Part shown: positions 1-64,000 of the stretch, piece by piece
Layout: every line of letters begins with the position of its first letter
Position numbering within the stretch: the first letter of the stretch is position 1
Assembly (NCBI RefSeq): GCF_039634785.1
Contig: NZ_JBBIAB010000008.1
Span: forward strand, 124,001-188,000
Source of the DNA: Tistrella mobilis
GTDB lineage: Bacteria > Pseudomonadota > Alphaproteobacteria > Tistrellales > Tistrellaceae
Direction: 5' to 3'
Length of the DNA stretch: 64,000 nt
The notes under the pieces: generated by a model
The model's database searches: none
Seen by the model: only the letters and a program-made list of their open reading frames with translations
Told to the model about the DNA's origin: nothing
Translations under genes and position numbers: made by a program

Positions 1-161
1 GCTTCCCGGGCAAGCTCGTCTCGCTCGAGGATACCATCCGGGGCTTCAAGGAGATCGTGGACGGCAAGCACGACGACCTGCCCGAGGCAGCGTTCTACAT
101 GGTGGGTTCGATCGAAGAAGCGATCGAGAAGGCCCGCGAGATGGCGAAGGCCGCGGCCTGA
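1..161 (+). CDS. atpD: F1 ATP synthase subunit beta, C-terminal end (partial)
   Basis: Only the last 52 codons are present, read from base 3; the gene begins upstream of the window. The translated tail (begins [15 protein letters not shown], includes [15 protein letters not shown], ends KAAA) is the helical C-terminal end typical of the catalytic beta subunit of F-type ATP synthase. The subunit carries the nucleotide-hydrolysing or ATP-forming sites of the F1 head on the cytoplasmic side of the inner membrane. atpC follows 57 bp downstream, the usual order at the end of an atp operon. Family assignment is from sequence recognition and context. Confidence 0.95.
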
Positions 162-218
162 GCCGCAGCCTTTCGTCACGCTTAACGGCCCGCCCACCTA
201 CGAGAAAGGCGCTGACCG

Positions 219-620
219 ATGTCGGACAAGGTCAGGTTCGAGCTGGTGTCGCCGGAGCGTCTGCTCCTGGCCCGGGACGTCGACATGGTCGTCGTCCCCG
301 GGTCGGAGGGACATTTCGGTGTCCTGCCCGGCCACGCACCCCTGATCGCGACCATGCGTCCGGGGGTGATCGAGGTCTATGAGGGCCAGACGGTCGTCGA
401 TCGTCTGTTCGTCGCCGGCGGCATGGTCGAGGTCACCGAAGCGAGCTGCATCGTGCTCGCCGAGGACGCCCTCAACCTCAAGGACGTCAACCGCGGCGAC
501 GCCGAGGCCCGTGCCAAGGCGGCTCGTGAGGATCTCTCGCTGGCGCGCGACGAGGCCGAGCGCCTCTCCGCCGAGCGTAAGATCGCCGAGGCCGAGGCCC
601 TGCTCCAGGCGGTCGCCTGA
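219..620 (+). CDS. atpC: F1 ATP synthase subunit epsilon
   Basis: A 133-residue protein of normal length for the epsilon subunit of the F1 central stalk, which couples rotor to head and regulates ATPase activity. Residues 1-84 form the beta-sandwich domain, with the characteristic stretch VVPGSEGHFGVLPGHAPLIA at about 25-44. Residues 87-133 are the charged, Ala-rich two-helix C-terminal domain. A purine-rich GAGAAAGG lies 8-9 bp before the ATG. It is the last gene of the atp operon: a strong terminator follows about 60 bp after the stop. Nothing unusual. Confidence 0.97.
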   Translation: MSDKVRFELVSPERLLLARDVDMVVVPGSEGHFGVLPGHAPLIATMRPGVIEVYEGQTVVDRLFVAGGMVEVTEASCIVLAEDALNLKDVNRGDAEARAKAAREDLSLARDEAERLSAERKIAEAEALLQAVA

Positions 621-681
621 CCGTCCGGCGCATGACGACATAGGGGCTGCCGGCATCATGCGATGCCGTGCGGGTTCCGTG

Positions 682-723
682 AAAAAAGAGCGACCGTCCC
701 GTGGGGGCGGTCGCTCTTTTTTT
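682..723 (+). terminator. Rho-independent terminator of the atp operon
   Basis: Perfect 9-bp stem (GAGCGACCG at 688-696 with CGGTCGCTC at 708-716), flanked by six A on the left and seven T on the right, so the stem can extend by A-U pairs. This is a textbook intrinsic terminator. The matching A and T runs mean it could work in both orientations, but no minus-strand gene ends here. Confidence 0.95.
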
Positions 724-904
724 GTCACCCGCAACCGGTGCCTTTTCGGTCAGGATGGCAATAGATGATGTGGCCTTGACCTTGGTGAAGCGTTCACCAC
801 TTGTTAAGAGATGCGCCGCCAACGCTCCGCATACGAGCGGCGGGGAGGGAAATCTGGCCCCCTGTCCCTGCCTTGCGTGAACCGGATTGACGCGGGTAAG
901 CCCT

Positions 905-1720
905 ATGAAACATTGGACGATCGACGACATCGCCTGGGAGCACTTCGACCCCTCGAAGGTCGACCCCGAGATCCTGAAGGCCGTGAAGGCGGCCGCGCTG
1001 GTTGAGCATAACGGTTACGACTACGCGGCCTATCTGTGCAGCGTGTTCGCCGATGATCCCGACTTCTGCCAGGCCGCGAAGGACTGGGCGGAAGAGGAGG
1101 TGCAGCACGGCCGTGCCCTCCGCCGCTGGGCCGAATACGCCGATCCGACCTTCGACTTCGATGACGCCTTCGCCCGCTTCACGCGTGACATCACCCTGCC
1201 GCTCGACGCCAAGCAGTCGATCCGCGGGTCACGTTCGGGGGAGCTGGTCGCCCGCTGCATCGTCGAGGTCGGCACCTCGTCCTTCTATGGCGCCATGGCG
1301 GCCGCGACCGAAGAACCGGTCCTGAAATCCATCGCCATGCGCATCCGGGCGGACGAGCTGCGCCATTACAAGCTGTTCTACAACCACCTGAACCGCTATC
1401 TGGAGCGGGAGCAGCTGGGCCCGACCCGCCGGCTGATGATCGCGCTCAGCCGCATCCGCGAGACCGAGGATGACGAGCTGGCCTATGCCTATCACTGCGC
1501 CAACGGGCTTGCCGGACCCTATGACCGCTCCGCCTGCATCGCCGCCTACAGCCGGCGTGCCTATGGCATGTACAAGCGCCCGCATGTCGAGCGCGCGGTC
1601 ATGATGACCTGCAAGGCGGCCGGGCTGGATCCGCAGAGCCGGGTGGCCCGGCTGCTGGGCGATGCATCCTGGTGGCTGATGCGCAAGAAGGTCGGCTGGC
1701 TGGAGCGGCGCGCCGCCTGA
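905..1720 (+). CDS. Ferritin-like diiron-domain protein
   Basis: A 271-residue, mostly helical protein with two ExxH-type iron ligands of the ferritin/rubrerythrin superfamily: EEEVQH at about 63-68 and DELRH at about 147-151. Further acidic candidates are E34 and the E of IVEVGTSS near 119. It probably carries a carboxylate-bridged diiron site with oxidase or peroxidase-like activity; the substrate is unknown. No signal peptide, so cytoplasmic. A TTG in frame exists at 887, but the ATG at 905 has a better-placed GGTAAG. Its stop overlaps the start of the next gene by one base (TGATG), implying co-translation with the ModE-like protein. Family call firm, function open. Confidence 0.8.
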   Translation: MKHWTIDDIAWEHFDPSKVDPEILKAVKAAALVEHNGYDYAAYLCSVFADDPDFCQAAKDWAEEEVQHGRALRRWAEYADPTFDFDDAFARFTRDITLPLDAKQSIRGSRSGELVARCIVEVGTSSFYGAMAAATEEPVLKSIAMRIRADELRHYKLFYNHLNRYLEREQLGPTRRLMIALSRIRETEDDELAYAYHCANGLAGPYDRSACIAAYSRRAYGMYKRPHVERAVMMTCKAAGLDPQSRVARLLGDASWWLMRKKVGWLERRAA

Positions 1721-2163
1721 TGGCCGAGGCGGCGCCTGCCAACCTGCCCCCTGCCAATCTGCCCCCTGGCACCCTGTCCCTGCGCATCGATCTGCCGGGC
1801 GGCCGCCGGTTCGGTCCGGGCAAGGCCGCCCTGTTGGCCCATGTCGAGGCTTTGGGATCGATCGCGGCGGCCGGCCGCGAGATGGGCATGTCCTATGCGC
1901 GCGCCTGGCGGCTGATCGAGGCCATGAATGCCGAGTTCGCCGCGCCGCTGGTCCAGCGTCAGGCCGGCGGCGCCGGCGGTGGCGGTGCTCTGCTGACAGA
2001 GACCGGCCATGCCGTGCTGGCGGCCTATCGGGCCGCGCTGGAGGCAGCCTCGGCGGCCGCCGCGGCGCCTCTTGCCCGCTTCGCCGATCTGGCGGGGCCC
2101 GCCAGCCCTGTATCCTCAGATCCTGTCTCCTCAGGCCCTATGTCCCCAGAGCCAGGGTCTTGA
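1720..2163 (+). CDS. ModE N-terminal-type wHTH regulator, no molybdate-binding domain
   Basis: A 147-residue protein whose residues 25-105 match the winged-helix DNA-binding domain of ModE (GGRRFGPGKAALLAHVEALG, SIAAAGREMGMSYARAWRLI). Full ModE (about 260 residues) also has two Mop/TOBE molybdate-binding domains; here the C-terminus is only an Ala-rich helix and a Ser/Pro tail (SSDPVSSGPMSPEPG). It is the likely repressor or activator at the ModE palindrome in front of modA, but how it would sense molybdate is unclear. The gene is convergent with modC and overlaps its 3' end by 26 bp. Short internal repeats occur in both termini (PPANLPP and the Ser/Pro tail). Confidence 0.75.
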   Translation: MAEAAPANLPPANLPPGTLSLRIDLPGGRRFGPGKAALLAHVEALGSIAAAGREMGMSYARAWRLIEAMNAEFAAPLVQRQAGGAGGGGALLTETGHAVLAAYRAALEAASAAAAAPLARFADLAGPASPVSSDPVSSGPMSPEPGS

Positions 2164-3259
2164 TCAGGGCCAGCACCGGCCGCCCCGGCGCCAGCCCCAG
2201 ATCCCGCGCCGCTGCAGGCGTGATCCGCGCGAGCAGACGGCCGCTCTCGCCTCCGTCAGTGTCTGTGCCCTCGATCTCCAGGGCCACGGCCACCAGCCCG
2301 TCCGCTTCCTGCGTCACCGCGGTCACCCGGCAGGGCAGGCGGTTGCGGATGCTGAGCCCGGCGGCATCGAGCGCCGCACCATCCAATGCCAGGGCGACGT
2401 CGCGTGCTGCCACCCTGAGGCGCATCATGCTGCCTGGCGGCGGCGGCGTCTGACCGGCGGCGAGCCGCAACCGGCCCCGGCCCACGGCCAGTTCCAGCAG
2501 GCCGTCGCCATCCGGCCGGCCGGTGACCAGCAGATCGAGCACGCCGCCCCGCGCAGCCTCGCCCGCGATTCGCGCCAGGGCCGGATCGGCGGTCACCCGG
2601 GTGGTGCTGCCGCTCGCGATTGCGCGCCCGTCTTCCATCAGCACCAGATGGTCGGCCAGCCGCATGACCTCGTCGAGGGCGTGGCTGACATAGAGCATGG
2701 GAACCTCCCCCTCGCGCGCCAGCCGGTCGAGGAAGGGCAGGATCTCGTCCTTGCGGGCGCCGTCCAGCGCCGCAAGCGGCTCGTCGAGCAGCAGAAGCCG
2801 GGGCTCCGCCAGCAGCGCACGGCCCAGCGCCACGCGCTGCGCCTCCCCGCCCGAGAGCGTGCGCGGCTTGCGTTCCAGCAGCGCCTCCAGTCCCAGAAGA
2901 TCGACCACCGCATCGAACCGCCCGATGGCCGGCTGCGCCGGGCCATGGCGGCGGGCATAGTCCAGATTGCGCCGGACGGAGAGATGCGGGAACAGGCGGG
3001 CATCCTGAAACACCACCGCCACCCGCCGCCTGTGCGGGGCAAGGCTGGTTCCGGTGGCGCGATCGAACAGGGTGGTACCGTCGATGCTGATCCGGCCGTC
3101 TTCGGGGGAAAGGAAGCCGGCCACGGCCGAAAGCAGCGTCGATTTGCCGGCACCGGAGCGGCCGAAGATCGCGGTGACGCCATGGGCCGGCAAAGCGAGG
3201 TCGATATCGAGCGCGAAGCCGGCGGTCAGCCGATGGGCGATGCGGATGGCGATCGTCAT
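2138..3259 (-). CDS. modC: Molybdate ABC transporter ATP-binding protein
   Basis: A 373-residue ATPase of the molybdate/tungstate importer. Walker A GRSGAGKST at about 34-42, Q-loop in VVFQDARLFPHLSV, signature LSGGEAQR, Walker B LLLLDEP and switch His in VSHALDEV are all present. The C-terminal part from about 290 is the Mop/TOBE domain that binds oxyanion and regulates transport, as usual for ModC. It starts within the end of modB (4-bp ATGA overlap), so translation is coupled. Its 3' end overlaps the convergent ModE-like gene by 26 bp. An upstream in-frame extension is rejected because it would run through modB. Confidence 0.96.
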   Translation of the reverse strand: MTIAIRIAHRLTAGFALDIDLALPAHGVTAIFGRSGAGKSTLLSAVAGFLSPEDGRISIDGTTLFDRATGTSLAPHRRRVAVVFQDARLFPHLSVRRNLDYARRHGPAQPAIGRFDAVVDLLGLEALLERKPRTLSGGEAQRVALGRALLAEPRLLLLDEPLAALDGARKDEILPFLDRLAREGEVPMLYVSHALDEVMRLADHLVLMEDGRAIASGSTTRVTADPALARIAGEAARGGVLDLLVTGRPDGDGLLELAVGRGRLRLAAGQTPPPPGSMMRLRVAARDVALALDGAALDAAGLSIRNRLPCRVTAVTQEADGLVAVALEIEGTDTDGGESGRLLARITPAAARDLGLAPGRPVLALIKTLALGT

Positions 3260-4017
3260 GCCGGGCCTCGCGACCGTCGCGACCGCGGCAGGTCGAGGCC
3301 GAGCCGGCGGCGCATGATCCGGGTCACGATCTCGGCCAGGATCAGGGCGGCGACGGCGATCACGATCCCGACCAGCGCCAGGCGCAGCGCCGGCCCGTCG
3401 CCGCCCGGGGCGGACAGCAGGGTCTGGATCGCCAGCGACAATGTGCGGGTCTCGCCGGGAATGTTCGACACGAAGGTGACGGTCGCCCCGAATTCGCCGA
3501 GGCATTTCGCGAAGCCCAGGATCATGCCGGCCAGGATCCCCGGCAGGGCGAGAGGCAGGGTGATGGTCAGAAACGACCGCCAGGGCGGGACACCCAGGCT
3601 GGAGGCCGCCTCGGTCAGCCGCGGATCCGCCGCTTCGAAAGCCAGCCGGATCGGGCGGACCACCAGGGGCAGGGCCATCACCGCCGCGGCAAGGGCGGCG
3701 CCGGTCCAGCGAAAGGCGAAGACCAGACCGAAGACCTGGTCGAGCACGGCGCCGATCGGCCCCTTGCGCCCGAAGGCGAGCAGCAGCAGGAAGCCGGTCA
3801 CCACCGGCGGCATGACCAGCGGCAGGTGGACGATGACGTCCAGCACCACCCGTGCCTCGGATTTCCAGCGGGCCAGGATCCAGCCCAGCATCACCGCCAC
3901 GGGCAGCAGACAGGCGAGCGCCACCGAGGCCACCTGCAGGCTGAGCAGGATGGCATCGCGTTCGGCGGCGCCCAACCAGTCCAGGCCCATCCAGTCCAGG
4001 CCGGGCCAGCCGGTCAT
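3256..4017 (-). CDS. modB: Molybdate ABC transporter permease
   Basis: A 253-residue inner-membrane permease with about five hydrophobic helices and the conserved cytoplasmic EAA loop (EAASSLGVPPWRSFLTITLP at about 145-165) that contacts ModC. The motif FAKCLGEFGATVTFVSNIPG is typical of ModB/CysT-type permeases. The N-terminus contains a short duplicated stretch (GLDWMGLDWLG), encoded by a near-repeat around 3976-4005. It lies 34 bp downstream of modA and overlaps modC by 4 bp, forming the modABC operon. Confidence 0.96.
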   Translation of the reverse strand: MTGWPGLDWMGLDWLGAAERDAILLSLQVASVALACLLPVAVMLGWILARWKSEARVVLDVIVHLPLVMPPVVTGFLLLLAFGRKGPIGAVLDQVFGLVFAFRWTGAALAAAVMALPLVVRPIRLAFEAADPRLTEAASSLGVPPWRSFLTITLPLALPGILAGMILGFAKCLGEFGATVTFVSNIPGETRTLSLAIQTLLSAPGGDGPALRLALVGIVIAVAALILAEIVTRIMRRRLGLDLPRSRRSRGPA

Positions 4018-4051
4018 GCCGTCGTCCTGCCGATGTTTCGGGGCGTGCAGG

Positions 4052-4849
4052 TCACTTCGCGATCGGCTCCAATCCGTGCCTGCGCAGGATATCCGCCCCT
4101 TCGGGACCTGTCAGGTAGTCAAGGAAGGCGACCGCCGACGGTGCGGCCTCTTCATCGGCGCCGCCCAGCAGGGCCGCCGGATAGCGCACCGGCTGGTGCA
4201 GCCGTTCCGGCAGCACCGCCAGAACCTTCACATCGGGTTCGGCTGCGGCATCCGAGGCATAGACGATCCCGGCCGGCGCCTCGCCACGGGCCACCAGCGA
4301 CAGCGCCACCCGGACATTCTCGACCGGCGCGGTGCGCGGCTCGATCTTCGACCAGATGCCGAGCGAGGTAAGGGCGTCGCGGGCATATTGCCCGGCCGGC
4401 ACACTTGCCGGATCGCCGATCGCCAGTCGGCCGTCGGCACCGATCACCGCATCGATGGCGGCGGACAAGGCGGCATCGCCGTCATCGGCGGGCGGGGTGG
4501 CCCCACTGTCCTTCGCCACCACCAGCACGACCCGGTTGGCGGCATAGGGGCGGATCTCGCGGGTCAGCCCGGCCTTTTCGACCTCGTCGACCCATTTGGG
4601 ATGGGCCGAGATGAACAGCGTCGCCGGCGCCCCGGCGATGATCTGCCGGGCCAGCGTGCCCGATCCGGCAAGGGAGACCTGCGGCGCCTCTCCGCCCTTG
4701 GCCACGAAACCCTTGCCGGCTTCATCCATCACCTCGGCAAGGCTGGCGGCGGCAAAGACCAGCAATGGCCGGTCCGCGGCCTCTGCCCGGCTCTGGCTGG
4801 TGGTGACGGCAAGGGCGGCAAGCAGCAGGCCGGTCAGAAAGGCTTTCAT
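4052..4849 (-). CDS. modA: Periplasmic molybdate-binding protein
   Basis: A 265-residue solute-binding protein. Residues 1-25 are a signal peptide (MKAFLTGLLLAALAVTTSQ, cleavage near AEA). The mature protein begins LLVFAAASLAEVM, with the Ser residues of the oxyanion site in AAAS and in SLAGSGTLARQI, as in ModA. The ATG at 4849 is chosen because CGGAG lies just upstream and a signal peptide follows; an in-frame ATG at 4915 would put 22 non-signal residues in front and lie upstream of the operator. Expression is probably repressed when molybdate is plentiful, through the palindrome at 4858-4883. Confidence 0.95.
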   Translation of the reverse strand: MKAFLTGLLLAALAVTTSQSRAEAADRPLLVFAAASLAEVMDEAGKGFVAKGGEAPQVSLAGSGTLARQIIAGAPATLFISAHPKWVDEVEKAGLTREIRPYAANRVVLVVAKDSGATPPADDGDAALSAAIDAVIGADGRLAIGDPASVPAGQYARDALTSLGIWSKIEPRTAPVENVRVALSLVARGEAPAGIVYASDAAAEPDVKVLAVLPERLHQPVRYPAALLGGADEEAAPSAVAFLDYLTGPEGADILRRHGLEPIAK

Positions 4850-4857
4850 GGGGGGCT

Positions 4858-4883
4858 CCGTTATATCTGGATGGATATAACGG
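4858..4883 (-). promoter_or_regulatory. ModE-type operator in front of modABC
   Basis: A perfect inverted repeat with 10-bp arms, CCGTTATATC and GATATAACGG, around a 6-bp spacer. The known Escherichia coli ModE box is a TATA-rich palindrome of the form CGTTATAT-spacer-ATATAACG, so this is an unusually good match. It ends 8 bp before the modA start codon, so it covers the ribosome-binding region and probably the promoter. A bound protein would block transcription initiation. Confidence 0.9.
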
Positions 4884-4956
4884 TGAACGAGCCCGCCCCC
4901 CGCGTCAATGGGCACGTCACCTGAAGGTGGTTAACATGCCCGCCGCCTGCCGCCGC

Positions 4957-5433
4957 TCAGCGCAGCAGATGGTCGAATTCGGCCAGCACCTGTTCATAAA
5001 GGGCGCGCTTGAACGGCACGATCATCCGCGGCAGGTCCTGCGCCGGCAGCCAGCGCCAGCGGTCGAATTCGGGATGTTCGGTGGCAAGATCGATATCGGC
5101 ATCGGTGCCGAGGAAGTCCATGGCGAACCATTTCTGGCGCTGGCCACGATACCTGCCGCCCCAGACCTTGCCGATCAGCTCCGCCGGCAGGTCATAGGTC
5201 AGCCAGTCGGCGGTTTCGGCGAGGATCCGGGCCTTGTCGGTGCCGATCTCTTCCTTCAGCTCGCGCAGAGCGGTGACCTCGGGGCTTTCCCCGGGATCGA
5301 TGCCGCCCTGGGGCATCTGCCAGGCCTCGGCCGTGGTGTCGATGCGCTGGCCCACGAAAACCTCGCGGGCGGGGTTGAGCAGCATGATGCCGACGCAGGG
5401 ACGATAGGGAAGATCGGCGGGATCCGCGGCCAT
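4957..5433 (-). CDS. rppH: RNA pyrophosphohydrolase (Nudix)
   Basis: A 158-residue Nudix hydrolase. It opens with [13 protein letters not shown] and has a complete Nudix box at about 43-65 (GGIDPGE, then REL, then EEIGT). VFVGQRID and [13 protein letters not shown] are hallmark RppH sequences. RppH removes pyrophosphate from 5' triphosphate mRNA ends to start decay. The ATG at 5433 gives the usual length; upstream in-frame sequence is Pro/Arg-rich shadow of the gene next door. It is the last gene of the gpmI-LytM-ctpA-deacetylase-rppH array common in alphaproteobacteria. Confidence 0.95.
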
Positions 5434-5518
5434 GATGTTCTCCGGGACGACTGTATCTTGGGGGGGATCTTGGGGAGAGAGGGTGCGCCACATGCCTGTG
5501 CGCGACGCAGTCACTTGC

Positions 5519-6868
5519 TCAATGCCCGCTGCCATGGGCCGCGCCGCCCGGGGCATGGGCGTCGGCGGCCGGGGCGCTTCCGGGAGGCGCCGAGGTGGCC
5601 GGTGTCGAGGTGGCCGGTGTCGAGGTGGCCGGTGTCGAGGTGGCGGGTGTCGAGGCGGGGCCCGACACGGCCGGCGGGGCCGCACCGCCATCGGGGGCAA
5701 GGCCCGGCGCCTCGGCAAGGGCCGTTGCCGGCGCGAAGGCCACGCCGCGGCTTTCGATGGTGCGGATCCAGTTGGCCACCCGTTCCAGGGTGACCGGCCA
5801 GGCATCGGCCACGGCCAGCGCCTTGCCCTCGCGCCGGGCCAGGCTTTCCAGCGCATTCAGCCGCTGATCGATCGCCTGAGGCGTCGCCACGGCGTCGACC
5901 GTCAGCCGCGCGGTCGCCCGCGGCACGCCGATCTCGCGGGCGAGTGCCGCGCCGACATCGGTGTCGCTTTCTTCCTGCACCACCATCATCACGCCCCGCT
6001 CCTGCAGCTCGTCGAGCACGGGCCGGAGATGCTGGGGGGAGCGCATGAACCGGTCGCCCATCAGCGGCTTCACCCCGACATAGCCGGTCACCCGGCTCAG
6101 CGTCCATTGCAGCCGCTCGCGGTTGCGGGCGGGCTCCAGCGTCGTCAGCAGGGCGGCGGGGCCGGCATCGTTGCGCGGATAGCCGTCGGGCTCCATCGGC
6201 AGTTCGATCATCACCTCGTGGCCGGCCTGACGGGCAAGGCCGATCCAGCGGCTGAGTTCCGGCGCATAGGGGGAGAAGGCCAGCGTCACCGCGCCCGGCA
6301 GATCGATGGCCGCCTTGGTCGCCGTCTCGGAAAAGCCCAGCCCGCCGATCACCAGCCCGACCCGGGGGCGGGCGTCGCTGCGATCGAAGGGGCGGGCATA
6401 AACCTGCCAGGGCGCCTCTCCGTCGGTGCCACGCACCGGCAGCGGGCCCTGGGTGCTTTCCTGGGTCAGGCCGGGGGCGGGGGCCGGCGTCATGGTCACC
6501 GCCGCATCCGGTGCGGTGGGCGGCGGCGGTGGCGGCGGGGTTGCGGGCGGCTGGTTTGCCGCTTCGCGCACCGTCGCCAGCGTATCGCGGGCCAACGGTT
6601 CCTCGCGGCTGGCCTGGATCGGGTTGCCGCGCGGGGCCGGGTCGGTGAAGGCCGGCATCGGCAGCACGATCTGCGGCAGATTCCGCTCCGCCTGCTTCTG
6701 CGCCTCGGTTTCCGGATCGGGCCGGGCGGCGGCAAGCGCGATCAGCCCGGCCGCCGCAACACCGGCAAGCGCAAGCAGGCCGGTGATGGTCCAGATCGTG
6801 CGCGCACCATCACCCCGGCCGCTTGCGGCGGTCGGCTGGTCGCGCCTGCGTTTGGATCCTGCGGCCAT
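5519..6868 (-). CDS. YibQ-type divergent polysaccharide deacetylase, membrane-anchored
   Basis: A 449-residue protein: short basic N-terminus, one transmembrane helix at about 24-46, a Pro-rich periplasmic linker (about 105-125), then a divergent polysaccharide-deacetylase fold (DUF610/YibQ) from about 165 to 385 ([52 protein letters not shown]). The canonical metal-binding motifs of NodB deacetylases are not visible. The C-terminal 65 residues are a low-complexity tail with four TPATS-like repeats. The gene lies between ctpA and rppH, as in many alphaproteobacteria, suggesting a role in envelope or peptidoglycan maintenance. Activity unproven. Confidence 0.85.
5591..5655. repeat. 15-bp tandem repeat in the deacetylase gene
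   Basis: Four copies of CGAGGTGGCCGGTGT (the fourth with one change) and a partial fifth. Being a multiple of three, the array encodes repeated TPATS units in the C-terminal tail and can change copy number without a frameshift. Confidence 0.9.
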
Positions 6869-6905
6869 GATCCGTCCCCGTCCGTCGCGCCCGGCCGTCC
6901 GATGA

Positions 6906-8303
<1,398 letters not shown>

Positions 8304-8396
8304 CGTCGTCCCGACCTTTCCTGTCGACCGTCTGCCGCCTGCCGGTGCTCCGGCCTCATTCCTGGTTCGACCTGTCGTCCCTGCCGTCATGCGGCT

Positions 8397-9815
8397 TCAG
8401 CCTCCGTTGGCGCGGGCGAGAAGCGGCGCCGGATCGACCGGATCGCCGCCACGGCGAACCTCGAGATAAAGATAGGCGGTTCCGCCCCCGTCGGCCATGG
8501 CGCCGATCGGATCGCCGGCGGTGACGCGATCGCCGACACGGGCGTCGAGCCGGCCGAGGCCGGCGAGAAGGGTATGATATCCGTCGCCGTGTTCCACGAT
8601 CAAGAGCAGCCCATAATGGCGGAACGGCCCGGCGAAGGCCACCCGCCCGGCAAAGGGCGTGAGGACGGTGGCACCGGGGGGTGTTGCATAGGTGATGCCC
8701 GGCCGCTCCTGGCCTTCATGCACATCGCCGAAGCGCGAGACGATCCGCCCCGACACCGGCAGCCGCCGGGCGATGCCGGCACCGGGGGCGGGGATGGCGG
8801 CCACCTGGCGTTCGGGCGGGGTGCCGGCGACGCGCGGCATCACCGGATCGCGCGGCGGCGCCCCGGGGTTGGTGGCCGGGTTGGTCGCCGGGGCCGCTGT
8901 CGGTGCGGGAGGCGGTGGCGGGGGCGTGGCGACCGCAACCTGCCGCGGGGGCGGCGGCGGTGGGGGAGGCGGCGGCGGTGGGGGCGGCTTCGGCTTCGCC
9001 CGCGGGATCACCCCGGCCCGGGCCTCGGGGCTTGCCGGCTTGACCACCGGGCCGTTCTGCATGCGCTCGGCTTCCAGGGCGACCAGCAGGTCGCGGATGC
9101 CGTCGGCCCGTTCGGCCAGCTGGCGGGCGCGGCTCGCCTCCTGGGTCGCCTCGCTGTCCAGCGCGCTGGCGCGACCCTGGCGGTCCTCGATCAGTTTTGC
9201 AAGCCGGACCCGTTCCCCCTCCAGCATGGTGCGGGTGGCGGCGATGCGCTCGCGCTGGCGCTCGGCCTCGGCCTTGGCACTGGCGAGGTCGGCAAGCTTG
9301 CTCCGCAGCGCCTGTGCCTCCGCCTCGATCTCGGGCAGGGTGGCGCCCATCAGGATGCCGGCATGGATGGGGGCGGTCGCCGGGCCGTCGCGGGCGATCA
9401 TCGCTTCGGGCGGCTGGCGGCGCAGCCGGATCAGGGCCTCGGTCAGCCGGCCAAGATGGGCGCGTTCCACCTGCAGCTCGGTCTCGCGCGCCGAGATTTC
9501 GGCTTCCAGCCGGGCAAGGGCGTCGCGCTGTTCGGCAAGGGCGGCTTCCTGGCGCTGAACGGCGGCCGCCGCTTCCCGTGCCTGCAGCCCCAGGGCTTCG
9601 GCTTCGGCGCGGGCATCCGCGGCGCGGCGTTCCAGCTCGGCCCGCCGGGCGCGGGCTTCGTCGCGGGCACGCTCGGTGGCCTGAAGGTCGCGGCCGCTCG
9701 GCGGATCCTCGGCACGCGCCGTCTGTATCCAGCCCGGCCAGACCGGGCCGGGCAGGATCAGGGACAGGGAAAGCGCGACCGCGGCCGCGCGGCGGCGACG
9801 GTCGCGTCGGGACAT
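8397..9815 (-). CDS. EnvC-like LytM-domain protein, catalytic residues lost
   Basis: A 472-residue exported protein: signal sequence (about 1-35), long coiled coils rich in E/A/R/Q (about 40-250), a Pro-rich linker with a run of 14 prolines (about 283-296), and a C-terminal LytM/M23 domain (about 365-470). The M23 zinc ligands are missing: the HxxxD region reads PGITYATP and the HxH site reads YLYLE. This degenerate state is what EnvC has, a factor that activates cell-wall amidases rather than cutting itself. It lies 4 bp after gpmI and just before ctpA, a conserved envelope-linked order. It probably activates daughter-cell separation amidases. Confidence 0.88.
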   Translation of the reverse strand: MSRRDRRRRAAAVALSLSLILPGPVWPGWIQTARAEDPPSGRDLQATERARDEARARRAELERRAADARAEAEALGLQAREAAAAVQRQEAALAEQRDALARLEAEISARETELQVERAHLGRLTEALIRLRRQPPEAMIARDGPATAPIHAGILMGATLPEIEAEAQALRSKLADLASAKAEAERQRERIAATRTMLEGERVRLAKLIEDRQGRASALDSEATQEASRARQLAERADGIRDLLVALEAERMQNGPVVKPASPEARAGVIPRAKPKPPPPPPPPPPPPPPRQVAVATPPPPPPAPTAAPATNPATNPGAPPRDPVMPRVAGTPPERQVAAIPAPGAGIARRLPVSGRIVSRFGDVHEGQERPGITYATPPGATVLTPFAGRVAFAGPFRHYGLLLIVEHGDGYHTLLAGLGRLDARVGDRVTAGDPIGAMADGGGTAYLYLEVRRGGDPVDPAPLLARANGG

Positions 9816-9819
9816 GGGA

Positions 9820-11400
9820 TCAGGCGCCGGCCGCGCGGCGGGCCGGGGCGGCGTCGTGGATCAGCACCCGCCCGGTCATCTCCGCGGGCTGGGCCAGCCC
9901 CATCAGCTTCAGCACGGTGGGGGCAAGATCGGCCAGCCGGCCGTCAGCCAGGCTCACCCCCTTGGGCGCACCGGCCCCGGCCAGCACCAGCGGCACCACA
10001 TTGGTGGTGTGGGCGGTGTGGGGGCCGTTGGTCTCGGGGTCGAACATCTGCTCGGCATTGCCGTGATCGGCGGTGATCAGAATGCAGCCGCCGACCTCGT
10101 CCAGGGCCGCCACCACCTCGCCCAGGGCGGCATCGACCGCCTCGGCGGCCTTGATCGCCGCGGCAAGGACGCCGCTATGGCCGACCATGTCGCCATTGGC
10201 GAAGTTGACCACGATCAGGTCGAAGCGCTTGGAGCGGATCGCCTCGGCCAGCTTCGCGGTCACTTCCGGCGCCGACATCTCAGGTTGCAGATCATAGGTC
10301 GCAACCTTCGGGCTGGGGACCAGGATACGCTCCTCGCCCTCGTAGAGCTGCTCTTCGCCGCCGTTCAGGAAGAAGGTGACATGGGCGTATTTCTCGGTCT
10401 CGGCGATGCGCAGCTGCTTGCGCCCGGCCTTGGCCACCACCTCGCCCAGAATGTTCTTCAGCTGGGTGGGCGGAAACAGGGCCGGGATCATCTTCGCCAG
10501 CGCCGAGGAATACTCCACCATGCCCAGCACGGCGGCGAAATCGGGGCGGATCGTCCGTTCGAAGCCGTCGAAAGCGGGGTCTATCAGGGCATGCAGGATC
10601 TCGCGGGCGCGGTCGGCGCGGAAATTCGCCATCAGCAGCCCGTCGCCGGGCTTCACGCCGGCATAGTCGCCGATCGCCGCCGGATCGACGAATTCGTCGG
10701 TGGTGCCGGCGGCATGGGCCGCGGCGACCGCTTCCTCCGCCGTGGCGAAACGGCCGCCCTCGGCCTTCACGATCACGTCATAGGCACGGACCACCCGTTC
10801 CCAGCGCTTGTCGCGATCCATGCCCCAATATCGGCCGCCGACGGTGGCGATGGCGATGTCGCCGGCGCCTGCAACCGCGGCTTCCAGCCGGCGGATGAAC
10901 TCGGGCGCGCTCTTCGGCGGGGTGTCGCGGCCGTCGAGCAGGGCGTGGATGCGGACCGGAACACCCGCACCGGCGATGATCTTCGCCATGCCGGCGATAT
11001 GGTCCTGATGGCTGTGTACGCCGCCATCCGACACCAGCCCCAGAATATGGGCGGTGCCGCCCGATGCCTTGAGCGCCGCGATGAACCCGGTCATCCGCGG
11101 GTTGGTCGCCAGGCTGCCGTCGGCAAGCGCGGTATCGATCTTGGGCAGTTCCTGCATCACCACCCGGCCGGCACCGATGTTCAGGTGACCGACTTCGGAA
11201 TTGCCCATCTGGCCGGCGGGCAGCCCGACCTCTTCGGCCGAGGTGTTCAGGAAGGCCATCGGCTGTTCCGAGGTCAGCCGGTCCCAATTGGGGGTGTTGG
11301 CGAGCGCGATGGCATTGTCGTCGGCGGGCGCGCGATAACCCCAACCATCCAGAATGCACAGAACGACGGGGCGCGGCGGCTGCGTATGGGCGGTGGTCAT
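9820..11400 (-). CDS. gpmI: 2,3-bisphosphoglycerate-independent phosphoglycerate mutase
   Basis: A 526-residue enzyme of glycolysis/gluconeogenesis interconverting 3- and 2-phosphoglycerate. It opens with VVLCILDGWGYR; the catalytic Ser is in PAGQMGNSEVGHLNIGAG, and the metal-binding motifs ANGDMVGHSG and TADHGNAEQM are present. Length matches the family (about 510). The start at 11400 is chosen because GAGGATC sits upstream; an in-frame ATG lies at 11424. The divergent upstream region 11401-11581 has no gene that I can support. Confidence 0.97.
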   Translation of the reverse strand: MTTAHTQPPRPVVLCILDGWGYRAPADDNAIALANTPNWDRLTSEQPMAFLNTSAEEVGLPAGQMGNSEVGHLNIGAGRVVMQELPKIDTALADGSLATNPRMTGFIAALKASGGTAHILGLVSDGGVHSHQDHIAGMAKIIAGAGVPVRIHALLDGRDTPPKSAPEFIRRLEAAVAGAGDIAIATVGGRYWGMDRDKRWERVVRAYDVIVKAEGGRFATAEEAVAAAHAAGTTDEFVDPAAIGDYAGVKPGDGLLMANFRADRAREILHALIDPAFDGFERTIRPDFAAVLGMVEYSSALAKMIPALFPPTQLKNILGEVVAKAGRKQLRIAETEKYAHVTFFLNGGEEQLYEGEERILVPSPKVATYDLQPEMSAPEVTAKLAEAIRSKRFDLIVVNFANGDMVGHSGVLAAAIKAAEAVDAALGEVVAALDEVGGCILITADHGNAEQMFDPETNGPHTAHTTNVVPLVLAGAGAPKGVSLADGRLADLAPTVLKLMGLAQPAEMTGRVLIHDAAPARRAAGA

Positions 11401-11581
11401 GGGGCTCGGATCCTCGGGCAACATCGGCGCAGGCGGTCGTGAACGGTCCTGCTTCTATCAGGTTTTCCGCTCTACATATAGGGGGTTGGGGGCCCGGATC
11501 ACAGGCCGGGGGGACATGCCCCCGGCTTGTCACGGGCGCCCCGGCTGTCACCGGCGCTCCGGCGGTTGGGGAACCCGCTCC

Positions 11582-12265
11582 TCAGTCTTCGGGGCCAGAT
11601 GCCGCATCGGGCCGTGCCCGGGCCACGGCCTCGGGATGCTCCGGGGCCCAGTCCTGCCAGCTCGGCCGGTCGATCGAGAACAGGTCGGTGGTGCGGGCAT
11701 ACCAGCCGCCGCCATGCATGCGGCCGATCAGGCCAAGGGCGGGGGTGTCGACATGGTGGCGGGCGGCATCCAGGATCGCATCGTCCCGGACATGGGCGAC
11801 CAGCACCTCGCCCAGGATGATGGCCTGGCGGGGGCCGGTGGTGACGGCGGTGTGCAGGTGGCACTCGAAGGCGACCGGGGCGGTCGCGATCCGCGGCGGG
11901 CGCACGGCGGTGGAGGGCAGGGTGTCGAGCCCGGCCAGCGCCAGCTCGTCCACGCCGGGCGGGGCATCGATGCAGGTGATGTTCATCTGCGGCGCCACCG
12001 CTTCCGAGACCAGATGCACAACGAATTCGCCCGTCGCCAGAATGTTGGCGGGCGTGTCCTTGAACCGGTCTTCGGGGTGGCGGAGCATGCCGATCGCCAG
12101 GATCGGCGGCTCGTGGCCCATGCAGTTGAAGAAGCTGTAGGGGGCGGCGTTCACCCGGCCTTCGGTCGACAGCGAGGTGATCCAGGCGATCGGGCGGGGG
12201 GTGATGGTCGATCCCAGGATCTTGTAGCGGTCGGGTGCCGCCATGCGGCGCATGTCGAATTCCAT
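11582..12265 (-). CDS. Flavin reductase-like domain protein
   Basis: A 227-residue FMN-binding split-barrel protein of the flavin reductase family. Typical motifs are YKILGSTITPRPIAWITSLS at about 13-32, NAAPYSFFNCMGHEPP, the DT(P)ANI segment and GEFVVHLVSE. Such enzymes reduce flavin or bind FMN as a partner of a monooxygenase; the partner cannot be named. GGGGGATCC stands before the ATG at 12265. The gene lies between rlmH and gpmI on the same strand, an inserted accessory gene in an otherwise conserved order. Confidence 0.88.
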   Translation of the reverse strand: MEFDMRRMAAPDRYKILGSTITPRPIAWITSLSTEGRVNAAPYSFFNCMGHEPPILAIGMLRHPEDRFKDTPANILATGEFVVHLVSEAVAPQMNITCIDAPPGVDELALAGLDTLPSTAVRPPRIATAPVAFECHLHTAVTTGPRQAIILGEVLVAHVRDDAILDAARHHVDTPALGLIGRMHGGGWYARTTDLFSIDRPSWQDWAPEHPEAVARARPDAASGPED

Positions 12266-12299
12266 GGATCCCCCGGGTCTCTGGCGCTGGCTCGGCGGT

Positions 12300-12773
12300 C
12301 TAGTCCCGATGATAGGGATGGCCGTCGAGGATGGTCTGCGCACGATAGATCTGTTCGGCGATCAGTGCACGTACCAGCATGTGGGGGAAGGTGAGGCGGC
12401 CGAGCGCGAGGACGAGATCGGCCTGGTCGCGGAGCGAGGCGTCCAGCCCGTCGGCACCGCCGATGACCAGGGCGACCTCGCGCCGGCCGCTTTCGGCAAA
12501 ACCGCCGAGCGCTGCCGCGAAGCCGCGGCTGTCGAGCAGACGGCCGCGTTCATCCAGCGCCACCAGGGCGGCGCCCTGGGGCAGTTTTGCGCGGATCGCC
12601 GCAGCCTCTTCGGCTTTCAGCGCCTCACCCTGCAGGGTGGCCTTGCGGGCCTGGACCTCCACCAGCGTGAAGGGCCAGCGCAGGCGCCGGACGTAATCCT
12701 CGACCAGGGCCGCTTCCGGGCCGCCGCGGGCGCGGCCGACCGCGACCAGCGTCACCTTCAGCATCAGGCTCAT
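12300..12773 (-). CDS. rlmH: 23S rRNA (pseudouridine-1915-N3)-methyltransferase
   Basis: A 157-residue SPOUT methyltransferase. The knotted SAM-binding C-terminus is clear: LVIGGADGLD, then LTFPHMLVRALIAEQIYRA, ending GHPYHRD. RlmH methylates pseudouridine 1915 of helix 69 of 23S rRNA on the 70S ribosome. The start may be the ATG for MSLMLKV or the one three codons later. It follows rsfS by 127 bp that show no feature; the rsfS-rlmH pairing is widespread. Confidence 0.97.
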   Translation of the reverse strand: MSLMLKVTLVAVGRARGGPEAALVEDYVRRLRWPFTLVEVQARKATLQGEALKAEEAAAIRAKLPQGAALVALDERGRLLDSRGFAAALGGFAESGRREVALVIGGADGLDASLRDQADLVLALGRLTFPHMLVRALIAEQIYRAQTILDGHPYHRD

Positions 12774-12900
12774 GGCGCAGGCCTGACCGTGCGTGCCGGG
12801 TTCTGTTCCGGCCTGCGGGTGAGAAGGTCAAGGGGCGCAAGGTGCAGCCCCGCGCGGCCCGGCCCGGACCGCGCGGTGACACCGCGCCGGATGGCGCCCG

Positions 12901-13320
12901 TCACTCGGCGACGCGCTGGGCGCCGTCGCCCGGCAGGCTGGCGCCCCACATCTTCTCCAGATTGTAGAAGGCGCGCACTTCCGGCCGGAAAAGATGCACC
13001 ACCACCGGGCCGGCATCGACCAGAACCCAGTCGGCCAGGGGCAGGCCCTCGGTCACCGGCAGCTGATCGCCGGAGGCCTTGATGCGCATCTCGAGCTTTT
13101 CGGCGATCGAGGCGACGTGACGGCTCGACCGGCCGCTCGCGACCACCATGTAGTCGGCGAAATCGGTCTTGCCGGCCAGGTCGATGATCACGACGTCCTC
13201 GGCCTTGTCGTCGTCGAGCGACGCGCGGACCAGATCGAGCACCTGGTCTGCGCTGAGCGGTGCCGGCGGCGTCGCGGGCACCGTGATGGGACTGTCGGTC
13301 TGCAACAGAGCGAACCTCAT
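12901..13320 (-). CDS. rsfS: Ribosomal silencing factor RsfS
   Basis: A 139-residue protein with the RsfS/Iojap core at about 25-130: KAEDVVIIDLAGKTDFADYM, SGRSSRHVASIAEKLE, WVLVDAGPVVVHLF and FYNLEKMW. It binds uL14 on the large subunit and blocks subunit joining under nutrient limitation. The ATG at 13320 is used; a TTG directly before it is in frame. It lies downstream of nadD on the same strand. Confidence 0.96.
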   Translation of the reverse strand: MRFALLQTDSPITVPATPPAPLSADQVLDLVRASLDDDKAEDVVIIDLAGKTDFADYMVVASGRSSRHVASIAEKLEMRIKASGDQLPVTEGLPLADWVLVDAGPVVVHLFRPEVRAFYNLEKMWGASLPGDGAQRVAE

Positions 13321-13410
13321 CAAGCGTTGGCGGGGGCGGGGTCAGGAGCGGCGGGTCGCCGGAGCGGCCGACCGCGAACCCCGCAGGCGCCATGGTGTAA
13401 CCATAACAGG

Positions 13411-13430
13411 CATCGCGGCTTTTCGCGATG
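13411..13430 (-). other. Stem-loop just after nadD
   Basis: CATCGCG and CGCGATG form a perfect 7-bp stem with a 6-base loop, 2 bp beyond the nadD stop codon and about 90 bp before rsfS. No T run follows on the minus strand, so it is more likely an mRNA stabiliser or weak attenuator than a terminator. Confidence 0.45.
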
Positions 13431-13432
13431 GT

Positions 13433-14143
13433 CTAGCGAGGTGGGGGCTGGCGAGGTGGGGCGGCCGCTGGCCGCGGCCGCCTGCCCTCGCGGATTTCGG
13501 TGGCCGAACGCGGGTCCAGCCTGCCATGCAGCAGAACCCAGGCCGGCGGTGCCGTCCGGGGCAGGGCGCGGGCCCTGGCCTCGGGCAGGCGGTGGCGGGC
13601 GAAGCGCCGGGCGGCGGGGGCGGCCGCTGCCCGGGCGCCATAGCCGGGACGATCGATCACCAGCAGCGGCAGTTCTGCCATCAGCTCTCGCCAGCCGCGC
13701 CAGCGGTGCAGCTCCGCCAGGCCGTCGGCCCCCATGATCCAGACGAATCTGATATGGGGGCGGCGGGCCTTGAGGGCACGCACCGTGTCGAGGGTGAAAC
13801 GGGTGCCGAGCCGGCTTTCGATCGTGGTGACCCTGAGCCGCGGATGCCGGGCGAGGGACCGGGCACCGGCAACCCGGTCGGCGAGCGGCGCGCTCACCCG
13901 CCCCGCCTTCAGCTTCAGCGGGTTGCCCGGGCTCACCAGCCACCAGACCTCGTCGAGGCCCAGCCGCCTCAGGGCTCGCAGCGCGACATGGACATGGCCC
14001 TCATGCGCCGGATCGAAGGATCCGCCATAGAGGCCCACCGTCATGCCCCGGCGGCGGCCCGCGGCCCGCCACAGCGGGTCGCCCAGGGCCGCATCGGGGA
14101 CCGCCCGCTCAGGCGCGAAGCGTGCCCTGGCCGCGAACGACAT
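13433..14143 (-). CDS. nadD: Nicotinate-nucleotide adenylyltransferase
   Basis: NAD biosynthesis enzyme joining nicotinate mononucleotide and ATP to deamido-NAD. The nucleotidyltransferase motif [19 protein letters not shown] with the GxFxPxHxGH signature, and [14 protein letters not shown], are clear. Two starts are possible: 14143 (236 residues, overlapping the proA end by 35 bp) or 14044 (203 residues). I prefer the longer form because its N-terminal LGDPLWR resembles extensions I recall in other alphaproteobacterial NadD proteins. The C-terminal 25 residues are Pro/Arg-rich. Member of the proB-proA-nadD-rsfS-rlmH run. Confidence 0.93.
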
Positions 14144-15448
14144 ATTTGAACGTGGTCAGCTGTTCGACCCCCACCGGGCCGCGGGCATGCATGCGGCCGG
14201 TGGAAATGCCGATTTCGGCCCCCATGCCGAATTCGCCGCCATCGGCGAACTGGGTGGAGGCGTTGTGCATCACGATGGCGCTGTCGACCTCGGCCAGGAA
14301 CCGGTCGGCGGTCGCCTGGTCGTCGGTCACGATGCTGTCGGTGTGGTGAGAGCCATAGGCCTCGATATGATCGATCGCCCCGCTGACCCCGTCGACGACC
14401 CGGGCCGAGATGATGGCGTCCAGATACTCCGTCCGCCAGTCCTCTTCGCTGGCCGGCACCACACGGGGGTCGGCCGCCTGGACTGCGTCGTCGCCGCGGA
14501 CCTCGCAGCCGGCGTCGAGCAGCGCCGTCACGATCGGCGCCAGCATCCGGGGGGCGGCTTCCCGATCGATCAGCAACGTTTCGGCCGAGCCGCAGATGCC
14601 GGTCCGGCGCAGCTTGGCGTTCATCACGATCGCCCTGGCCATTTCGGGATCGGCGGCGCCGTCCACATAGACGTGGCAGAGACCTTCGAGATGGGCGAAG
14701 ACCGGCATCCGGGCCTCGGTCTGGACCCGCTCGATCAGCGACCGGCCGCCGCGGGGCACGATGACGTCGATCAGCCCCGAGGCGGCGAGCATGGCGCCCA
14801 CCGCTGCCCGGTCGGTAACCGGCACCAGCTGCACCGCATCGGCGGGCAGGCCGGCCGAGGTCAGGCCCTCGACCATGGCGGCATGGATGGCGCGCGAGGA
14901 GCGGAAGCTCTCGGAACCGCCGCGCAGGATCACGGCGTTGCCGGCCTTCAGGCAGAGCGCACCGGCATCGGCCGTGACATTGGGGCGGCTTTCGTAGATC
15001 ACGCCGACCACGCCCAGCGGCACCCGGACACGGGCGATATGCAGCCCCGTCGGCCGGTCCCATTCCTCCATGACGTGGCCGACCGGATCGGACAGGCGGG
15101 CAACGTCTTCCACGCCTTTGGCGATGCCGGCGATGCGGCCGTCGTCGAGCGCCAGGCGATCGAGCAGGGCGCCGGTCAGCCCGCGGGCGCGGCCGGCGGC
15201 CATGTCTTCGGCATTGGCGGCCAGGATGGCGGGCACGGCGTTGCGGATCGCCGCGGCCGCGGCCATCAGCCCGGCGGTCTTGGCCTCGGGCGTCGCCTGG
15301 GCGAGTGCGCGCTGCGCCGTGCGGGCGCGGCGGCCCATATCGGCGATCAGGGCGGCGGCGTCCACCGGAGCATGGCTGCCTGCCGGTTCGGCCGGGGTGG
15401 CGACCGGAGCGGCCGAAACGGTCCGGGGGGCGGTGCTCAGGGTGTCGG

Positions 15449-15452
<4 letters not shown>
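14109..15452 (-). CDS. proA: Gamma-glutamyl phosphate reductase
   Basis: A 447-residue aldehyde-dehydrogenase-fold enzyme, second step of proline synthesis (NADPH reduction of glutamyl-5-phosphate). Motifs: [40 protein letters not shown], and the catalytic Cys in [14 protein letters not shown]. The first ~30 residues (Ala/Pro/Thr-rich) are an extra N-terminal extension compared with the usual ~415-residue enzyme. The start overlaps the proB stop by 4 bp (ATGA), so the two proline enzymes are translationally coupled. Confidence 0.97.
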
Positions 15453-18288
<2,836 letters not shown>

Positions 18289-18344
18289 TCAGGCAGTGGC
18301 ACGCATCAGATCCGGCATGTCTCGCGTCGGGCGGCCGGCCTGGA

Positions 18345-18605
18345 TCAGGCCTGCGCCGGCTCGACGTGAATGATGGTCCGGTCGTCGCGGCCGCGGCTGA
18401 AGGTCACGGTGCCGTCGGTCAGGGCGAACAGGGTGTGGTCGCGGCCCATGCCGACATTGCGGCCGGGGTACCACTTGGTGCCGCGCTGACGGATGAGGAT
18501 GTTGCCGGCAATCACGGCTTCGCCGCCGAACTTCTTGACGCCGAGGCGCCGGCCGGCACTGTCGCGACCGTTGCGGGAGCTGCCGCCTGCCTTTTTATGA
18601 GCCAT
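18345..18605 (-). CDS. rpmA: 50S ribosomal protein bL27
   Basis: An 86-residue bL27 of normal length beginning [18 protein letters not shown], with [19 protein letters not shown] and [16 protein letters not shown]. Its N-terminal tail reaches the peptidyl-transferase centre. It follows rplU by 114 bp and precedes obgE, the near-universal rplU-rpmA-obgE order. Confidence 0.98.
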
Positions 18606-18719
18606 CTCGGAAACCTCCGTGATGCCCGTCCGGGGCCGGATTGCCGCGAACGGGGAAAGTTGCTGGGAGAGCTGTCAGGTCTGGGACCCGTCGCGGACAT
18701 TCATGCCGCGGTGACGGGA

Positions 18720-19028
18720 TCAGGCCGAAATCGAGGTGACGCGGATCTTCGTCAGGCTCTGACGATGACCGTTCAGGCGACGATAGCCCTTGCGCCGGGT
18801 CTTCTTGAAGATCAGCACCCGACGGGTGCGGACCAGGTCGACGACCTCGGCCGTGACCTTGGCGCCGGCAACGACCGGGGCGCCGATCTTCACGCCATCG
18901 GCGGTGCCGACCATCAGCGGCTCGAACTCGACCGTCGCGCCCGGCTCGACGCCCAGCGTCTCCACGGCGATGACGTCGTTCTCCGCGACCTTGTACTGCT
19001 TGCCGCCCGTCTTGATGACCGCGAACAT
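18720..19028 (-). CDS. rplU: 50S ribosomal protein bL21
   Basis: A 102-residue bL21 ([37 protein letters not shown]). First gene of the rplU-rpmA-obgE-proB-proA run. A strong promoter lies about 250 bp upstream, so the transcript has a long leader. Confidence 0.98.
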
Positions 19029-19280
19029 GATCGATCTTCCCGATAGTCGTCATCACGCCGCCCATCCGGTGGTCCGCCGTCAGGCGGTCCGCCCGGCCGG
19101 CTCGCGGCGCGGAACAGTTGGAGTGGTTACACCCGCGGGTCACCCGCCGACCGGTCTCCCCACATCGCTTGGGCAGTGACCTGCCGTCTGCGATCATCGG
19201 GTGTCCCGCCTTGGGTTGCGGACGAAAGCGACCGGGTCGGCGCCGACTGTGAGATCGCCGCCGCTGCCCGGGACCCCGCG

Positions 19281-19308
19281 ACTATATGTGTCGCGCGTCC
19301 TTTGTCAA
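19281..19308 (-). promoter_or_regulatory. Sigma70 promoter for rplU operon
   Basis: On the minus strand TTGACA (19308-19303), 16-bp spacer and TATAGT (19286-19281): a consensus -35 and a 5/6 -10. Predicted start near 19274, giving about 245 bases of leader before rplU. The stretch 19029-19280 holds no gene I can support. Confidence 0.8.
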
Positions 19309-19390
19309 CAGCGACGGGCAGATAACCGACCTGCCGGAACCGCCCTGCAACTTCCGTTGGCACGTCGAGGCGACGGATCTTCGGGATCTG

Positions 19391-19418
19391 TTGCATTGCC
19401 GCAGCACTTGGCTATGCT
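19391..19418 (+). promoter_or_regulatory. Possible promoter for tRNA-Leu
   Basis: TTGCAT, 16-bp spacer, TATGCT, ending 25 bp before the mature tRNA. Spacing and position fit a stable-RNA promoter; the hexamers are only moderate matches. Confidence 0.5.
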
Positions 19419-19443
19419 CATGCGGCACGAGCTGCACCGGCAC

Positions 19444-19528
19444 GCGAGAGTGGCGGAATCGGTAGACGCAGTCGACTCAAAATCGACCACCGAAAGGTAT
19501 GGGGGTTCGAGTCCCCCCTCTCGCACCA
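19444..19528 (+). tRNA. tRNA-Leu (anticodon CAA)
   Basis: An 85-nt class II tRNA with encoded CCA. Acceptor stem GCGAGAG pairs with CTCTCGC at 19518-19524, then discriminator A and CCA. The anticodon arm is GTCGA-CTCAAAA-TCGAC, so the anticodon is CAA, reading UUG. There is a long variable arm (typical of Leu) and a T arm GGGGG-TTCGAGT-CCCCC. A single gene flanked by the rplU promoter region and a minus-strand regulator; no integrase nearby, so no sign that it serves as an attachment site. Confidence 0.97.
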
Positions 19529-19543
19529 TGTCCGGCTTCGCCA

Positions 19544-20527
19544 TCAGCGCCCGGCGCCCGCTCCGAACCTCTCCCGATACGCCGCCGGCGTCAGCCCGGT
19601 GATCCGCTGGAACAGCTTGCGGAAAGATGCCGGATCTTCGTAACCGGCTTCCCAGGCGATCCGGTCGACGGTCTCTGCGCTCCGTTCCAGCCGCTCGCGG
19701 GCGCGGGCGATGCGCAGATGCTGGCAGTATTCCACCGGCCGCAGGCCCGTGGCCTTGCGGAAGCGGCGCAGGAAGGTGCGTTCCTCCAGCCCCGCCCGCG
19801 CCGCCAGATCGGGCAGCCGCACCTCGCGTGCCCCCGTTGCCTGCAGCCAGTGCTGGACCTTCAGGATCGCCGCATCGCCATGGTCGAGCCGCGGCACGAA
19901 CAGGCTGTAGGCGCGCTGTTCGCGGCCGGGCGGGTCGATCAGCAGGAAGCGGGCGGTGCGCACCATCAATGCCGGCCCCAGCAGGCGGGCGATCAGGGCC
20001 AGGCCCAGATCGGTCCACGACATCACCCCGCCCGCGGTCATCAGGTCGCCGTCGTCGATCAGCAGCCGGGCGGTATCGACCCGGATGGCGGGGAAGCGGC
20101 TGGCGAAGCGGTCGTGATAATTCCAGTGGGTGGTGGCCGGGCGGCTGTCGAGCAGCCCGGTTTCGGCCAGCAGGAAGGCGCCGGCACAGACCGAGCACAG
20201 CACGGCGCCGTCACCATGGCGGGCGGTCAGCCAGCGGGCCAGCGGTGCGGCGGCTTCGGGCGAGATCGGCGGCGCCAGGCTGGGCGGCAGGATCAAGGCC
20301 GCCGGCCGGCCGGGCCGGCCCGGATGGCTGTCGAACACCCGCCGCACCTCTCCCGTCTCGTCCGCCCGCCAATGGCTGAGGCGGAGCGCCGGACCCGTGG
20401 CCTCGTCTTCGGCCCGCAGCCGGTCGGCGATCAGGATCAGGTCGCTCAGCCCGTGGATCGCGGCCTCCTGGACGTCCGGGTAGAGCAGCAGGCCGATCTC
20501 GACCGGCTCCGGCAGCGTGTCGGTCAT
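19544..20527 (-). CDS. GlxA-family AraC-type transcriptional regulator
   Basis: A 327-residue regulator: N-terminal DJ-1/PfpI-like domain (about 10-190, with the cysteine elbow LCSVCAGAFLLAETGLL) and a C-terminal AraC helix-turn-helix pair (about 215-320: LAARAGLEERTFLRRFRKATG, IAWEAGYEDPASFRKLFQRITG). Such GlxA-type proteins usually control a neighbouring hydrolase gene. The cysteine hydrolase gene is divergent, 120 bp away, and is the obvious target. AGAGGGG is the likely ribosome-binding site. Confidence 0.92.
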   Translation of the reverse strand: MTDTLPEPVEIGLLLYPDVQEAAIHGLSDLILIADRLRAEDEATGPALRLSHWRADETGEVRRVFDSHPGRPGRPAALILPPSLAPPISPEAAAPLARWLTARHGDGAVLCSVCAGAFLLAETGLLDSRPATTHWNYHDRFASRFPAIRVDTARLLIDDGDLMTAGGVMSWTDLGLALIARLLGPALMVRTARFLLIDPPGREQRAYSLFVPRLDHGDAAILKVQHWLQATGAREVRLPDLAARAGLEERTFLRRFRKATGLRPVEYCQHLRIARARERLERSAETVDRIAWEAGYEDPASFRKLFQRITGLTPAAYRERFGAGAGR

Positions 20528-20647
20528 TTGTCGGTTTCGCCCCTCTGAATGTCGGTTCCGCCGATCCCAAGCCTGCCCGGCTGCGGCTAGCCTGTCCATC
20601 ACCGTCCGGATGGTCCGGGGCGGATCAAGGGTCAGGAGGCAGCCGTC

Positions 20648-21193
20648 ATGGGCAAGCGCGCCCTCGTCGTGATCGACGTCCAGAACGACTATTTCCCCGG
20701 TGGCAGCTGGCCGCTGGTCGGCATCGAGGCCGCAGCGGCCAATGTCGCCCGGCTGATCGCCGCCTTCCGCGCGGCGGGGGAGCCGGTGGTGCATGTCCGC
20801 CACGAATTCACCCGCGAGGGCGCCCCCTTCTTCGTCGCCGGATCCGATGGCGCCCGCATCCACGAGAGTGTCACTCCGGCGGAGGGTGAGCCGGTGGTGC
20901 TGAAGCACTTTCCCAACGCCTTCCGCGAGACCGGGCTGGACGCGCTGCTGCGCGAGATGGCCGTGGACCACGTGGTGATCGCCGGCGCCATGAGCCATAT
21001 GTGCATCGATGCCGGTGCCCGCGCCGCCCGCGATCTGGGCTTCGAGGTCACCGTCGCCCATGACGCCTGCGCCACCCGCGACCAGGAGTTCGGCGGCGTG
21101 ATCGTCCCGGCTGCCCAGGTCCATGCGGCCTTCATGGCGGCGCTGGGCTTTGCCTATGCCAATGTCGTGGCGACCGGCGAGCTGGCAGGCTGA
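20648..21193 (+). CDS. Isochorismatase-family cysteine hydrolase
   Basis: A 181-residue hydrolase with the Asp-Lys-Cys triad of the family: D10 (VVIDVQNDYF), K86 (VVLKHFPNAF) and C119 (AMSHMCIDAGARAA, with the cis-peptide region just before). The family includes nicotinamidases, N-carbamoyl amidases and isochorismatase-like enzymes; FPGG and the LKHFPNAF segment do not decide the substrate. Divergent pairing with a GlxA-type regulator is a common arrangement. AGGAGG lies upstream of the ATG. Confidence 0.92.
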   Translation: MGKRALVVIDVQNDYFPGGSWPLVGIEAAAANVARLIAAFRAAGEPVVHVRHEFTREGAPFFVAGSDGARIHESVTPAEGEPVVLKHFPNAFRETGLDALLREMAVDHVVIAGAMSHMCIDAGARAARDLGFEVTVAHDACATRDQEFGGVIVPAAQVHAAFMAALGFAYANVVATGELAG

Positions 21194-21203
21194 CCCCCCG
21201 GCC

Positions 21204-21827
21204 TCACCCCCTGACCGCCACCACCATCGATCCCACCAGCAGCACCGCCAGCACCAGATTGACCGTCCGCGACACCCGCGGCCGGCGGAGCAGACGGGCG
21301 AAGCCGGCGCCGAGCAGCAGCCAGACGACATGGCTGGCGATGATCGAGGCTGTCAGGATCAGGATCCGCGGCCCGATTTCGCCGGGCGTGGTACCGGTGC
21401 CGGCGAAGAGGGCGGCGAAAGCGAGCCAGGCTTTGGGGTTGGTGACGGCCAGCACCACCCCGCCGGCCGGTCCCGGCGGGCGGCTGCCGGCCTGGGGCAG
21501 GCCCGGAGGCGGGGCGGTGGCGATGCGCAGGGCCAGGTACAGGATATAGCCGGCCGATATGATCAGCAGGATGGTCGCCACTGCCGGCTCCGCCAGCAGC
21601 AGCGAGGCGAGGCCGGCGGCGACTGCCGCCATGACCGAGATCGTCCCGAGCGCACTGCCCAGGGCATAGGGCAGGGCGCGGGCCAGGCCGAAGGCACTGC
21701 CGGTTGCCGTCATGGCGATGGTGCTGGGGCCCGGGCTGAAGGTGATCGCGAGGCTTGCGGCGGCGAAACCTGCAAGCTCGGGCAGGGCGGCAGGCCCGGG
21801 CAGGGTGATGCTGGAGAGATCGGCCAT
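21204..21827 (-). CDS. LysE/RhtB-family amino acid exporter
   Basis: A 207-residue, six-helix inner-membrane protein. The family motif SPGPSTIAMTATGSAFG lies at about 31-47, and AVTNPKAWLAF at about 128-138. It probably exports an amino acid or derivative. It is divergent from an AraC-type gene 47 bp away, which is probably its regulator. Ends 10 bp from the convergent cysteine hydrolase gene. Confidence 0.92.
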   Translation of the reverse strand: MADLSSITLPGPAALPELAGFAAASLAITFSPGPSTIAMTATGSAFGLARALPYALGSALGTISVMAAVAAGLASLLLAEPAVATILLIISAGYILYLALRIATAPPPGLPQAGSRPPGPAGGVVLAVTNPKAWLAFAALFAGTGTTPGEIGPRILILTASIIASHVVWLLLGAGFARLLRRPRVSRTVNLVLAVLLVGSMVVAVRG

Positions 21828-21874
21828 CGCGCCGGCTCCTGTACGCTGAGCGAAGACGGGGATAGTATGGCAGT

Positions 21875-22744
21875 ATGACTGACCTATCTGCCAGCCCGAC
21901 TGCCCCGCTGCCGGGGCTTGAAACGGCCCCCGCCGCCGAGGGCGGGATCCGGCTGCGCCTGGGTGCGGGCGCGCCTGGCCTGGAGCGTCTGGCCGCGGCC
22001 TTCGACGGTCGGGCTTTCGCGCCCCATCGCCACGACACTTATGCGATCGGCATCACCACTCATGGCGTGCAGAGCTTCCGCTATCGTGGCACCCGCCGGG
22101 CCTGCCTGGCCGGGCAGATGCATGTGCTTCACCCCGACGAGCTTCACGACGGCGCCGCCGGCACGCCGGACGGCTTCGGCTATCGGATCGTCTATGTCGA
22201 TCCGGCGCTGATCCTGGCGGCCCTGGACGGCCGGCCGCTGCCTTTCGTCGCCGACCCGGTGGTCACGGCGGCGGCGATCGATCCGGTGCTGCGGCAGGGG
22301 CTGGTCGATCTGGATGTGCCGCTGGGCGATCTGGAGAGCGTCGAACTCGTCACCGGGCTGGCGGACATGCTGGGCCGGCTGGATCGGTCGGCGTCGCCGA
22401 GGGGCACAGGCGGCCGGCTGCCGGTCGAAGCGCTGGAGCAGGTGCGCCGGCTGATCGCCGACGACCCGGCAACCCGCCATGCCGCCGCCGCTCTGGAAGC
22501 CGTTTCGGGCCTGGATCGCTGGACGCTGGCCCGCCAGTTCCGGCGCGCCTTCGGCACCAGCCCCAGCCGTTATCGCACCATGCGCCAGCTGGACCTTGCA
22601 CGGGCGGCGATGCAGCGGGGCCTTGCTCTGTCGGAAGCGGCGCTGGACGCGGGCTTCGCCGATCAGAGCCATATGAGCCGCGCCTTCAAGCGCGGCTACG
22701 GCCTCACCCCGGCCCGCTGGGCGGGGGCGGTTGCGGCGCGTTGA
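21875..22744 (+). CDS. AraC-family regulator with cupin sensor domain
   Basis: A 289-residue protein: N-terminal AraC-type cupin (about 40-150: [32 protein letters not shown]) and C-terminal double helix-turn-helix (about 190-285: [42 protein letters not shown]). Divergent promoters with the LysE exporter suggest it senses the exported compound. Its last 49 bp overlap the convergent dehydrogenase gene. Confidence 0.92.
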
Positions 22745-23619
22745 GCCGCCGTCCGGGCCTGGATCGCCTTCACCACCGCCGCCATGTCGAGGCTGTCATG
22801 GCCGGCGGCGAGCGTCTCGCCGAACAGGCCGTGACAGACATCAAGGACGGGCGAGGCGATCTCTGCCGCCCGCGCCGCTTCCGCCACCAGCCGGGCATTC
22901 TTGAACACGTCCGGGATCGAGGCCTGGACGCTGTAATCGCCGGCCCGCAGTTTGGCGAGCTTCATCCGCGACACGGCACTCGCCATCGGGCCTGCATCCA
23001 GCACCTCGACGAAGCGGTCGAGATCGAGCCCATGGCCCTCGGCGAAATGGAAGGCTTCGGTCAGCCCGGTGACCATGGTGATCAGGAACAGGTTGACCGC
23101 CAGCTTCATCTGCAGCGCCTGGGGCACGGCGCCGCAGGCCACGGTCTGGCGGCACATCGGTGCCAGCAGCGGTTCGACCCGGGCGACGTCTTCAGGGGCA
23201 CCGGCCAGCATGGCGACCAGCTGCCCGGCCTCGGCCGGCGCGCGGGAGCCGGAGACCGGCGCTTCGACATAGCGCCCGCCGGCGGTGCGGATTTCAGCCG
23301 CGAGCGCGCAGGAATATCCGGCGGGCAGCGTGCCCATGTTGACGATCAGATGGCCTGCGACATTGGCCCGGAAACGCGCGACGCTGCGGCCCAGCACCAG
23401 ATCGGTCGAGGCCTCGTCGATCATCATCAGGATGACGACCTCGGCGCGGCGGAAGACTTCGTCCGGGCTTGCCGCGACTTCGGCGCCGGCGGCGGCCAGG
23501 GCGTCGCATTTCTCCCGCGTGCGGTTCCATACCACCAGTGGTGTGCCGGCACGTGCCAGGTTGAGCGCCATGGGCTGGCCCATCACGCCGAGCCCGATAA
23601 ATCCGACGGTTTCGGTCAT
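22696..23619 (-). CDS. NAD(P)-dependent beta-hydroxyacid dehydrogenase (HIBADH family)
   Basis: A 307-residue oxidoreductase. Dinucleotide-binding [16 protein letters not shown] at the N-terminus, the substrate-loop [14 protein letters not shown] at about 120, and the catalytic Lys in ALQMKLAVN at about 170. The family covers 3-hydroxyisobutyrate, tartronate-semialdehyde and glyoxylate reductases and imine-reductase relatives; the sequence alone does not choose. The Ala/Arg-rich C-terminal tail lies in the 49-bp antisense overlap with the AraC gene. Confidence 0.92.
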
Positions 23620-23715
23620 GTCGTCCTCCCGATCCGGGGGGCGGCCATCATGCGCGGCCGCCAGTCGCCACGAGGCTAGGGGAGGTGTGAACCGACGTCT
23701 TGAATGGTTGTGACA

Positions 23716-24648
23716 TCACCTGCCCGGGGCGGCCGTCTGCAGATCTTCGACTTTCACGACGACATCCATGACCGGTCGGTCGACATCCGCGCCGGCGAAG
23801 CTTCCGGCGATGGGCAGGATCTGCTGGATGTTGCGCGCCACCGCAACCGGGATCAGATTGGCCGAGCCCACCGCCCGGTTGGTCGGGTCGAACGGGATCC
23901 AGCCGGCGCCGGGCACGAAGACTTCGGCCCATGCATGTGTCGATCCCGCCGCCGTCGATCCCAGCTGGTCGCCGGCCGGGTTGTAGAGATAGCCCGAGAC
24001 GAGCCGCGCCCCAAAGCCGAGCGTTCTGGCCGCCTCGGTGAACAGCACGGCAAAGTCGCGGCAGGATCCCCACCCCCGGTCCAGGGTTTCGAGCGGCCCC
24101 TGTGTCCCTTCGGTTTCGCGGCTTTCATAGGCAATCTGCGCCGCAACGCCGTTGCTGAGGTCCTTCAGCAACGAGAGGGTGTCGGTCGGCCTGCTCATCA
24201 CGAAGCCTTCGACCCAATCGGACAGCCGCCCCGTTGCGTCGGCATATTGGGGCAGGGCGAGTGCGCCGAGATCGGTCCAGTCATCCGCAGAATAGAAGAA
24301 CGGATAGCGGATCGCCGAGGCTGCGATCGGGAAGACGGGCCAGGCCGGCGCGCTGAGCCCGACGACGGCCTGGGCATGGATCGTCAGCGTGTCGGATGGG
24401 CTTTCGAACAGGGCGGATGCGATGGCGTTGCCCGCCACATCATGTGACCAGTCGACCCGGGCCGCCGGTGAGATGTCGAGATCGAAGGCAAGCAGCCTGT
24501 GCTCCCGGCTTTCCCGTGGTCGCAGCATCAGCCTGTGGGGGCCCAGTATGACGGCGCGATCGTAACGATACGACGTGATGTGGGTGATCCTGACCCTTTG
24601 GTCGGCGCCCGCGGCGGCGCCCTCTCGACGGTCGGTTCCCTCTGCCAT
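23716..24648 (-). CDS. Transglutaminase-like cysteine protease family protein
   Basis: A 310-residue protein. N-terminal beta domain of bacterial transglutaminase-like proteins (about 18-105: [22 protein letters not shown]) then the catalytic core with Cys in [12 protein letters not shown] (about 195), His in [12 protein letters not shown] and Asp in FDPTN, a complete triad. No signal peptide, so cytoplasmic. The function of these stand-alone proteins is poorly known; they often lie with circularly permuted ATP-grasp or alpha-E proteins, which are absent here. Confidence 0.9.
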
Positions 24649-24747
24649 GAATTCTGCTCCTCGCGTCTTCAGGCGGGTCGATGTCTCGCAAGCACCTTAC
24701 CGCAGGGATCCGGCCCGGATAGCCGGCATCTTGGCCGAAGGCCGGCG

Positions 24748-25212
24748 TCACCCCGGATCGGGCCAGGCGCCGGCATCCTTGACCGAGCTGTAGACGAAGA
24801 TCGATTCGATCGACGTTATGCCCTCGATATCGTGCAGGCGGTTGCGGACGAAATCCTCATAAGCCGCGAGGTCGGCCACCATCACCCGCAGCAGATAGTC
24901 GGATTTGCCGGTGACCAGATGGCATTCCACCACCTCGTCGATCACGCCGATCCGGCGTTCGAAACCGTCCACCACGGCTCGGTTGTGCCGGTCCAGGCGG
25001 ATATGGACGAAGGCGGTGAGGCCCAGTCCGAAGGCTTTGGCATCGACCCGGGCGCCGTAGCCCCGGATGACACCCGCCTCTTCCAGCGCCCGTACCCGGC
25101 GCAGGCAGGGTGAGGGTGAAAGCGCCACACGGTCCGCCAGTTCCAGATTGGTGATCCGGCCCTCGGTCTGGAGGATGCGGACGATCTGGCGGTCCTTGTC
25201 GTCCATGGCCAT
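24748..25212 (-). CDS. Lrp/AsnC-family regulator
   Basis: A 154-residue regulator: N-terminal HTH (about 4-62: DRQIVRILQTEGRITNLELA, LSPSPCLRRVRALEEAGVI) and an AsnC/RAM ligand-binding domain (about 68-150: VVECHLVTGKSDYLLRVMV). It is divergent from the methionine gamma-lyase gene with 110 bp between starts, so it probably regulates that gene in response to methionine or a related amino acid (inference from arrangement). Confidence 0.93.
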   Translation of the reverse strand: MAMDDKDRQIVRILQTEGRITNLELADRVALSPSPCLRRVRALEEAGVIRGYGARVDAKAFGLGLTAFVHIRLDRHNRAVVDGFERRIGVIDEVVECHLVTGKSDYLLRVMVADLAAYEDFVRNRLHDIEGITSIESIFVYSSVKDAGAWPDPG

Positions 25213-25322
25213 TCCTTTCCTGGCATATCTGACCCGAAGACTGCCGATTCAGGGTGAAAATGGCAATCAAATGCCAGGCGAGGCGGCGCATCATGCCCCG
25301 AGATACAGAGGGAGACGCCCCC

Positions 25323-26528
25323 ATGACCACATCGCGCAGTTTTTCGACCCGCGCCATCCATTCAGGCTACGATCCGGCTGCCAATGACGGTGCGCTGACC
25401 CCGCCGCTTCATCTTACCTCAACCTTCGTGTTCGAGACCGCCGAGGCGGGTGGCGAGATGTTTGCCGGCACCCGCCCCGGCCATGTCTATTCCCGCATCT
25501 CCAACCCCACCCTCGACCTGCTGGAGCGCCGGATGGCCGATCTGGAAGGGGCGGAGGCGGGGCTGGCACTGGCGTCGGGTATGGGGGCGATCACCGCCAC
25601 GCTCTGGACCCTGGTTTCGCCGGGGGACGAGGTGATCGTCGACCGCACGCTTTATGGCTGTACCTTCGCCTTTATGCGCCATGGTCTGGCGCGCTTCGGG
25701 GTCACCATCACCCATGTCGATCTCACCGACCCCGAAAACCTTGCCGCCGCCATCGGCCCACGCACCCGGGTGGTGTATTTCGAAACCCCGGCCAATCCGA
25801 ACATGCGGCTGGTCGACATCGGTCGGGTGTCGGAGATCGCCCGTGCCGCGGGCGCCGTGACCGTGGTCGACAACACCTATGCCACGCCCCGTCTCACCCG
25901 GCCGATCGAGCTCGGTGCCGATCTGGTGGTGCATTCGGCGACCAAATATCTGGGGGGACATGGTGATCTGGTGGCAGGGCTGGTGGTCGGTGATGCCGAA
26001 ACCGTCGGCCGGATCCGGCTGGAGGGGCTGAAGGACATGACCGGCGCGGTGATGGCGCCGTTCAACGCCATGCTGATCCTGCGCGGGCTCAAGACCCTGG
26101 CGCTGCGCATGGAGCGCCATTCGGCGAGTGCGCTTGCGGTGGCGCGGATGCTGAACGCCCATCCGGCCGTGGCGTCGGTCTGGTATCCGGGGCTGGAAGA
26201 TTTCCCGCAGCATGATCTGGCCCGGCGCCAGATGGCGCTGCCGGGCGGCATGATCGCCTTCGAGCTGACCGGCGGCCTCGTGGCCGGCCGCGAGACCATG
26301 AACCGGCTGGGGCTGATCGGCCGGGCCGTGTCGCTGGGCGATGCCGAAAGCCTGATCCAGCACCCCGCCTCAATGACCCACTCGACCTATACGCCCGAGG
26401 AGCGGGCCGCCTATGGCATTTCCGACGGGCTGATCCGGCTGTCGGTCGGGTTGGAGGATCCGGCGGATCTGCTGGAGGATCTTGAGCAGGCCCTGCCGCG
26501 GCCGGTTCTGCACCGGCGCAGTGCCTGA
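25323..26528 (+). CDS. L-methionine gamma-lyase (PLP)
   Basis: A 401-residue PLP enzyme of the Cys/Met metabolism family. PLP Lys K208 in HSATKYLGGHGD, PLP-ring Tyr Y111 and, directly after, C113 in DRTLYGCTFAF. This Cys and the stretches GLKDMTGAV and AVSLGDAESLIQHPASMTHSTY match methionine gamma-lyase rather than cystathionine enzymes or O-acetylhomoserine sulfhydrylase. It would split methionine to methanethiol, ammonia and 2-oxobutyrate. ATG 25323 follows GGAGACGCC; an earlier in-frame ATG (25254) would place the start in the divergent promoter zone. The Lrp gene is divergent. Confidence 0.92.
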   Translation: MTTSRSFSTRAIHSGYDPAANDGALTPPLHLTSTFVFETAEAGGEMFAGTRPGHVYSRISNPTLDLLERRMADLEGAEAGLALASGMGAITATLWTLVSPGDEVIVDRTLYGCTFAFMRHGLARFGVTITHVDLTDPENLAAAIGPRTRVVYFETPANPNMRLVDIGRVSEIARAAGAVTVVDNTYATPRLTRPIELGADLVVHSATKYLGGHGDLVAGLVVGDAETVGRIRLEGLKDMTGAVMAPFNAMLILRGLKTLALRMERHSASALAVARMLNAHPAVASVWYPGLEDFPQHDLARRQMALPGGMIAFELTGGLVAGRETMNRLGLIGRAVSLGDAESLIQHPASMTHSTYTPEERAAYGISDGLIRLSVGLEDPADLLEDLEQALPRPVLHRRSA

Positions 26529-26540
26529 ACATCTCGTCGA

Positions 26541-26556
26541 AAGTTGTATAGGCAAG
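26541..26556 (+). promoter_or_regulatory. HutC-like operator sequence downstream of the methionine gamma-lyase gene
   Basis: AAGTTGTATAGGCAAG differs by one base from the inverse of the motif at 27432-27447 in the hutC-hutX control region (AAGTTGTATATGCAAG). It lies between the convergent lyase and hutC genes, just before a hairpin. Function there is unclear: a remnant, a roadblock, or an auxiliary repressor site. Confidence 0.45.
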
Positions 26557-26581
26557 CGGGCGATTCCGACGGGATCGCCCG
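26557..26581. terminator. Hairpin between convergent lyase and hutC genes
   Basis: CGGGCGAT and ATCGCCCG form a perfect 8-bp stem with a 9-base loop, midway between the two convergent stops. It may act as a bidirectional terminator, though there is no T run. Confidence 0.5.
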
Positions 26582-26589
26582 TCGCGTCG

Positions 26590-27348
26590 TCAGTAGCTGC
26601 TCTCCAGCCGGTAGCGTGTGCCGGGGTAGAGCAGGCGCACCGCCGTCACCACCCGCGGCCCCGACCAGGTCCGGCGGCGGACCATCAGGCAGGGCTCGGC
26701 GCGGGCAATCGCGAGCAGCCGGCATTCCCAGGCCTTGGGCAGGATCGCTTCAACCGACTGTTCGGTGCGGGTGATGGGGGCGAGTGCCGTAAGGTAGGCG
26801 TTGGGCGTGATACTGCTGAAATCCTGGGCCAGATAGTCGGGCGCCACCGCCGGGTTGACGAACCGGTCCTCGATCTGGATCGGCACCTCGTCCTCGCGAT
26901 GGACGATGACGGTGTGGAAGACTTCCGATCCCATCGCGACCTCCAGCGCGTCGGCAAGCTCCGGCCCGCAATTTTCTTTCTGGCTCAGGGTGATGGAAAC
27001 CGTATGGGCGGCGCCGCGTTCGGCGATCTCGTCGGCGATGTTGCGCACGCCCAGGAAGGGGGCGCTGCGCTTGGCGGGGGCGACGAAGGATCCCTTGCCC
27101 TGAACGCGCAGGATCACGCCTTCGGCCGCCAGCTCTCTCAGGGCGCGATGCGCGGTCATGCGGCTCACCCCCATCTCCTCGACCAGCTCGTTCTCCGACG
27201 GTACCCGGTGATTGGCCGGCCAGTCGCCGCTGGCGATGCGTGACTTGATACGGGCCTTTAGCTGCTCGTAAAGCGGCAAGTCGCGCAGCCCGTCTTCGCC
27301 GGCCGGCGCCGGCCGGGTCGCCTCGATCTGGATGCCGATCTGGGTCAT
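26590..27348 (-). CDS. hutC: HutC-type GntR-family repressor
   Basis: A 252-residue regulator: GntR winged helix (about 25-95: LYEQLKARIKSRIASGDW, HRVPSENELVEEMGVSRMTAHRAL, VQGKGSFVA) and a UTRA ligand domain (about 115-245). HutC represses hut genes and is released by urocanate in known systems. ATG 27348 is chosen; in-frame ATGs further up (e.g. 27372) lie inside the operator region. It is divergent from the importer and lyase genes it presumably controls. Confidence 0.88.
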   Translation of the reverse strand: MTQIGIQIEATRPAPAGEDGLRDLPLYEQLKARIKSRIASGDWPANHRVPSENELVEEMGVSRMTAHRALRELAAEGVILRVQGKGSFVAPAKRSAPFLGVRNIADEIAERGAAHTVSITLSQKENCGPELADALEVAMGSEVFHTVIVHREDEVPIQIEDRFVNPAVAPDYLAQDFSSITPNAYLTALAPITRTEQSVEAILPKAWECRLLAIARAEPCLMVRRRTWSGPRVVTAVRLLYPGTRYRLESSY

Positions 27349-27377
27349 GGGGGCTGCCTGTATGGTGTGCATGCGGC

Positions 27378-27447
27378 AAGTTGCATGTTTTTCGACCATA
27401 CAGGATTGCGTCCCTTCGGGAAATGGGTCATCTTGCATATACAACTT
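27378..27447. promoter_or_regulatory. hutC-hutX operator region
   Basis: Two related sites lie in the 243-bp divergent region. At 27432-27447 is CTTGCATATACAACTT, containing a nearly perfect palindrome TTGCATATACAA of the kind reported for HutC. At 27378-27386 is AAGTTGCAT, a half-site in the opposite sense. Their position between the divergent starts suggests HutC controls both itself and the operon. Confidence 0.6.
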
Positions 27448-27591
27448 GCCTGTGGCGCCCCGGGGAACTGAGGGGGGGCTCAGGCCAAAGCGCACCCCCG
27501 GCCCGGCGGCCCCTGCCCGTGCGGTCCGGTGAGGAGGCGACGACCGAAGATCCTGACCGGGTACGCCAAGCGATAAAAAAGGGAACGCACG

Positions 27592-28635
27592 GTGTCGAAT
27601 TTCACCTTCACCACGCTCAAGCTCGCGCTCGCCACCACGGCCGCCGTGTTCGCGGTCTCCACCGGCAGCGCCCAGGCCTCGTATTGCGGGGACGGCAAGA
27701 CCGTCACCTTTGCCGGCATCGACTGGGAAAGCGGCGCCTTCATCACCGAGGTGATGAAGACCATCCTGTCCGAAGGCTATGACTGCGCGGTTGACGCGAT
27801 CCCCGGCAACTCTGTGACGCTGGAGCAGGCGACCGCCAATAACGACGTCCAGATCTTCGCCGAGGAATGGATCGGCCGCAGCGACGTCTGGAACAATGCC
27901 GCCGCCGCCGGCCAGGTGGTCTCGGTCGGCAAGACCTTCGTCGGCGCCAGCGAGGGCTGGTTTGTCCCGGCCTATATGATCAAGGGCGACACCACCCGCG
28001 GCATCGCCCCTGCCGCGCCCAAGCTGGAGACGGTGGAGCAGCTCAAGGATCCGGCGATCGTGAAGCTGTTCACCGACCCGGAGGAGCCGTCGAAGGGCCG
28101 TTTCCTGAACTGCCCCTCGGGCTGGACCTGCGAGGGTGTCAACACGGCCAAGCTCGAAGCCTACAAGCTTACCGACGATTATGTGAACTTCCGCCCGGGC
28201 ACCGGCACCGCGCTGGATGCGGCGATCTCGGCCGCCTATCTGCGCGGCGAGCCGATCCTGTTCTACTACTGGACGCCGACCGCGATCATGGGCAAGTACG
28301 ATCTGGTCCAGCTGAAGGAACCGGCCTATGACGAGGCCTGCTGGACGGAGCTGACCAGCGCCACCGGCAAGCGTGACCGCGGCTGCGCCTTCCCGGCGGT
28401 CGAGGTTGCCTATGGCCTGAACGCCGATTTCGCCAAGGCGGCGCCCGAGATCGTCGAGATGCTGGAGAAGGCGACCTTCCCGCTGGCCGAGGTGAATGCC
28501 AGCCTGGCCTATATGGTCGACGAAAAGGCCGATGCCCAGGCTGCCGCGAAACGCTTCCTGGCGACCAAGGGCGATGTCTGGGGCGGCTGGGTTCCGGCCG
28601 AGGTCCGGGCGAAGATCGAGGCGGCGGTGAAGTGA
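27592..28635 (+). CDS. hutX: ProX/HutX-type periplasmic binding protein (betaine/histidine class)
   Basis: A 347-residue solute-binding protein of the glycine betaine/proline-betaine (OpuAC-type) class. Signal peptide about 1-29 ending AQA-S; the GTG start is preceded by AAAAAAGGG. Six or more cysteines in the mature part (YCGDG, YDCAV, NCPSGWTC, EACW, RGCAF) suggest disulfides. Aromatic-rich segments (EEWIGRSDVW, FYYWTPTA) are typical of cages that bind a quaternary ammonium group. The closest described relatives are HutX proteins of Sinorhizobium and pseudomonads. First gene of hutX-W-V-lyase; a hairpin follows the stop. Confidence 0.88.
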   Translation: MSNFTFTTLKLALATTAAVFAVSTGSAQASYCGDGKTVTFAGIDWESGAFITEVMKTILSEGYDCAVDAIPGNSVTLEQATANNDVQIFAEEWIGRSDVWNNAAAAGQVVSVGKTFVGASEGWFVPAYMIKGDTTRGIAPAAPKLETVEQLKDPAIVKLFTDPEEPSKGRFLNCPSGWTCEGVNTAKLEAYKLTDDYVNFRPGTGTALDAAISAAYLRGEPILFYYWTPTAIMGKYDLVQLKEPAYDEACWTELTSATGKRDRGCAFPAVEVAYGLNADFAKAAPEIVEMLEKATFPLAEVNASLAYMVDEKADAQAAAKRFLATKGDVWGGWVPAEVRAKIEAAVK

Positions 28636-28687
28636 CGGGCTGAGCCCCGTCCCGACCTCCCGCCCCGGTCTCCATCCCTGCCTCCCG

Positions 28688-28726
28688 CACGGTCCACCGC
28701 CGGCCCCCGCCCGGTGGTGGACCGTG
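28688..28726 (+). other. Stable stem-loop between hutX and hutW
   Basis: CACGGTCCACC and GGTGGACCGTG form a perfect 11-bp stem around a 17-base loop, 52 bp after the hutX stop and 37 bp before hutW. Such hairpins after binding-protein genes commonly protect the 3' end and keep the binding protein more abundant than the permease. No T run. Confidence 0.7.
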
Positions 28727-28763
28727 CCATCCTCCGCTTCACCCGCGGCAAGGAAGCCAGCCC

Positions 28764-29621
28764 ATGTTCCCCGAGTCCCTCCACATTTCCATTCGCGGGC
28801 CGATCAACGACTTCGTCCGCATGCTGGTGGTCGATTACGGCTTCGTGTTCAAGGCCGTGTCGAACGTCATCCTCCAGGGCATCCTGGTCATCGAGCAGAT
28901 CCTGCGCGGCCTGCCCTGGTGGGTGGTGTTTCTGGTGTTCACGGGGCTTGCCTGGCAGGCGACCCGCCGGATTGCGCCGACCGTGATGATCGCCGTGATG
29001 CTGCTGGTCGTGGGCGTGCTCGGGCTCTGGGACCTGACCATGCAGACGCTCGCCCTGATGCTGATGGCGACACTCGTCTCGGTGGTCATCGGCATCCCCG
29101 TCGGGATCTGGGTCGCCAAAAGCCGGATCATGCGCGGCATCACCCTGCCGGTGCTCGACGTGATGCAGACCATGCCGAGCTTCGTCTATCTGATCCCGGC
29201 GATCATGCTCTTCGGCCTGGGCAAGGTGCCGGCGGTGCTGGCGACCATCATCTACGCCGTGCCGCCGCTGATCCGGCTCACCGATCTCGGCATCCGTCAG
29301 GTCGACCGCGAGGTGATCGAGGCCGCCCAGGCCTTCGGCGGCAGTCCGCGCCAGATCCTGTTCGGGGTGGAACTGCCGCTCGCAACCCCGACCATCATGG
29401 CCGGTCTCAACCAGACGATCATGATGGCCCTGTCGATGGTGGTGGTCGCCTCCATGATCGGCGCCCGCGGCCTTGGCGAGCAGGTGCTGAACGGCATCCA
29501 GACGCTCGATGTCGGCAAGGGGCTGGAAGCGGGGCTCGGCATCGTCATCCTGGCCATCGTGCTCGACCGCATCACCCAGGGCTTCGGCCGGCCGCGCAAC
29601 GAGGATGCCCGTCATGGCTGA
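28764..29621 (+). CDS. hutW: ProW/HutW-type ABC permease
   Basis: A 285-residue inner-membrane permease with about six helices. The EAA loop is EAAQAFGGSPRQILFGVELP at about 190-210, and the conserved VLDVMQTMPSFVYLIPAIMLFG segment is typical of ProW. It pairs with hutV, which overlaps its end by 8 bp. It passes the substrate delivered by the binding protein. Confidence 0.92.
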   Translation: MFPESLHISIRGPINDFVRMLVVDYGFVFKAVSNVILQGILVIEQILRGLPWWVVFLVFTGLAWQATRRIAPTVMIAVMLLVVGVLGLWDLTMQTLALMLMATLVSVVIGIPVGIWVAKSRIMRGITLPVLDVMQTMPSFVYLIPAIMLFGLGKVPAVLATIIYAVPPLIRLTDLGIRQVDREVIEAAQAFGGSPRQILFGVELPLATPTIMAGLNQTIMMALSMVVVASMIGARGLGEQVLNGIQTLDVGKGLEAGLGIVILAIVLDRITQGFGRPRNEDARHG

Positions 29622-30435
29622 GATCGAGATCCGCAATGTCTACAAGATCTTCGGCCGCGACACCGGAACCGCGCTCCGGCTTGCGAAGGAGGGTCTCGAC
29701 AAGGCCGAGGTGCTGGCCCGCACCGGCTGCAGCGTCGGCCTGGACGATGTCAGCCTGACCATCGGCGCCGGCCGGATCTTCGTGATCATGGGGCTGTCGG
29801 GTTCGGGCAAGTCGACGCTGGTCCGGCACATCAACCGGCTGATCGAGCCCACCGCCGGCGAGGTTCGTTTCGACGGCCGCAACATCCTGGATCTGGGAGC
29901 GAAGGCGCTCAGGGATTTCCGCACCCATCGGGTCAGCATGGTGTTCCAGAGCTTCGGGCTGATGCCGCATCGCACCGTGCTGCAGAACGTCGTCTACGGC
30001 CAGCGGGTGCGCGGCCTGTCGCGCGCCGAGGCCCGGCCGATCGGCATGCAGTGGATCGAGGCGGTCGGCCTGTCCGGCTATGAAGACAAGTATCCTCACC
30101 AGCTGTCGGGCGGCATGAAGCAGCGCGTCGGCCTTGCCCGGGCCCTGGCCGCCGATACCGACGTGATCCTGATGGACGAGGCCTTCTCGGCGCTTGATCC
30201 GCTGATCCGCACCGACATGCAGGACCAGCTGCTTCAGCTGCAGCAGAACCTCGCCAAGACCATCGTCTTCATCACTCACGATCTGGACGAGGCGCTGCGC
30301 ATAGGTTCTGAGATCGCGATCCTGAAGGATGGCCGCCTGGTCCAGGTCGGCAGCCCCGACGAGATCCTGACCAACCCCGCCAACGACTATGTCGCCCGTT
30401 TCGTCCAGCGTCGGACCGGAGGTGGCCATGACTGA
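29614..30435 (+). CDS. hutV: ProV/HutV-type ABC ATPase
   Basis: A 273-residue ATPase. The N-terminal KIFGRDTGTALRLAKEGLDKA segment is characteristic of the glycine-betaine ProV class. Walker A GLSGSGKST, Q-loop VFQSFGLMPHRT, signature LSGGMKQR, Walker B VILMDEAFSALDP and switch His in ITHDLDEA are all present. It lacks the long C-terminal CBS pair of ProV, as HutV proteins do. Starts 8 bp inside hutW and ends 8 bp inside the lyase gene, so importer and lyase are translationally coupled. Confidence 0.92.
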   Translation: MAEIEIRNVYKIFGRDTGTALRLAKEGLDKAEVLARTGCSVGLDDVSLTIGAGRIFVIMGLSGSGKSTLVRHINRLIEPTAGEVRFDGRNILDLGAKALRDFRTHRVSMVFQSFGLMPHRTVLQNVVYGQRVRGLSRAEARPIGMQWIEAVGLSGYEDKYPHQLSGGMKQRVGLARALAADTDVILMDEAFSALDPLIRTDMQDQLLQLQQNLAKTIVFITHDLDEALRIGSEIAILKDGRLVQVGSPDEILTNPANDYVARFVQRRTGGGHD

Positions 30436-31990
30436 TCCCATGCAGGATCCGGCGGCGCCGGACGGCTTTCTTTCGGGGGACGTGACCGCGGAGGCGCTCG
30501 TGCAGGCGAACCGCATCATCCTCGACCGCGTCCTCGGCTGGCGCGACCTCGCCTCCATTGCCGAAGGGGCCGGGCTGGAGCTGTCGCCTGCCGCCTGGGC
30601 ACGGATCGAGGCGGCGCGCCGGGTGGTCGATGCCCTGGTCGACCGCGGCATCCGCGGCTATGGCATCAATACCGGCGTCGGTGCGCTCTGCGACGTGATC
30701 ATCGACCGCTCCGCCCAGCAGAGCCTGTCGCGCAACATCCTGTTCAGCCATGCCTGCGGCGTGGGGGAGCCGCTGCCCGAGGCGGAGACCCGTGCGATCA
30801 TGGCTGCCCAGATCGCCAATTTTGCCCATGGCTATTCGGGCGTGCGGCCGCAGACGGTCGCGGCACTGCTGGCGCTGCTGAATGCCAATATCCTGCCGGT
30901 GATCCCCGCGCGCGGCTCGGTCGGCTATCTCACCCATGCGGCCCAGATCGGTCTGGTGCTGATCGGCCACGGCACGGCCCGCAAGGGGATGGAACTGCTG
31001 ACCGGACGCGAGGCCCTGGCCGCTGTCGGGCTGGAACCGCTGGTGCTGGAAGCCAAGGAAGGCCTGAGCCTGGTCAACGGCACGCCCTGTGCCACCGGCC
31101 TCGCCTGTCTGGCGCTGGCCCGTATGGACCGGGCGATGGACTGGGCGGATGCCGCGGCGACGCTCGCCTACGAGAATCTGGGCGCCCAGGCGGGGGCCTT
31201 CGCCCCGGCGCCGCTGGCCCTGCGCACCTCTCCGGGGCTGCAGACCGTCGGCGCCAGGCTCGATGCCTGGCTTGCCGGCAGCGAGCTGCTGGCCGCCGCC
31301 GCCGGCAGCCGCACGCAGGATCCGCTCAGCCTGCGCGCCGTGCCCCAGATCCATGGCGCGGTGCGCGACCAGGTGGAGCAGCTGGCGGTGGTGGTCGATC
31401 GGGAGCTGGCCAGCGTCACCGACAATCCGGCGGTGTCGGGCACGCCCGAGGCCCCCGAGGTGCATTCCCAGGCCCATGCGGTCGGGGCGGCGCTCGGTCT
31501 GGCCATGGACGGGCTGGCGGTGGCGGCGGCAGAGCTTGCCGCGATTTCGGAACGCCGGGTCGACCGGCTGGTCAACCCGCTGGTCAGCCGGCTGCCGGCC
31601 TTTCTGGCCGGCGACAGCGGGGTGTGTTCGGGCTTCATGATCGCCCAATACACCGCCGCGGCGCTGGCTGCCGAATGCCGGCGGCTCGCCGCCCCGGCCA
31701 GCCTGGATGGCGGCATCACCTCGGCGCTTCAGGAAGACATCCTGACCCACGCCACCCCGGCCGCGGGCAAGGCGCTGGCGGTGCTCGACAATCTTGAGCG
31801 CATCCTGGCGATCGAGCTGCTGGCCGCCGCCCAGGCCTATGATCTGCAACCCCCGGCCCTCGCCCGGGCGCCGCGCACCGATGCGCTCTATCGCCGCATC
31901 CGGGCCCGCGTGGCCCCCTATGCCGACGACCGGCCGCTCAACGGCGATTTCGCCGCCCTGCATACCATCCTCAGGACCACCCGTCCCTGA
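30428..31990 (+). CDS. HutH-like aromatic amino acid lyase lacking the MIO triad
   Basis: A 520-residue protein of the histidine/phenylalanine ammonia-lyase superfamily: YGINTGVG (Tyr78), [10 protein letters not shown] (His108), EGLSLVNGT (Asn217), SERR and ALQED (Glu436) are all conserved. However, the segment that should read GSVGASGDL reads [10 protein letters not shown] (163-172): exactly the Ala-Ser-Gly that cyclises into the MIO electrophile is absent, in frame, with flanking alignment intact. The conserved QDPYSLR reads QDPLSLR, so the catalytic Tyr is also lost. It is therefore unlikely to deaminate histidine by the MIO route. Ergothionase, a trimethylamine-releasing member of this superfamily reported to work without MIO, is the best precedent. 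Substrate inferred as a histidine betaine. Overlaps hutV by 8 bp. Confidence 0.85.
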
Positions 31991-32064
31991 CGGCGATGTC
32001 CGCCTTTCAGCCCCTGCCGCCCCCAGACCGACCCGGCCTACACTTCGCCCGAGGAGCACATCCG

Positions 32065-33738
32065 ATGAGCAATCCGCGCCACAACATCCGCGAGATCAGG
32101 GCGCCGCGCGGACCTGAGATCAGCGCCCGGAGCTGGCTGACCGAGGCCCCGCTCCGCATGCTGATGAACAACCTCGATCCGGACGTCGCCGAGAACCCCA
32201 ACGAGCTGGTGGTCTATGGCGGCATCGGCCGCGCCGCCCGCACCTGGGAAGATTTCGACCGGATCGCGACCACGCTGCGCACGCTTTCGGATGACGAGAC
32301 CCTGCTGGTTCAGTCGGGCAAGCCGGTGGGCGTGTTCCGCACCCACAAAGATGCGCCCCGGGTGCTGATCGCCAATTCCAACCTGGTGCCGCATTGGGCG
32401 ACCTGGGACCATTTCAACGAACTGGACCGCAAGGGCCTGGCCATGTACGGCCAGATGACCGCCGGATCCTGGATCTATATCGGCACCCAGGGCATCGTTC
32501 AGGGCACCTACGAGACCTTCGTCGAAGCCGGCCGCCAGCATTATGACGGCAATCTGAAGGGCCGCTGGATCCTGACCGGCGGGCTCGGCGGCATGGGTGG
32601 TGCCCAGCCGCTGGCGGCGGTGATGGCCGGCGCCTGCTGCCTGGCGGTGGAGTGCAACCCCGACTCGATCGATTTCCGCCTCCGCACCCGCTATCTGGAT
32701 GCGAAGACGGAATCCCTCGACGAGGCGCTGGAGATGATCCGGGTCTGGACCGAGGCCGGCGAGGCGAAATCGGTCGGTCTGCTCGGCAATGCCGCCGAGA
32801 TTCTGCCCGAACTGGTCTGCCGCGGCGTCCGCCCCGATATCGTCACCGACCAGACCTCGGCCCATGATCCGATCAACGGCTATCTGCCGATCGGCTGGAA
32901 CATCGCCGAATGGCGGGCGAAGCGGGAAAGCGATCCCAAGGCGGTGGAAGCGGCGGCACGGGCTTCGATGAAGGTCCATGTCCAGGCGATGCTCGACTTC
33001 TGGAACCAGGGCGTGCCGACCCTCGACTATGGCAACAACATCCGCCAGGTCGCGAAGGATGAGGGGCTGGAAAACGCCTTCGCCTTCCCCGGCTTCGTGC
33101 CGGCCTATATCCGCCCGCTCTTCTGCCGCGGCGTCGGCCCGTTCCGCTGGGCAGCGCTCTCCGGGGATCCGGAAGACATCTACAAGACCGATGCCAAGGT
33201 GAAGGAACTGCTGCCCGACAACACCCATCTCCACCGCTGGCTGGACATGGCGCGGGACCGGATCTCCTTCCAGGGCCTGCCGGCGCGGATCTGCTGGGTC
33301 GGCCTGGGCGATCGTCACCGCCTTGGTCTCGCCTTCAACGAGATGGTCGCGAAGGGCGAGTTGAAGGCACCGGTGGTGATCGGCCGCGACCATCTGGATT
33401 CGGGGTCGGTTGCCAGCCCCAACCGCGAGACCGAGGCGATGAAGGACGGCTCGGATGCGGTGTCGGACTGGCCGCTGCTGAACGCCCTGCTCAACTGCGC
33501 GAGCGGCGCCACCTGGGTCAGCCTCCATCATGGCGGCGGCGTGGGTATGGGCTTTTCGCAGCATTCGGGTATGGTCGTCGTCTGTGACGGCACCGAGGAT
33601 GCTGCGCGCCGGGTGGAGCGGGTTCTGTGGAACGACCCTGCGACCGGCGTGATGCGCCATGCCGATGCCGGCTATGACATCGCGCTCGACTGCGCCCGCG
33701 AACAGGGGCTGCGTCTGCCCGCGATCCTGGGGAACTGA
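32065..33738 (+). CDS. hutU: Urocanate hydratase
   Basis: A 557-residue NAD-dependent enzyme, exactly the length usual in pseudomonads. Motifs conserved throughout: [64 protein letters not shown], the active-site Cys in [11 protein letters not shown], and [15 protein letters not shown]. It adds water to urocanate to form imidazolone propionate. The sequence looks canonical, without changes that would point to a thio-substituted substrate. GAGGAG precedes the ATG. hutI and downstream genes are not in the window. Confidence 0.97.
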
Positions 33739-33777
33739 GACCGGCCGCCGGCGGCCGGGCAAGACGGAGGAACGGTC

Positions 33778-34374
33778 ATGGCCCCGATGCGTCTGCTGCC
33801 TGCGGCCGGACATCGGCGCATGCCCTGGAAGAACGGCGGCGGCGAGACCGTGGAAATCGCGATCTCGCCCGCCGATGCCGGGCTCGACGGCTTCGATTGG
33901 CGGTTGAGCATGGCGACCGTCGCCACCGACGGCCCGTTCTCCGTCTTCCCCGGCATCGACCGGTCGCTTGCGGTGATCCGCGGCGCGGGGATGGAGTTGT
34001 CGGTGGCAGGGGTCGGCAGCTGCAGCCTGGACCCCGCTGCCGAGCCCTTCGCCTTTCCCGCCGATCAGCCCACCACCGCCCGGCTGATCCACGGGCCGAT
34101 CACCGATCTCAACCTGATGACCCGGCGGGCGGGGTTCGTCCACGAAATGGAGCGGATGCGGGTCGCCGGCCCCGTCGATCTGGCCGTGGTGTCCGAGGTC
34201 GTGCTGCTGCTGTGCGTCAGCGGCCAGGTCGGCGTGCAGATCCGGGGCGAAACGGTCGATCTTGCACCGCTCGACGCCCTGCTGATCGACCGCCGCGGCC
34301 TGGCCGAGGCCGGCGGGGTCGATGGCGAGGGTCTGCTGATGGTCTGCCGGATCCGCGAGCGCATGCTGGCCTGA
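33778..34374 (+). CDS. hutD: HutD/Ves-family cupin
   Basis: A 198-residue bicupin-fold protein with the family motif MPWKNGGGETVEIA at about 15-28, SMATVATDGPFSVFPGIDR and DLNLMTRR. HutD proteins accompany hut operons and have been proposed to limit operon activity, perhaps by binding a pathway intermediate; the mechanism is not settled. GGAGG lies before the ATG, 39 bp after hutU, so it is the last gene of the unit here. An 18-bp GC palindrome occupies 33741-33758 between the two genes. Confidence 0.92.
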   Translation: MAPMRLLPAAGHRRMPWKNGGGETVEIAISPADAGLDGFDWRLSMATVATDGPFSVFPGIDRSLAVIRGAGMELSVAGVGSCSLDPAAEPFAFPADQPTTARLIHGPITDLNLMTRRAGFVHEMERMRVAGPVDLAVVSEVVLLLCVSGQVGVQIRGETVDLAPLDALLIDRRGLAEAGGVDGEGLLMVCRIRERMLA

Positions 34375-34396
34375 GATGCGGGGTTTGCCCGGCGCA

Positions 34397-34426
34397 GGTG
34401 AAACCTCCTGACAGGTTTCTGTCACC
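34397..34426 (+). terminator. Stem-loop after hutD
   Basis: GGTGAAACCT pairs with AGGTTTC and TCACC, leaving a 2-base bulge and a 6-base loop. It begins 23 bp after the hutD stop. No T run, so it may be a factor-dependent or stabilising 3' end of the hut transcript. Confidence 0.5.
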
Positions 34427-34476
34427 TCCCATGGCAGGATGCCGGTTCCAGCACCACCGAACCGCACCCGGATGCC

Positions 34477-35589
34477 ATGACCGACACCGCCGCCCGACCT
34501 GATCTCAAAGAGCCGGCCCTCAAAGACATCTTCGACCGTGCCCGGATCGAGGCGATCGCCGGTCATCTGGCCGATCTCTCGCCCGCCTTCGATCGTGCGC
34601 GCTTTCTTGAGGCGGCGCTGCGTGACCTCGACGATCTGGCCCTGATGGCCCGGCTCGGTCAGGTCAGCGGGGCGATCCATGCGGCACTCGACCTGCCGGT
34701 TGAGCGGGCGCTCGATGTGCTGCGCGACCTGGCGCCGCGCATGGGATCGGGCTTCGCGACCCTGATCCTGCCCGACTGGGTGGCCCGGTTTGCCTCCGAC
34801 GACACGGATCGGGCGCTGGATGCGCTCGCCTTCTTCACCCGGTTCGGCTCGTCGGAATTCGGCATCCGCCCATTCATCCGCCGCGACCCGGCCCATGTGC
34901 TGGGGGTGATGACCGGCTGGACCGCCGATGCATCCGAACATGTCCGCCGCCTGGCGAGCGAGGGGGCCAGGCCGCGCCTGCCCTGGTCCTTCCGGCTTGA
35001 GGCGGTGATCGCCGATCCGGCGCTGACCTGGCCGATCCTCGACCGGCTGAAGACCGACCCCGCGATCTATGTCCGCCGCTCGGTCGCCAACCACCTGAAC
35101 GACGTCTCGAAGGACCATCCCGACTGGCTGCTGGATCGGCTTGCCGGCTGGGACCGGGATCATCCGCATATCGCCTGGATCATCCGCCACGGCCTGCGCA
35201 GCCGGATCAAGGCCGGCGATGCGCGGGCGCTGGCGCTGGTCGGTGCCGACCGGCCCGCAGAGCTGCGGGTAGAGGCGGCGGCGATCACCCCGGCCAGGAT
35301 CCGCCCGGGCGATCGCATCACCCTTGCCGTCGATCTGGTCTCCACCGCGGCGGTACCGCAACGACTGGTGATCGACTATGCCATCGGCTATGTCCGCCCG
35401 ACCGGCATTTCCCGCAAGGTCTTCAAGCTTCGCACCGTCGATCTCGGCCCGGGCGAGCGGCTGCAACTCTCCCGCTCCCAGGTGATCCGCGACTTTTCCA
35501 CCCGCCGCCATCATCCGGGCCATCATGCGGTGGAGCTGCTGGTCAATGGCGCGGTGCTGGCGGTGACCGGCTTCGACCTTGGAAGCTAG
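34477..35589 (+). CDS. AlkD-like HEAT-repeat DNA alkylation repair protein
   Basis: A 370-residue protein built from HEAT-like helices (about 30-265), matching DNA alkylation-repair AlkD relatives (EFGIRPFIRRDPAHVLGVMTGW, HVRRLASEGARPRLPW, YVRRSVANHLNDVSKDHPDW). A C-terminal beta-rich domain of about 100 residues (PARIRPGDRITLAVDLVS, ending VTGFDLG) is an addition found in this subfamily. AlkD excises bulky alkyl bases without base flipping; whether this member is catalytic is unknown. Its TAG stop shares a CTAG palindrome with the convergent DUF72 stop. Confidence 0.82.
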   Translation: MTDTAARPDLKEPALKDIFDRARIEAIAGHLADLSPAFDRARFLEAALRDLDDLALMARLGQVSGAIHAALDLPVERALDVLRDLAPRMGSGFATLILPDWVARFASDDTDRALDALAFFTRFGSSEFGIRPFIRRDPAHVLGVMTGWTADASEHVRRLASEGARPRLPWSFRLEAVIADPALTWPILDRLKTDPAIYVRRSVANHLNDVSKDHPDWLLDRLAGWDRDHPHIAWIIRHGLRSRIKAGDARALALVGADRPAELRVEAAAITPARIRPGDRITLAVDLVSTAAVPQRLVIDYAIGYVRPTGISRKVFKLRTVDLGPGERLQLSRSQVIRDFSTRRHHPGHHAVELLVNGAVLAVTGFDLGS

Positions 35590-36380
35590 CGGCTCAGCCG
35601 CTCGATCAATGCCATGGCGGCTGCCGGATTGGCGGGTTTGTAGCCCGAGATGACATAGAGGAAGACGTCGCGTGGCGTGGGCGTCGCAGGCGGTTGCCCC
35701 ACCATCGTCAGGCCCTCGGGCGTGTTCCCGGCGGCGATGGCACGGGCGCGGGTGGCCCAGAGGTCAAGCTCCTCCGGCGTATAGCCGGTCTCCGCGTCCT
35801 CATGCGTGCCCATGATCCGAAGACAGGCGAAGTCGGCGGTGGGATCGGCGATCTGCGGATGCTCCGAATCGCCTGCGATCACGATCGCCACACCGCGGGT
35901 CCGGGCCAGGGTGATCAGCTCCGGAACCGCGAAGCTCTGATGGCGAAGCTCCACCGCATGGCGGAGGCGCAGGCCGTTGCGCTCCGGCGGCAGCAGGTCG
36001 AGGAAGGCTTCGAAATCCTCGGGCAGGAAGGCCTTGGTAGGCATGAACTGCCAGTTGATCGGGCCCAGTTTGGGGCCGAGCGCCACCGCACCTTCAAGAA
36101 AACGTTCCACGGACGCCCCGGCCTCCGCCAGCACCCGACGATTGGTGGTGAAACGCGGCCCCTTGAGGGCGAAGACGAAATCCTCGGGCGTCTCCTCACG
36201 CCAGCGGGCGAAGGTCTCGGGCTTTTGCGTGCCGTAATAGGTGCCGTTGACCTCGATCGAACTGAGCCGGCCGGCGGCATATTCCAGCTCGCGCTTATGG
36301 GGCAGCCCGTCGGGATAGAAGCGGCCGCGCCAGGGCTCGAAGGTCCAGCCGCCGATGCCGATACGGATGGTGCCGGTCAT
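35586..36380 (-). CDS. DUF72 (YecE-like) protein
   Basis: A 264-residue TIM-barrel-like protein of the DUF72 family: RIGIGGWTFEPWRGRFYP, LSSIEVNGTYYGTQKPETFARW, FVFALKGPRFTTN, LRHAVELRHQSF. The family's function is not established. The ATG at 36380 gives the family-standard N-terminus; a second ATG lies three codons upstream. Convergent with the AlkD-like gene: the two stop codons overlap within one CTAG. Confidence 0.9.
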   Translation of the reverse strand: MTGTIRIGIGGWTFEPWRGRFYPDGLPHKRELEYAAGRLSSIEVNGTYYGTQKPETFARWREETPEDFVFALKGPRFTTNRRVLAEAGASVERFLEGAVALGPKLGPINWQFMPTKAFLPEDFEAFLDLLPPERNGLRLRHAVELRHQSFAVPELITLARTRGVAIVIAGDSEHPQIADPTADFACLRIMGTHEDAETGYTPEELDLWATRARAIAAGNTPEGLTMVGQPPATPTPRDVFLYVISGYKPANPAAAMALIERLSR

Positions 36381-36519
36381 AAGGTCCACCAGGTTGGGGG
36401 AGGGAAGGCCCGGGTGCGGCGTCCATCATCGCCCGCATGTGTCCTCTGCGCAAAGTGCATAAAGATAGCTCACCTACCTAATGATAATCTGACTCCCATG
36501 CTCATCATCGGGGGTCGGT

Positions 36520-38304
36520 ATGATGTCTCTCGCCGTTGAAGGCTGGCCGGCGCGGCTCGGGCTCGATCGGGCCGGGCTCTTCCAGGCGGTGCGCCTTGCC
36601 GCCGCCGCCCTGATCGCCTTCTCGATCGCGGCCCTGCTGCATGTTCAGAACGCCTATTGGGCGGCGATGCCGGTCTGGGTGGTCGCCCAGTCCGCGCGCG
36701 GCCTGCTGATCGAGCGCGGCATCTTTCGCATCCTCGGCACCCTGATGGGGGCGGGCTTCGGGCTGGCGGCGGTCACGTTTGCGGGGGATCCCCTGCCGAC
36801 GCTGGTCGCTCTCGGGGTCTGGATGGCTGCCGGCGCCGGTGCCACGCGGCTGATCCGCGGCACGGCGTCCTATGCACCGCTGATGGCTGGCATGACCGCG
36901 GCCGTGGTGGTGCTGCCATCGCTCTTTGCGCCGGATCAGTCGATCGCGCTCGCCATGGCGCGGGTGGAATGCACGCTGATCGGCGTGGTGGTGGTGACCC
37001 TGGTGACCGGCCTCTTCACGCCGCCCGCGCGCCGTGCGGATTTCCTCGACGGTCTCGACCGTCTGGTGGGGGCCGTGCGGGATTTCTCCGGTCTCTGCCG
37101 TAAGGATGTGGCCGAGACCGAGCTGGCTGCGGCGGAACATCGCCTGCTCGCACGCATGGCCCGGCTCGATGCCATGACGGCGCCGGTGACGGCGGGCTCG
37201 GCAGAGGGCTATCGCCGGCGCCGCCATGTCGATGCGCTGATCTTCGCCTGTCTCGACGTGATGGCGGCGGCCGAAAGCCGGCGCCTTGGCGGGGGTGACG
37301 ACAGGCATCCCGATGCGGCCGAGATCCGGCTCGAGGTGGCCCGCCGGCGGCTGGCGGGGGCGCTGCCCGACAGGGCCCTGCCCACATCCGACCTGCCCAT
37401 GCTCGGCGCCGATCGCGACTGGCGGGGCGCCTGGCGCATGGGGGCGGTCGCGGGTGGCGCCGGCTTCCTTGCCGGTGCCGCGGGTCTCGCCACCGGTTGG
37501 CCGGCGGCAGAGCTTGCGGCGCTTGGGGTCTGCATCTTTTCGATGGTGCTGGGATCGATGCCGCTGCCGCAGAAGGTGGCGCCGCCGATGTTCCTGGGGG
37601 TGGTCACCGGCGTCGCGCTCGCGACCGGCTATCGCTTCCTGGTTCAGCCGTATCTGGACGGCACGGCCATGCTGATCCTGACCATGGCGCCGATCTTCCT
37701 GATCGGCGGGCTTGGGCGCGCCTCGACCCGCACCGCCCTGCCGGCGCTGGATGCCAATATGTGCTTTCTGCTCGCCTCTCAGGCCGGCATGCCGGCGGCC
37801 GGGGCGTCCGAGATCCTGGCGGGCTCCGCCGCCCTGATCCTGGGGGCGGCGCTGGTGGCGGGGACCTGCATCGCCCTGCCGCGCCGGCCCGAGGGTCAGG
37901 CGGCGCGGGTTGCGGCCCTGCTGCGCGACGATCTGCGCCGGCTGATCACCGGCCCTGCGACCGAAGCGGCGGCTGCCCGCCATGCGGCACGGAGCACCCG
38001 CGGCATTCTGCGGCTGATGCTGCATCTGGGCCGGGCCGGCGGCATGGCGGCCTTGCCCGGGCGGCCGCTCGCCGTCCTGGTGCTGGCCCGTGCGGTGGCG
38101 TTGCTGGCCGCCCACCCCGAAGGCCGGCCGGGGCTTGCGGCGCTGGCGGGCTTCGCCCAGGATCCGGCAGGCACCGCGCGTGAGCTGGAGGCCCTGTCCG
38201 CGGCGGCTGCGGATCCCGATCTCGGCCGGTCGCTTCTGCTGGCGGCCGCGGCGTTGAAGGCGGGCGGCAGGATCCTGGGGCCGGTCGGGAAGGGAGTGGC
38301 ATGA
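36520..38304 (+). CDS. FUSC-family inner-membrane transport protein
   Basis: A 594-residue protein with two sets of about five to six transmembrane helices (about 20-160 and 310-450), each followed by a cytoplasmic region. Family features: AVRLAAAALIAFSIAALLHVQNAYWAAM and IERGIFRILGTLMGAGFG. FUSC/AaeB-type proteins export aromatic acids or other toxic organic compounds, usually with a membrane-fusion partner; none is next to it. The MarR gene overlaps its end by 4 bp and probably regulates the pair. The AT-richer stretch 36451-36500 likely holds the promoter. Confidence 0.82.
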   Translation: MMSLAVEGWPARLGLDRAGLFQAVRLAAAALIAFSIAALLHVQNAYWAAMPVWVVAQSARGLLIERGIFRILGTLMGAGFGLAAVTFAGDPLPTLVALGVWMAAGAGATRLIRGTASYAPLMAGMTAAVVVLPSLFAPDQSIALAMARVECTLIGVVVVTLVTGLFTPPARRADFLDGLDRLVGAVRDFSGLCRKDVAETELAAAEHRLLARMARLDAMTAPVTAGSAEGYRRRRHVDALIFACLDVMAAAESRRLGGGDDRHPDAAEIRLEVARRRLAGALPDRALPTSDLPMLGADRDWRGAWRMGAVAGGAGFLAGAAGLATGWPAAELAALGVCIFSMVLGSMPLPQKVAPPMFLGVVTGVALATGYRFLVQPYLDGTAMLILTMAPIFLIGGLGRASTRTALPALDANMCFLLASQAGMPAAGASEILAGSAALILGAALVAGTCIALPRRPEGQAARVAALLRDDLRRLITGPATEAAAARHAARSTRGILRLMLHLGRAGGMAALPGRPLAVLVLARAVALLAAHPEGRPGLAALAGFAQDPAGTARELEALSAAAADPDLGRSLLLAAAALKAGGRILGPVGKGVA

Positions 38305-38816
38305 CGGACGAGGCCCGAACCACTGACGACGGCACCGCCACCGACGACGCCACCCTCGGCCGCCCGGGCCGCATGGAGCGCTTCGGCATGCATCTGGTGC
38401 TGATTGCCCGGCTCTATCGCCGGCTGCTGGATCAGGCGCTGCACGGTCACGGCCTGTCCGAGGCCAGGGCCTTGCCGCTTCGCTATCTGGCGCGGCTGGG
38501 CGACGGCACCCGTCAGGGCCGGCTGGCCGAGGTGATGAACCTGGAGGGCCCGACCCTGGTCCGGGTGATCGACCAGCTGGTCGCCGACGGCCATGTCGAG
38601 CGGGTGGAGGATAGCGACGACCGCCGGGCCCGGCTCGTCCGCCTGACCCCGGCCGGGCGGGAGCTGGCGGAACGGCTCGGCGGCGACCTCACCACGCTGC
38701 GCGAGAGCATCTTCCGGGGCGTTGCCGATGCCGATCTCGCGGTCACGCTCAAGGTCATGGCGCAGGTGGAGGCCAATCTCCGCGATGCGGCACCGGGTCG
38801 CATGCGTGCCCCGTAG
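38301..38816 (+). CDS. MarR-family regulator
   Basis: A 171-residue regulator with the MarR winged helix (about 55-125: LPLRYLARLGDGTRQGRLAE, GPTLVRVIDQLVADGHVERVEDSDDRRARLVRLT, the DxRxxx wing). The first 25 residues are an acidic, Thr-rich extension. Translationally coupled to the FUSC gene (ATGA overlap), it probably represses it and responds to the exported organic acid. Confidence 0.92.
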   Translation: MTDEARTTDDGTATDDATLGRPGRMERFGMHLVLIARLYRRLLDQALHGHGLSEARALPLRYLARLGDGTRQGRLAEVMNLEGPTLVRVIDQLVADGHVERVEDSDDRRARLVRLTPAGRELAERLGGDLTTLRESIFRGVADADLAVTLKVMAQVEANLRDAAPGRMRAP

Positions 38817-38876
38817 GTTTCCCAGTCAGGCGGCGTAAAAAGGGGTGATGACGTCGCCTGATGGAGTACCCGTCCC

Positions 38877-40205
38877 ATGTCCGCGCCCAAGCGGTTGCTG
38901 ATTGCCTTCCTTGTCGTCCTGCCCGGCCTCTGGCTCGCCACCGGGCAGATCTTCCAGGCGCCCGCAGAGATTTTCGCCATCCGCCCGGCGATGATGCAGG
39001 GCACCGGCATTCTGGCGATCGGTGCGATGAGCCTGGCCCTGGTGCTGGCGATGCGGCCGGTGCGCCTTGAAGGCCTGCTCGGCGGGCTCGACAAGGGCTA
39101 TCGGCTGCACAAATGGCTGGGCATCACGGCGCTGGTCGCGGCCGTCATCCATTGGCTGTGGGCCCAGGCGCCGAAATGGGCGGTGGGCTGGGGGCTGCTC
39201 GACCGGCCGGCGCGCAACCGGGTGCCGGTCGAGCCGGGCACCCTGGAAGCCACCCTGCGCAGCTGGCGCGGCTTTGCGGAAAGCGTCGGCGAATGGGCCT
39301 TCTATGCGGCGGCGGCACTTATCCTGCTTGCGCTGATCCGGCGCTTCCCCTATCGCCGGGTCTTTCAGGTCCACCGGCTGCTGGCCCTGGCCTATCTGGT
39401 GCTGGTCTTCCATGCCGCGGTGCTGTTCACCTTCGATCAGTGGGCCCAGCCGGTCGGCATCGTGGTGGCCCTGCTGCTGGCGGCCGGCACCGTCTCGGCC
39501 CTTCTGGCCCTGTTCGGCCGGATCGGGATCCGCCGGCGCGTGGCCGGCCGGGTCTCCCGCCTGGCCCATGATCCGGCCACCCATGTGCTGGAGGTCGATC
39601 TGGCCCTCTCGGGCAGCTGGCCGGGGCATCGGGCGGGGCAGTTCGCCTTCGTCACCTTCGATGCCGCCGAAGGCCCGCATCCCTTCACCATTTCCTCCGC
39701 CTGGCAGGGCGACGGGCGGCTGCGCTTCCATGTCAAGGCGCTGGGGGATCATACCCGGGCCCTGCCGGCCCGGCTGACGCAGGGCGATCCGGTGACCGTC
39801 GAAGGGCCCTATGGCCGCTTCGACTTCATCGATCACCAGCCGGCCCAGCTCTGGGTGGCCGGCGGTATCGGCATCACGCCCTTCCTTGCACGGCTGGAGG
39901 CGCTGGCGGCAGCACCCGAGCGGCGGCCGGTCGATCTGGTCTATTGCGCGGCGGCGCCGGCGCCGGATTTCGTCGCCCGACTTCAGGCGCTGGCGACGGC
40001 GGCCGGGGTGCGGCTGCATGTCCTGGCGAGCGGTCGCGACGGCCGGCTTGATGCCGGCCGTCTGGCGGGGCTGGTGCCGGGCTGGCGCGAGGCCTCGATC
40101 TGGTTCTGCGGCCCGGCCGGGTTCGGCCGCAGCCTCCGTCGCGGGCTTGCCCGTCTCGGTCTTGCCCGCGGCCGCTTCCATCAGGAAGCCTTCGAAATGC
40201 GCTGA
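38877..40205 (+). CDS. Ferric-reductase-like membrane flavoprotein (FNR family)
   Basis: A 442-residue oxidoreductase: ferric-reductase-like heme b transmembrane domain (about 5-215, His candidates in YRLHKWLGIT, VIHWLW, VHRLLALAYLVLVFHA), FAD-binding barrel (about 220-315, HPFTISSAW), and NAD(P)-binding domain (about 320-440, WVAGGIGITPFLARL, WFCGPAGFG). It would pass electrons from NAD(P)H across the membrane to an external acceptor such as ferric iron. No linked iron-uptake gene lies close by. Its 3' end overlaps the convergent TetR gene by 25 bp. Confidence 0.88.
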   Translation: MSAPKRLLIAFLVVLPGLWLATGQIFQAPAEIFAIRPAMMQGTGILAIGAMSLALVLAMRPVRLEGLLGGLDKGYRLHKWLGITALVAAVIHWLWAQAPKWAVGWGLLDRPARNRVPVEPGTLEATLRSWRGFAESVGEWAFYAAAALILLALIRRFPYRRVFQVHRLLALAYLVLVFHAAVLFTFDQWAQPVGIVVALLLAAGTVSALLALFGRIGIRRRVAGRVSRLAHDPATHVLEVDLALSGSWPGHRAGQFAFVTFDAAEGPHPFTISSAWQGDGRLRFHVKALGDHTRALPARLTQGDPVTVEGPYGRFDFIDHQPAQLWVAGGIGITPFLARLEALAAAPERRPVDLVYCAAAPAPDFVARLQALATAAGVRLHVLASGRDGRLDAGRLAGLVPGWREASIWFCGPAGFGRSLRRGLARLGLARGRFHQEAFEMR

Positions 40206-40834
40206 TCCTGGCGGGGTGTCTCCGGCGCCAGATGCCGGGCGAGCATGGTGACCAGTTCGTCATGCAGCGCCCGGGGCAGGCGGTCATGCCCGTCGGCGAG
40301 GGCGCCGTGGACGACGGCCTCGATGCTCCGCTCCACCAGCACGGCAAGAATGGCGGGGTCCCGACCGGGGGCCAGGGGCAGGGTGGCGATCCAGCGGGCG
40401 ACATGGCTGGTGATCGCCGCCGAGACGTCCCTGATCCGGGCCATGTCGCCGATCCGCGGCACCTGTTCGTTCAGCACCCGGTGCAGGGCCGGGTGCAGGC
40501 GGTGGGCATCGGTCGCGGCCGCGACGATCATCGCCACCGCCTCGGCCGGCGGCCTGCCGGCAAGTCGCGGCGCCAGGTCGTCGAATACCCGGGTCAGGGC
40601 TGCGGCGTGGCGGTCGATCAGCGCCGCGACCACCGCTTCCTTGGACGGGAAATACTGATAGAGCGAGCCGATGCCCACGCCTGCCGCCTCGGCGATGCGG
40701 GTGGTGGTGGCACGGTCGAAGCCGTCGCGGATCAGAATGTGAGCGGCGCCGTCCAGGATCGTCTCAACGGTGGCGCGCGATCGGGCCTGAACCGGCCGTT
40801 TCCGCGGGCTTGTGGCGGGGGGGACAGGCGGCAT
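40181..40834 (-). CDS. TetR-family regulator
   Basis: A 217-residue regulator. N-terminal HTH (about 20-65: ILDGAAHILIRDGFDRATTTRIAEAAGVGIGSLYQYFPSKEAV in segments) and a C-terminal ligand domain with the TetR C-terminal extension common in alphaproteobacteria. ATG 40834 chosen; the frame stays open to 40900, but that extension would run through the operator palindrome. It is divergent from the cupin gene and probably represses both. Confidence 0.9.
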   Translation of the reverse strand: MPPVPPATSPRKRPVQARSRATVETILDGAAHILIRDGFDRATTTRIAEAAGVGIGSLYQYFPSKEAVVAALIDRHAAALTRVFDDLAPRLAGRPPAEAVAMIVAAATDAHRLHPALHRVLNEQVPRIGDMARIRDVSAAITSHVARWIATLPLAPGRDPAILAVLVERSIEAVVHGALADGHDRLPRALHDELVTMLARHLAPETPRQDQRISKAS

Positions 40835-40856
40835 CGGCGGGGCTCCGGATGCGAAT

Positions 40857-40886
40857 TCAGAAACCGAAGGAATCTTCGTATTCTGA
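40857..40886. promoter_or_regulatory. TetR operator palindrome
   Basis: TCAGAAACCGAAG and CTTCGTATTCTGA form an inverted repeat matching at 11 of 13 positions around a 4-bp centre. It lies between the divergent TetR (40834) and cupin (40926) starts, the usual place for a TetR-type operator. Confidence 0.7.
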
Positions 40887-40925
40887 AAGCGACCGATCAA
40901 GCCCCCCGATGAACGAGGTGTTCCG

Positions 40926-41327
40926 ATGAAGCCGGCCGTGTTCTCGATTGCCCAGGAACTCGCGACACTGGTGCCGGGCGGCGATTTTCGCCTGCTCGAT
41001 CATCATCTGGCCGACGGGCCGGTGATGGCCGGGGTGATCCGGATCGATGCAGGCAGCGTGAAGGGCTTCTGGGAACGCCATGACGGCGGCGACGAAATCC
41101 TGGTGATCCTGGCCGGCCGCGCCACTTTTACCATCAGCACGGGCACCATCAGCACGGGTGGGGAAGACATGCAGCTGGAGGTCGGGCCCGGCGACGTCCT
41201 CTGTGTGCCCAGGGCCATGACCCACGGCGCGGTCCTGCACACGCCCGCCCTCGACATCCTGTTCTTCACCCCCCGCGACGGCAGCAGTGCCTGGACCGAC
41301 GATCCGTCGGTCACGCCCCGTCATTGA
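40926..41327 (+). CDS. Small cupin-domain protein
   Basis: A 133-residue single cupin: metal motif around RHDGGDEILVILAG (about 51-63) and GDVLCVPRAMTHGAV (about 90-104, His). The function is unknown; such proteins bind small ligands or act as simple dioxygenases or isomerases. A 15-bp in-frame duplication (41130-41158) encodes ISTGTISTG in a loop. The stop codon lies inside a 34-bp tandem duplication. Probably repressed by the divergent TetR protein. Confidence 0.85.
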   Translation: MKPAVFSIAQELATLVPGGDFRLLDHHLADGPVMAGVIRIDAGSVKGFWERHDGGDEILVILAGRATFTISTGTISTGGEDMQLEVGPGDVLCVPRAMTHGAVLHTPALDILFFTPRDGSSAWTDDPSVTPRH

Positions 41328-41361
41328 TGCCGACGATCCGTCGGTCACGCCCCGTCATTGA
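41296..41361. repeat. 34-bp tandem duplication across two convergent gene ends
   Basis: A 32-bp sequence (41296-41327) is repeated exactly at 41330-41361, period 34. The first copy contains the cupin stop codon and the second contains the stop codon of the convergent sigma-factor gene. Confidence 0.97.
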
Positions 41362-42595
41362 GGCCGGCGGCCGCAGCCGCAAGCCAGCTGCGCACGGCCG
41401 GGTCCTCGGCCAGGCCGATCGCCCGGGCATAGGCGGCGCGGGCCGATGCGGCATCGCCCGACGCCGCCAGCAGATGGGCCCGAAGCGCCCAGGCGGGCTG
41501 ATAGGTTTCAAGCCCGGCGACGGCGTCGAGGGCATGAAGCCCGTGCATCGGGCCCGCCGTTCCGGCCAGGGCGGCGGCATGGCCAACGGCGGCCCCCGCG
41601 GATGGGGCGATCGCCATCAGGGCCTTATAGAGGGCCAGGCGGATGTCGGGGCCGGGTTGCGGCCGGCCGGCGGGGTCGGCGCGTGCGTTATGGGCGGACT
41701 GGATCGCCGCCTCCAGCTGATAGCGGCCGGGGCGCCCCAGGGCTGCGGCCGCGGCCAGCTGGGCTTCGGCCTCGGCGATCAGATCCGCCCGCCAGAGCGT
41801 GGTGTCCTGAAGATCGATCGGGACATAGCGCCCGGCGGCGTCGCGCCTTGCCGGGCGGCGTGCCTCGCAATGGGCCATCAGGGCCAGAAGACCGCGCGCC
41901 TCGGCCGCGGCCGGCATCAGTTCCACCAGCAGCCGGCCCAGCCACAGGGCCTCGCCGGTCAGGTCGGCGCCGCGGGTATCGCCGCCGGCCACCATCTCCC
42001 AGCCGGTGCCGAAGGCGGCGTAGACGGCATCCAGCACATGGCTCAACCGTTCCGGCAGATCCTGCGGCTCGGGCAGCTGAAAGCCGATGCCGGCACTCCG
42101 GATCCGCGCCTTGGCCCTGACCAGCCGCTGCCCCATGGTGGCGGGTGCCACCAGAAAGGCCGATCCGATCCGGGCGGCATCCAGCCCCAGCACCGCCTGC
42201 AGCATCAACGGCGCGCGCATCTCGGGGGCGATCGCGGGATGGGCGCAGACGAACAGCAGGGCCAGGCGATCGTCGGGCAGGGGGCGCGCCGCCATCGCCG
42301 CATCCTCCGCCTCCCCCGCCAGCAGGGTCAGGGCCGGTTCGGCCGCCCGGCGCACGGCCCCATGGCGCAGGGCATGGGTGATCCGGCGGCGGGCGACCGT
42401 GGCGAGCCAAGCCTCCGGCGCGTGCGGCACACCCTGCCGGGGCCAGAGGTCGAGCGCGATCCGGAAGGCATCGGCCACGGCATCCTCTGCCGCGGCCAGG
42501 TCGCGGAACCGTGCGGCCAGGAAGGCGACGAGGCGGGCACGGGACTGCCGTGCCGCCGCCTCGACCGCCCTGTGTGCCGCGTCGGGGCCGGTCAC
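41345..42595 (-). CDS. ECF sigma factor, ECF42-type with C-terminal TPR-like extension
   Basis: A 416-residue sigma factor. Sigma region 2 about 10-85 (AAARQSRARLVAFLAARFRD, AEDAVADAFRIALDLWP), region 4 about 110-175 (LLFVCAHPAIAPEMRAPLML, ATMGQRLVRAKARIR), then a 240-residue helical extension with TPR-like units (about 185-416: ALGRPGRYQLEAAIQSAHN, HALDAVAGLETYQPAWALRAHLLAASG). This architecture and the coupled DGPF protein define ECF42, where the extension is needed for activity and there is no anti-sigma factor. The start is a GTG overlapping the previous stop by 4 bp (GTGA). Confidence 0.9.
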   Translation of the reverse strand: MTGPDAAHRAVEAAARQSRARLVAFLAARFRDLAAAEDAVADAFRIALDLWPRQGVPHAPEAWLATVARRRITHALRHGAVRRAAEPALTLLAGEAEDAAMAARPLPDDRLALLFVCAHPAIAPEMRAPLMLQAVLGLDAARIGSAFLVAPATMGQRLVRAKARIRSAGIGFQLPEPQDLPERLSHVLDAVYAAFGTGWEMVAGGDTRGADLTGEALWLGRLLVELMPAAAEARGLLALMAHCEARRPARRDAAGRYVPIDLQDTTLWRADLIAEAEAQLAAAAALGRPGRYQLEAAIQSAHNARADPAGRPQPGPDIRLALYKALMAIAPSAGAAVGHAAALAGTAGPMHGLHALDAVAGLETYQPAWALRAHLLAASGDAASARAAYARAIGLAEDPAVRSWLAAAAAGLNDGA

Positions 42596-42966
42596 GCCGC
42601 GCCCCCGGGTTCCTGCGCCGAGGGCATCACCGGCCGCAGCTCCACCGCGCCCTCGGCCGCCGCGGGGCAGCGGGCGGCCCAGTCGAGGGCCGTGTCCAGA
42701 TCCGGCACCTCGATCACGAAATAGCCGGCGAGCCGCTCCTTGGTGTCGGCAAAGGGGCCGTCCTGCACCTCGCGGCGCCCGTCCGTGATCCGCAGCGTCG
42801 TCGCCGTCTCGGGCGGCAGCAGCCCGTGGCCTTCCAGCATGATGCCCGAGGCGCGGATCGCCTCGACATAGGCGCCCCAGCCGCCCCAATAGGCCCCGGC
42901 CCGGGCCGGATCCTTCTGCTTCGCATGGGCTTCGGCGGTTTCGTAGATCACCATCATGTACTGCAT
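42592..42966 (-). CDS. DGPF/YCII-domain protein partner of ECF42
   Basis: A 124-residue protein of the YCII/DGPF family, with the signature REVQDGPFADTKERLAGYFV at about 67-86 and YMMVIYE at the N-terminus. DGPF proteins are encoded next to ECF42 sigma factors and are their usual targets; their biochemical role is unknown. ATG 42966 has GAGGG 9 bp upstream; the in-frame ATG at 42975 would have it directly adjacent, too close. Confidence 0.9.
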   Translation of the reverse strand: MQYMMVIYETAEAHAKQKDPARAGAYWGGWGAYVEAIRASGIMLEGHGLLPPETATTLRITDGRREVQDGPFADTKERLAGYFVIEVPDLDTALDWAARCPAAAEGAVELRPVMPSAQEPGGAA

Positions 42967-43036
42967 CGTTCGCATCCCTCATCTGCGGACGGCACGCCGT
43001 GCCCGCACCCCGCGGGCCGCTCTTCCCCGTCCGGAA

Positions 43037-43067
43037 TGATGAGCCCCGGGCCATGGCGATTTCGACA
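43037..43067 (-). promoter_or_regulatory. Possible ECF42-type promoter before the DGPF gene
   Basis: On the minus strand TGTCGA (43067-43062) matches the -35 motif I recall for ECF42. At the expected spacing the -10 zone reads GGCTCATC, without a convincing CGA/TC element. Weak support. Confidence 0.3.
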
Positions 43068-43140
43068 GCGATGCCGTGCGGCCCGAGATTTTTTTTGAGG
43101 CGGGGATGTCCGGTGCCGACCCCACCCGCAGGCCGGCGAC

Positions 43141-43170
43141 TTGACACCCGATACAACCACAGATCAGAAT
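43141..43170 (+). promoter_or_regulatory. Sigma70 promoter of the cbi operon
   Basis: Consensus TTGACA (43141-43146), 18-bp spacer, CAGAAT (43165-43170, 4/6 to TATAAT). It places the transcript start just upstream of the cobalamin aptamer. Confidence 0.7.
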
Positions 43171-43189
43171 CACCCCCCATGAAGGTCCG

Positions 43190-43390
43190 CCTCTCGCTCC
43201 TGACGGGGGAGGGCGGTGTAAAAGGGAACATGGGCACGGGCGCTGCGCGCCCGGGAGCCATGGCTGCCCCCGCAACTGTAGGCGGAGAGTTCGTCGCCCG
43301 CCCGGGACCTGAGGTTCCGGGCTGTCAGGCCACTGGGCAACCGGGAAGGCCGGCGACGGATGGTGACCCGCAAGCCAGGAAACCTGCCTT
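43190..43390 (+). promoter_or_regulatory. Cobalamin (adenosylcobalamin-type) riboswitch
   Basis: Aptamer landmarks appear in order: GGTGTAAAAGGGAA (43215-43228), GCCCCCGCAACTGTA (43267-43281), GCCACTGGGCAACCGGGAAGGCCGGCGA, and the B12-box core GCAAGCCAGGAAACCTGCC at 43369-43387. These are the conserved parts of cobalamin riboswitches. Aptamer ends are approximate. High cobalamin should switch off the cobalt importer genes that follow. Confidence 0.95.
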
Positions 43391-43463
43391 CGCATCTGAC
43401 AGGGCCACTCTCCGAACGGGGTGTTCGGACGGGGGCGGGGTCCCCGGAACCTGCCGGGATTTC

Positions 43464-43502
43464 TCCGAAGGCCTTGCCGCACGTGGCCAACGCCTTCGGA
43501 GG
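43464..43502 (+). promoter_or_regulatory. Riboswitch expression platform: hairpin masking the cbiM RBS
   Basis: TCCGAAGGC (43464-43472) and GCCTTCGGA (43492-43500) form a perfect 9-bp stem with a 19-base loop. The 3' arm includes the first bases of GGAGG (43498-43502), the ribosome-binding site of the TTG start at 43511. This suggests control of translation rather than termination. There is no T run. Confidence 0.75.
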
Positions 43503-43510
43503 ATCGGCCC

Positions 43511-44185
43511 TTGCATATTATGGAAGGTTATCTGCCGGCGACCCATGCTGCCCTCTGGGCGGCGGTCTCGGCACCCTTCGTCATTCACGGTGCCCGCCGC
43601 ATCACCCGGCTGGTCCGCGAAACGCCGGAAGTGAAGCTGCTGCTGGCGGCGTCCGGCGCCTATGTCTTCGTGCTCTCGGCGCTGAAACTGCCCTCGGTCA
43701 CCGGCAGCTGTTCCCATCCGACCGGAACGGGGCTGGCCGCCACCCTGTTCGGGCCCACGGTCACCACCGTGCTCGGCACCATCGTGCTGCTGTTTCAGGC
43801 CCTGCTGCTCGCCCATGGCGGGCTCACCACCCTTGGCGCCAACGTGTTCTCCATGGCGATCGCCGGGCCCTTCGTGGCCTGGGGGCTGTTCCACGGCCTC
43901 ACCCGCATGGGGGCCGGGGCCGCGCTCGCGATCTTCGTCGCGGCGACGCTCGGCGATCTTGCGACCTATGTGGTGACCTCGCTGCAGCTGGCGCTCGCCT
44001 TTCCCGATCCGGCCGGCGGCATCGCCGGGGCGGCATCGAAGTTCCTGGGCATTTTCGCCCTCACCCAGGTGCCGCTGGCGATCAGCGAGGGGCTGCTGAC
44101 CGTGGTGGTGTTCAACATGCTCGGCCGTTACAGCCGCTCGGAACTGAAGGCGCTGGATCTGTTCCGCGGGCGGGTGGCGTCATGA
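43511..44185 (+). CDS. cbiM: Cobalt ECF-type transporter substrate-binding component CbiM
   Basis: A 224-residue membrane protein with about seven helices. The start is TTG at 43511, giving [16 protein letters not shown]; the CbiM family needs this N-terminal Met-His-Ile-Met because the free amino group and His2 coordinate Co2+. The later ATG (43520) would lose them. The second metal-site segment is [14 protein letters not shown] at about 63-76. GGAGG is 8 bp before the TTG. First gene of cbiMNQO, under riboswitch control. Confidence 0.95.
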
Positions 44186-44511
44186 TGAAGCGCAATCTGG
44201 TTCTGCTTGCCCTGGTCGTGATGCTGGCGATCGCACCGCTGCTGATCCATCCGCCCGGCACGGTGGAATTCGCCGGGGCCGACGGTCAGGCGGAACTGGT
44301 GATCGGCGAGATCGCGCCGGACTATGTGCCCTGGTTCCAGCCGCTGTGGGAGCCGCCGAGCGGCGAGATCGAAAGCCTGCTCTTCGCCCTGCAGGCGGCG
44401 ATCGGCGCCGGTCTGCTCGGCTATTATTTCGGCCTGCGCCGTGGCCGCCGCGAGGCGGACCCGGCCGCGGACGAGGCGGCACCGGCACGTGCCGACGGAC
44501 CCCGCGCCTGA
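44182..44511 (+). CDS. cbiN: Cobalt transport protein CbiN
   Basis: A 109-residue protein with two transmembrane helices (about 4-22 and 66-84) and the periplasmic loop [23 protein letters not shown] with [19 protein letters not shown], a clear CbiN pattern. It assists loading of Co2+ into CbiM. Overlaps cbiM by 4 bp and cbiQ by 1 bp. The C-terminal tail is Ala/Asp-rich. Confidence 0.95.
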
Positions 44512-45269
44512 TGCGGGCCATCGATCGTGCCGCGCAGACCAACCGTTGGCGCAGACGACCGGCTGCCGAAAAGGCCCTGATCTTCATCGGGCTGATGCTG
44601 GTCTCGCTGATCGCGGCCGGCTGGATCGGCCAGATCGTGATCCTGACGCTGGTCCTTTGCCTGGTGCTGGGGGCGGCACGGGTGGCCCCGCGGGATCTGC
44701 GCGCCGCGGCCGTGGTGCCGGCCGGTTTCATCCTGGCCGGCACCGCCGTGCAGATGATCACGCTGCATTGGGCGGCCGGGCCGGAAGTGGTGGGGCCGGT
44801 TGTGGGCATCGCCGGGCCCGAGATGCTGTCTGCTGCCGCTTTCACCGGCCTCAGAAGCATCACCTGCGTCGCCTGTCTGATCGGGCTTGGGTTGACCACG
44901 CCGCTGACCTCGCTGCTGCAGATGGTTCAGCGTCGCGGGCTCGCCCCCGACATCTCGGATCTGGCGATGATGATGTTCCGCATCGTCTGGCTGGTGCTGG
45001 ACTGTCTTGAGACGGGGCAGCGTGCCCAGGCGGCCCGGCTGGGGCATGCCGGCTGGGGCCGGCAGATCCGCTCGGGCGGGCGGCTGCTTGCGGGGCTTCT
45101 GCCCCGCGTGCTGGATCGGGCGCAGCGGATGAATGCCGGGCTCGCGGTGCGCGGTTATGACGGCCGTCTGCGCTTTGCCGGCACCGAGGCGGTTGCGGCC
45201 CCGGCGCGGCTTGCCCTGCTTGCCGGTGGTCTGGTGCTTGCTGCGGCCGGGGCGGTCTGGATCGGCTGA
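44511..45269 (+). CDS. cbiQ: Cobalt ECF transporter transmembrane subunit CbiQ
   Basis: A 252-residue T component with about five helices and the coupling motifs that contact the ATPase: the AARLGHAGWGRQIRSGG region (about 180-196) and the RMNAGLAVRGYDGRL motif (about 207-221). It couples CbiO ATP hydrolysis to CbiM/CbiN. Start overlaps the cbiN stop by 1 bp (TGATG), as does its stop with cbiO. Confidence 0.94.
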   Translation: MRAIDRAAQTNRWRRRPAAEKALIFIGLMLVSLIAAGWIGQIVILTLVLCLVLGAARVAPRDLRAAAVVPAGFILAGTAVQMITLHWAAGPEVVGPVVGIAGPEMLSAAAFTGLRSITCVACLIGLGLTTPLTSLLQMVQRRGLAPDISDLAMMMFRIVWLVLDCLETGQRAQAARLGHAGWGRQIRSGGRLLAGLLPRVLDRAQRMNAGLAVRGYDGRLRFAGTEAVAAPARLALLAGGLVLAAAGAVWIG

Positions 45270-46093
45270 TGCTCGAAGCCCGCGGTCTGGTCCATCATTA
45301 TCCGGGCGGCGTCACGGCGCTCGACCATGTCGATCTGGCGATCCCGGCCGGCGGCCGGCTGGCCATTCTGGGCGCCAATGGCGCCGGCAAATCCACCCTG
45401 CTGCTGGCGCTGGCCGGGGCGATCCGCACCGATCAGGGGCAGGTCGTGCTGGACGGCACCCCGGTCACCCACGACCGCAAGGGCCTGACCCGGCTGCGGC
45501 ACCGTGTCGGTCTGGTGTTTCAGGACCCGGATGATCAGCTCTTTGCGGCGACCGTCGCCGAGGATGTGAGCTTCGGCCCGCTCAATCTGGGGCTGACGGC
45601 AGCCGAGGCCCGGGAGCGCACGGCCGAGGCGCTGGCGATGATGGGTGTCGTCCATCTCGCCGACCGGGCCACCCATATGCTCAGCTTCGGCCAGCGCAAG
45701 CGGGTCGCGATCGCGGGGCTGCTCGCCATGCGTCCCGGCATTCTGCTGCTCGACGAGCCGACGGCAGGGCTGGATCCGGCGGGGGTGGACGAGCTGATGC
45801 AGCGCCTGGATGCGGTGGCGGGCACCGGCACCGCCGTGGTCATCGCCACCCATGACATGGATCTGGCCAATGGCTGGGCCGACCGTGTCGCCGTTTTCGG
45901 CCGTGGCCGGATCGTCCTGGACGGGGCGCCCGACACGGTTTTCGAAGACGAGGTGCTGCTGTCGGGGCTGGGGCTGCGCCTGCCGATGCTGCGCCGTCTG
46001 GCCTCTGCCCTGGCATCCCGTGGACTCTTGCCGGCCGGGCCCCTGCCGCGGCGGCTGGAGGATCTGGTGGCGGCACTACCACCATTGCGATAA
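45269..46093 (+). CDS. cbiO: Cobalt ECF transporter ATPase CbiO
   Basis: A 274-residue ATPase: Walker A GANGAGKST, Q-loop VFQDPDDQLFAATVAEDVSFGP (the DPDDQ motif is typical of ECF ATPases), signature LSFGQRKRVAIAG, Walker B ILLLDEPTAGLDP, switch His ATHDMDLA. A single ATPase probably acts as a homodimer. The end of the gene lies in a 13-bp direct repeat. Confidence 0.96.
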   Translation: MLEARGLVHHYPGGVTALDHVDLAIPAGGRLAILGANGAGKSTLLLALAGAIRTDQGQVVLDGTPVTHDRKGLTRLRHRVGLVFQDPDDQLFAATVAEDVSFGPLNLGLTAAEARERTAEALAMMGVVHLADRATHMLSFGQRKRVAIAGLLAMRPGILLLDEPTAGLDPAGVDELMQRLDAVAGTGTAVVIATHDMDLANGWADRVAVFGRGRIVLDGAPDTVFEDEVLLSGLGLRLPMLRRLASALASRGLLPAGPLPRRLEDLVAALPPLR

Positions 46094-46134
46094 CGGGGGC
46101 GCCATTGCGATAACCGGGGCCGGGTGCCCCCCGG
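46082..46134. repeat. 13-bp direct repeat and GC hairpin after cbiO
   Basis: CCATTGCGATAAC occurs at 46082-46094 (containing the cbiO stop) and again at 46102-46114, period 20. It is followed by CCGGGG / CCCCGG (46114-46119 / 46129-46134), a GC-rich hairpin between the convergent cbiO and acoR-like genes that may act as a terminator, without a T run. Confidence 0.7.
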
Positions 46135-46140
46135 CCTTCG

Positions 46141-48102
46141 TCAGCCCGAAGCCTTCAGCCGGCGGTGAAGCGTGGCGCGGTGAATGCCCAGCACACGGGC
46201 GGCTGCGCTGATATTGCCCCCCGTCCCCGCCAGGGCGCGGAAGACCGCCTCATCGGTCAGGGCGCGGAGGGAGGCGGGGCCTGGCGACGCCGAAACCGCC
46301 GGCGTGACCGGAGAGGCCTGAGACGGCTGTGCCGGGGCCCCGGCCCCGGCCATGGGGTCGGTGGGGTTGGTGGGGTTGGGTTTTGCCTCTGCCCGGATGT
46401 CTTCCGGCAGGTCTTCCGCCTCGATCACCGCTCCGTCATCCGCCAGCGCGACCAGGGTGCGCAGCAGGTTGGCCAGCTCGCGCAGATTGCCGGGCCAGCC
46501 GTGGCCGATCAGCCGGCGGCGGGCCTCGTCCGACAGGCGGATGGCGCGTGTGGCGGCCCCGGTGGCGGCGAAGACGGCGTCGACGATGCCGTCCAGCGGC
46601 CGGCGGTCGCGCAGCGGCGTCAGGGTCACCGACAGATGGTTCAGGCGGTAATAGAGGTCGCTGCGGAAGCGCCCTTCGGCCACGGCCGTCTTCAGGTCCT
46701 GATGGGTGGCGGCGACCAGCCGGAAATCGACCTTAACCGGCTTGCCGGCCCCCAGCGGCAGCACCTCACCATCCTGAAGCACCCTCAGCAGCCGCGCCTG
46801 CAGGCCAAGCGGCATGTCGCCGATTTCGTCCAGAAACAGGATACCGCCCTCGGCCTGGCGGATGCGGCCGGTGGAGCCGCGCCGCCGGGCGCCGGTGAAG
46901 GCGCCGTCCTCGTAGCCGAACAGCTCGCTTTCCAGCAGGCCTTCCGGAATGGCGGCGCAGTTCACGGCGACCAGGGGCCGGTCGGTCAGGCTGGACCGGC
47001 GGTGCAGCGCGCGCACGAAGACCTCTTTGCCGGTACCGGTTTCCCCCTGCAGCAGCACCGGGATATCGGCATCTGCGGCCCGCACGGCGCGGGCGAGCAG
47101 GGCGTCGGTGCCGCTGTCCCACACCATGCCGCCGCGAACGGTCACGGCCTGGGCCTCGGCGACGGGGCCAGGCGCCGGGCGGCGGCGCGGTGCCGCGGGG
47201 GCGGGGCGCGAGACGCGCAGATGCATCGGCACGCCGCCGGCACGGGTGTGCAGAAGCCGGGCCTCGCCGGTCATCGCCCCGTCGAACAGGGCTTCCCAGT
47301 CGGTCTCGCCGATCGTCGAGGCATCGACGCCGAGCAGGCCGAGGGCGATGCGGTTGGCCGCGGTCAGCCGCCCGTCGCGGAAGGCCAGCAGCCCCTCATG
47401 CGGGGTGCCGAGCCAGGAGGGGTGGGAATGCAGCCGCACCAGCAGATCGGCGCCGTCGGCCTCGGCGGCCTGCATCGCCCAGCGATGCTCCAGATTGGCG
47501 ACCGCCAGGCGGATCAGGGTCCGGGCATGGGTCTGCGGGCGGCGGGCATCGGCCGACAGGTCGAACAGCCCGGCGATCCGCCCGGACGGATCGAAGACCG
47601 GCATCGCGGTGCAGACCAGGAAGCGGTTCTCGTCCAGATAATGCTCCGCCCCGTCGACCTCCACCAGGCCGCCTTCGGCCAGCGCCGTGCCGACCGCATT
47701 GGTGCCTTCATGTTCTTCCGACCAGCAGGCGCCCGGCTGCAGGAACACCCGGCGGGCCCGGCCGGCGAAGCCGTCATCGCCGCGTGCATCCAGGATCAGG
47801 CCGCGGGAATCGGTCAGGATCGCCACGCCGCGCGCATCCGCCATGGCATGGGCGAGCAGGTCGAGTTCGGGGGTGGCAAGGCGCAGCAGGTCGTGATTGC
47901 GCTCCCGCTGGCGGCGCAGCGCCGCCAGGCCGAGCGGATCCTGTCGCGCCGGCCGGTTCATCGCCAGCCCGCGAGAGGCGCAGCGTTGCCAGGACCGGCC
48001 GATCACCTCGGGCACGGATCCGTCAGGCAGGTGGCCGGCATCGCGGAACTGGCCGCGGACGCCGGTGAGCGTCTGCATCTGCAGCCCGGACTGCTGGGAC
48101 AT
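46141..48102 (-). CDS. AcoR-type sigma54-dependent activator
   Basis: A 653-residue enhancer-binding protein: N-terminal sensor part with a GAF domain (about 70-210, [17 protein letters not shown]), a PAS-like segment, AAA+ domain (about 330-560: Walker A GETGTGKE, sigma54-contact GAFTGA, Walker [11 protein letters not shown], sensor YYRLNHLSV) and a Fis-type HTH at the C-terminus ([20 protein letters not shown]). The architecture is that of AcoR/AcxR activators of acetoin or alcohol use. ATG 48102 has GGGGAG upstream; an in-frame ATG lies at 48138. Divergent from adhP, whose sigma54 promoter is visible. Confidence 0.93.
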
Positions 48103-48313
48103 CCGGTCGTTCTCCCCGCGGCGCCCCTTGATGTTCATCGACCGTCGGTTATGGCTGTGGCCGCCGTCACCCCGGTCCCGGTTGCGGCGGCGGGCGCCTG
48201 CCTTGCCGCAACACTATCCCTCCAGAATGCCCCGGCGGCGGCAGTTGTGCAAGGGATGCAAGGGTTTGCGCATCAGGATGGCGGCCCGGGGACGCAGTGG
48301 CATTGCGGCCTTT

Positions 48314-48351
48314 TGCGACAGCTGTCGCACAACTGTCGCGTCTTGCGACAG
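48314..48351. promoter_or_regulatory. Enhancer (UAS) palindromes for the sigma54 activator
   Basis: Two adjacent sites share the half-site TGTCGC: TGCGACAGCTGTCGCA (48314-48329, perfect 16-bp palindrome) and CTGTCGC-5 bp-GCGACAG (48333-48351, 7-bp arms). They lie about 80-115 bp upstream of the -24 element, the normal distance for enhancers of bacterial sigma54 activators. Confidence 0.85.
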
Positions 48352-48427
48352 GCGGGCGACGGCGCCCGCTGTCGAAGGGGCCGTCCACCCGGCGCTGTCC
48401 CGCGGTTTCCGGGGGGAAACATCAACT

Positions 48428-48443
48428 GGCACGGCCTTTGCCA
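48428..48443 (+). promoter_or_regulatory. Sigma54 promoter for adhP
   Basis: TGGCACG-GCCT-TTGCC, a full match to the TGGCACG-N4-TTGC -24/-12 consensus. The predicted start is near 48454, leaving an adhP leader of about 318 bases. This long leader contains the hairpin at 48533-48562 and no gene I can support. Confidence 0.9.
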
Positions 48444-48532
48444 ATAGATCCGTCGGAATGGTGTCGGGCGTCCCTACCCGCCATTTCCCCCACCGCGTCA
48501 GCATATCCCTCGCGGATGCGGTGCTTAACTTG

Positions 48533-48562
48533 CGGGGGCGGTGTTCCCGTGCGCCGCCCCCG
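48533..48562 (+). other. Hairpin in the adhP leader
   Basis: CGGGGGCGG and CCGCCCCCG form a perfect 9-bp stem with a 12-base loop, about 80 bases into the predicted leader. No T run follows. It could slow or condition transcription or translation, or could be chance in GC-rich DNA. Confidence 0.4.
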
Positions 48563-48771
48563 TCATCGTCTCCGGACTGCCGGATCCTGATACGCCCCGG
48601 GGCAGCGGGCGTGCGGTTCCGCCCGGAACGCGCTATGCTGATCGTGTTGCGCCACCTGCGCGATCATCTCTCTTTCCAGACCATCCACAACGAGACCCCC
48701 CGCCGGCTGCGTCCGCGTGAAGGGGGGCGGACAAACCGTCCGGACGTCTCACCGATGGAGGAAACGCGAAG

Positions 48772-49803
48772 ATGTCTCTGCCGAACACGATGAAGGCGGC
48801 CGTGGTGCGCGCTTTCGGCCAGCCGCTGGTCATAGACGAGGTTCCCGTGCCGCGCCCGGATCCCGGGCAGGTCCTGATCAAGGTCGTGGCCTCGGGTGTC
48901 TGCCATACCGATCTTCATGCGGCCGAGGGCGACTGGCCGGTGAAGCCGGAACCGCCCTTCATCCCCGGCCATGAAGGCGTGGGCTATGTCGCCGCCGTGG
49001 GCGCCGGGGTGCGGTCGGTGAAAGAGGGCGACCGGGTGGGCGTGCCCTGGCTGCACACCGCCTGCGGCCATTGCGAGCACTGCATCACCGGCTGGGAAAC
49101 CCTCTGCGGCGATCAGCAGAACACCGGCTATTCCGTCGACGGCGGCTTTGCCGATTATGTGCTTGCCGACCCGGCCTATGTCGGCCACCTGCCCCAGGCG
49201 CTGGGCTTCGAGGCGGCGGCCCCGATCCTTTGTGCCGGCGTCACCGTCTACAAGGGCATCAAGGAGACCGAGGCCCGGCCCGGCCAGTGGCTGGTGGTCT
49301 CGGGCGTCGGCGGCCTCGGTCATCTGGCCGTGCAATACGGCAAGGCGATGGGGCTGCATGTGGCGGCGGTCGATATCGGGGATGAAAAGCTGGCACTCGC
49401 CCGCCGGCTGGGCGCCGATGTGGCGCTGGATGCCCGCGACCCCGAGGTCGTGCAGAAGATGATCACCGAGACCGAGGGCGGCGCCCATGGCGTGCTGGTC
49501 ACCGCGGTTTCCGAGAAGGCCTTCGCCCAGGCTGCCGACATGCTCCGCCGCCGCGGCATCATGGCGCTTTGCGGCCTGCCGCCCGGCACCTTCCCGATCT
49601 CGATCTTCAACATGGTGCTCAACCGCCGCACCATCCGCGGATCGATCGTCGGCACCCGGGCCGATCTTGCCGAATGCCTCACCTTCGCCGGCGAGGGCAA
49701 GGTGGCGGCGACCTATTCGACCGCGCGGCTGGAAGACGTCAACGATGTCTTCGATCGCATGCGGGCCGGCAAAATCGAAGGCCGGGTCGTCCTGCAGATC
49801 TGA
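48772..49803 (+). CDS. adhP: Zinc-dependent alcohol dehydrogenase, AdhP type
   Basis: A 343-residue medium-chain dehydrogenase. Catalytic zinc ligands: Cys in SGVCHTDLH, GHE (about 67-69) and the later Cys in PILCAGVTVYKG. Structural zinc: four Cys in ACGHCEHCITGWETLC. NAD-binding GVGGLGHLAVQYGKAMG. It oxidises primary alcohols such as ethanol with NAD. GGAGGAAAC precedes the ATG. The sigma54 promoter and AcoR-type gene upstream indicate induction by an alcohol or ketone signal. Confidence 0.95.
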   Translation: MSLPNTMKAAVVRAFGQPLVIDEVPVPRPDPGQVLIKVVASGVCHTDLHAAEGDWPVKPEPPFIPGHEGVGYVAAVGAGVRSVKEGDRVGVPWLHTACGHCEHCITGWETLCGDQQNTGYSVDGGFADYVLADPAYVGHLPQALGFEAAAPILCAGVTVYKGIKETEARPGQWLVVSGVGGLGHLAVQYGKAMGLHVAAVDIGDEKLALARRLGADVALDARDPEVVQKMITETEGGAHGVLVTAVSEKAFAQAADMLRRRGIMALCGLPPGTFPISIFNMVLNRRTIRGSIVGTRADLAECLTFAGEGKVAATYSTARLEDVNDVFDRMRAGKIEGRVVLQI

Positions 49804-49810
49804 GGCCTGC

Positions 49811-51319
49811 TCACCCTTCCGGACCGGCGCCCGTAAGGGTGCCGGTCTTGAGGAAGGCCGGCAGGACATCCATCGGGTCGGGCGCCAGATGGACGATCCG
49901 GCGGCGCAGGATCGTGTCATGTGCCGCCACCTCCACGCCCATGCCCCGCATGGCCTCCAGCACCCGCTGTTCGTGGGACCCATGGAACGCCGCCGGGACC
50001 GAGAGCCGGGCAAGGATCAGCGTATCCGAGGTGACCGTCTGATCGTCGGACTGGCCGAAGGCGCCCCCCAGCAGCGGAATGCGGTCCAGCCCGCTCTGGC
50101 CGCTGCCGGTGTGCTGCTGCGTGGTGTTGGCGATGGTCCCCAGCACCACCGGCCGGCCATAGGGGAAATAGCCGGCGATCTGATAGGTGTTCTTCGACAC
50201 GTTGACCACCTGGGCCAGCACCGACGGCTCGAAACGGGCGATCGAGCTGAATTCGAACTGCAGCTGCAGGCTTGCATAATCGGGCGTGGCCCGGTCCGGC
50301 TCGATATGAAGGGTGATGCCGGTCTCGGCGGTGTATTGTTCGGCATCGCCGGTGGCATTGAAGAGGATGGTCAGATTGCCGCCCTCGTGTATCTCGGAGG
50401 TGTTGCCGATCGAGGTCACCACCGAGGGCGCTGCGTCGACATAGACCCGGCTGTTGCTCGCCTGCGGGGTCACGCGCACCGCATACTGGATCTCGGGGAT
50501 CGAGATCGTGACCTCGTTCAGGATGCTCATCTGCCAGTCCTGGCCGGGGCTCTTCTCCCAGCTCTGGTTGCGCTCCGCGCCCAGCTGGACGGTCAGATCG
50601 TTGAAGAAGTCCGTGCCGCGTACGGTCGCTTCCGAGGACTGGCGGCGCACGAAATAGAGATTGGCGACGATGTTGAGGTCGCGGCATGCCGCCTCGTCGG
50701 AGCCGCCCTCGCAGACCAGATCGTCGTCCACTCCCGTGCTGCCGGTCGGGTAGGGCAGGGCGGTGACCGGGGTGGTCTCCGTCGCATCTTCGGTCATATA
50801 GACCGCGCGCACGAAGCGGCTGGCCGGATCGTCGTCCTGGCGTTTCGCCGCCTGCATGGCGTCGAACATGGCGAGGGCCACGGCCTCGTTACCGCCGCGG
50901 AGTGCTGCGATGGCGGCCAGGGCCCAATAGAGGCTGCGATCCTCGATCAGGGCCGCGTTCAGGAAGGCGACCTGCGCCTCGCCCGGATTGCCGAGCACGC
51001 TTTCCGCAAGCCCGAGCCCGGCATAGGAGGGCGCATGATCGCGCGCGAAACGTGCAGCCGCCGCGAAGGCGGCGCGGGCGAAGACCATACGGTTGTTGAG
51101 GGGAGCATCCTGGTCGAGCAGGTCCAGCCCGTAGCGGAAATGCTTCCGCCAGTCATGTCCCAGTTCGTGGATCGGCGTCATGGGCTCGGCGATGCGCGGC
51201 GGGCCGCCGAAACAGGCCGACAGCAGGCCACAAAGGCAAAGCGATGCCGTCGCCCGGATCGCTCGGCCAGGGCGGATCATCCGGGCCGGGCCCGGCCGGG
51301 GCGACGGCATCAGGCTCAT
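49811..51319 (-). CDS. Lipoprotein with TPR-like helices and a secretin domain
   Basis: A 502-residue protein. Lipoprotein signal with lipobox LLSAC (Cys at about 36). Helical, TPR-like region about 50-165 (AAFAAAARFARDHAPSYAGLG, AALIEDRSLYWALAAIAALRGGNEAVALAMFDAM). Residues about 235-450 match the beta-barrel part of type II/III secretins: PSVVTSIGNTSEI, GITLHIEP, QIAGYFPYGRPVVLGTIAN and GLDRIPLLGGAFGQ. The usual N0/N1 ring domains are absent, so it is far shorter than GspD or PilQ. No secretion ATPase or pilin gene is near. It overlaps the exported-protein gene by 4 bp, implying the two act together. Domain call good, function unknown. Confidence 0.7.
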   Translation of the reverse strand: MSLMPSPRPGPARMIRPGRAIRATASLCLCGLLSACFGGPPRIAEPMTPIHELGHDWRKHFRYGLDLLDQDAPLNNRMVFARAAFAAAARFARDHAPSYAGLGLAESVLGNPGEAQVAFLNAALIEDRSLYWALAAIAALRGGNEAVALAMFDAMQAAKRQDDDPASRFVRAVYMTEDATETTPVTALPYPTGSTGVDDDLVCEGGSDEAACRDLNIVANLYFVRRQSSEATVRGTDFFNDLTVQLGAERNQSWEKSPGQDWQMSILNEVTISIPEIQYAVRVTPQASNSRVYVDAAPSVVTSIGNTSEIHEGGNLTILFNATGDAEQYTAETGITLHIEPDRATPDYASLQLQFEFSSIARFEPSVLAQVVNVSKNTYQIAGYFPYGRPVVLGTIANTTQQHTGSGQSGLDRIPLLGGAFGQSDDQTVTSDTLILARLSVPAAFHGSHEQRVLEAMRGMGVEVAAHDTILRRRIVHLAPDPMDVLPAFLKTGTLTGAGPEG

Positions 51320-52488
51320 TTGCAGGCCTTCTGCCAGGACGTGGCCTTCTCCGACACCGCATTATAGACGTCGAAGACCGAGGCGATCCGATCCACGACC
51401 TTCGACTGAAGGTCCTGCATCTTCTTCTCTTTCATGTCCGAGAGATCGGCCAGATAGCCGAAAGGCGCCGGGACGGTCTGCGTGCCAAGGCTGACCTCCT
51501 TGGTGTCACCCTTGTATTTGAACTTCGCCTTGGCACCGACCTTGAGCTTGTCGGCACTGGCCGATTCGACCTTGACGCAGAGCGTCGTCTCCACATGGCC
51601 GCTCAGGTGAAAATAGGGCGCGCAGGTGTAGTCGTCCTTGCGCGTGTCCGAGATGACGTACTGGTACAGGTTGAGCGGGCTCCAGTTGTCATCGCTCCAT
51701 TTGAAATAGCTGTTATACGACAGATTGATGCCCTGGATCTGGCCGAGGAGGACGGGCTGGTCCTTGCCGTCCACCTTCATCGCCTTGTCGGGATAGACCG
51801 GGAACATCCGCAGATCGACCTTCAGCTGGAAGGTCCGGCTGTAGCCCGCAAACTTCTTCTTCTCCTTGGCGTGCAGATAGAACAGCGGATATCCGTTCTC
51901 GCGGATGTCGTTCAGCTTCTGCCGCTTGTCCTGAAGATCGGCCAGGATGTGGATGGCCTTGCAGGCATCGAACTTGGCGGTCTTGTAGGCGGATGCGGTG
52001 CCGGAATCCGCCTGGGCCAGATAGGCGGCGAGGGCGGTCTGTTCGGTGGACTGGCTGCAGCGCAGGCTCAGAATGTCGAGTTTCGTCTTGTCGTCATCCG
52101 CCGCCGCCTGGGCGAGCGCCTCGGCATTGTTCATCGTGTTGGTCACGACCGGCGGCATCTTCGTCTGGATCTGGCCTTCCTTGAAGACCGCGGTATAGCC
52201 GGCGAGATTGTAGCCCTGGCCGACCAGTTTCGACGTCTCGGTGACCTTCTTGTTCAGGGCGTCGAAGGCCGAGAAGACGCCCTCGGCGTAATCCTTCGAC
52301 GTCGCCGCGGCATAATCGCTCTGGGTGCCCGGCGGGACGCTCTGTGCGATCTGGCGCATTTCGGCGATCCGGTCGGCCACATCGCCCGACAGGCTGACGC
52401 AATCCTGCGCGGCCGCGGCCGACACGTTGAAGATCAGGGCCATGGCCGCGACGCCGCAGGCCAGGTTCCGCATCTGCTTTTCCATCAT
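51316..52488 (-). CDS. Lysine-rich exported protein of unknown function
   Basis: A 390-residue protein with a signal peptide (about 1-28, cleavage near AAAA-QDC). I recognise no family. It has 39 lysines, about one residue in ten, far more than its neighbours, where Arg dominates; this suggests different origin or selection for charge. Six cysteines in the mature chain (QDCVS, SLRCS, DACKA, YTCAP, TTLCV, KACK) allow three disulfides. The first half looks helical; the second half looks beta-rich (FQLKVDLRMFPVYP, INLSYNSYFKWSDDNWSPLN). ATG 52488 has GAGGCAGGAG upstream. Coupled to the secretin lipoprotein and downstream of a two-component system. Confidence 0.8.
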   Translation of the reverse strand: MMEKQMRNLACGVAAMALIFNVSAAAAQDCVSLSGDVADRIAEMRQIAQSVPPGTQSDYAAATSKDYAEGVFSAFDALNKKVTETSKLVGQGYNLAGYTAVFKEGQIQTKMPPVVTNTMNNAEALAQAAADDDKTKLDILSLRCSQSTEQTALAAYLAQADSGTASAYKTAKFDACKAIHILADLQDKRQKLNDIRENGYPLFYLHAKEKKKFAGYSRTFQLKVDLRMFPVYPDKAMKVDGKDQPVLLGQIQGINLSYNSYFKWSDDNWSPLNLYQYVISDTRKDDYTCAPYFHLSGHVETTLCVKVESASADKLKVGAKAKFKYKGDTKEVSLGTQTVPAPFGYLADLSDMKEKKMQDLQSKVVDRIASVFDVYNAVSEKATSWQKACK

Positions 52489-52551
52489 CTCCTGCCTCAC
52501 CAGAGGGCGATCATCACCCGTCTAGAGAGACACGCGGCGGCCTGTGGCGAT

Positions 52552-52569
52552 ATACCATCAACATGGTAT
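52552..52569. promoter_or_regulatory. Palindrome before the exported-protein gene
   Basis: ATACCAT-CAAC-ATGGTAT, a perfect inverted repeat with 7-bp arms in the 125-bp gap between the kinase gene and the exported-protein gene. The half-site ACATGGTA recurs at 55207-55214 upstream of the response-regulator gene. It is a candidate binding site for that regulator. Confidence 0.65.
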
Positions 52570-52613
52570 CCGGCACGGTTTTCTGGCGAAAATCAGAGCA
52601 GTCAGGGGGAATA

Positions 52614-54449
52614 TCAACAGTCGTTAAGGCGGCATGGTAAATACAGAGACAGTTCCGTGTGGTTCTGTCGCGTGTTCAGGACGGTTCTGCCTCCCAACTG
52701 TTGCGCGCGTCTTTGCATGTTGTGAAGGCCGAAACCCTGCCCGGGGGTGTCTCCGGCGCGGCCGTCATTGGCGACGATGACGATCCCGCCCGCTGTGCCG
52801 GTGGGGTCCGGGCCGCCCCTGATCTCGATCTGCCTGGCCGGGCCGTGTTTCAGCGCGTTGGTGACGGCTTCCTGAAGGATGCGCAGGATCGAGAGCGCAT
52901 TGCCGGGTGTCACGCCGCGGATGTCGGGCAGCGCCTCCATCGACCAGACCAGGCGCACGCCCAGCCGCCGCAATCGCGGGGTCAGGCGTTCGCGAAATCC
53001 CGCCAGCGCCAGCGGCAGATCGGTATCGCCGAGGTCGAGCGAATGGATGACCAGCCTGAGATCGTCGAGCGCCTCGCGCGCGGTCCGCTCGATGTCGTCG
53101 CGCCGCTGCCCGGTCTCGGAGAGGGCGATGATCGACACCAGATGGCCGCTCAGCCCGTCATGCAGATCCTGCATCAGCCGGCGGCGTTCCTGTTCGCGGA
53201 CCGCCTGGCCGACCAGATGTTTTTCCGTCTCGTGCAGGATCGACAGCTCGGCTTCGCGCTCCGCCAGGCGGGCGCGCAGATCGTCATTGGCCCGGTCGAG
53301 CCGGTTGAGACTGGTGGCGAGCCGCGACATCAGCAGGATGAGGAAGGCGAGATATGTCAGCAGCCGCACGAAGGTCGACAGCAGGAACGCGCCCGGGATC
53401 AGGCCGAAGGCCACGGCGACGTCGTGAAGGCCGAACCAGGCGGTCAACAGCGCGGGCACGCCGAGCAGCCCCCCTGTCCACAACCGCCGTGTGATGAAGG
53501 CATGCAGAAGCACCACGCCGGCCACGGCATGGCCGGCAATGCCGATGCCCGCCCCCAGAAGCTGCGTGGGGGCGATCGGCGCATCGGCAAGGATCCGGGA
53601 CGTCAGCAGCAGGGCGGGGACGATGATGATGGCCGGCACCAGCCAGCGCGGCCTGGGGCGTCCGGTGATCGCCAGGGCAAGGCCGATCATCATCAGCCCG
53701 AAAGCCGGCAGCATCAGCACGATATGAGACGTCGCGAACGGGATGAGACGCGGGAAGGGCCAGAGCTCGATCCCCGCCATCGCCAGACTGCTGACGCTGA
53801 GCACCATCAGCCAGCGAAACACCGGGTCGGAGGGCCGCCCGGCCCAGATCGCGAACAGCCCCGCGGCGATGAACAGATGCAGCGCCAGCGAAATGCTGCG
53901 CAGCTCGGTATTGATGAGCGGCCTGAGCCACGGAGGATCGATCATCCTCTCGGCATCGCCGATATAGATCCGGGAAAGATGGGCCGGGATCAGCCCGTCG
54001 GTGCGGGTCAGCGTCAGCACCAGATGGTTGGTGCCGGTGACCAGAAGATCGGGCGGGATCTGCCGCAGCTCGAAATAGCCGCGCGACAGATCGGCCCATG
54101 ATGCCGTCCGCTGGCGATACAGAACCCGGCCGTTCAACTGCACCACCAGCTTCTGCCGGATCGACGGGATGAACAGGCTCTGTGGCCGGTCGGGAACCGC
54201 ATCGATGACGACATCGATCAGATAGACCGCCTGCGTCCGCTCGGGCAGGTTGCGTTGCCAGCTGTGCGGCAGCCCGACCGGATGATCCGGGCCGTCGTTC
54301 AGCGACAGCCGCGCCTGATCCAGCACCAGCGCGGCCTTGGGGGACGGCAGGCCGACCAGAAAGGGAAGCCCGGCAAGAGCGATTATGACCGCCAGCAGCA
54401 CGGCGACCGCGACGCCATGCCGGCGATCTGCCGGGCCTGCCGCGGTCAC
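52614..54449 (-). CDS. Membrane sensor histidine kinase (NarL-system type)
   Basis: A 611-residue kinase. TM helix at about 12-33, a periplasmic beta-rich sensor (about 35-180, resembling 7TM-DISM extracellular domains), seven TM helices (about 185-385), a short coiled coil, then HisKA_3 with phospho-acceptor His in RRRLMQDLHDGLSGHLVS, and an HATPase with N-box ILQEAVTNALKHG and G-box GQGFGLHNM. The GTG start overlaps the regulator gene by 4 bp (GTGA), giving regulator-then-kinase order. It probably senses a periplasmic ligand and phosphorylates the adjacent regulator. Confidence 0.9.
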   Translation of the reverse strand: MTAAGPADRRHGVAVAVLLAVIIALAGLPFLVGLPSPKAALVLDQARLSLNDGPDHPVGLPHSWQRNLPERTQAVYLIDVVIDAVPDRPQSLFIPSIRQKLVVQLNGRVLYRQRTASWADLSRGYFELRQIPPDLLVTGTNHLVLTLTRTDGLIPAHLSRIYIGDAERMIDPPWLRPLINTELRSISLALHLFIAAGLFAIWAGRPSDPVFRWLMVLSVSSLAMAGIELWPFPRLIPFATSHIVLMLPAFGLMMIGLALAITGRPRPRWLVPAIIIVPALLLTSRILADAPIAPTQLLGAGIGIAGHAVAGVVLLHAFITRRLWTGGLLGVPALLTAWFGLHDVAVAFGLIPGAFLLSTFVRLLTYLAFLILLMSRLATSLNRLDRANDDLRARLAEREAELSILHETEKHLVGQAVREQERRRLMQDLHDGLSGHLVSIIALSETGQRRDDIERTAREALDDLRLVIHSLDLGDTDLPLALAGFRERLTPRLRRLGVRLVWSMEALPDIRGVTPGNALSILRILQEAVTNALKHGPARQIEIRGGPDPTGTAGGIVIVANDGRAGDTPGQGFGLHNMQRRAQQLGGRTVLNTRQNHTELSLYLPCRLNDC

Positions 54450-55126
54450 AGGCGGATCAGCCCAAGGCGGGTCGCCTCGTAGACGGCCTCCGAGCGGTTG
54501 GACGCCTGAAGCTTGCGATAGATGTTCCGGACATGCACCGGCACGGTCTGGTGCGAGATGCCCAGCCGCTCGGCCAGTTCGGCATAGGTGAAGCCCTTGG
54601 CGATCCCCCAGAGGATGTCCATCTCCCGCGGCGTCAGGGTCGGGGCCGGGACGGCCGCCGCCTCCTGCGCGCCGGGGCGCGCAGTATCCGACAGGCGGCG
54701 CACCAGAACCCGGGCGATGCTGGACGAGATGGGGGATCTGCCGAGCATCACATCCAGCACGGCCTCGCAGAGATCGTGCGACTCCATGTCCTTGAGCAGA
54801 TAGCCGGTCGCCCCGGCCTCGATCGCCGCCAGCACGGTGGTCTCGTCGGCCAGTGCCGAGATGACCATCGCCTGGGCGTCGCGCTGCTGGCGGGACAGCA
54901 GGCGGATCGCCTCGATGCCGTTGCCGTCGGGCAGCTTGAGGTCGGTGATCAGCAGGTTGATCGCCTCGGCCTCGATCACGGCGCAGGTCTCGGCCAGCGT
55001 GGCGCAGGCCCGGACCAGCTCCGCCATCGGCCAGCCCCGGATGATCTGGGCCAGCCGTTCGCGAACCGGGGCATCGTCTTCGGTCAGCACGATGCGTATG
55101 CGGCGCGTCTCGCGTTCTTCCGTCAT
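54446..55126 (-). CDS. NarL/LuxR-family response regulator
   Basis: A 226-residue regulator. Receiver domain about 9-125: acidic pocket D17/D18, phospho-Asp D62 in LLITDLKLPDG, conserved Lys in GYLLKDMES. LuxR HTH about 160-222: LTPREMDILWGIAKGFTYAELAERLGISHQTVPVHVRNIYRKL. The kinase gene follows immediately. The motif ACATGGTA about 80 bp upstream of the start, repeated as a palindrome before the exported-protein gene, may be its binding site. Confidence 0.94.
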   Translation of the reverse strand: MTEERETRRIRIVLTEDDAPVRERLAQIIRGWPMAELVRACATLAETCAVIEAEAINLLITDLKLPDGNGIEAIRLLSRQQRDAQAMVISALADETTVLAAIEAGATGYLLKDMESHDLCEAVLDVMLGRSPISSSIARVLVRRLSDTARPGAQEAAAVPAPTLTPREMDILWGIAKGFTYAELAERLGISHQTVPVHVRNIYRKLQASNRSEAVYEATRLGLIRL

Positions 55127-55409
55127 TCACTCCCCGATCACAGCGATGCGCCGATCAAATGGCACGACCAGTCTATGCCGGTGGGGCGGCGCTGGCTCTA
55201 CCTGAAACATGGTAAACGCCGGGGCGGAGCCCGAACCGGCAGGCAGACCCGTCACCGCCGGACCGTCACGATTGTGGCCTTCCGCACCCGGGTCCGCGCG
55301 AAAGCGTCGCGGGGCATGGTTGCAGGCTTGCGCTTGAGGTGCACTTGCGACTTATTTGCGGTTCGAGATGCCGGCCCGCCTGCCGGCACCTGCCTTCGCC
55401 GCGAGACCC
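55127..55409. other. Divergent intergenic region, regulator/LysR
   Basis: About 283 bp between divergent starts. It contains ACATGGTA at 55207-55214, matching the half-site of the palindrome at 52552-52569. No RNA gene or small ORF that I can support. Confidence 0.5.
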
Positions 55410-56348
55410 ATGTCCGACGACGACCTCACCCGGATCGATCTCAACCTTCTGGTCGTGTTCTCGGCGCTGATCGAGACCGGCAGCGTGACCCGTGCCGCAG
55501 AACGGCTGCGATCCAGCCAGCCGGCGGTCAGCCGCTCGCTCGCGCGGCTGCGCGAACTGTTCGACGACCCGCTGCTGATCAAATCCGGCAAGGAGATGGT
55601 GCCCACCCCCCGGGCACTGGCGCTGAAGGGGCCGGTCGCGGCGGCGCTGGGCGACATCCGGCGGCTGTTCAAGCCGGCCGGCTTCGACCCCGCCATCGAT
55701 CGGCGACGCTTCCGGGTGTCGTCGACCGATTACGGCGTGCTGTCGGTGCTGGCACCCGTGATGGGCGAGCTTGCCACCACCCCCAATATCGAGATCGCCG
55801 TCGATCCGTTGAGCGACGACGATCATCAGAAGCTGGCTTCGGGCGCGCTCGACATGGTGATCATCGGCCGCACGCCCGAGCGGCCCGAGCTGTATCGGCG
55901 CCGGCTGTTCACCGAACGCCGCGCCTGTCTGGTGCGCGAGCATCACCCGATCACCCGCGACCCCGATGTCATGGCCGGCCGGCCGCCCACCATCGATGCC
56001 TGCCTTGCCTGGCCGCATGTGGTGATCACGGTGCTGGGCGATCTGACCGGCAGCCATGTCGCCCGCCAGCTGCGCCGCCTGGACAAGCGGCGCCAGGTGG
56101 CGGTGCAGATGCCGTATTTCTCGGTGGCGCCGCTTCTGATCGAGCAGTCGGATGCGCTGCTGATCCTGCCGGAGCGCGCCGCGAAGCGCTTCGCCGAGGC
56201 CCGCGGGCTGGTGATGTTCGAGGCGCCCGACGTGTTCGGCACCTTCGACTACTGGCTGGTCTGGCATGAACGCGCCCGCAGGGATCCGGCACTCCATTGG
56301 CTCATTGAGCGCATAACGGCGACCGTCGGTGATCCGGCATGCGCATAA
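55410..56348 (+). CDS. LysR-family regulator
   Basis: A 312-residue regulator: HTH about 8-65 (IDLNLLVVFSALIETGSVTRAAERL, SSQPAVSRSLARLRELFDDPLLI) and a periplasmic-binding-like effector domain (about 95-300). PLLIKSGKEMVPTPRA is typical of the NodD/LeuO-like branch. ATG 55410 starts in the family register; the in-frame start at 55368 adds a short Pro/Ala segment. It lies directly before the TonB receptor gene, so it may control iron-uptake genes, although LysR proteins are more often divergent from their targets. Confidence 0.9.
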   Translation: MSDDDLTRIDLNLLVVFSALIETGSVTRAAERLRSSQPAVSRSLARLRELFDDPLLIKSGKEMVPTPRALALKGPVAAALGDIRRLFKPAGFDPAIDRRRFRVSSTDYGVLSVLAPVMGELATTPNIEIAVDPLSDDDHQKLASGALDMVIIGRTPERPELYRRRLFTERRACLVREHHPITRDPDVMAGRPPTIDACLAWPHVVITVLGDLTGSHVARQLRRLDKRRQVAVQMPYFSVAPLLIEQSDALLILPERAAKRFAEARGLVMFEAPDVFGTFDYWLVWHERARRDPALHWLIERITATVGDPACA

Positions 56349-56388
56349 CCGATATCCGAACCGCGTATTTCCCTTTCCGTTATGCAAG

Positions 56389-56403
56389 TGCGAATTACTC
56401 GCA
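56389..56403. promoter_or_regulatory. Candidate Fur/Mur-type box before the TonB receptor gene
   Basis: TGCGA-ATTAC-TCGCA, an inverted repeat with 5-bp arms, 32 bp before the receptor ATG. Alphaproteobacterial Fur/Mur sites are TGC...GCA palindromes with an A/T-rich centre. The stretch 56361-56420 is noticeably AT-richer than its surroundings and probably holds the promoter. Confidence 0.5.
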
Positions 56404-56434
56404 AAGTTTGAGTAAACCCTTGCACGGGAGCGGG

Positions 56435-58435
56435 ATGATGACGGATCGCCGCGGACGGCGCGCGCGCTGGCGCGCCACCACCACGACGGCCGGGGCGGCC
56501 ATGGCGGGCATGATGATGTCGATGGCGGCCGAAGCGCAGGAGCGGAGGGCGGTGGAGCTGGACCAGATGGTGGTCTCCGCCACCCGCACCGAAGAAGAGG
56601 CGCGCACCGCGCCGGCCTCGGTGACCGTGGTCGACGGCGAGGATCTGAAGGCCTATCCGGTCTCGGACCTGACCGAGGCGATCCGCGACATTCCCGGCAT
56701 CAGCCTGACCGCCGGCAGCCAGGGCCGCCGGCAGATCAGCATTCGCGGCATGGATCCGTCTTTCACCCTGATCCTGGTCGACGGCAAGCGGGTCAACTCG
56801 ACCGAATCCGTTTTCCGCCACAATGATTTCGACATCGGCGCCATCCCGGTCGCCGCCATCGACCGGATCGAGGTGGTCCGGGGCGGCATGTCGGCCCTCT
56901 ACGGCTCCGAAGCCATGGGCGGGGTGGTGAACATCATCACCAGACCCGCCGCACGGCACTGGACCGGCAGCGTCGATCTGGGCGTCGACATGCCGACCGA
57001 GGGCGATCGTGGCACCGAGGCCCGGACCAGCTTCTTCCTGTCGGGTCCGCTGGTCGAAGAGAAGCTCGCCGTCACCGTCACCGGCACCTTCGATCGCCGC
57101 GAGGTCTGGAACGGGCTGGATGGCGGCGCGGTGACCGACGGCAGCGGCAACCCGGTCACCCGTCCGAACGGCACGGTCGTGAACCGGTCCGATCTCGCCA
57201 CGCTCGAAGGCCGCGAGGATTATCAGGGCCGGGTCAAGTTCACCCTGACCCCCGATGACGACCAGACGATCGAGGCCGAATACGGCCAGTCGCGCCAGAC
57301 CCGCTTCGGCGAGTACTATATCAGCGGCTGGGGCGATGCCGATGCGGTGGTGACGCGCCGCGACATGGGGCTGTCGCACGAAGGCGACTGGGATTGGGGC
57401 ACCACCTTCATCCGCGCCTATGCCGAAACCTCCGAGACCGCGGAAGACAGCATCCGCCAGGAGAACCGGGTCGTCGAGGGCAATGTCTCGCTGCCCTTCG
57501 ACCGCCACACCCTGGTGATGGGGGCCGAGGCGCGGTGGATCGAGCTCAAATCGCCGGACGAGTTCGACAGCGGCCGCGCCGAAACCGATGCCCAGGCGCT
57601 CTATCTTCAGGACGAGTTTCGTCTGACCGACGAGATCAAGCTGCTCGCCGGCGGCCGTCTGGACGAGGATAAGTATTTCGGCGCCCATTTCACGCCCCGC
57701 GGCTATGCCGTCTGGACGCCGACGCCCGAGATCACGATCAAGGGCGGTGTCTCGACCGGTTTCAAGGCGCCGACCCTGCGCCAGCTGACCGAGGATTCGA
57801 GAACTTCGTCCTGCCGCGGCAGCTGCTACATCAAGGGCAATCCGGATCTGAAGCCCGAGGAGAGCGTGAACTACGAACTCTCCGCCGGCTATGACACCGG
57901 TTCCTGGGGGGCGACCGTCACCCTGTTCCAGAACGACGTCGAGAACCTGATCGATACCCCGCGCGGCAGCGGCGTGACCCCGGTCGGTCAGGAGAACGGC
58001 CGCAATGTCTTCGTGCCCGTGAACATCAACGAGGCACGCATCCGCGGCGTCGAAGCCAATGCCTACACCATGCTCCGGGATTTCGGCCGGCTGTCGGCGA
58101 ACTGGACCTGGCTCGATCCGCGCAACGAAGTGACCGGTGCCGTGCTCGACAACCGGCCCAAGCACACGATCAACGGCAAGCTCGACTGGTTCGTGTCGGA
58201 CGAGGTGACCGCCTATACCCGTGCCACCTATACCGGCCGCCAGCGGTCGGGAACCCTGACCCTCGACCCCTATACCGTCGTCGACCTCGGCGCCGACTGG
58301 ATGATCAACGAGACCTTCTCGGTGCGCGGCGGCGTGCTGAACGTGGCCGACAGCCGCACAGACGACCCGGACGATGCCTATGCCTTCGTGGAACGCGGCC
58401 GGACCGTGTTCGTCGGCGCCTCGGCGCGCTTCTGA
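56435..58435 (+). CDS. TonB-dependent outer-membrane siderophore receptor
   Basis: A 666-residue receptor. Signal region with an extended Arg-rich start (about 1-32), a TonB-box-like segment (ELDQMVVSATRTEEEA), plug domain about 50-165 (TEAIRDIPGISLT, RQISIRGMDPSFTLILVDGKRVN, RIEVVRGGMSALYGSEAMGGVVNIIT), then a 22-strand barrel ending in aromatic Phe (ASARF). GVSTGFKAPTLRQLTED and NPDLKPEESVNYELSAGY are typical of CirA/FepA-type receptors. A Cys pair in TSSCRGSCYIKG could form a surface-loop disulfide. With the ABC genes that follow it makes a complete ferric-siderophore (or heme) uptake system. Confidence 0.93.
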   Translation: MMTDRRGRRARWRATTTTAGAAMAGMMMSMAAEAQERRAVELDQMVVSATRTEEEARTAPASVTVVDGEDLKAYPVSDLTEAIRDIPGISLTAGSQGRRQISIRGMDPSFTLILVDGKRVNSTESVFRHNDFDIGAIPVAAIDRIEVVRGGMSALYGSEAMGGVVNIITRPAARHWTGSVDLGVDMPTEGDRGTEARTSFFLSGPLVEEKLAVTVTGTFDRREVWNGLDGGAVTDGSGNPVTRPNGTVVNRSDLATLEGREDYQGRVKFTLTPDDDQTIEAEYGQSRQTRFGEYYISGWGDADAVVTRRDMGLSHEGDWDWGTTFIRAYAETSETAEDSIRQENRVVEGNVSLPFDRHTLVMGAEARWIELKSPDEFDSGRAETDAQALYLQDEFRLTDEIKLLAGGRLDEDKYFGAHFTPRGYAVWTPTPEITIKGGVSTGFKAPTLRQLTEDSRTSSCRGSCYIKGNPDLKPEESVNYELSAGYDTGSWGATVTLFQNDVENLIDTPRGSGVTPVGQENGRNVFVPVNINEARIRGVEANAYTMLRDFGRLSANWTWLDPRNEVTGAVLDNRPKHTINGKLDWFVSDEVTAYTRATYTGRQRSGTLTLDPYTVVDLGADWMINETFSVRGGVLNVADSRTDDPDDAYAFVERGRTVFVGASARF

Positions 58436-58501
58436 TCACCCCTCATCCACGGGACCGGCCCCCGGACGCGGGGGCCGGAACTGCGGCAAGGAGCAAAGCC
58501 C

Positions 58502-58795
58502 ATGACCACGATCTTCGAGGCCTCGGTCACGACGCCGCTGGCGCGGCGTTACATGACCCAGCTTGCCAGACACTGGAGCCACCGCTTCGCCGTCGAATCT
58601 GATGCCGTCTCGGCCCGGATCCCGTTCTCGGGGACCAGCTGCTGCATCATGCAGGCGTCGGAAGACCGGCTCGGGATCGTGGTCGAGGCGGAGGATGCCG
58701 AGACGGCCGGGCAGTTGACCGGTGTGGTGGCCGATCATCTGAACCGTTTCGCCTTCAAGGACCCGCTCACCATCACCTGGAGCCGTCGGCCATGA
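58502..58795 (+). CDS. DUF2218 protein
   Basis: A 97-residue cytoplasmic protein of the DUF2218 family (TPLARRYMTQLARHWSHRFAV, ITWSR near the C-terminus). DUF2218 genes are frequent companions of siderophore or heme uptake genes; a role in releasing or handling iron inside the cell has been suggested but not shown. Two adjacent Cys (TSCCIM) and two His (RHWSHRF) could bind metal. It overlaps the binding-protein gene by 4 bp. Confidence 0.88.
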   Translation: MTTIFEASVTTPLARRYMTQLARHWSHRFAVESDAVSARIPFSGTSCCIMQASEDRLGIVVEAEDAETAGQLTGVVADHLNRFAFKDPLTITWSRRP

Positions 58796-59919
58796 TCATT
58801 CTGCGCAAGCTCAAGGCCGCGGCCGCCGCGGTCGCCCTTGTCGTTGCGACCGCCGGGATGGCGGTCGCCGATCCGATCACCGTCACCGACGTCGCCGGCC
58901 GCGAGGTGACCATTCCGGCGCCCGCAAAGCGGCTGCTGCTGGGCGAGGGGCGTGATCTGGTGACCCTGTCGGTGGTGCATCCCGATCCGGTGTCGGTGCT
59001 GGCCGGCTGGCTGGGGGATCTGCGCCTGCTCGACACCGACACCTATGACAGGTTCAAGGCCGCCTATCCGGCCATCGAACGGGTGCCGCTGGTCGGCAGC
59101 ACCAATGAGGAGAGCTTCTCGATCGAGAAGGCGCTGTCGGTGGCACCCGATCTGGCGGTGCTGGGCTTTGCCGGCCACGGACCCTCGCCGCGGTCGAAGG
59201 AGGTCATCGACCGGCTGACCGAGGCGGGCATCCCGATCGTGTTCATCGACTTCCGCGGCAAGCCGCTGGAGAACACCATCCCGAGCCTGGAAATCCTGGG
59301 CAAGGTGCTGGGCCAGGAAGAGCGGGTCGCGCGCTATATCGATTTCTATCGCGCGCGGCTGGAACTGGTGAAGAGCCGGGTCGCCGCCTCGACCGCCCCC
59401 CGGCCGAAGGTGCTGGTGGACATGCGCCCGACCATGGATGGCGGCTGCTGCGGTTCTCCGGGCAAGGGCAATCTGGGGGAGTTCGTCGATCTTGCCGGTG
59501 GCCACAATATCGGTGCCGACGTGTTGCCCGGGCCGCTCGGGCCCCTCGATGCCGAATATGTCCTGACGCAGGATCCGGCGGTCTACATCGCGACCGGCAC
59601 GGCCGGTGGTGCCGAGACCGGCGGCATCCAGATGGGGGCGGGGATCGACCCGGCCGTTACCCGCGAAAGCCTCGACCGTCTGGCGCACCGTCCGGTGGTC
59701 GGCGATCTGTCGGCCGTCCGCGATGGCCGGGTCTATGCGCTCTGGCACAGCTTCTACAATTCCCCGCTCAACATCGTGGCGGTAGAGGCGATCGCGAAAT
59801 GGGTCCGGCCGGATCTCTTCGCCGATCTCGACCCGGATGCCGTGCTGGCGGATATCAACACCGGCTTCCTGCCGGTTTCCCTCGACGGTTCCTATGCGGT
59901 GGCCCTGAAGCCCGAATGA
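58792..59919 (+). CDS. Periplasmic iron-complex binding protein (FecB/BtuF class)
   Basis: A 375-residue solute-binding protein: signal peptide about 1-26 (ending MAVA-D), then VTDVAGREVTIPAPAKRLLL at the start of the TroA-like fold, and a long backbone helix in between the lobes. MDGGCCGSPGKGNL is a Gly/Cys-rich loop seen in this subgroup. It carries the ferric complex to the permease. Overlaps both neighbours by 4 bp. Confidence 0.9.
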   Translation: MIILRKLKAAAAAVALVVATAGMAVADPITVTDVAGREVTIPAPAKRLLLGEGRDLVTLSVVHPDPVSVLAGWLGDLRLLDTDTYDRFKAAYPAIERVPLVGSTNEESFSIEKALSVAPDLAVLGFAGHGPSPRSKEVIDRLTEAGIPIVFIDFRGKPLENTIPSLEILGKVLGQEERVARYIDFYRARLELVKSRVAASTAPRPKVLVDMRPTMDGGCCGSPGKGNLGEFVDLAGGHNIGADVLPGPLGPLDAEYVLTQDPAVYIATGTAGGAETGGIQMGAGIDPAVTRESLDRLAHRPVVGDLSAVRDGRVYALWHSFYNSPLNIVAVEAIAKWVRPDLFADLDPDAVLADINTGFLPVSLDGSYAVALKPE

Positions 59920-60964
59920 CCACAACGCCTCTTGAAGCTCTCGCCGGCCATCGCCGGCAGATGGCGCGCCGGGTGTCGACCGTGTCGGCACTCGGCTTTC
60001 TGCTGTGTCTGGCCGTGATCGCCGATATCGCGACCGGCGCCTCGGGCATGGGGCCGGGCACCGTGATCCGCGGGCTGATCGACCCGGAAACGCTGAGCCG
60101 CGTCCAGTCGGTGATCCTGTTCCAGGTCCGTCTGCCCCAGGCGCTGATGGCGGTGCTGGTCGGCGCGGCACTCGCGCTGGCCGGGGCCGAGATGCAGACC
60201 ATTCTCTCCAACCCGCTGGCCAGCCCCTTCACGCTCGGGGTTTCGTCGGCGGCGGCCTTCGGCGCCTCGATCGCGATCGTGCTGGGCATCAGCCTGCCGG
60301 GCATTCCGGCCAACTGGATCATCTCGGCCAATGCCTTCATCTTCGCCTTCCTGTCGGTGCTGACGCTTCAGGCGCTGGCCCGGCTGCGGGGCGCGGGGAT
60401 CGAGACCCTGGTGCTGTTCGGCATCGCCCTGGTCTTCGCCTTCAATGCGCTGACCGCGATGATCCAGTTCGTGGCCTCCCAGGAAGCCCTGCAGCAGCTG
60501 GTGTTCTGGAGCATGGGGTCGTTGTCGCGCACCGACTGGAACAAGGTCGGCATCCTGGCCCTGGTGGTGGCGGTGGTCCTGCCCTGGGCACTGGTGCAGG
60601 CGCCCGCCCTGACGGCGCTGCGCCTGGGGGAGGAACGGGCGCTCAGCTTCGGGCTCAACGTGGCGCGGCTGCGTTTCGTGGCGCTGCTTCGGGTCAGCCT
60701 GCTGGCCGCCACGGCCGTCGCCTTCGTCGGCACGATCGGCTTCGTGGGGCTGGTCGGCCCCCATCTCGCGCGGCTGCTGCTGGGAGAGGATCACCGTTTC
60801 CTGCTGCCGGCCAGCGCCTTTGCCGGCGCGCTGGTGATGTCGCTGGCGAGCCTGGCCGGCAAGCTGCTGATGCCGGGGGTGACGATCCCGGTCGGCATCG
60901 TGACGGCGCTGATCGGCGTTCCGGCCTTCCTGGCGCTGATCATCGGACGCAAGGAGCGGAGCTG

Positions 60965-60965
<1 letters not shown>
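59916..60965 (+). CDS. FecCD-family iron-complex permease
   Basis: A 349-residue permease with about ten helices. Family motifs: RLPQALMAVLVGAALALAGAEMQTILSNPLASPFTLGVSSAAAFGA in segments, SMGSLSRTDW, GTIGFVGLVGPHLARLLLGEDHR. It acts as a homodimer with the next-gene ATPase. Start overlaps the binding-protein stop by 4 bp, and its stop overlaps the ATPase start by 1 bp. Confidence 0.95.
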
Positions 60966-61780
<815 letters not shown>

Positions 61781-61961
61781 GGACGCTGGCGGGCTCCCTT
61801 GCGGCCAGAAAAGCGGACATCGAAGCGGACCGCATGGCGCGCCGGACGGTCTGAAATCTAGCCAAATACATGAGGTTGATCCAGGCTCTGTGGTGGCTTT
61901 GGAAGCGGACATCCTGCCGGGTGAAAAGCGTTGAGCGGCGGGGGCCGAGCAGACGGGGGTA
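61781..61961. other. Intergenic region with an 11-bp direct repeat
   Basis: AAGCGGACATC occurs at 61811-61821 and 61903-61913. I see no gene, hairpin terminator or promoter I can support between the convergent ATPase and acetyltransferase genes. Confidence 0.4.
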
Positions 61962-62492
61962 TCAGACAGAATTGCCGAGGTTCAGCAGGAACTGCCTGAC
62001 CTCCACCTCCCGCCCCCGTGCCGGAAACGCTGCCCGGGCCCGGCCGGTTTCGGTGAAGCCGAGGCGGGTGAGGACGGCGGCTGACCGGGTGTTGGACACC
62101 ATCACATCGGCCTCGATCCGGGCGATCTCCGGATGCTCGCGGGCGAGGAGCAGAACCCGGCGGACGGCTTCGGTCATCAGGCCGCGCCCCCACCAGGCCC
62201 GCCCCAGCACATAGCCGAGGGCGGCGCCGCCCTCTCCATCGAGACGCAGCGTGACCATGCCGATAAGCCTGCCCGTCTCGGGATCGGGGCCATCGATGAC
62301 GGCGACGGCGATCTCCCGGCCGGCCGCGCTCTCACGGGCGAGATCGGCCAGATGCGCCGCCGCACCGCCGGGCGGATAGGGATGCGGGATGGCGGCGGTG
62401 GGCAATGCCACCTCCGGATCCGAGACCAGGGCCTGGAGCGCTGCGGTATCGCCGGGCCGCGGCGCGCGAAGGGAGAGAGGGGGCGGTGTCAT
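61962..62492 (-). CDS. GNAT-family N-acetyltransferase
   Basis: A 176-residue acetyltransferase of the RimJ/RimL type: LRAPRPGDTAALQALVSDPEV at the start, acetyl-CoA-binding loop LGRAWWGRGLMTEAVRRVLL at about 93-113, and VMVSNTRSAAVLTRLGFTETG. Substrate unknown (protein N-terminus, amino acid or other small molecule). ATG 62492 begins the family core; the frame is open upstream, but that part is not conserved. A GGAG lies upstream. Confidence 0.88.
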   Translation of the reverse strand: MTPPPLSLRAPRPGDTAALQALVSDPEVALPTAAIPHPYPPGGAAAHLADLARESAAGREIAVAVIDGPDPETGRLIGMVTLRLDGEGGAALGYVLGRAWWGRGLMTEAVRRVLLLAREHPEIARIEADVMVSNTRSAAVLTRLGFTETGRARAAFPARGREVEVRQFLLNLGNSV

Positions 62493-62587
62493 GACAGGGC
62501 TCCGATCCTTGGGGGCCCCATCATCCCGCCGGCCGGCCCGGGCGTGAAACGAGCAATGCTCACCCGCCATCCCGATACGATCTCGCG

Positions 62588-63625
62588 TCAGCGGTGGGAG
62601 AAATCCACCGGTGCCGCCGCCAGGGCCTTGCAATGGAAGATCGTCGATCCCTCGCCCGCCTTCCAGTCATTGGTCAGGATGTACATGTCGTCGGTGCCCG
62701 GCCGGATCACCATGCTGGTCGAGCGCAGATTGTGGCCGGTCTCGCGGCCGGGCAGAAGGATCTGGGCGATCGGCATGCCGTTCGGATTGAACACCAGCAC
62801 CCGCCCCTGGCCGTACATGGCGACATAGACATTGCCGTCGGCATCGGTGCGCAGCGAATCCGGGGCCGGCCCGGTGAAATGATAGGGCACCGTGGTCCCG
62901 AAGGGCGCGATGGTGGTGGCGTCGCTGAGCGATACCCGATGCAGCAGCCCCTTGCTGAACTCCGTCACCCACAGCGTCTTCCCGTCGGGCGACAGGCCGA
63001 CGCCATTGGCGACCGAGAGGTTGGGCAGCACGGCCACAGGCTCACCGCCCTTCTCACCGCCCTCTGGTCCCACATAATAGACCCCGCCGGTCGGATCGGT
63101 GGAGGTGCCCTTGAAGTCGGTGAAATAGAAGCCGCCCTTGTCGTCGAAGACCAGATCGTCGGGCAGGAAACCCGCCGTGTCGGGGACGATGGCGGTCAGC
63201 CCGGTGCCGTCGGGGGCCATGGCCACCACCGAGCCCGCATCCTTGAAGTCGCCGAGCCCGGCGATGAAGATCCGCCCGTCCCTGTGGATGGCCAGCCCTG
63301 CCGGTGCCAGCGCATTCTCGCCCAGGATCGTCTCCAGCCTCTTGTCGGGGGTCAGGCGGAAGACCTTGCCGCCGAAGACCTCGGTGAAGATCAGGTTGCC
63401 GGCCCGGTCGAAGACCGGCCCCTCCAGCTGCAACCCGTCGTCCGACACCTTGAACCAGGGGGTGGCGGTGATGGTCTGCAATCCCTGCTCCGCCGGCGGG
63501 ATCGGGGCGGGGCCGCGCATCTCCGCCGTGTATTCAAGGGCAGGTGCCCCGGCTGCGTGAAGTGCCGCAGGCATGGCAACCCAGGCGCAGCCGGCCAGCG
63601 CCAGCGCGATCAATCGTCTCTGCAT
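62588..63625 (-). CDS. Exported SMP-30/gluconolactonase-like beta-propeller protein
   Basis: A 345-residue protein with a signal peptide (about 1-24, cleavage near LHA-AG). Six-bladed SMP-30/gluconolactonase-type propeller: LEGPVFDRAGNLIFTEVFGGKVFRL, GLAIHRDGRIFIAGLGD, PDDLVFDDKGGFYFTDFKG (metal-ligand Asp/Asn region), VANGVGLSPDGKTLWVTE. Periplasmic location. Probable calcium-dependent lactonase; sugar-acid or other lactone substrate not known. Possibly a short transcript of its own. Confidence 0.9.
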   Translation of the reverse strand: MQRRLIALALAGCAWVAMPAALHAAGAPALEYTAEMRGPAPIPPAEQGLQTITATPWFKVSDDGLQLEGPVFDRAGNLIFTEVFGGKVFRLTPDKRLETILGENALAPAGLAIHRDGRIFIAGLGDFKDAGSVVAMAPDGTGLTAIVPDTAGFLPDDLVFDDKGGFYFTDFKGTSTDPTGGVYYVGPEGGEKGGEPVAVLPNLSVANGVGLSPDGKTLWVTEFSKGLLHRVSLSDATTIAPFGTTVPYHFTGPAPDSLRTDADGNVYVAMYGQGRVLVFNPNGMPIAQILLPGRETGHNLRSTSMVIRPGTDDMYILTNDWKAGEGSTIFHCKALAAAPVDFSHR

Positions 63626-63866
63626 GGTTTCCTCCGTGGCGTTTCTTGATCGTGCGGTGCCGACGGTTCATGACCTGGATGGGGAGGCACCGGTCTTTCA
63701 TGAATTGTCCACCGACTGGCGGATTGATGAAGGGACGATCTGCGGGAATCTCACGATGACTGTACCAGCTTGCGCAATGGGACAATCATCCGGACGGGTC
63801 AGGAGGGTGGCAGGACGACACCCGCCGGCCGGGCCGGGGGCTCGCCTTCCCGATTCGTCCGGCGCT

Positions 63867-64000
63867 ATGATCGGCGGCAACCATCTTGAGAGTTTCGGGA
63901 GAGAGATTTTGCGCGACGGCAGCGTGACGGCGCAGGCGAGCCTCAGCCTTGCAGACGCCCGGCGGATCGCGATCGCAGCCCAGGGGCTGGGCGGCGGCCG
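63867..64000 (+). CDS. YcaQ-type winged-helix protein, N-terminal start (partial)
   Basis: The window ends 44 codons into this gene. ATG 63867, or TTG 63909 or GTG 63924, in the same frame; GGGAGAGAG sits before the TTG. The segment SLSLADARRIAIAAQGL matches the start of the YcaQ/HTH_42 family, whose Escherichia coli member is a DNA glycosylase for interstrand crosslinks. The remaining protein lies outside, so the call rests on this short stretch. Confidence 0.6.
   Translation, partial: MIGGNHLESFGREILRDGSVTAQASLSLADARRIAIAAQGLGGG

Follow-up and report, generated by a model that had tools for sequence, protein, structure and literature searches.

In canonical histidine ammonia-lyase (HutH), His83 and Glu414 hold the imidazole of the substrate and Arg283 holds its carboxylate, and the loss of ammonia needs both the MIO, which is formed by cyclisation of an Ala-Ser-Gly triad, and the catalytic Tyr280. 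Ergothionase is a known trimethylamine-lyase without MIO, such that MIO-less elimination of trimethylamine is already known from this enzyme. Concerning second HutH-like genes, a hutXWV-hutH2 locus of Sinorhizobium meliloti is said to have been described by Boncompagni et al. 2000, and hutX and hutH2 mutants of this species reportedly grew about 30% more poorly on histidine as nitrogen source. For Pseudomonas fluorescens SBW25, hutH1 is reported to be dispensable for growth on histidine; it is inserted, together with hutTu and hutXWV, between hutU and hutH, and HutXWV is described as participating in histidine uptake (review, PMC8871633). In the open-licence literature, neither a missing MIO nor hercynine as a substrate was found mentioned for hutH1 or hutH2, and a hercynine lyase in hut operons was not found described there, an earlier description elsewhere being possible.

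Organization of the hut locus

The analysed stretch of Tistrella mobilis DNA (64 kb; hereafter the window) contains a compact hut locus, with hutC on the minus strand and, on the plus strand, hutX, hutW, hutV, the lyase gene, hutU, and a hutD-like gene. hutC (26590..27279, minus strand) encodes a GntR/UTRA histidine-utilisation repressor (TIGR02018, 295.5 bits, cutoff 220) and is divergent from the operon; its open frame extends to 27495, with the true start at about 27279. Between hutC and hutX, a candidate HutC operator was found by sequence match (27434..27443, plus strand): TGCATATACA exhibits one mismatch to TGTATATACA, which we take to be the operator consensus, and is the sole match in the 64 kb (chance expectation 0.01).

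The importer genes are of the betaine type. hutX (27592..28635, plus strand) encodes a periplasmic binding protein of the ProX/OpuAC type (PF04069 OpuAC, 210 bits), hutW (28764..29621, plus strand) a betaine-type ABC permease (TIGR03416/ProW family, under the curated cutoffs), and hutV (29605..30435, plus strand; probable start within the open reading frame 29509-30435) a betaine/proline/choline ABC ATPase (TIGR01186, 345.9 bits, cutoff 326.6). HutX possesses the three Trp of the ProX/OpuAC-type quaternary-amine box (W93, W178, and W227), all of which are present in 37/37 HutX proteins compared; W178 and W227 align with ProX W140 and W188, and W93, which aligns with a Trp of 7YLE, probably corresponds to ProX W65.

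The lyase gene (30428..31990, plus strand; 520 aa; PF00221 Lyase_aromatic, 494 bits) shares its first 8 bases with the end of hutV. It is followed by hutU (32065..33738, plus strand), a canonical urocanate hydratase (TIGR01228, 970 bits; 678 bits with the thiourocanate hydratase model, cutoff 930), and by the hutD-like gene of the Ves/HutD cupin type (33778..34374, plus strand), assigned by a weak Ves match (67 bits), by its position after hutU, and by the annotation of HutD in a related locus (L039). Another contig of the same genome carries hutC, hutI, hutF, a canonical hutH with the motif GSVGASGDL, and hutG. The hutU of the window is the single copy in this genome, so that its adjacency to the lyase gene says little, for this genome taken singly, about the product of the lyase.

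MIO site and active-site residues

An alignment with P. putida HutH (GSVGASGDLAPLAHMS ... QDPYSLR) shows that the lyase lacks three residues at the MIO site and carries Leu where HutH has Tyr280: GSVGASGDLAP of HutH reads GSVG-YLTH in the lyase, and QDPYSLR reads QDPLSLR (residues 297-303). The codons of the remodelled loop, G163-S-V-G166 and then Y167, lie at 30914..30928 (plus strand), and that of Leu300 at 31325..31327 (plus strand). An earlier reading of the window, made from its sequence only, had described a HutH-like reading frame without Ala-Ser-Gly, with a junction at 30925/30926, Leu replacing the catalytic Tyr, and Tyr78, His108, Asn217, Arg303, and Glu436 retained; translation and alignment agree with it on all of these points, G166 ending at 30925 and Y167 beginning at 30926. 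The same reading considered exactly the triad and the Tyr to be missing, which is correct for both losses but not for "exactly", as HutH active-site Phe329, not reported there, is replaced as well (Ala351, codon at 31478..31480, plus strand). Similarly, the shortening by three residues stands, but not the clean excision with intact flanks: MAFFT pairs Tyr167 with HutH Ala142, such that ASG and SGD are indistinguishable as the missing triplet, and because the flanking Asp145 and Pro148 are also altered, the site constitutes a remodelled loop rather than a bare excision.

The alignment comprised 171 distinct HAL-family sequences, among them 96 relatives of the lyase (>50% identity) and 56 MIO-type comparison proteins. 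All of the relatives (96/96) have lost the triad and carry Leu at Tyr280 and Ala at Phe329, whereas triad, Tyr, and Phe are present in 56/56 MIO-type proteins, 0/56 of which exhibit any of the changes. The counterparts of Tyr53, His83, Asn195, Gln277, Arg283, and Glu414 are kept in 96/96 relatives. Given the roles of these residues in HutH, the part that recognizes the histidine skeleton appears to be conserved and the part that handles ammonia to be lost. Copies 98-99% identical to the lyase exist in two further genomes of the same genus. Sequencing error or decay was considered as a cause of the MIO loss and rejected, since all three changes are invariant in the 96 relatives, which is in line with the earlier opinion that the gene is not decaying. 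Judged by its sequence, the window gene is conserved and is mis-annotated as histidine ammonia-lyase.

The invariance of the substrate-binding and base residues in the 96 relatives also speaks against a non-catalytic paralogue, e.g., one that regulates canonical HutH by forming mixed tetramers with it. Such a role would fit with the frequent adjacency of canonical hutH (29/91 loci) and with the tandem arrangement in pseudomonad-like loci; however, the lyase is accompanied by an importer and a repressor of its own, including on plasmids and in hutH-less loci, and we regard this explanation as very improbable.

Phylogenetic and structural placement

By its Lyase_aromatic match the lyase belongs to the HAL/PAL fold, but it stays below the HutH equivalog cutoffs (TIGR01225, 452.4 vs 539.15; NF006871, 461.4 vs 524). 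Its AlphaFold2 model, computed from an alignment without plasmid-derived rows, exhibits the HAL fold (pLDDT 86.5), with Z scores of 45.3 to P. putida HutH (1B8F) and 43.8 to ergothionase. In the tree with HutH and ergothionase proteins, which the sequence-only reading had called for, the subfamily adjoins the MIO-containing HutH proteins, and the ergothionase of T. denticola is placed elsewhere. An AU test rejected the subfamily and ergothionase as one clade (p-AU about 1e-64). Two independent losses of the MIO, one in the subfamily and one in ergothionase, are favoured by the tree; they are not claimed as shown, because a single branch splitting MIO from non-MIO proteins was not rejected (p 0.105).

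Shortened or altered MIO loops also occur in further lyases. Two from Paraburkholderia (L172, 6622-8457, plus strand; L207, 8568-9965, plus strand; ~38% identity) have the same three-residue-shorter loop, and the former retains the catalytic Tyr (QDAYSLR); both adjoin a binding-protein gene, and the latter also a molybdenum hydroxylase. In Paraburkholderia elongata (L168, 3610-5146), a lyase copy is split, apparently by a frameshift, into two neighbouring open pieces, with an intact paralogue elsewhere in the genome. R. rhizogenes OV677 (L162; 6705-8351, minus strand, and 16096-17646, plus strand) and L202 contain two further MIO-less types (GSIGAADL and GSVGYLIATSH), each adjoining an OsmF-like glycine-betaine binding protein, and a fusion protein with DUF1989, as large as a TMAO demethylase, is situated ~8 kb away.

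Urocanate or thiourocanate as product

The hydratases beside the MIO-less subfamily (window, L039, L074, and L171) are canonical urocanases (914-985 bits vs 665-685 bits with the thiourocanate model). At four loci with ergothionase-type and related MIO-less lyases, a thiourocanate hydratase is found nearby; three of these score 1041-1060 bits (cutoff 930), and the fourth, the gene of which is cut off by the contig end, 862 bits. Thiourocanate hydratase is absent in 12/15 lyase-bearing genomes and situated at a different locus in the remaining 3, and the genome of the window has canonical hutU alone. Since the adjacent hydratases are canonical and most of these genomes lack thiourocanate hydratase, the product of the lyase is most likely urocanate, and its substrate probably a sulfur-free histidine derivative.

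For the same reasons, ergothioneine is disfavoured as a substrate. An ergothionase, converting ergothioneine to trimethylamine and thiourocanate, would share with the lyase the missing MIO, the replacement of Tyr by Leu, and the fold (see the Z score above), and the T. denticola enzyme is matched with E 1e-40; but the rejection of a joint clade and the type of hydratase next to the lyase, with thiourocanate hydratase either lacking in the genome or at a separate locus, render it highly unlikely that the lyase has this function. A divergent MIO-less group (L159, L160, and L161; GS[IV]GC[AG]D[IL]), with a thiourocanate hydratase near in at least L160 and L161, is a candidate for a second ergothionase type or a lyase of ergothioneine derivatives.

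Gene neighbourhoods in other genomes

The neighbourhood survey (tblastn with labelled references) covered 91 lyase loci from named genomes and plasmids. Hut operons with a member of the MIO-less subfamily occur in Alpha-, Beta-, and Gammaproteobacteria, and as a rule the genome possesses canonical hutH as well. hutC is nearby in 78 of the 91 loci, hutF in 52, hutU in 30, and canonical hutH in 29. The importer ahead of the lyase is either of the betaine type (hutXWV) or a histidine/opine-type ABC system; betaine-type hutX is present in 31 loci and an octopine (opine)-type set in about 40. Several Rhizobiaceae exhibit the order hutF-(hutXWV)-lyase-hutI-hutH-hutG-hutU-hutD.

In pseudomonad-like loci, matched to SBW25 by gene order, the arrangement is hutU...hutXWV-lyase-hutH-hutI-hutG. 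Their lyases are 49-53% identical to that of the window and show the same loss at the MIO site and the same Leu, with Pro in place of Phe329; the earlier question whether the second HutH of pseudomonads, adjacent to hutXWV, shares the deletion is thus answered in the affirmative for these loci. For the S. meliloti locus, the identity is 74%. Like a "second histidase", the lyase of the window is situated directly after hutXWV under hutC, and it has the GSxGY loop and the Leu.

Another HAL-family gene alongside the lyase was found in 11/11 alphaproteobacterial and 26/27 Pseudomonadota genomes (evenly drawn samples, with few first-look candidates scored per genome). In Pseudogemmobacter humi (L074), the lyase lies within a hutF...hutI-hutG-hutU-hutD operon, complete from urocanate to glutamate, without hutH; canonical HutH was not found in this draft genome, where the sole further HAL-family gene detected is divergent, likewise MIO-less, and close to a thiourocanate hydratase. 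The same hutH-less arrangement is found on a plasmid of Aureimonas AU20 (L039), as far as the plasmid itself is concerned, and in G648 (L222) the neighbourhood scan detected a near-complete hut cluster with the lyase and no canonical HutH. The clusters of L074 and G648/L222, the hut-operon setting in general, and the growth defect on histidine reported for S. meliloti hutH2 mutants would be consistent with a second true histidase, deaminating histidine without MIO by an altered mechanism. However, MIO and Tyr280 are gone in every member, and genomes with the lyase have, with few exceptions, another HAL-family gene, in most cases that of canonical HutH; a histidase function is therefore considered improbable.

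In the GSAGYLTH branch (L036, L037, L041, L101, L102, L109, L110, and L116), a solA-like N-methyl amino-acid oxidase follows directly after the lyase, and in other Rhizobium a sarcosine dehydrogenase is near. At three loci of Rhizobium/Ciceribacter (L032, L040, and L054), the lyase is found without hut genes, between a gene of the fatty-acid-desaturase family and genes for cytochrome c, 2Fe-2S, and molybdenum hydroxylase proteins; these loci also contain a PhnD-like binding protein, possibly pointing to a different heteroaromatic betaine.

Hercynine as the probable substrate

The Trp box of HutX and a urocanate-type product favour a compound that is both a histidine and a betaine, i.e., hercynine (Nalpha-trimethyl-histidine, histidine betaine). 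In our opinion, the lyase is probably a MIO-independent hercynine trimethylamine-lyase that feeds urocanate into the hut pathway. The following account of substrate, leaving group, base, and product induction is our inference. Hercynine would be imported by the betaine-type HutXWV, or by the opine/histidine-type importer in the sister branch. The lyase would grip the imidazole via His108 and Glu436 and the carboxylate via Arg303, as HutH does, with the NMe3+ housed in the space vacated by the triad, Tyr280, and Phe329. The beta-proton would be taken by a general base, for which Tyr78 is the probable candidate by analogy to HutH, and trans-urocanate and trimethylamine would be formed; with so good a leaving group as trimethylamine, an MIO would not be needed. 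The adjacent HutU would, together with the hut enzymes, degrade the urocanate, which, being the inducer of HutC, would turn the operon on. The sequence-only reading had likewise proposed that the enzyme works without MIO on a better leaving group, e.g., the trimethylamine of hercynine or ergothioneine; the residue pattern, the betaine-type importer, and the parallel to ergothionase support this indirectly, with hercynine favoured and ergothioneine disfavoured. The hutH-less operon of Pseudogemmobacter humi and the presence of another HAL-family gene in nearly all sampled genomes with the lyase likewise count in favour of hercynine.

Against hercynine speak the link of HutXWV to histidine uptake, the growth defect reported for S. 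meliloti, and the lack of trimethylamine-handling genes (Tdm, Tmm) beside the subfamily lyases, where similarity to sarcosine dehydrogenase alone was seen. A DUF1989 protein of Tdm size is absent in the genome of the window, and such proteins exist in 5/15 genomes, which therefore gives no support either way. Mono- or dimethylhistidine would also be compatible with the solA or sarcosine dehydrogenase genes found near the lyase in one branch. Correspondingly, the amine eliminated might be that of another Nalpha-substituted histidine, e.g., Nalpha,Nalpha-dimethylhistidine or an opine derived from histidine, with urocanate as the product all the same: in one branch, the lyase follows an octopine-type ABC importer and has solA or sarcosine dehydrogenase close, and the enlarged amine pocket would accommodate further substituents. 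In the branch of the window, however, the importer is of the betaine type and has the quaternary-amine Trp box, and without assistance a quaternary trimethylammonium group leaves more readily than a secondary or tertiary amine group, such that we consider these substrates unlikely.

If hercynine is indeed the substrate, the dispensability of hutH1 on histidine and the presence of a betaine-type importer in a hut operon would be accounted for, soil and rhizosphere bacteria would have an additional source of trimethylamine, and what becomes of the hercynine of fungi and bacteria would be tied to histidine catabolism. Many genes annotated as "histidine ammonia-lyase" are probably no histidases. 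On a wider scale, we tentatively suggest, with some doubt, an unrecognised pathway of hercynine catabolism inside the hut operons of many Proteobacteria, in which the MIO was lost separately from ergothionase and with the same change from Tyr to Leu, so that MIO-free elimination of trimethylamine would have arisen twice in the HAL/PAL superfamily. The MIO-less lyases also provide a natural test of the purpose of the MIO, which the superfamily appears to discard once a substrate brings a good leaving group of its own.

Comparison with known systems

With canonical HutH (P. putida, 1B8F), the lyase shares about 36% identity and the residues that bind imidazole and carboxylate, whereas it lacks the triad, Tyr280, and Phe329 and scores under the HutH equivalog cutoff. 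Despite the same fold, the missing triad, and the Leu for the catalytic Tyr, there are differences from the ergothionase of T. denticola (PDB 6S7J/6S7Q): The latter is about 26% identical to the lyase, retains Phe329, has Ser for Asn195 and Glu-Gly where HutH has Ala-Ser-Gly, and belongs to a separate lineage that pairs with thiourocanate hydratase. The organization found in the window resembles that of the hutXWV loci with SBW25 hutH1 and S. meliloti hutH2, which have the same gene order and belong to the same subfamily by sequence, but are described as histidases; for this unexplained and mis-annotated "second histidase" of Pseudomonas and Rhizobium, the elimination of trimethylamine from hercynine would constitute a testable function.
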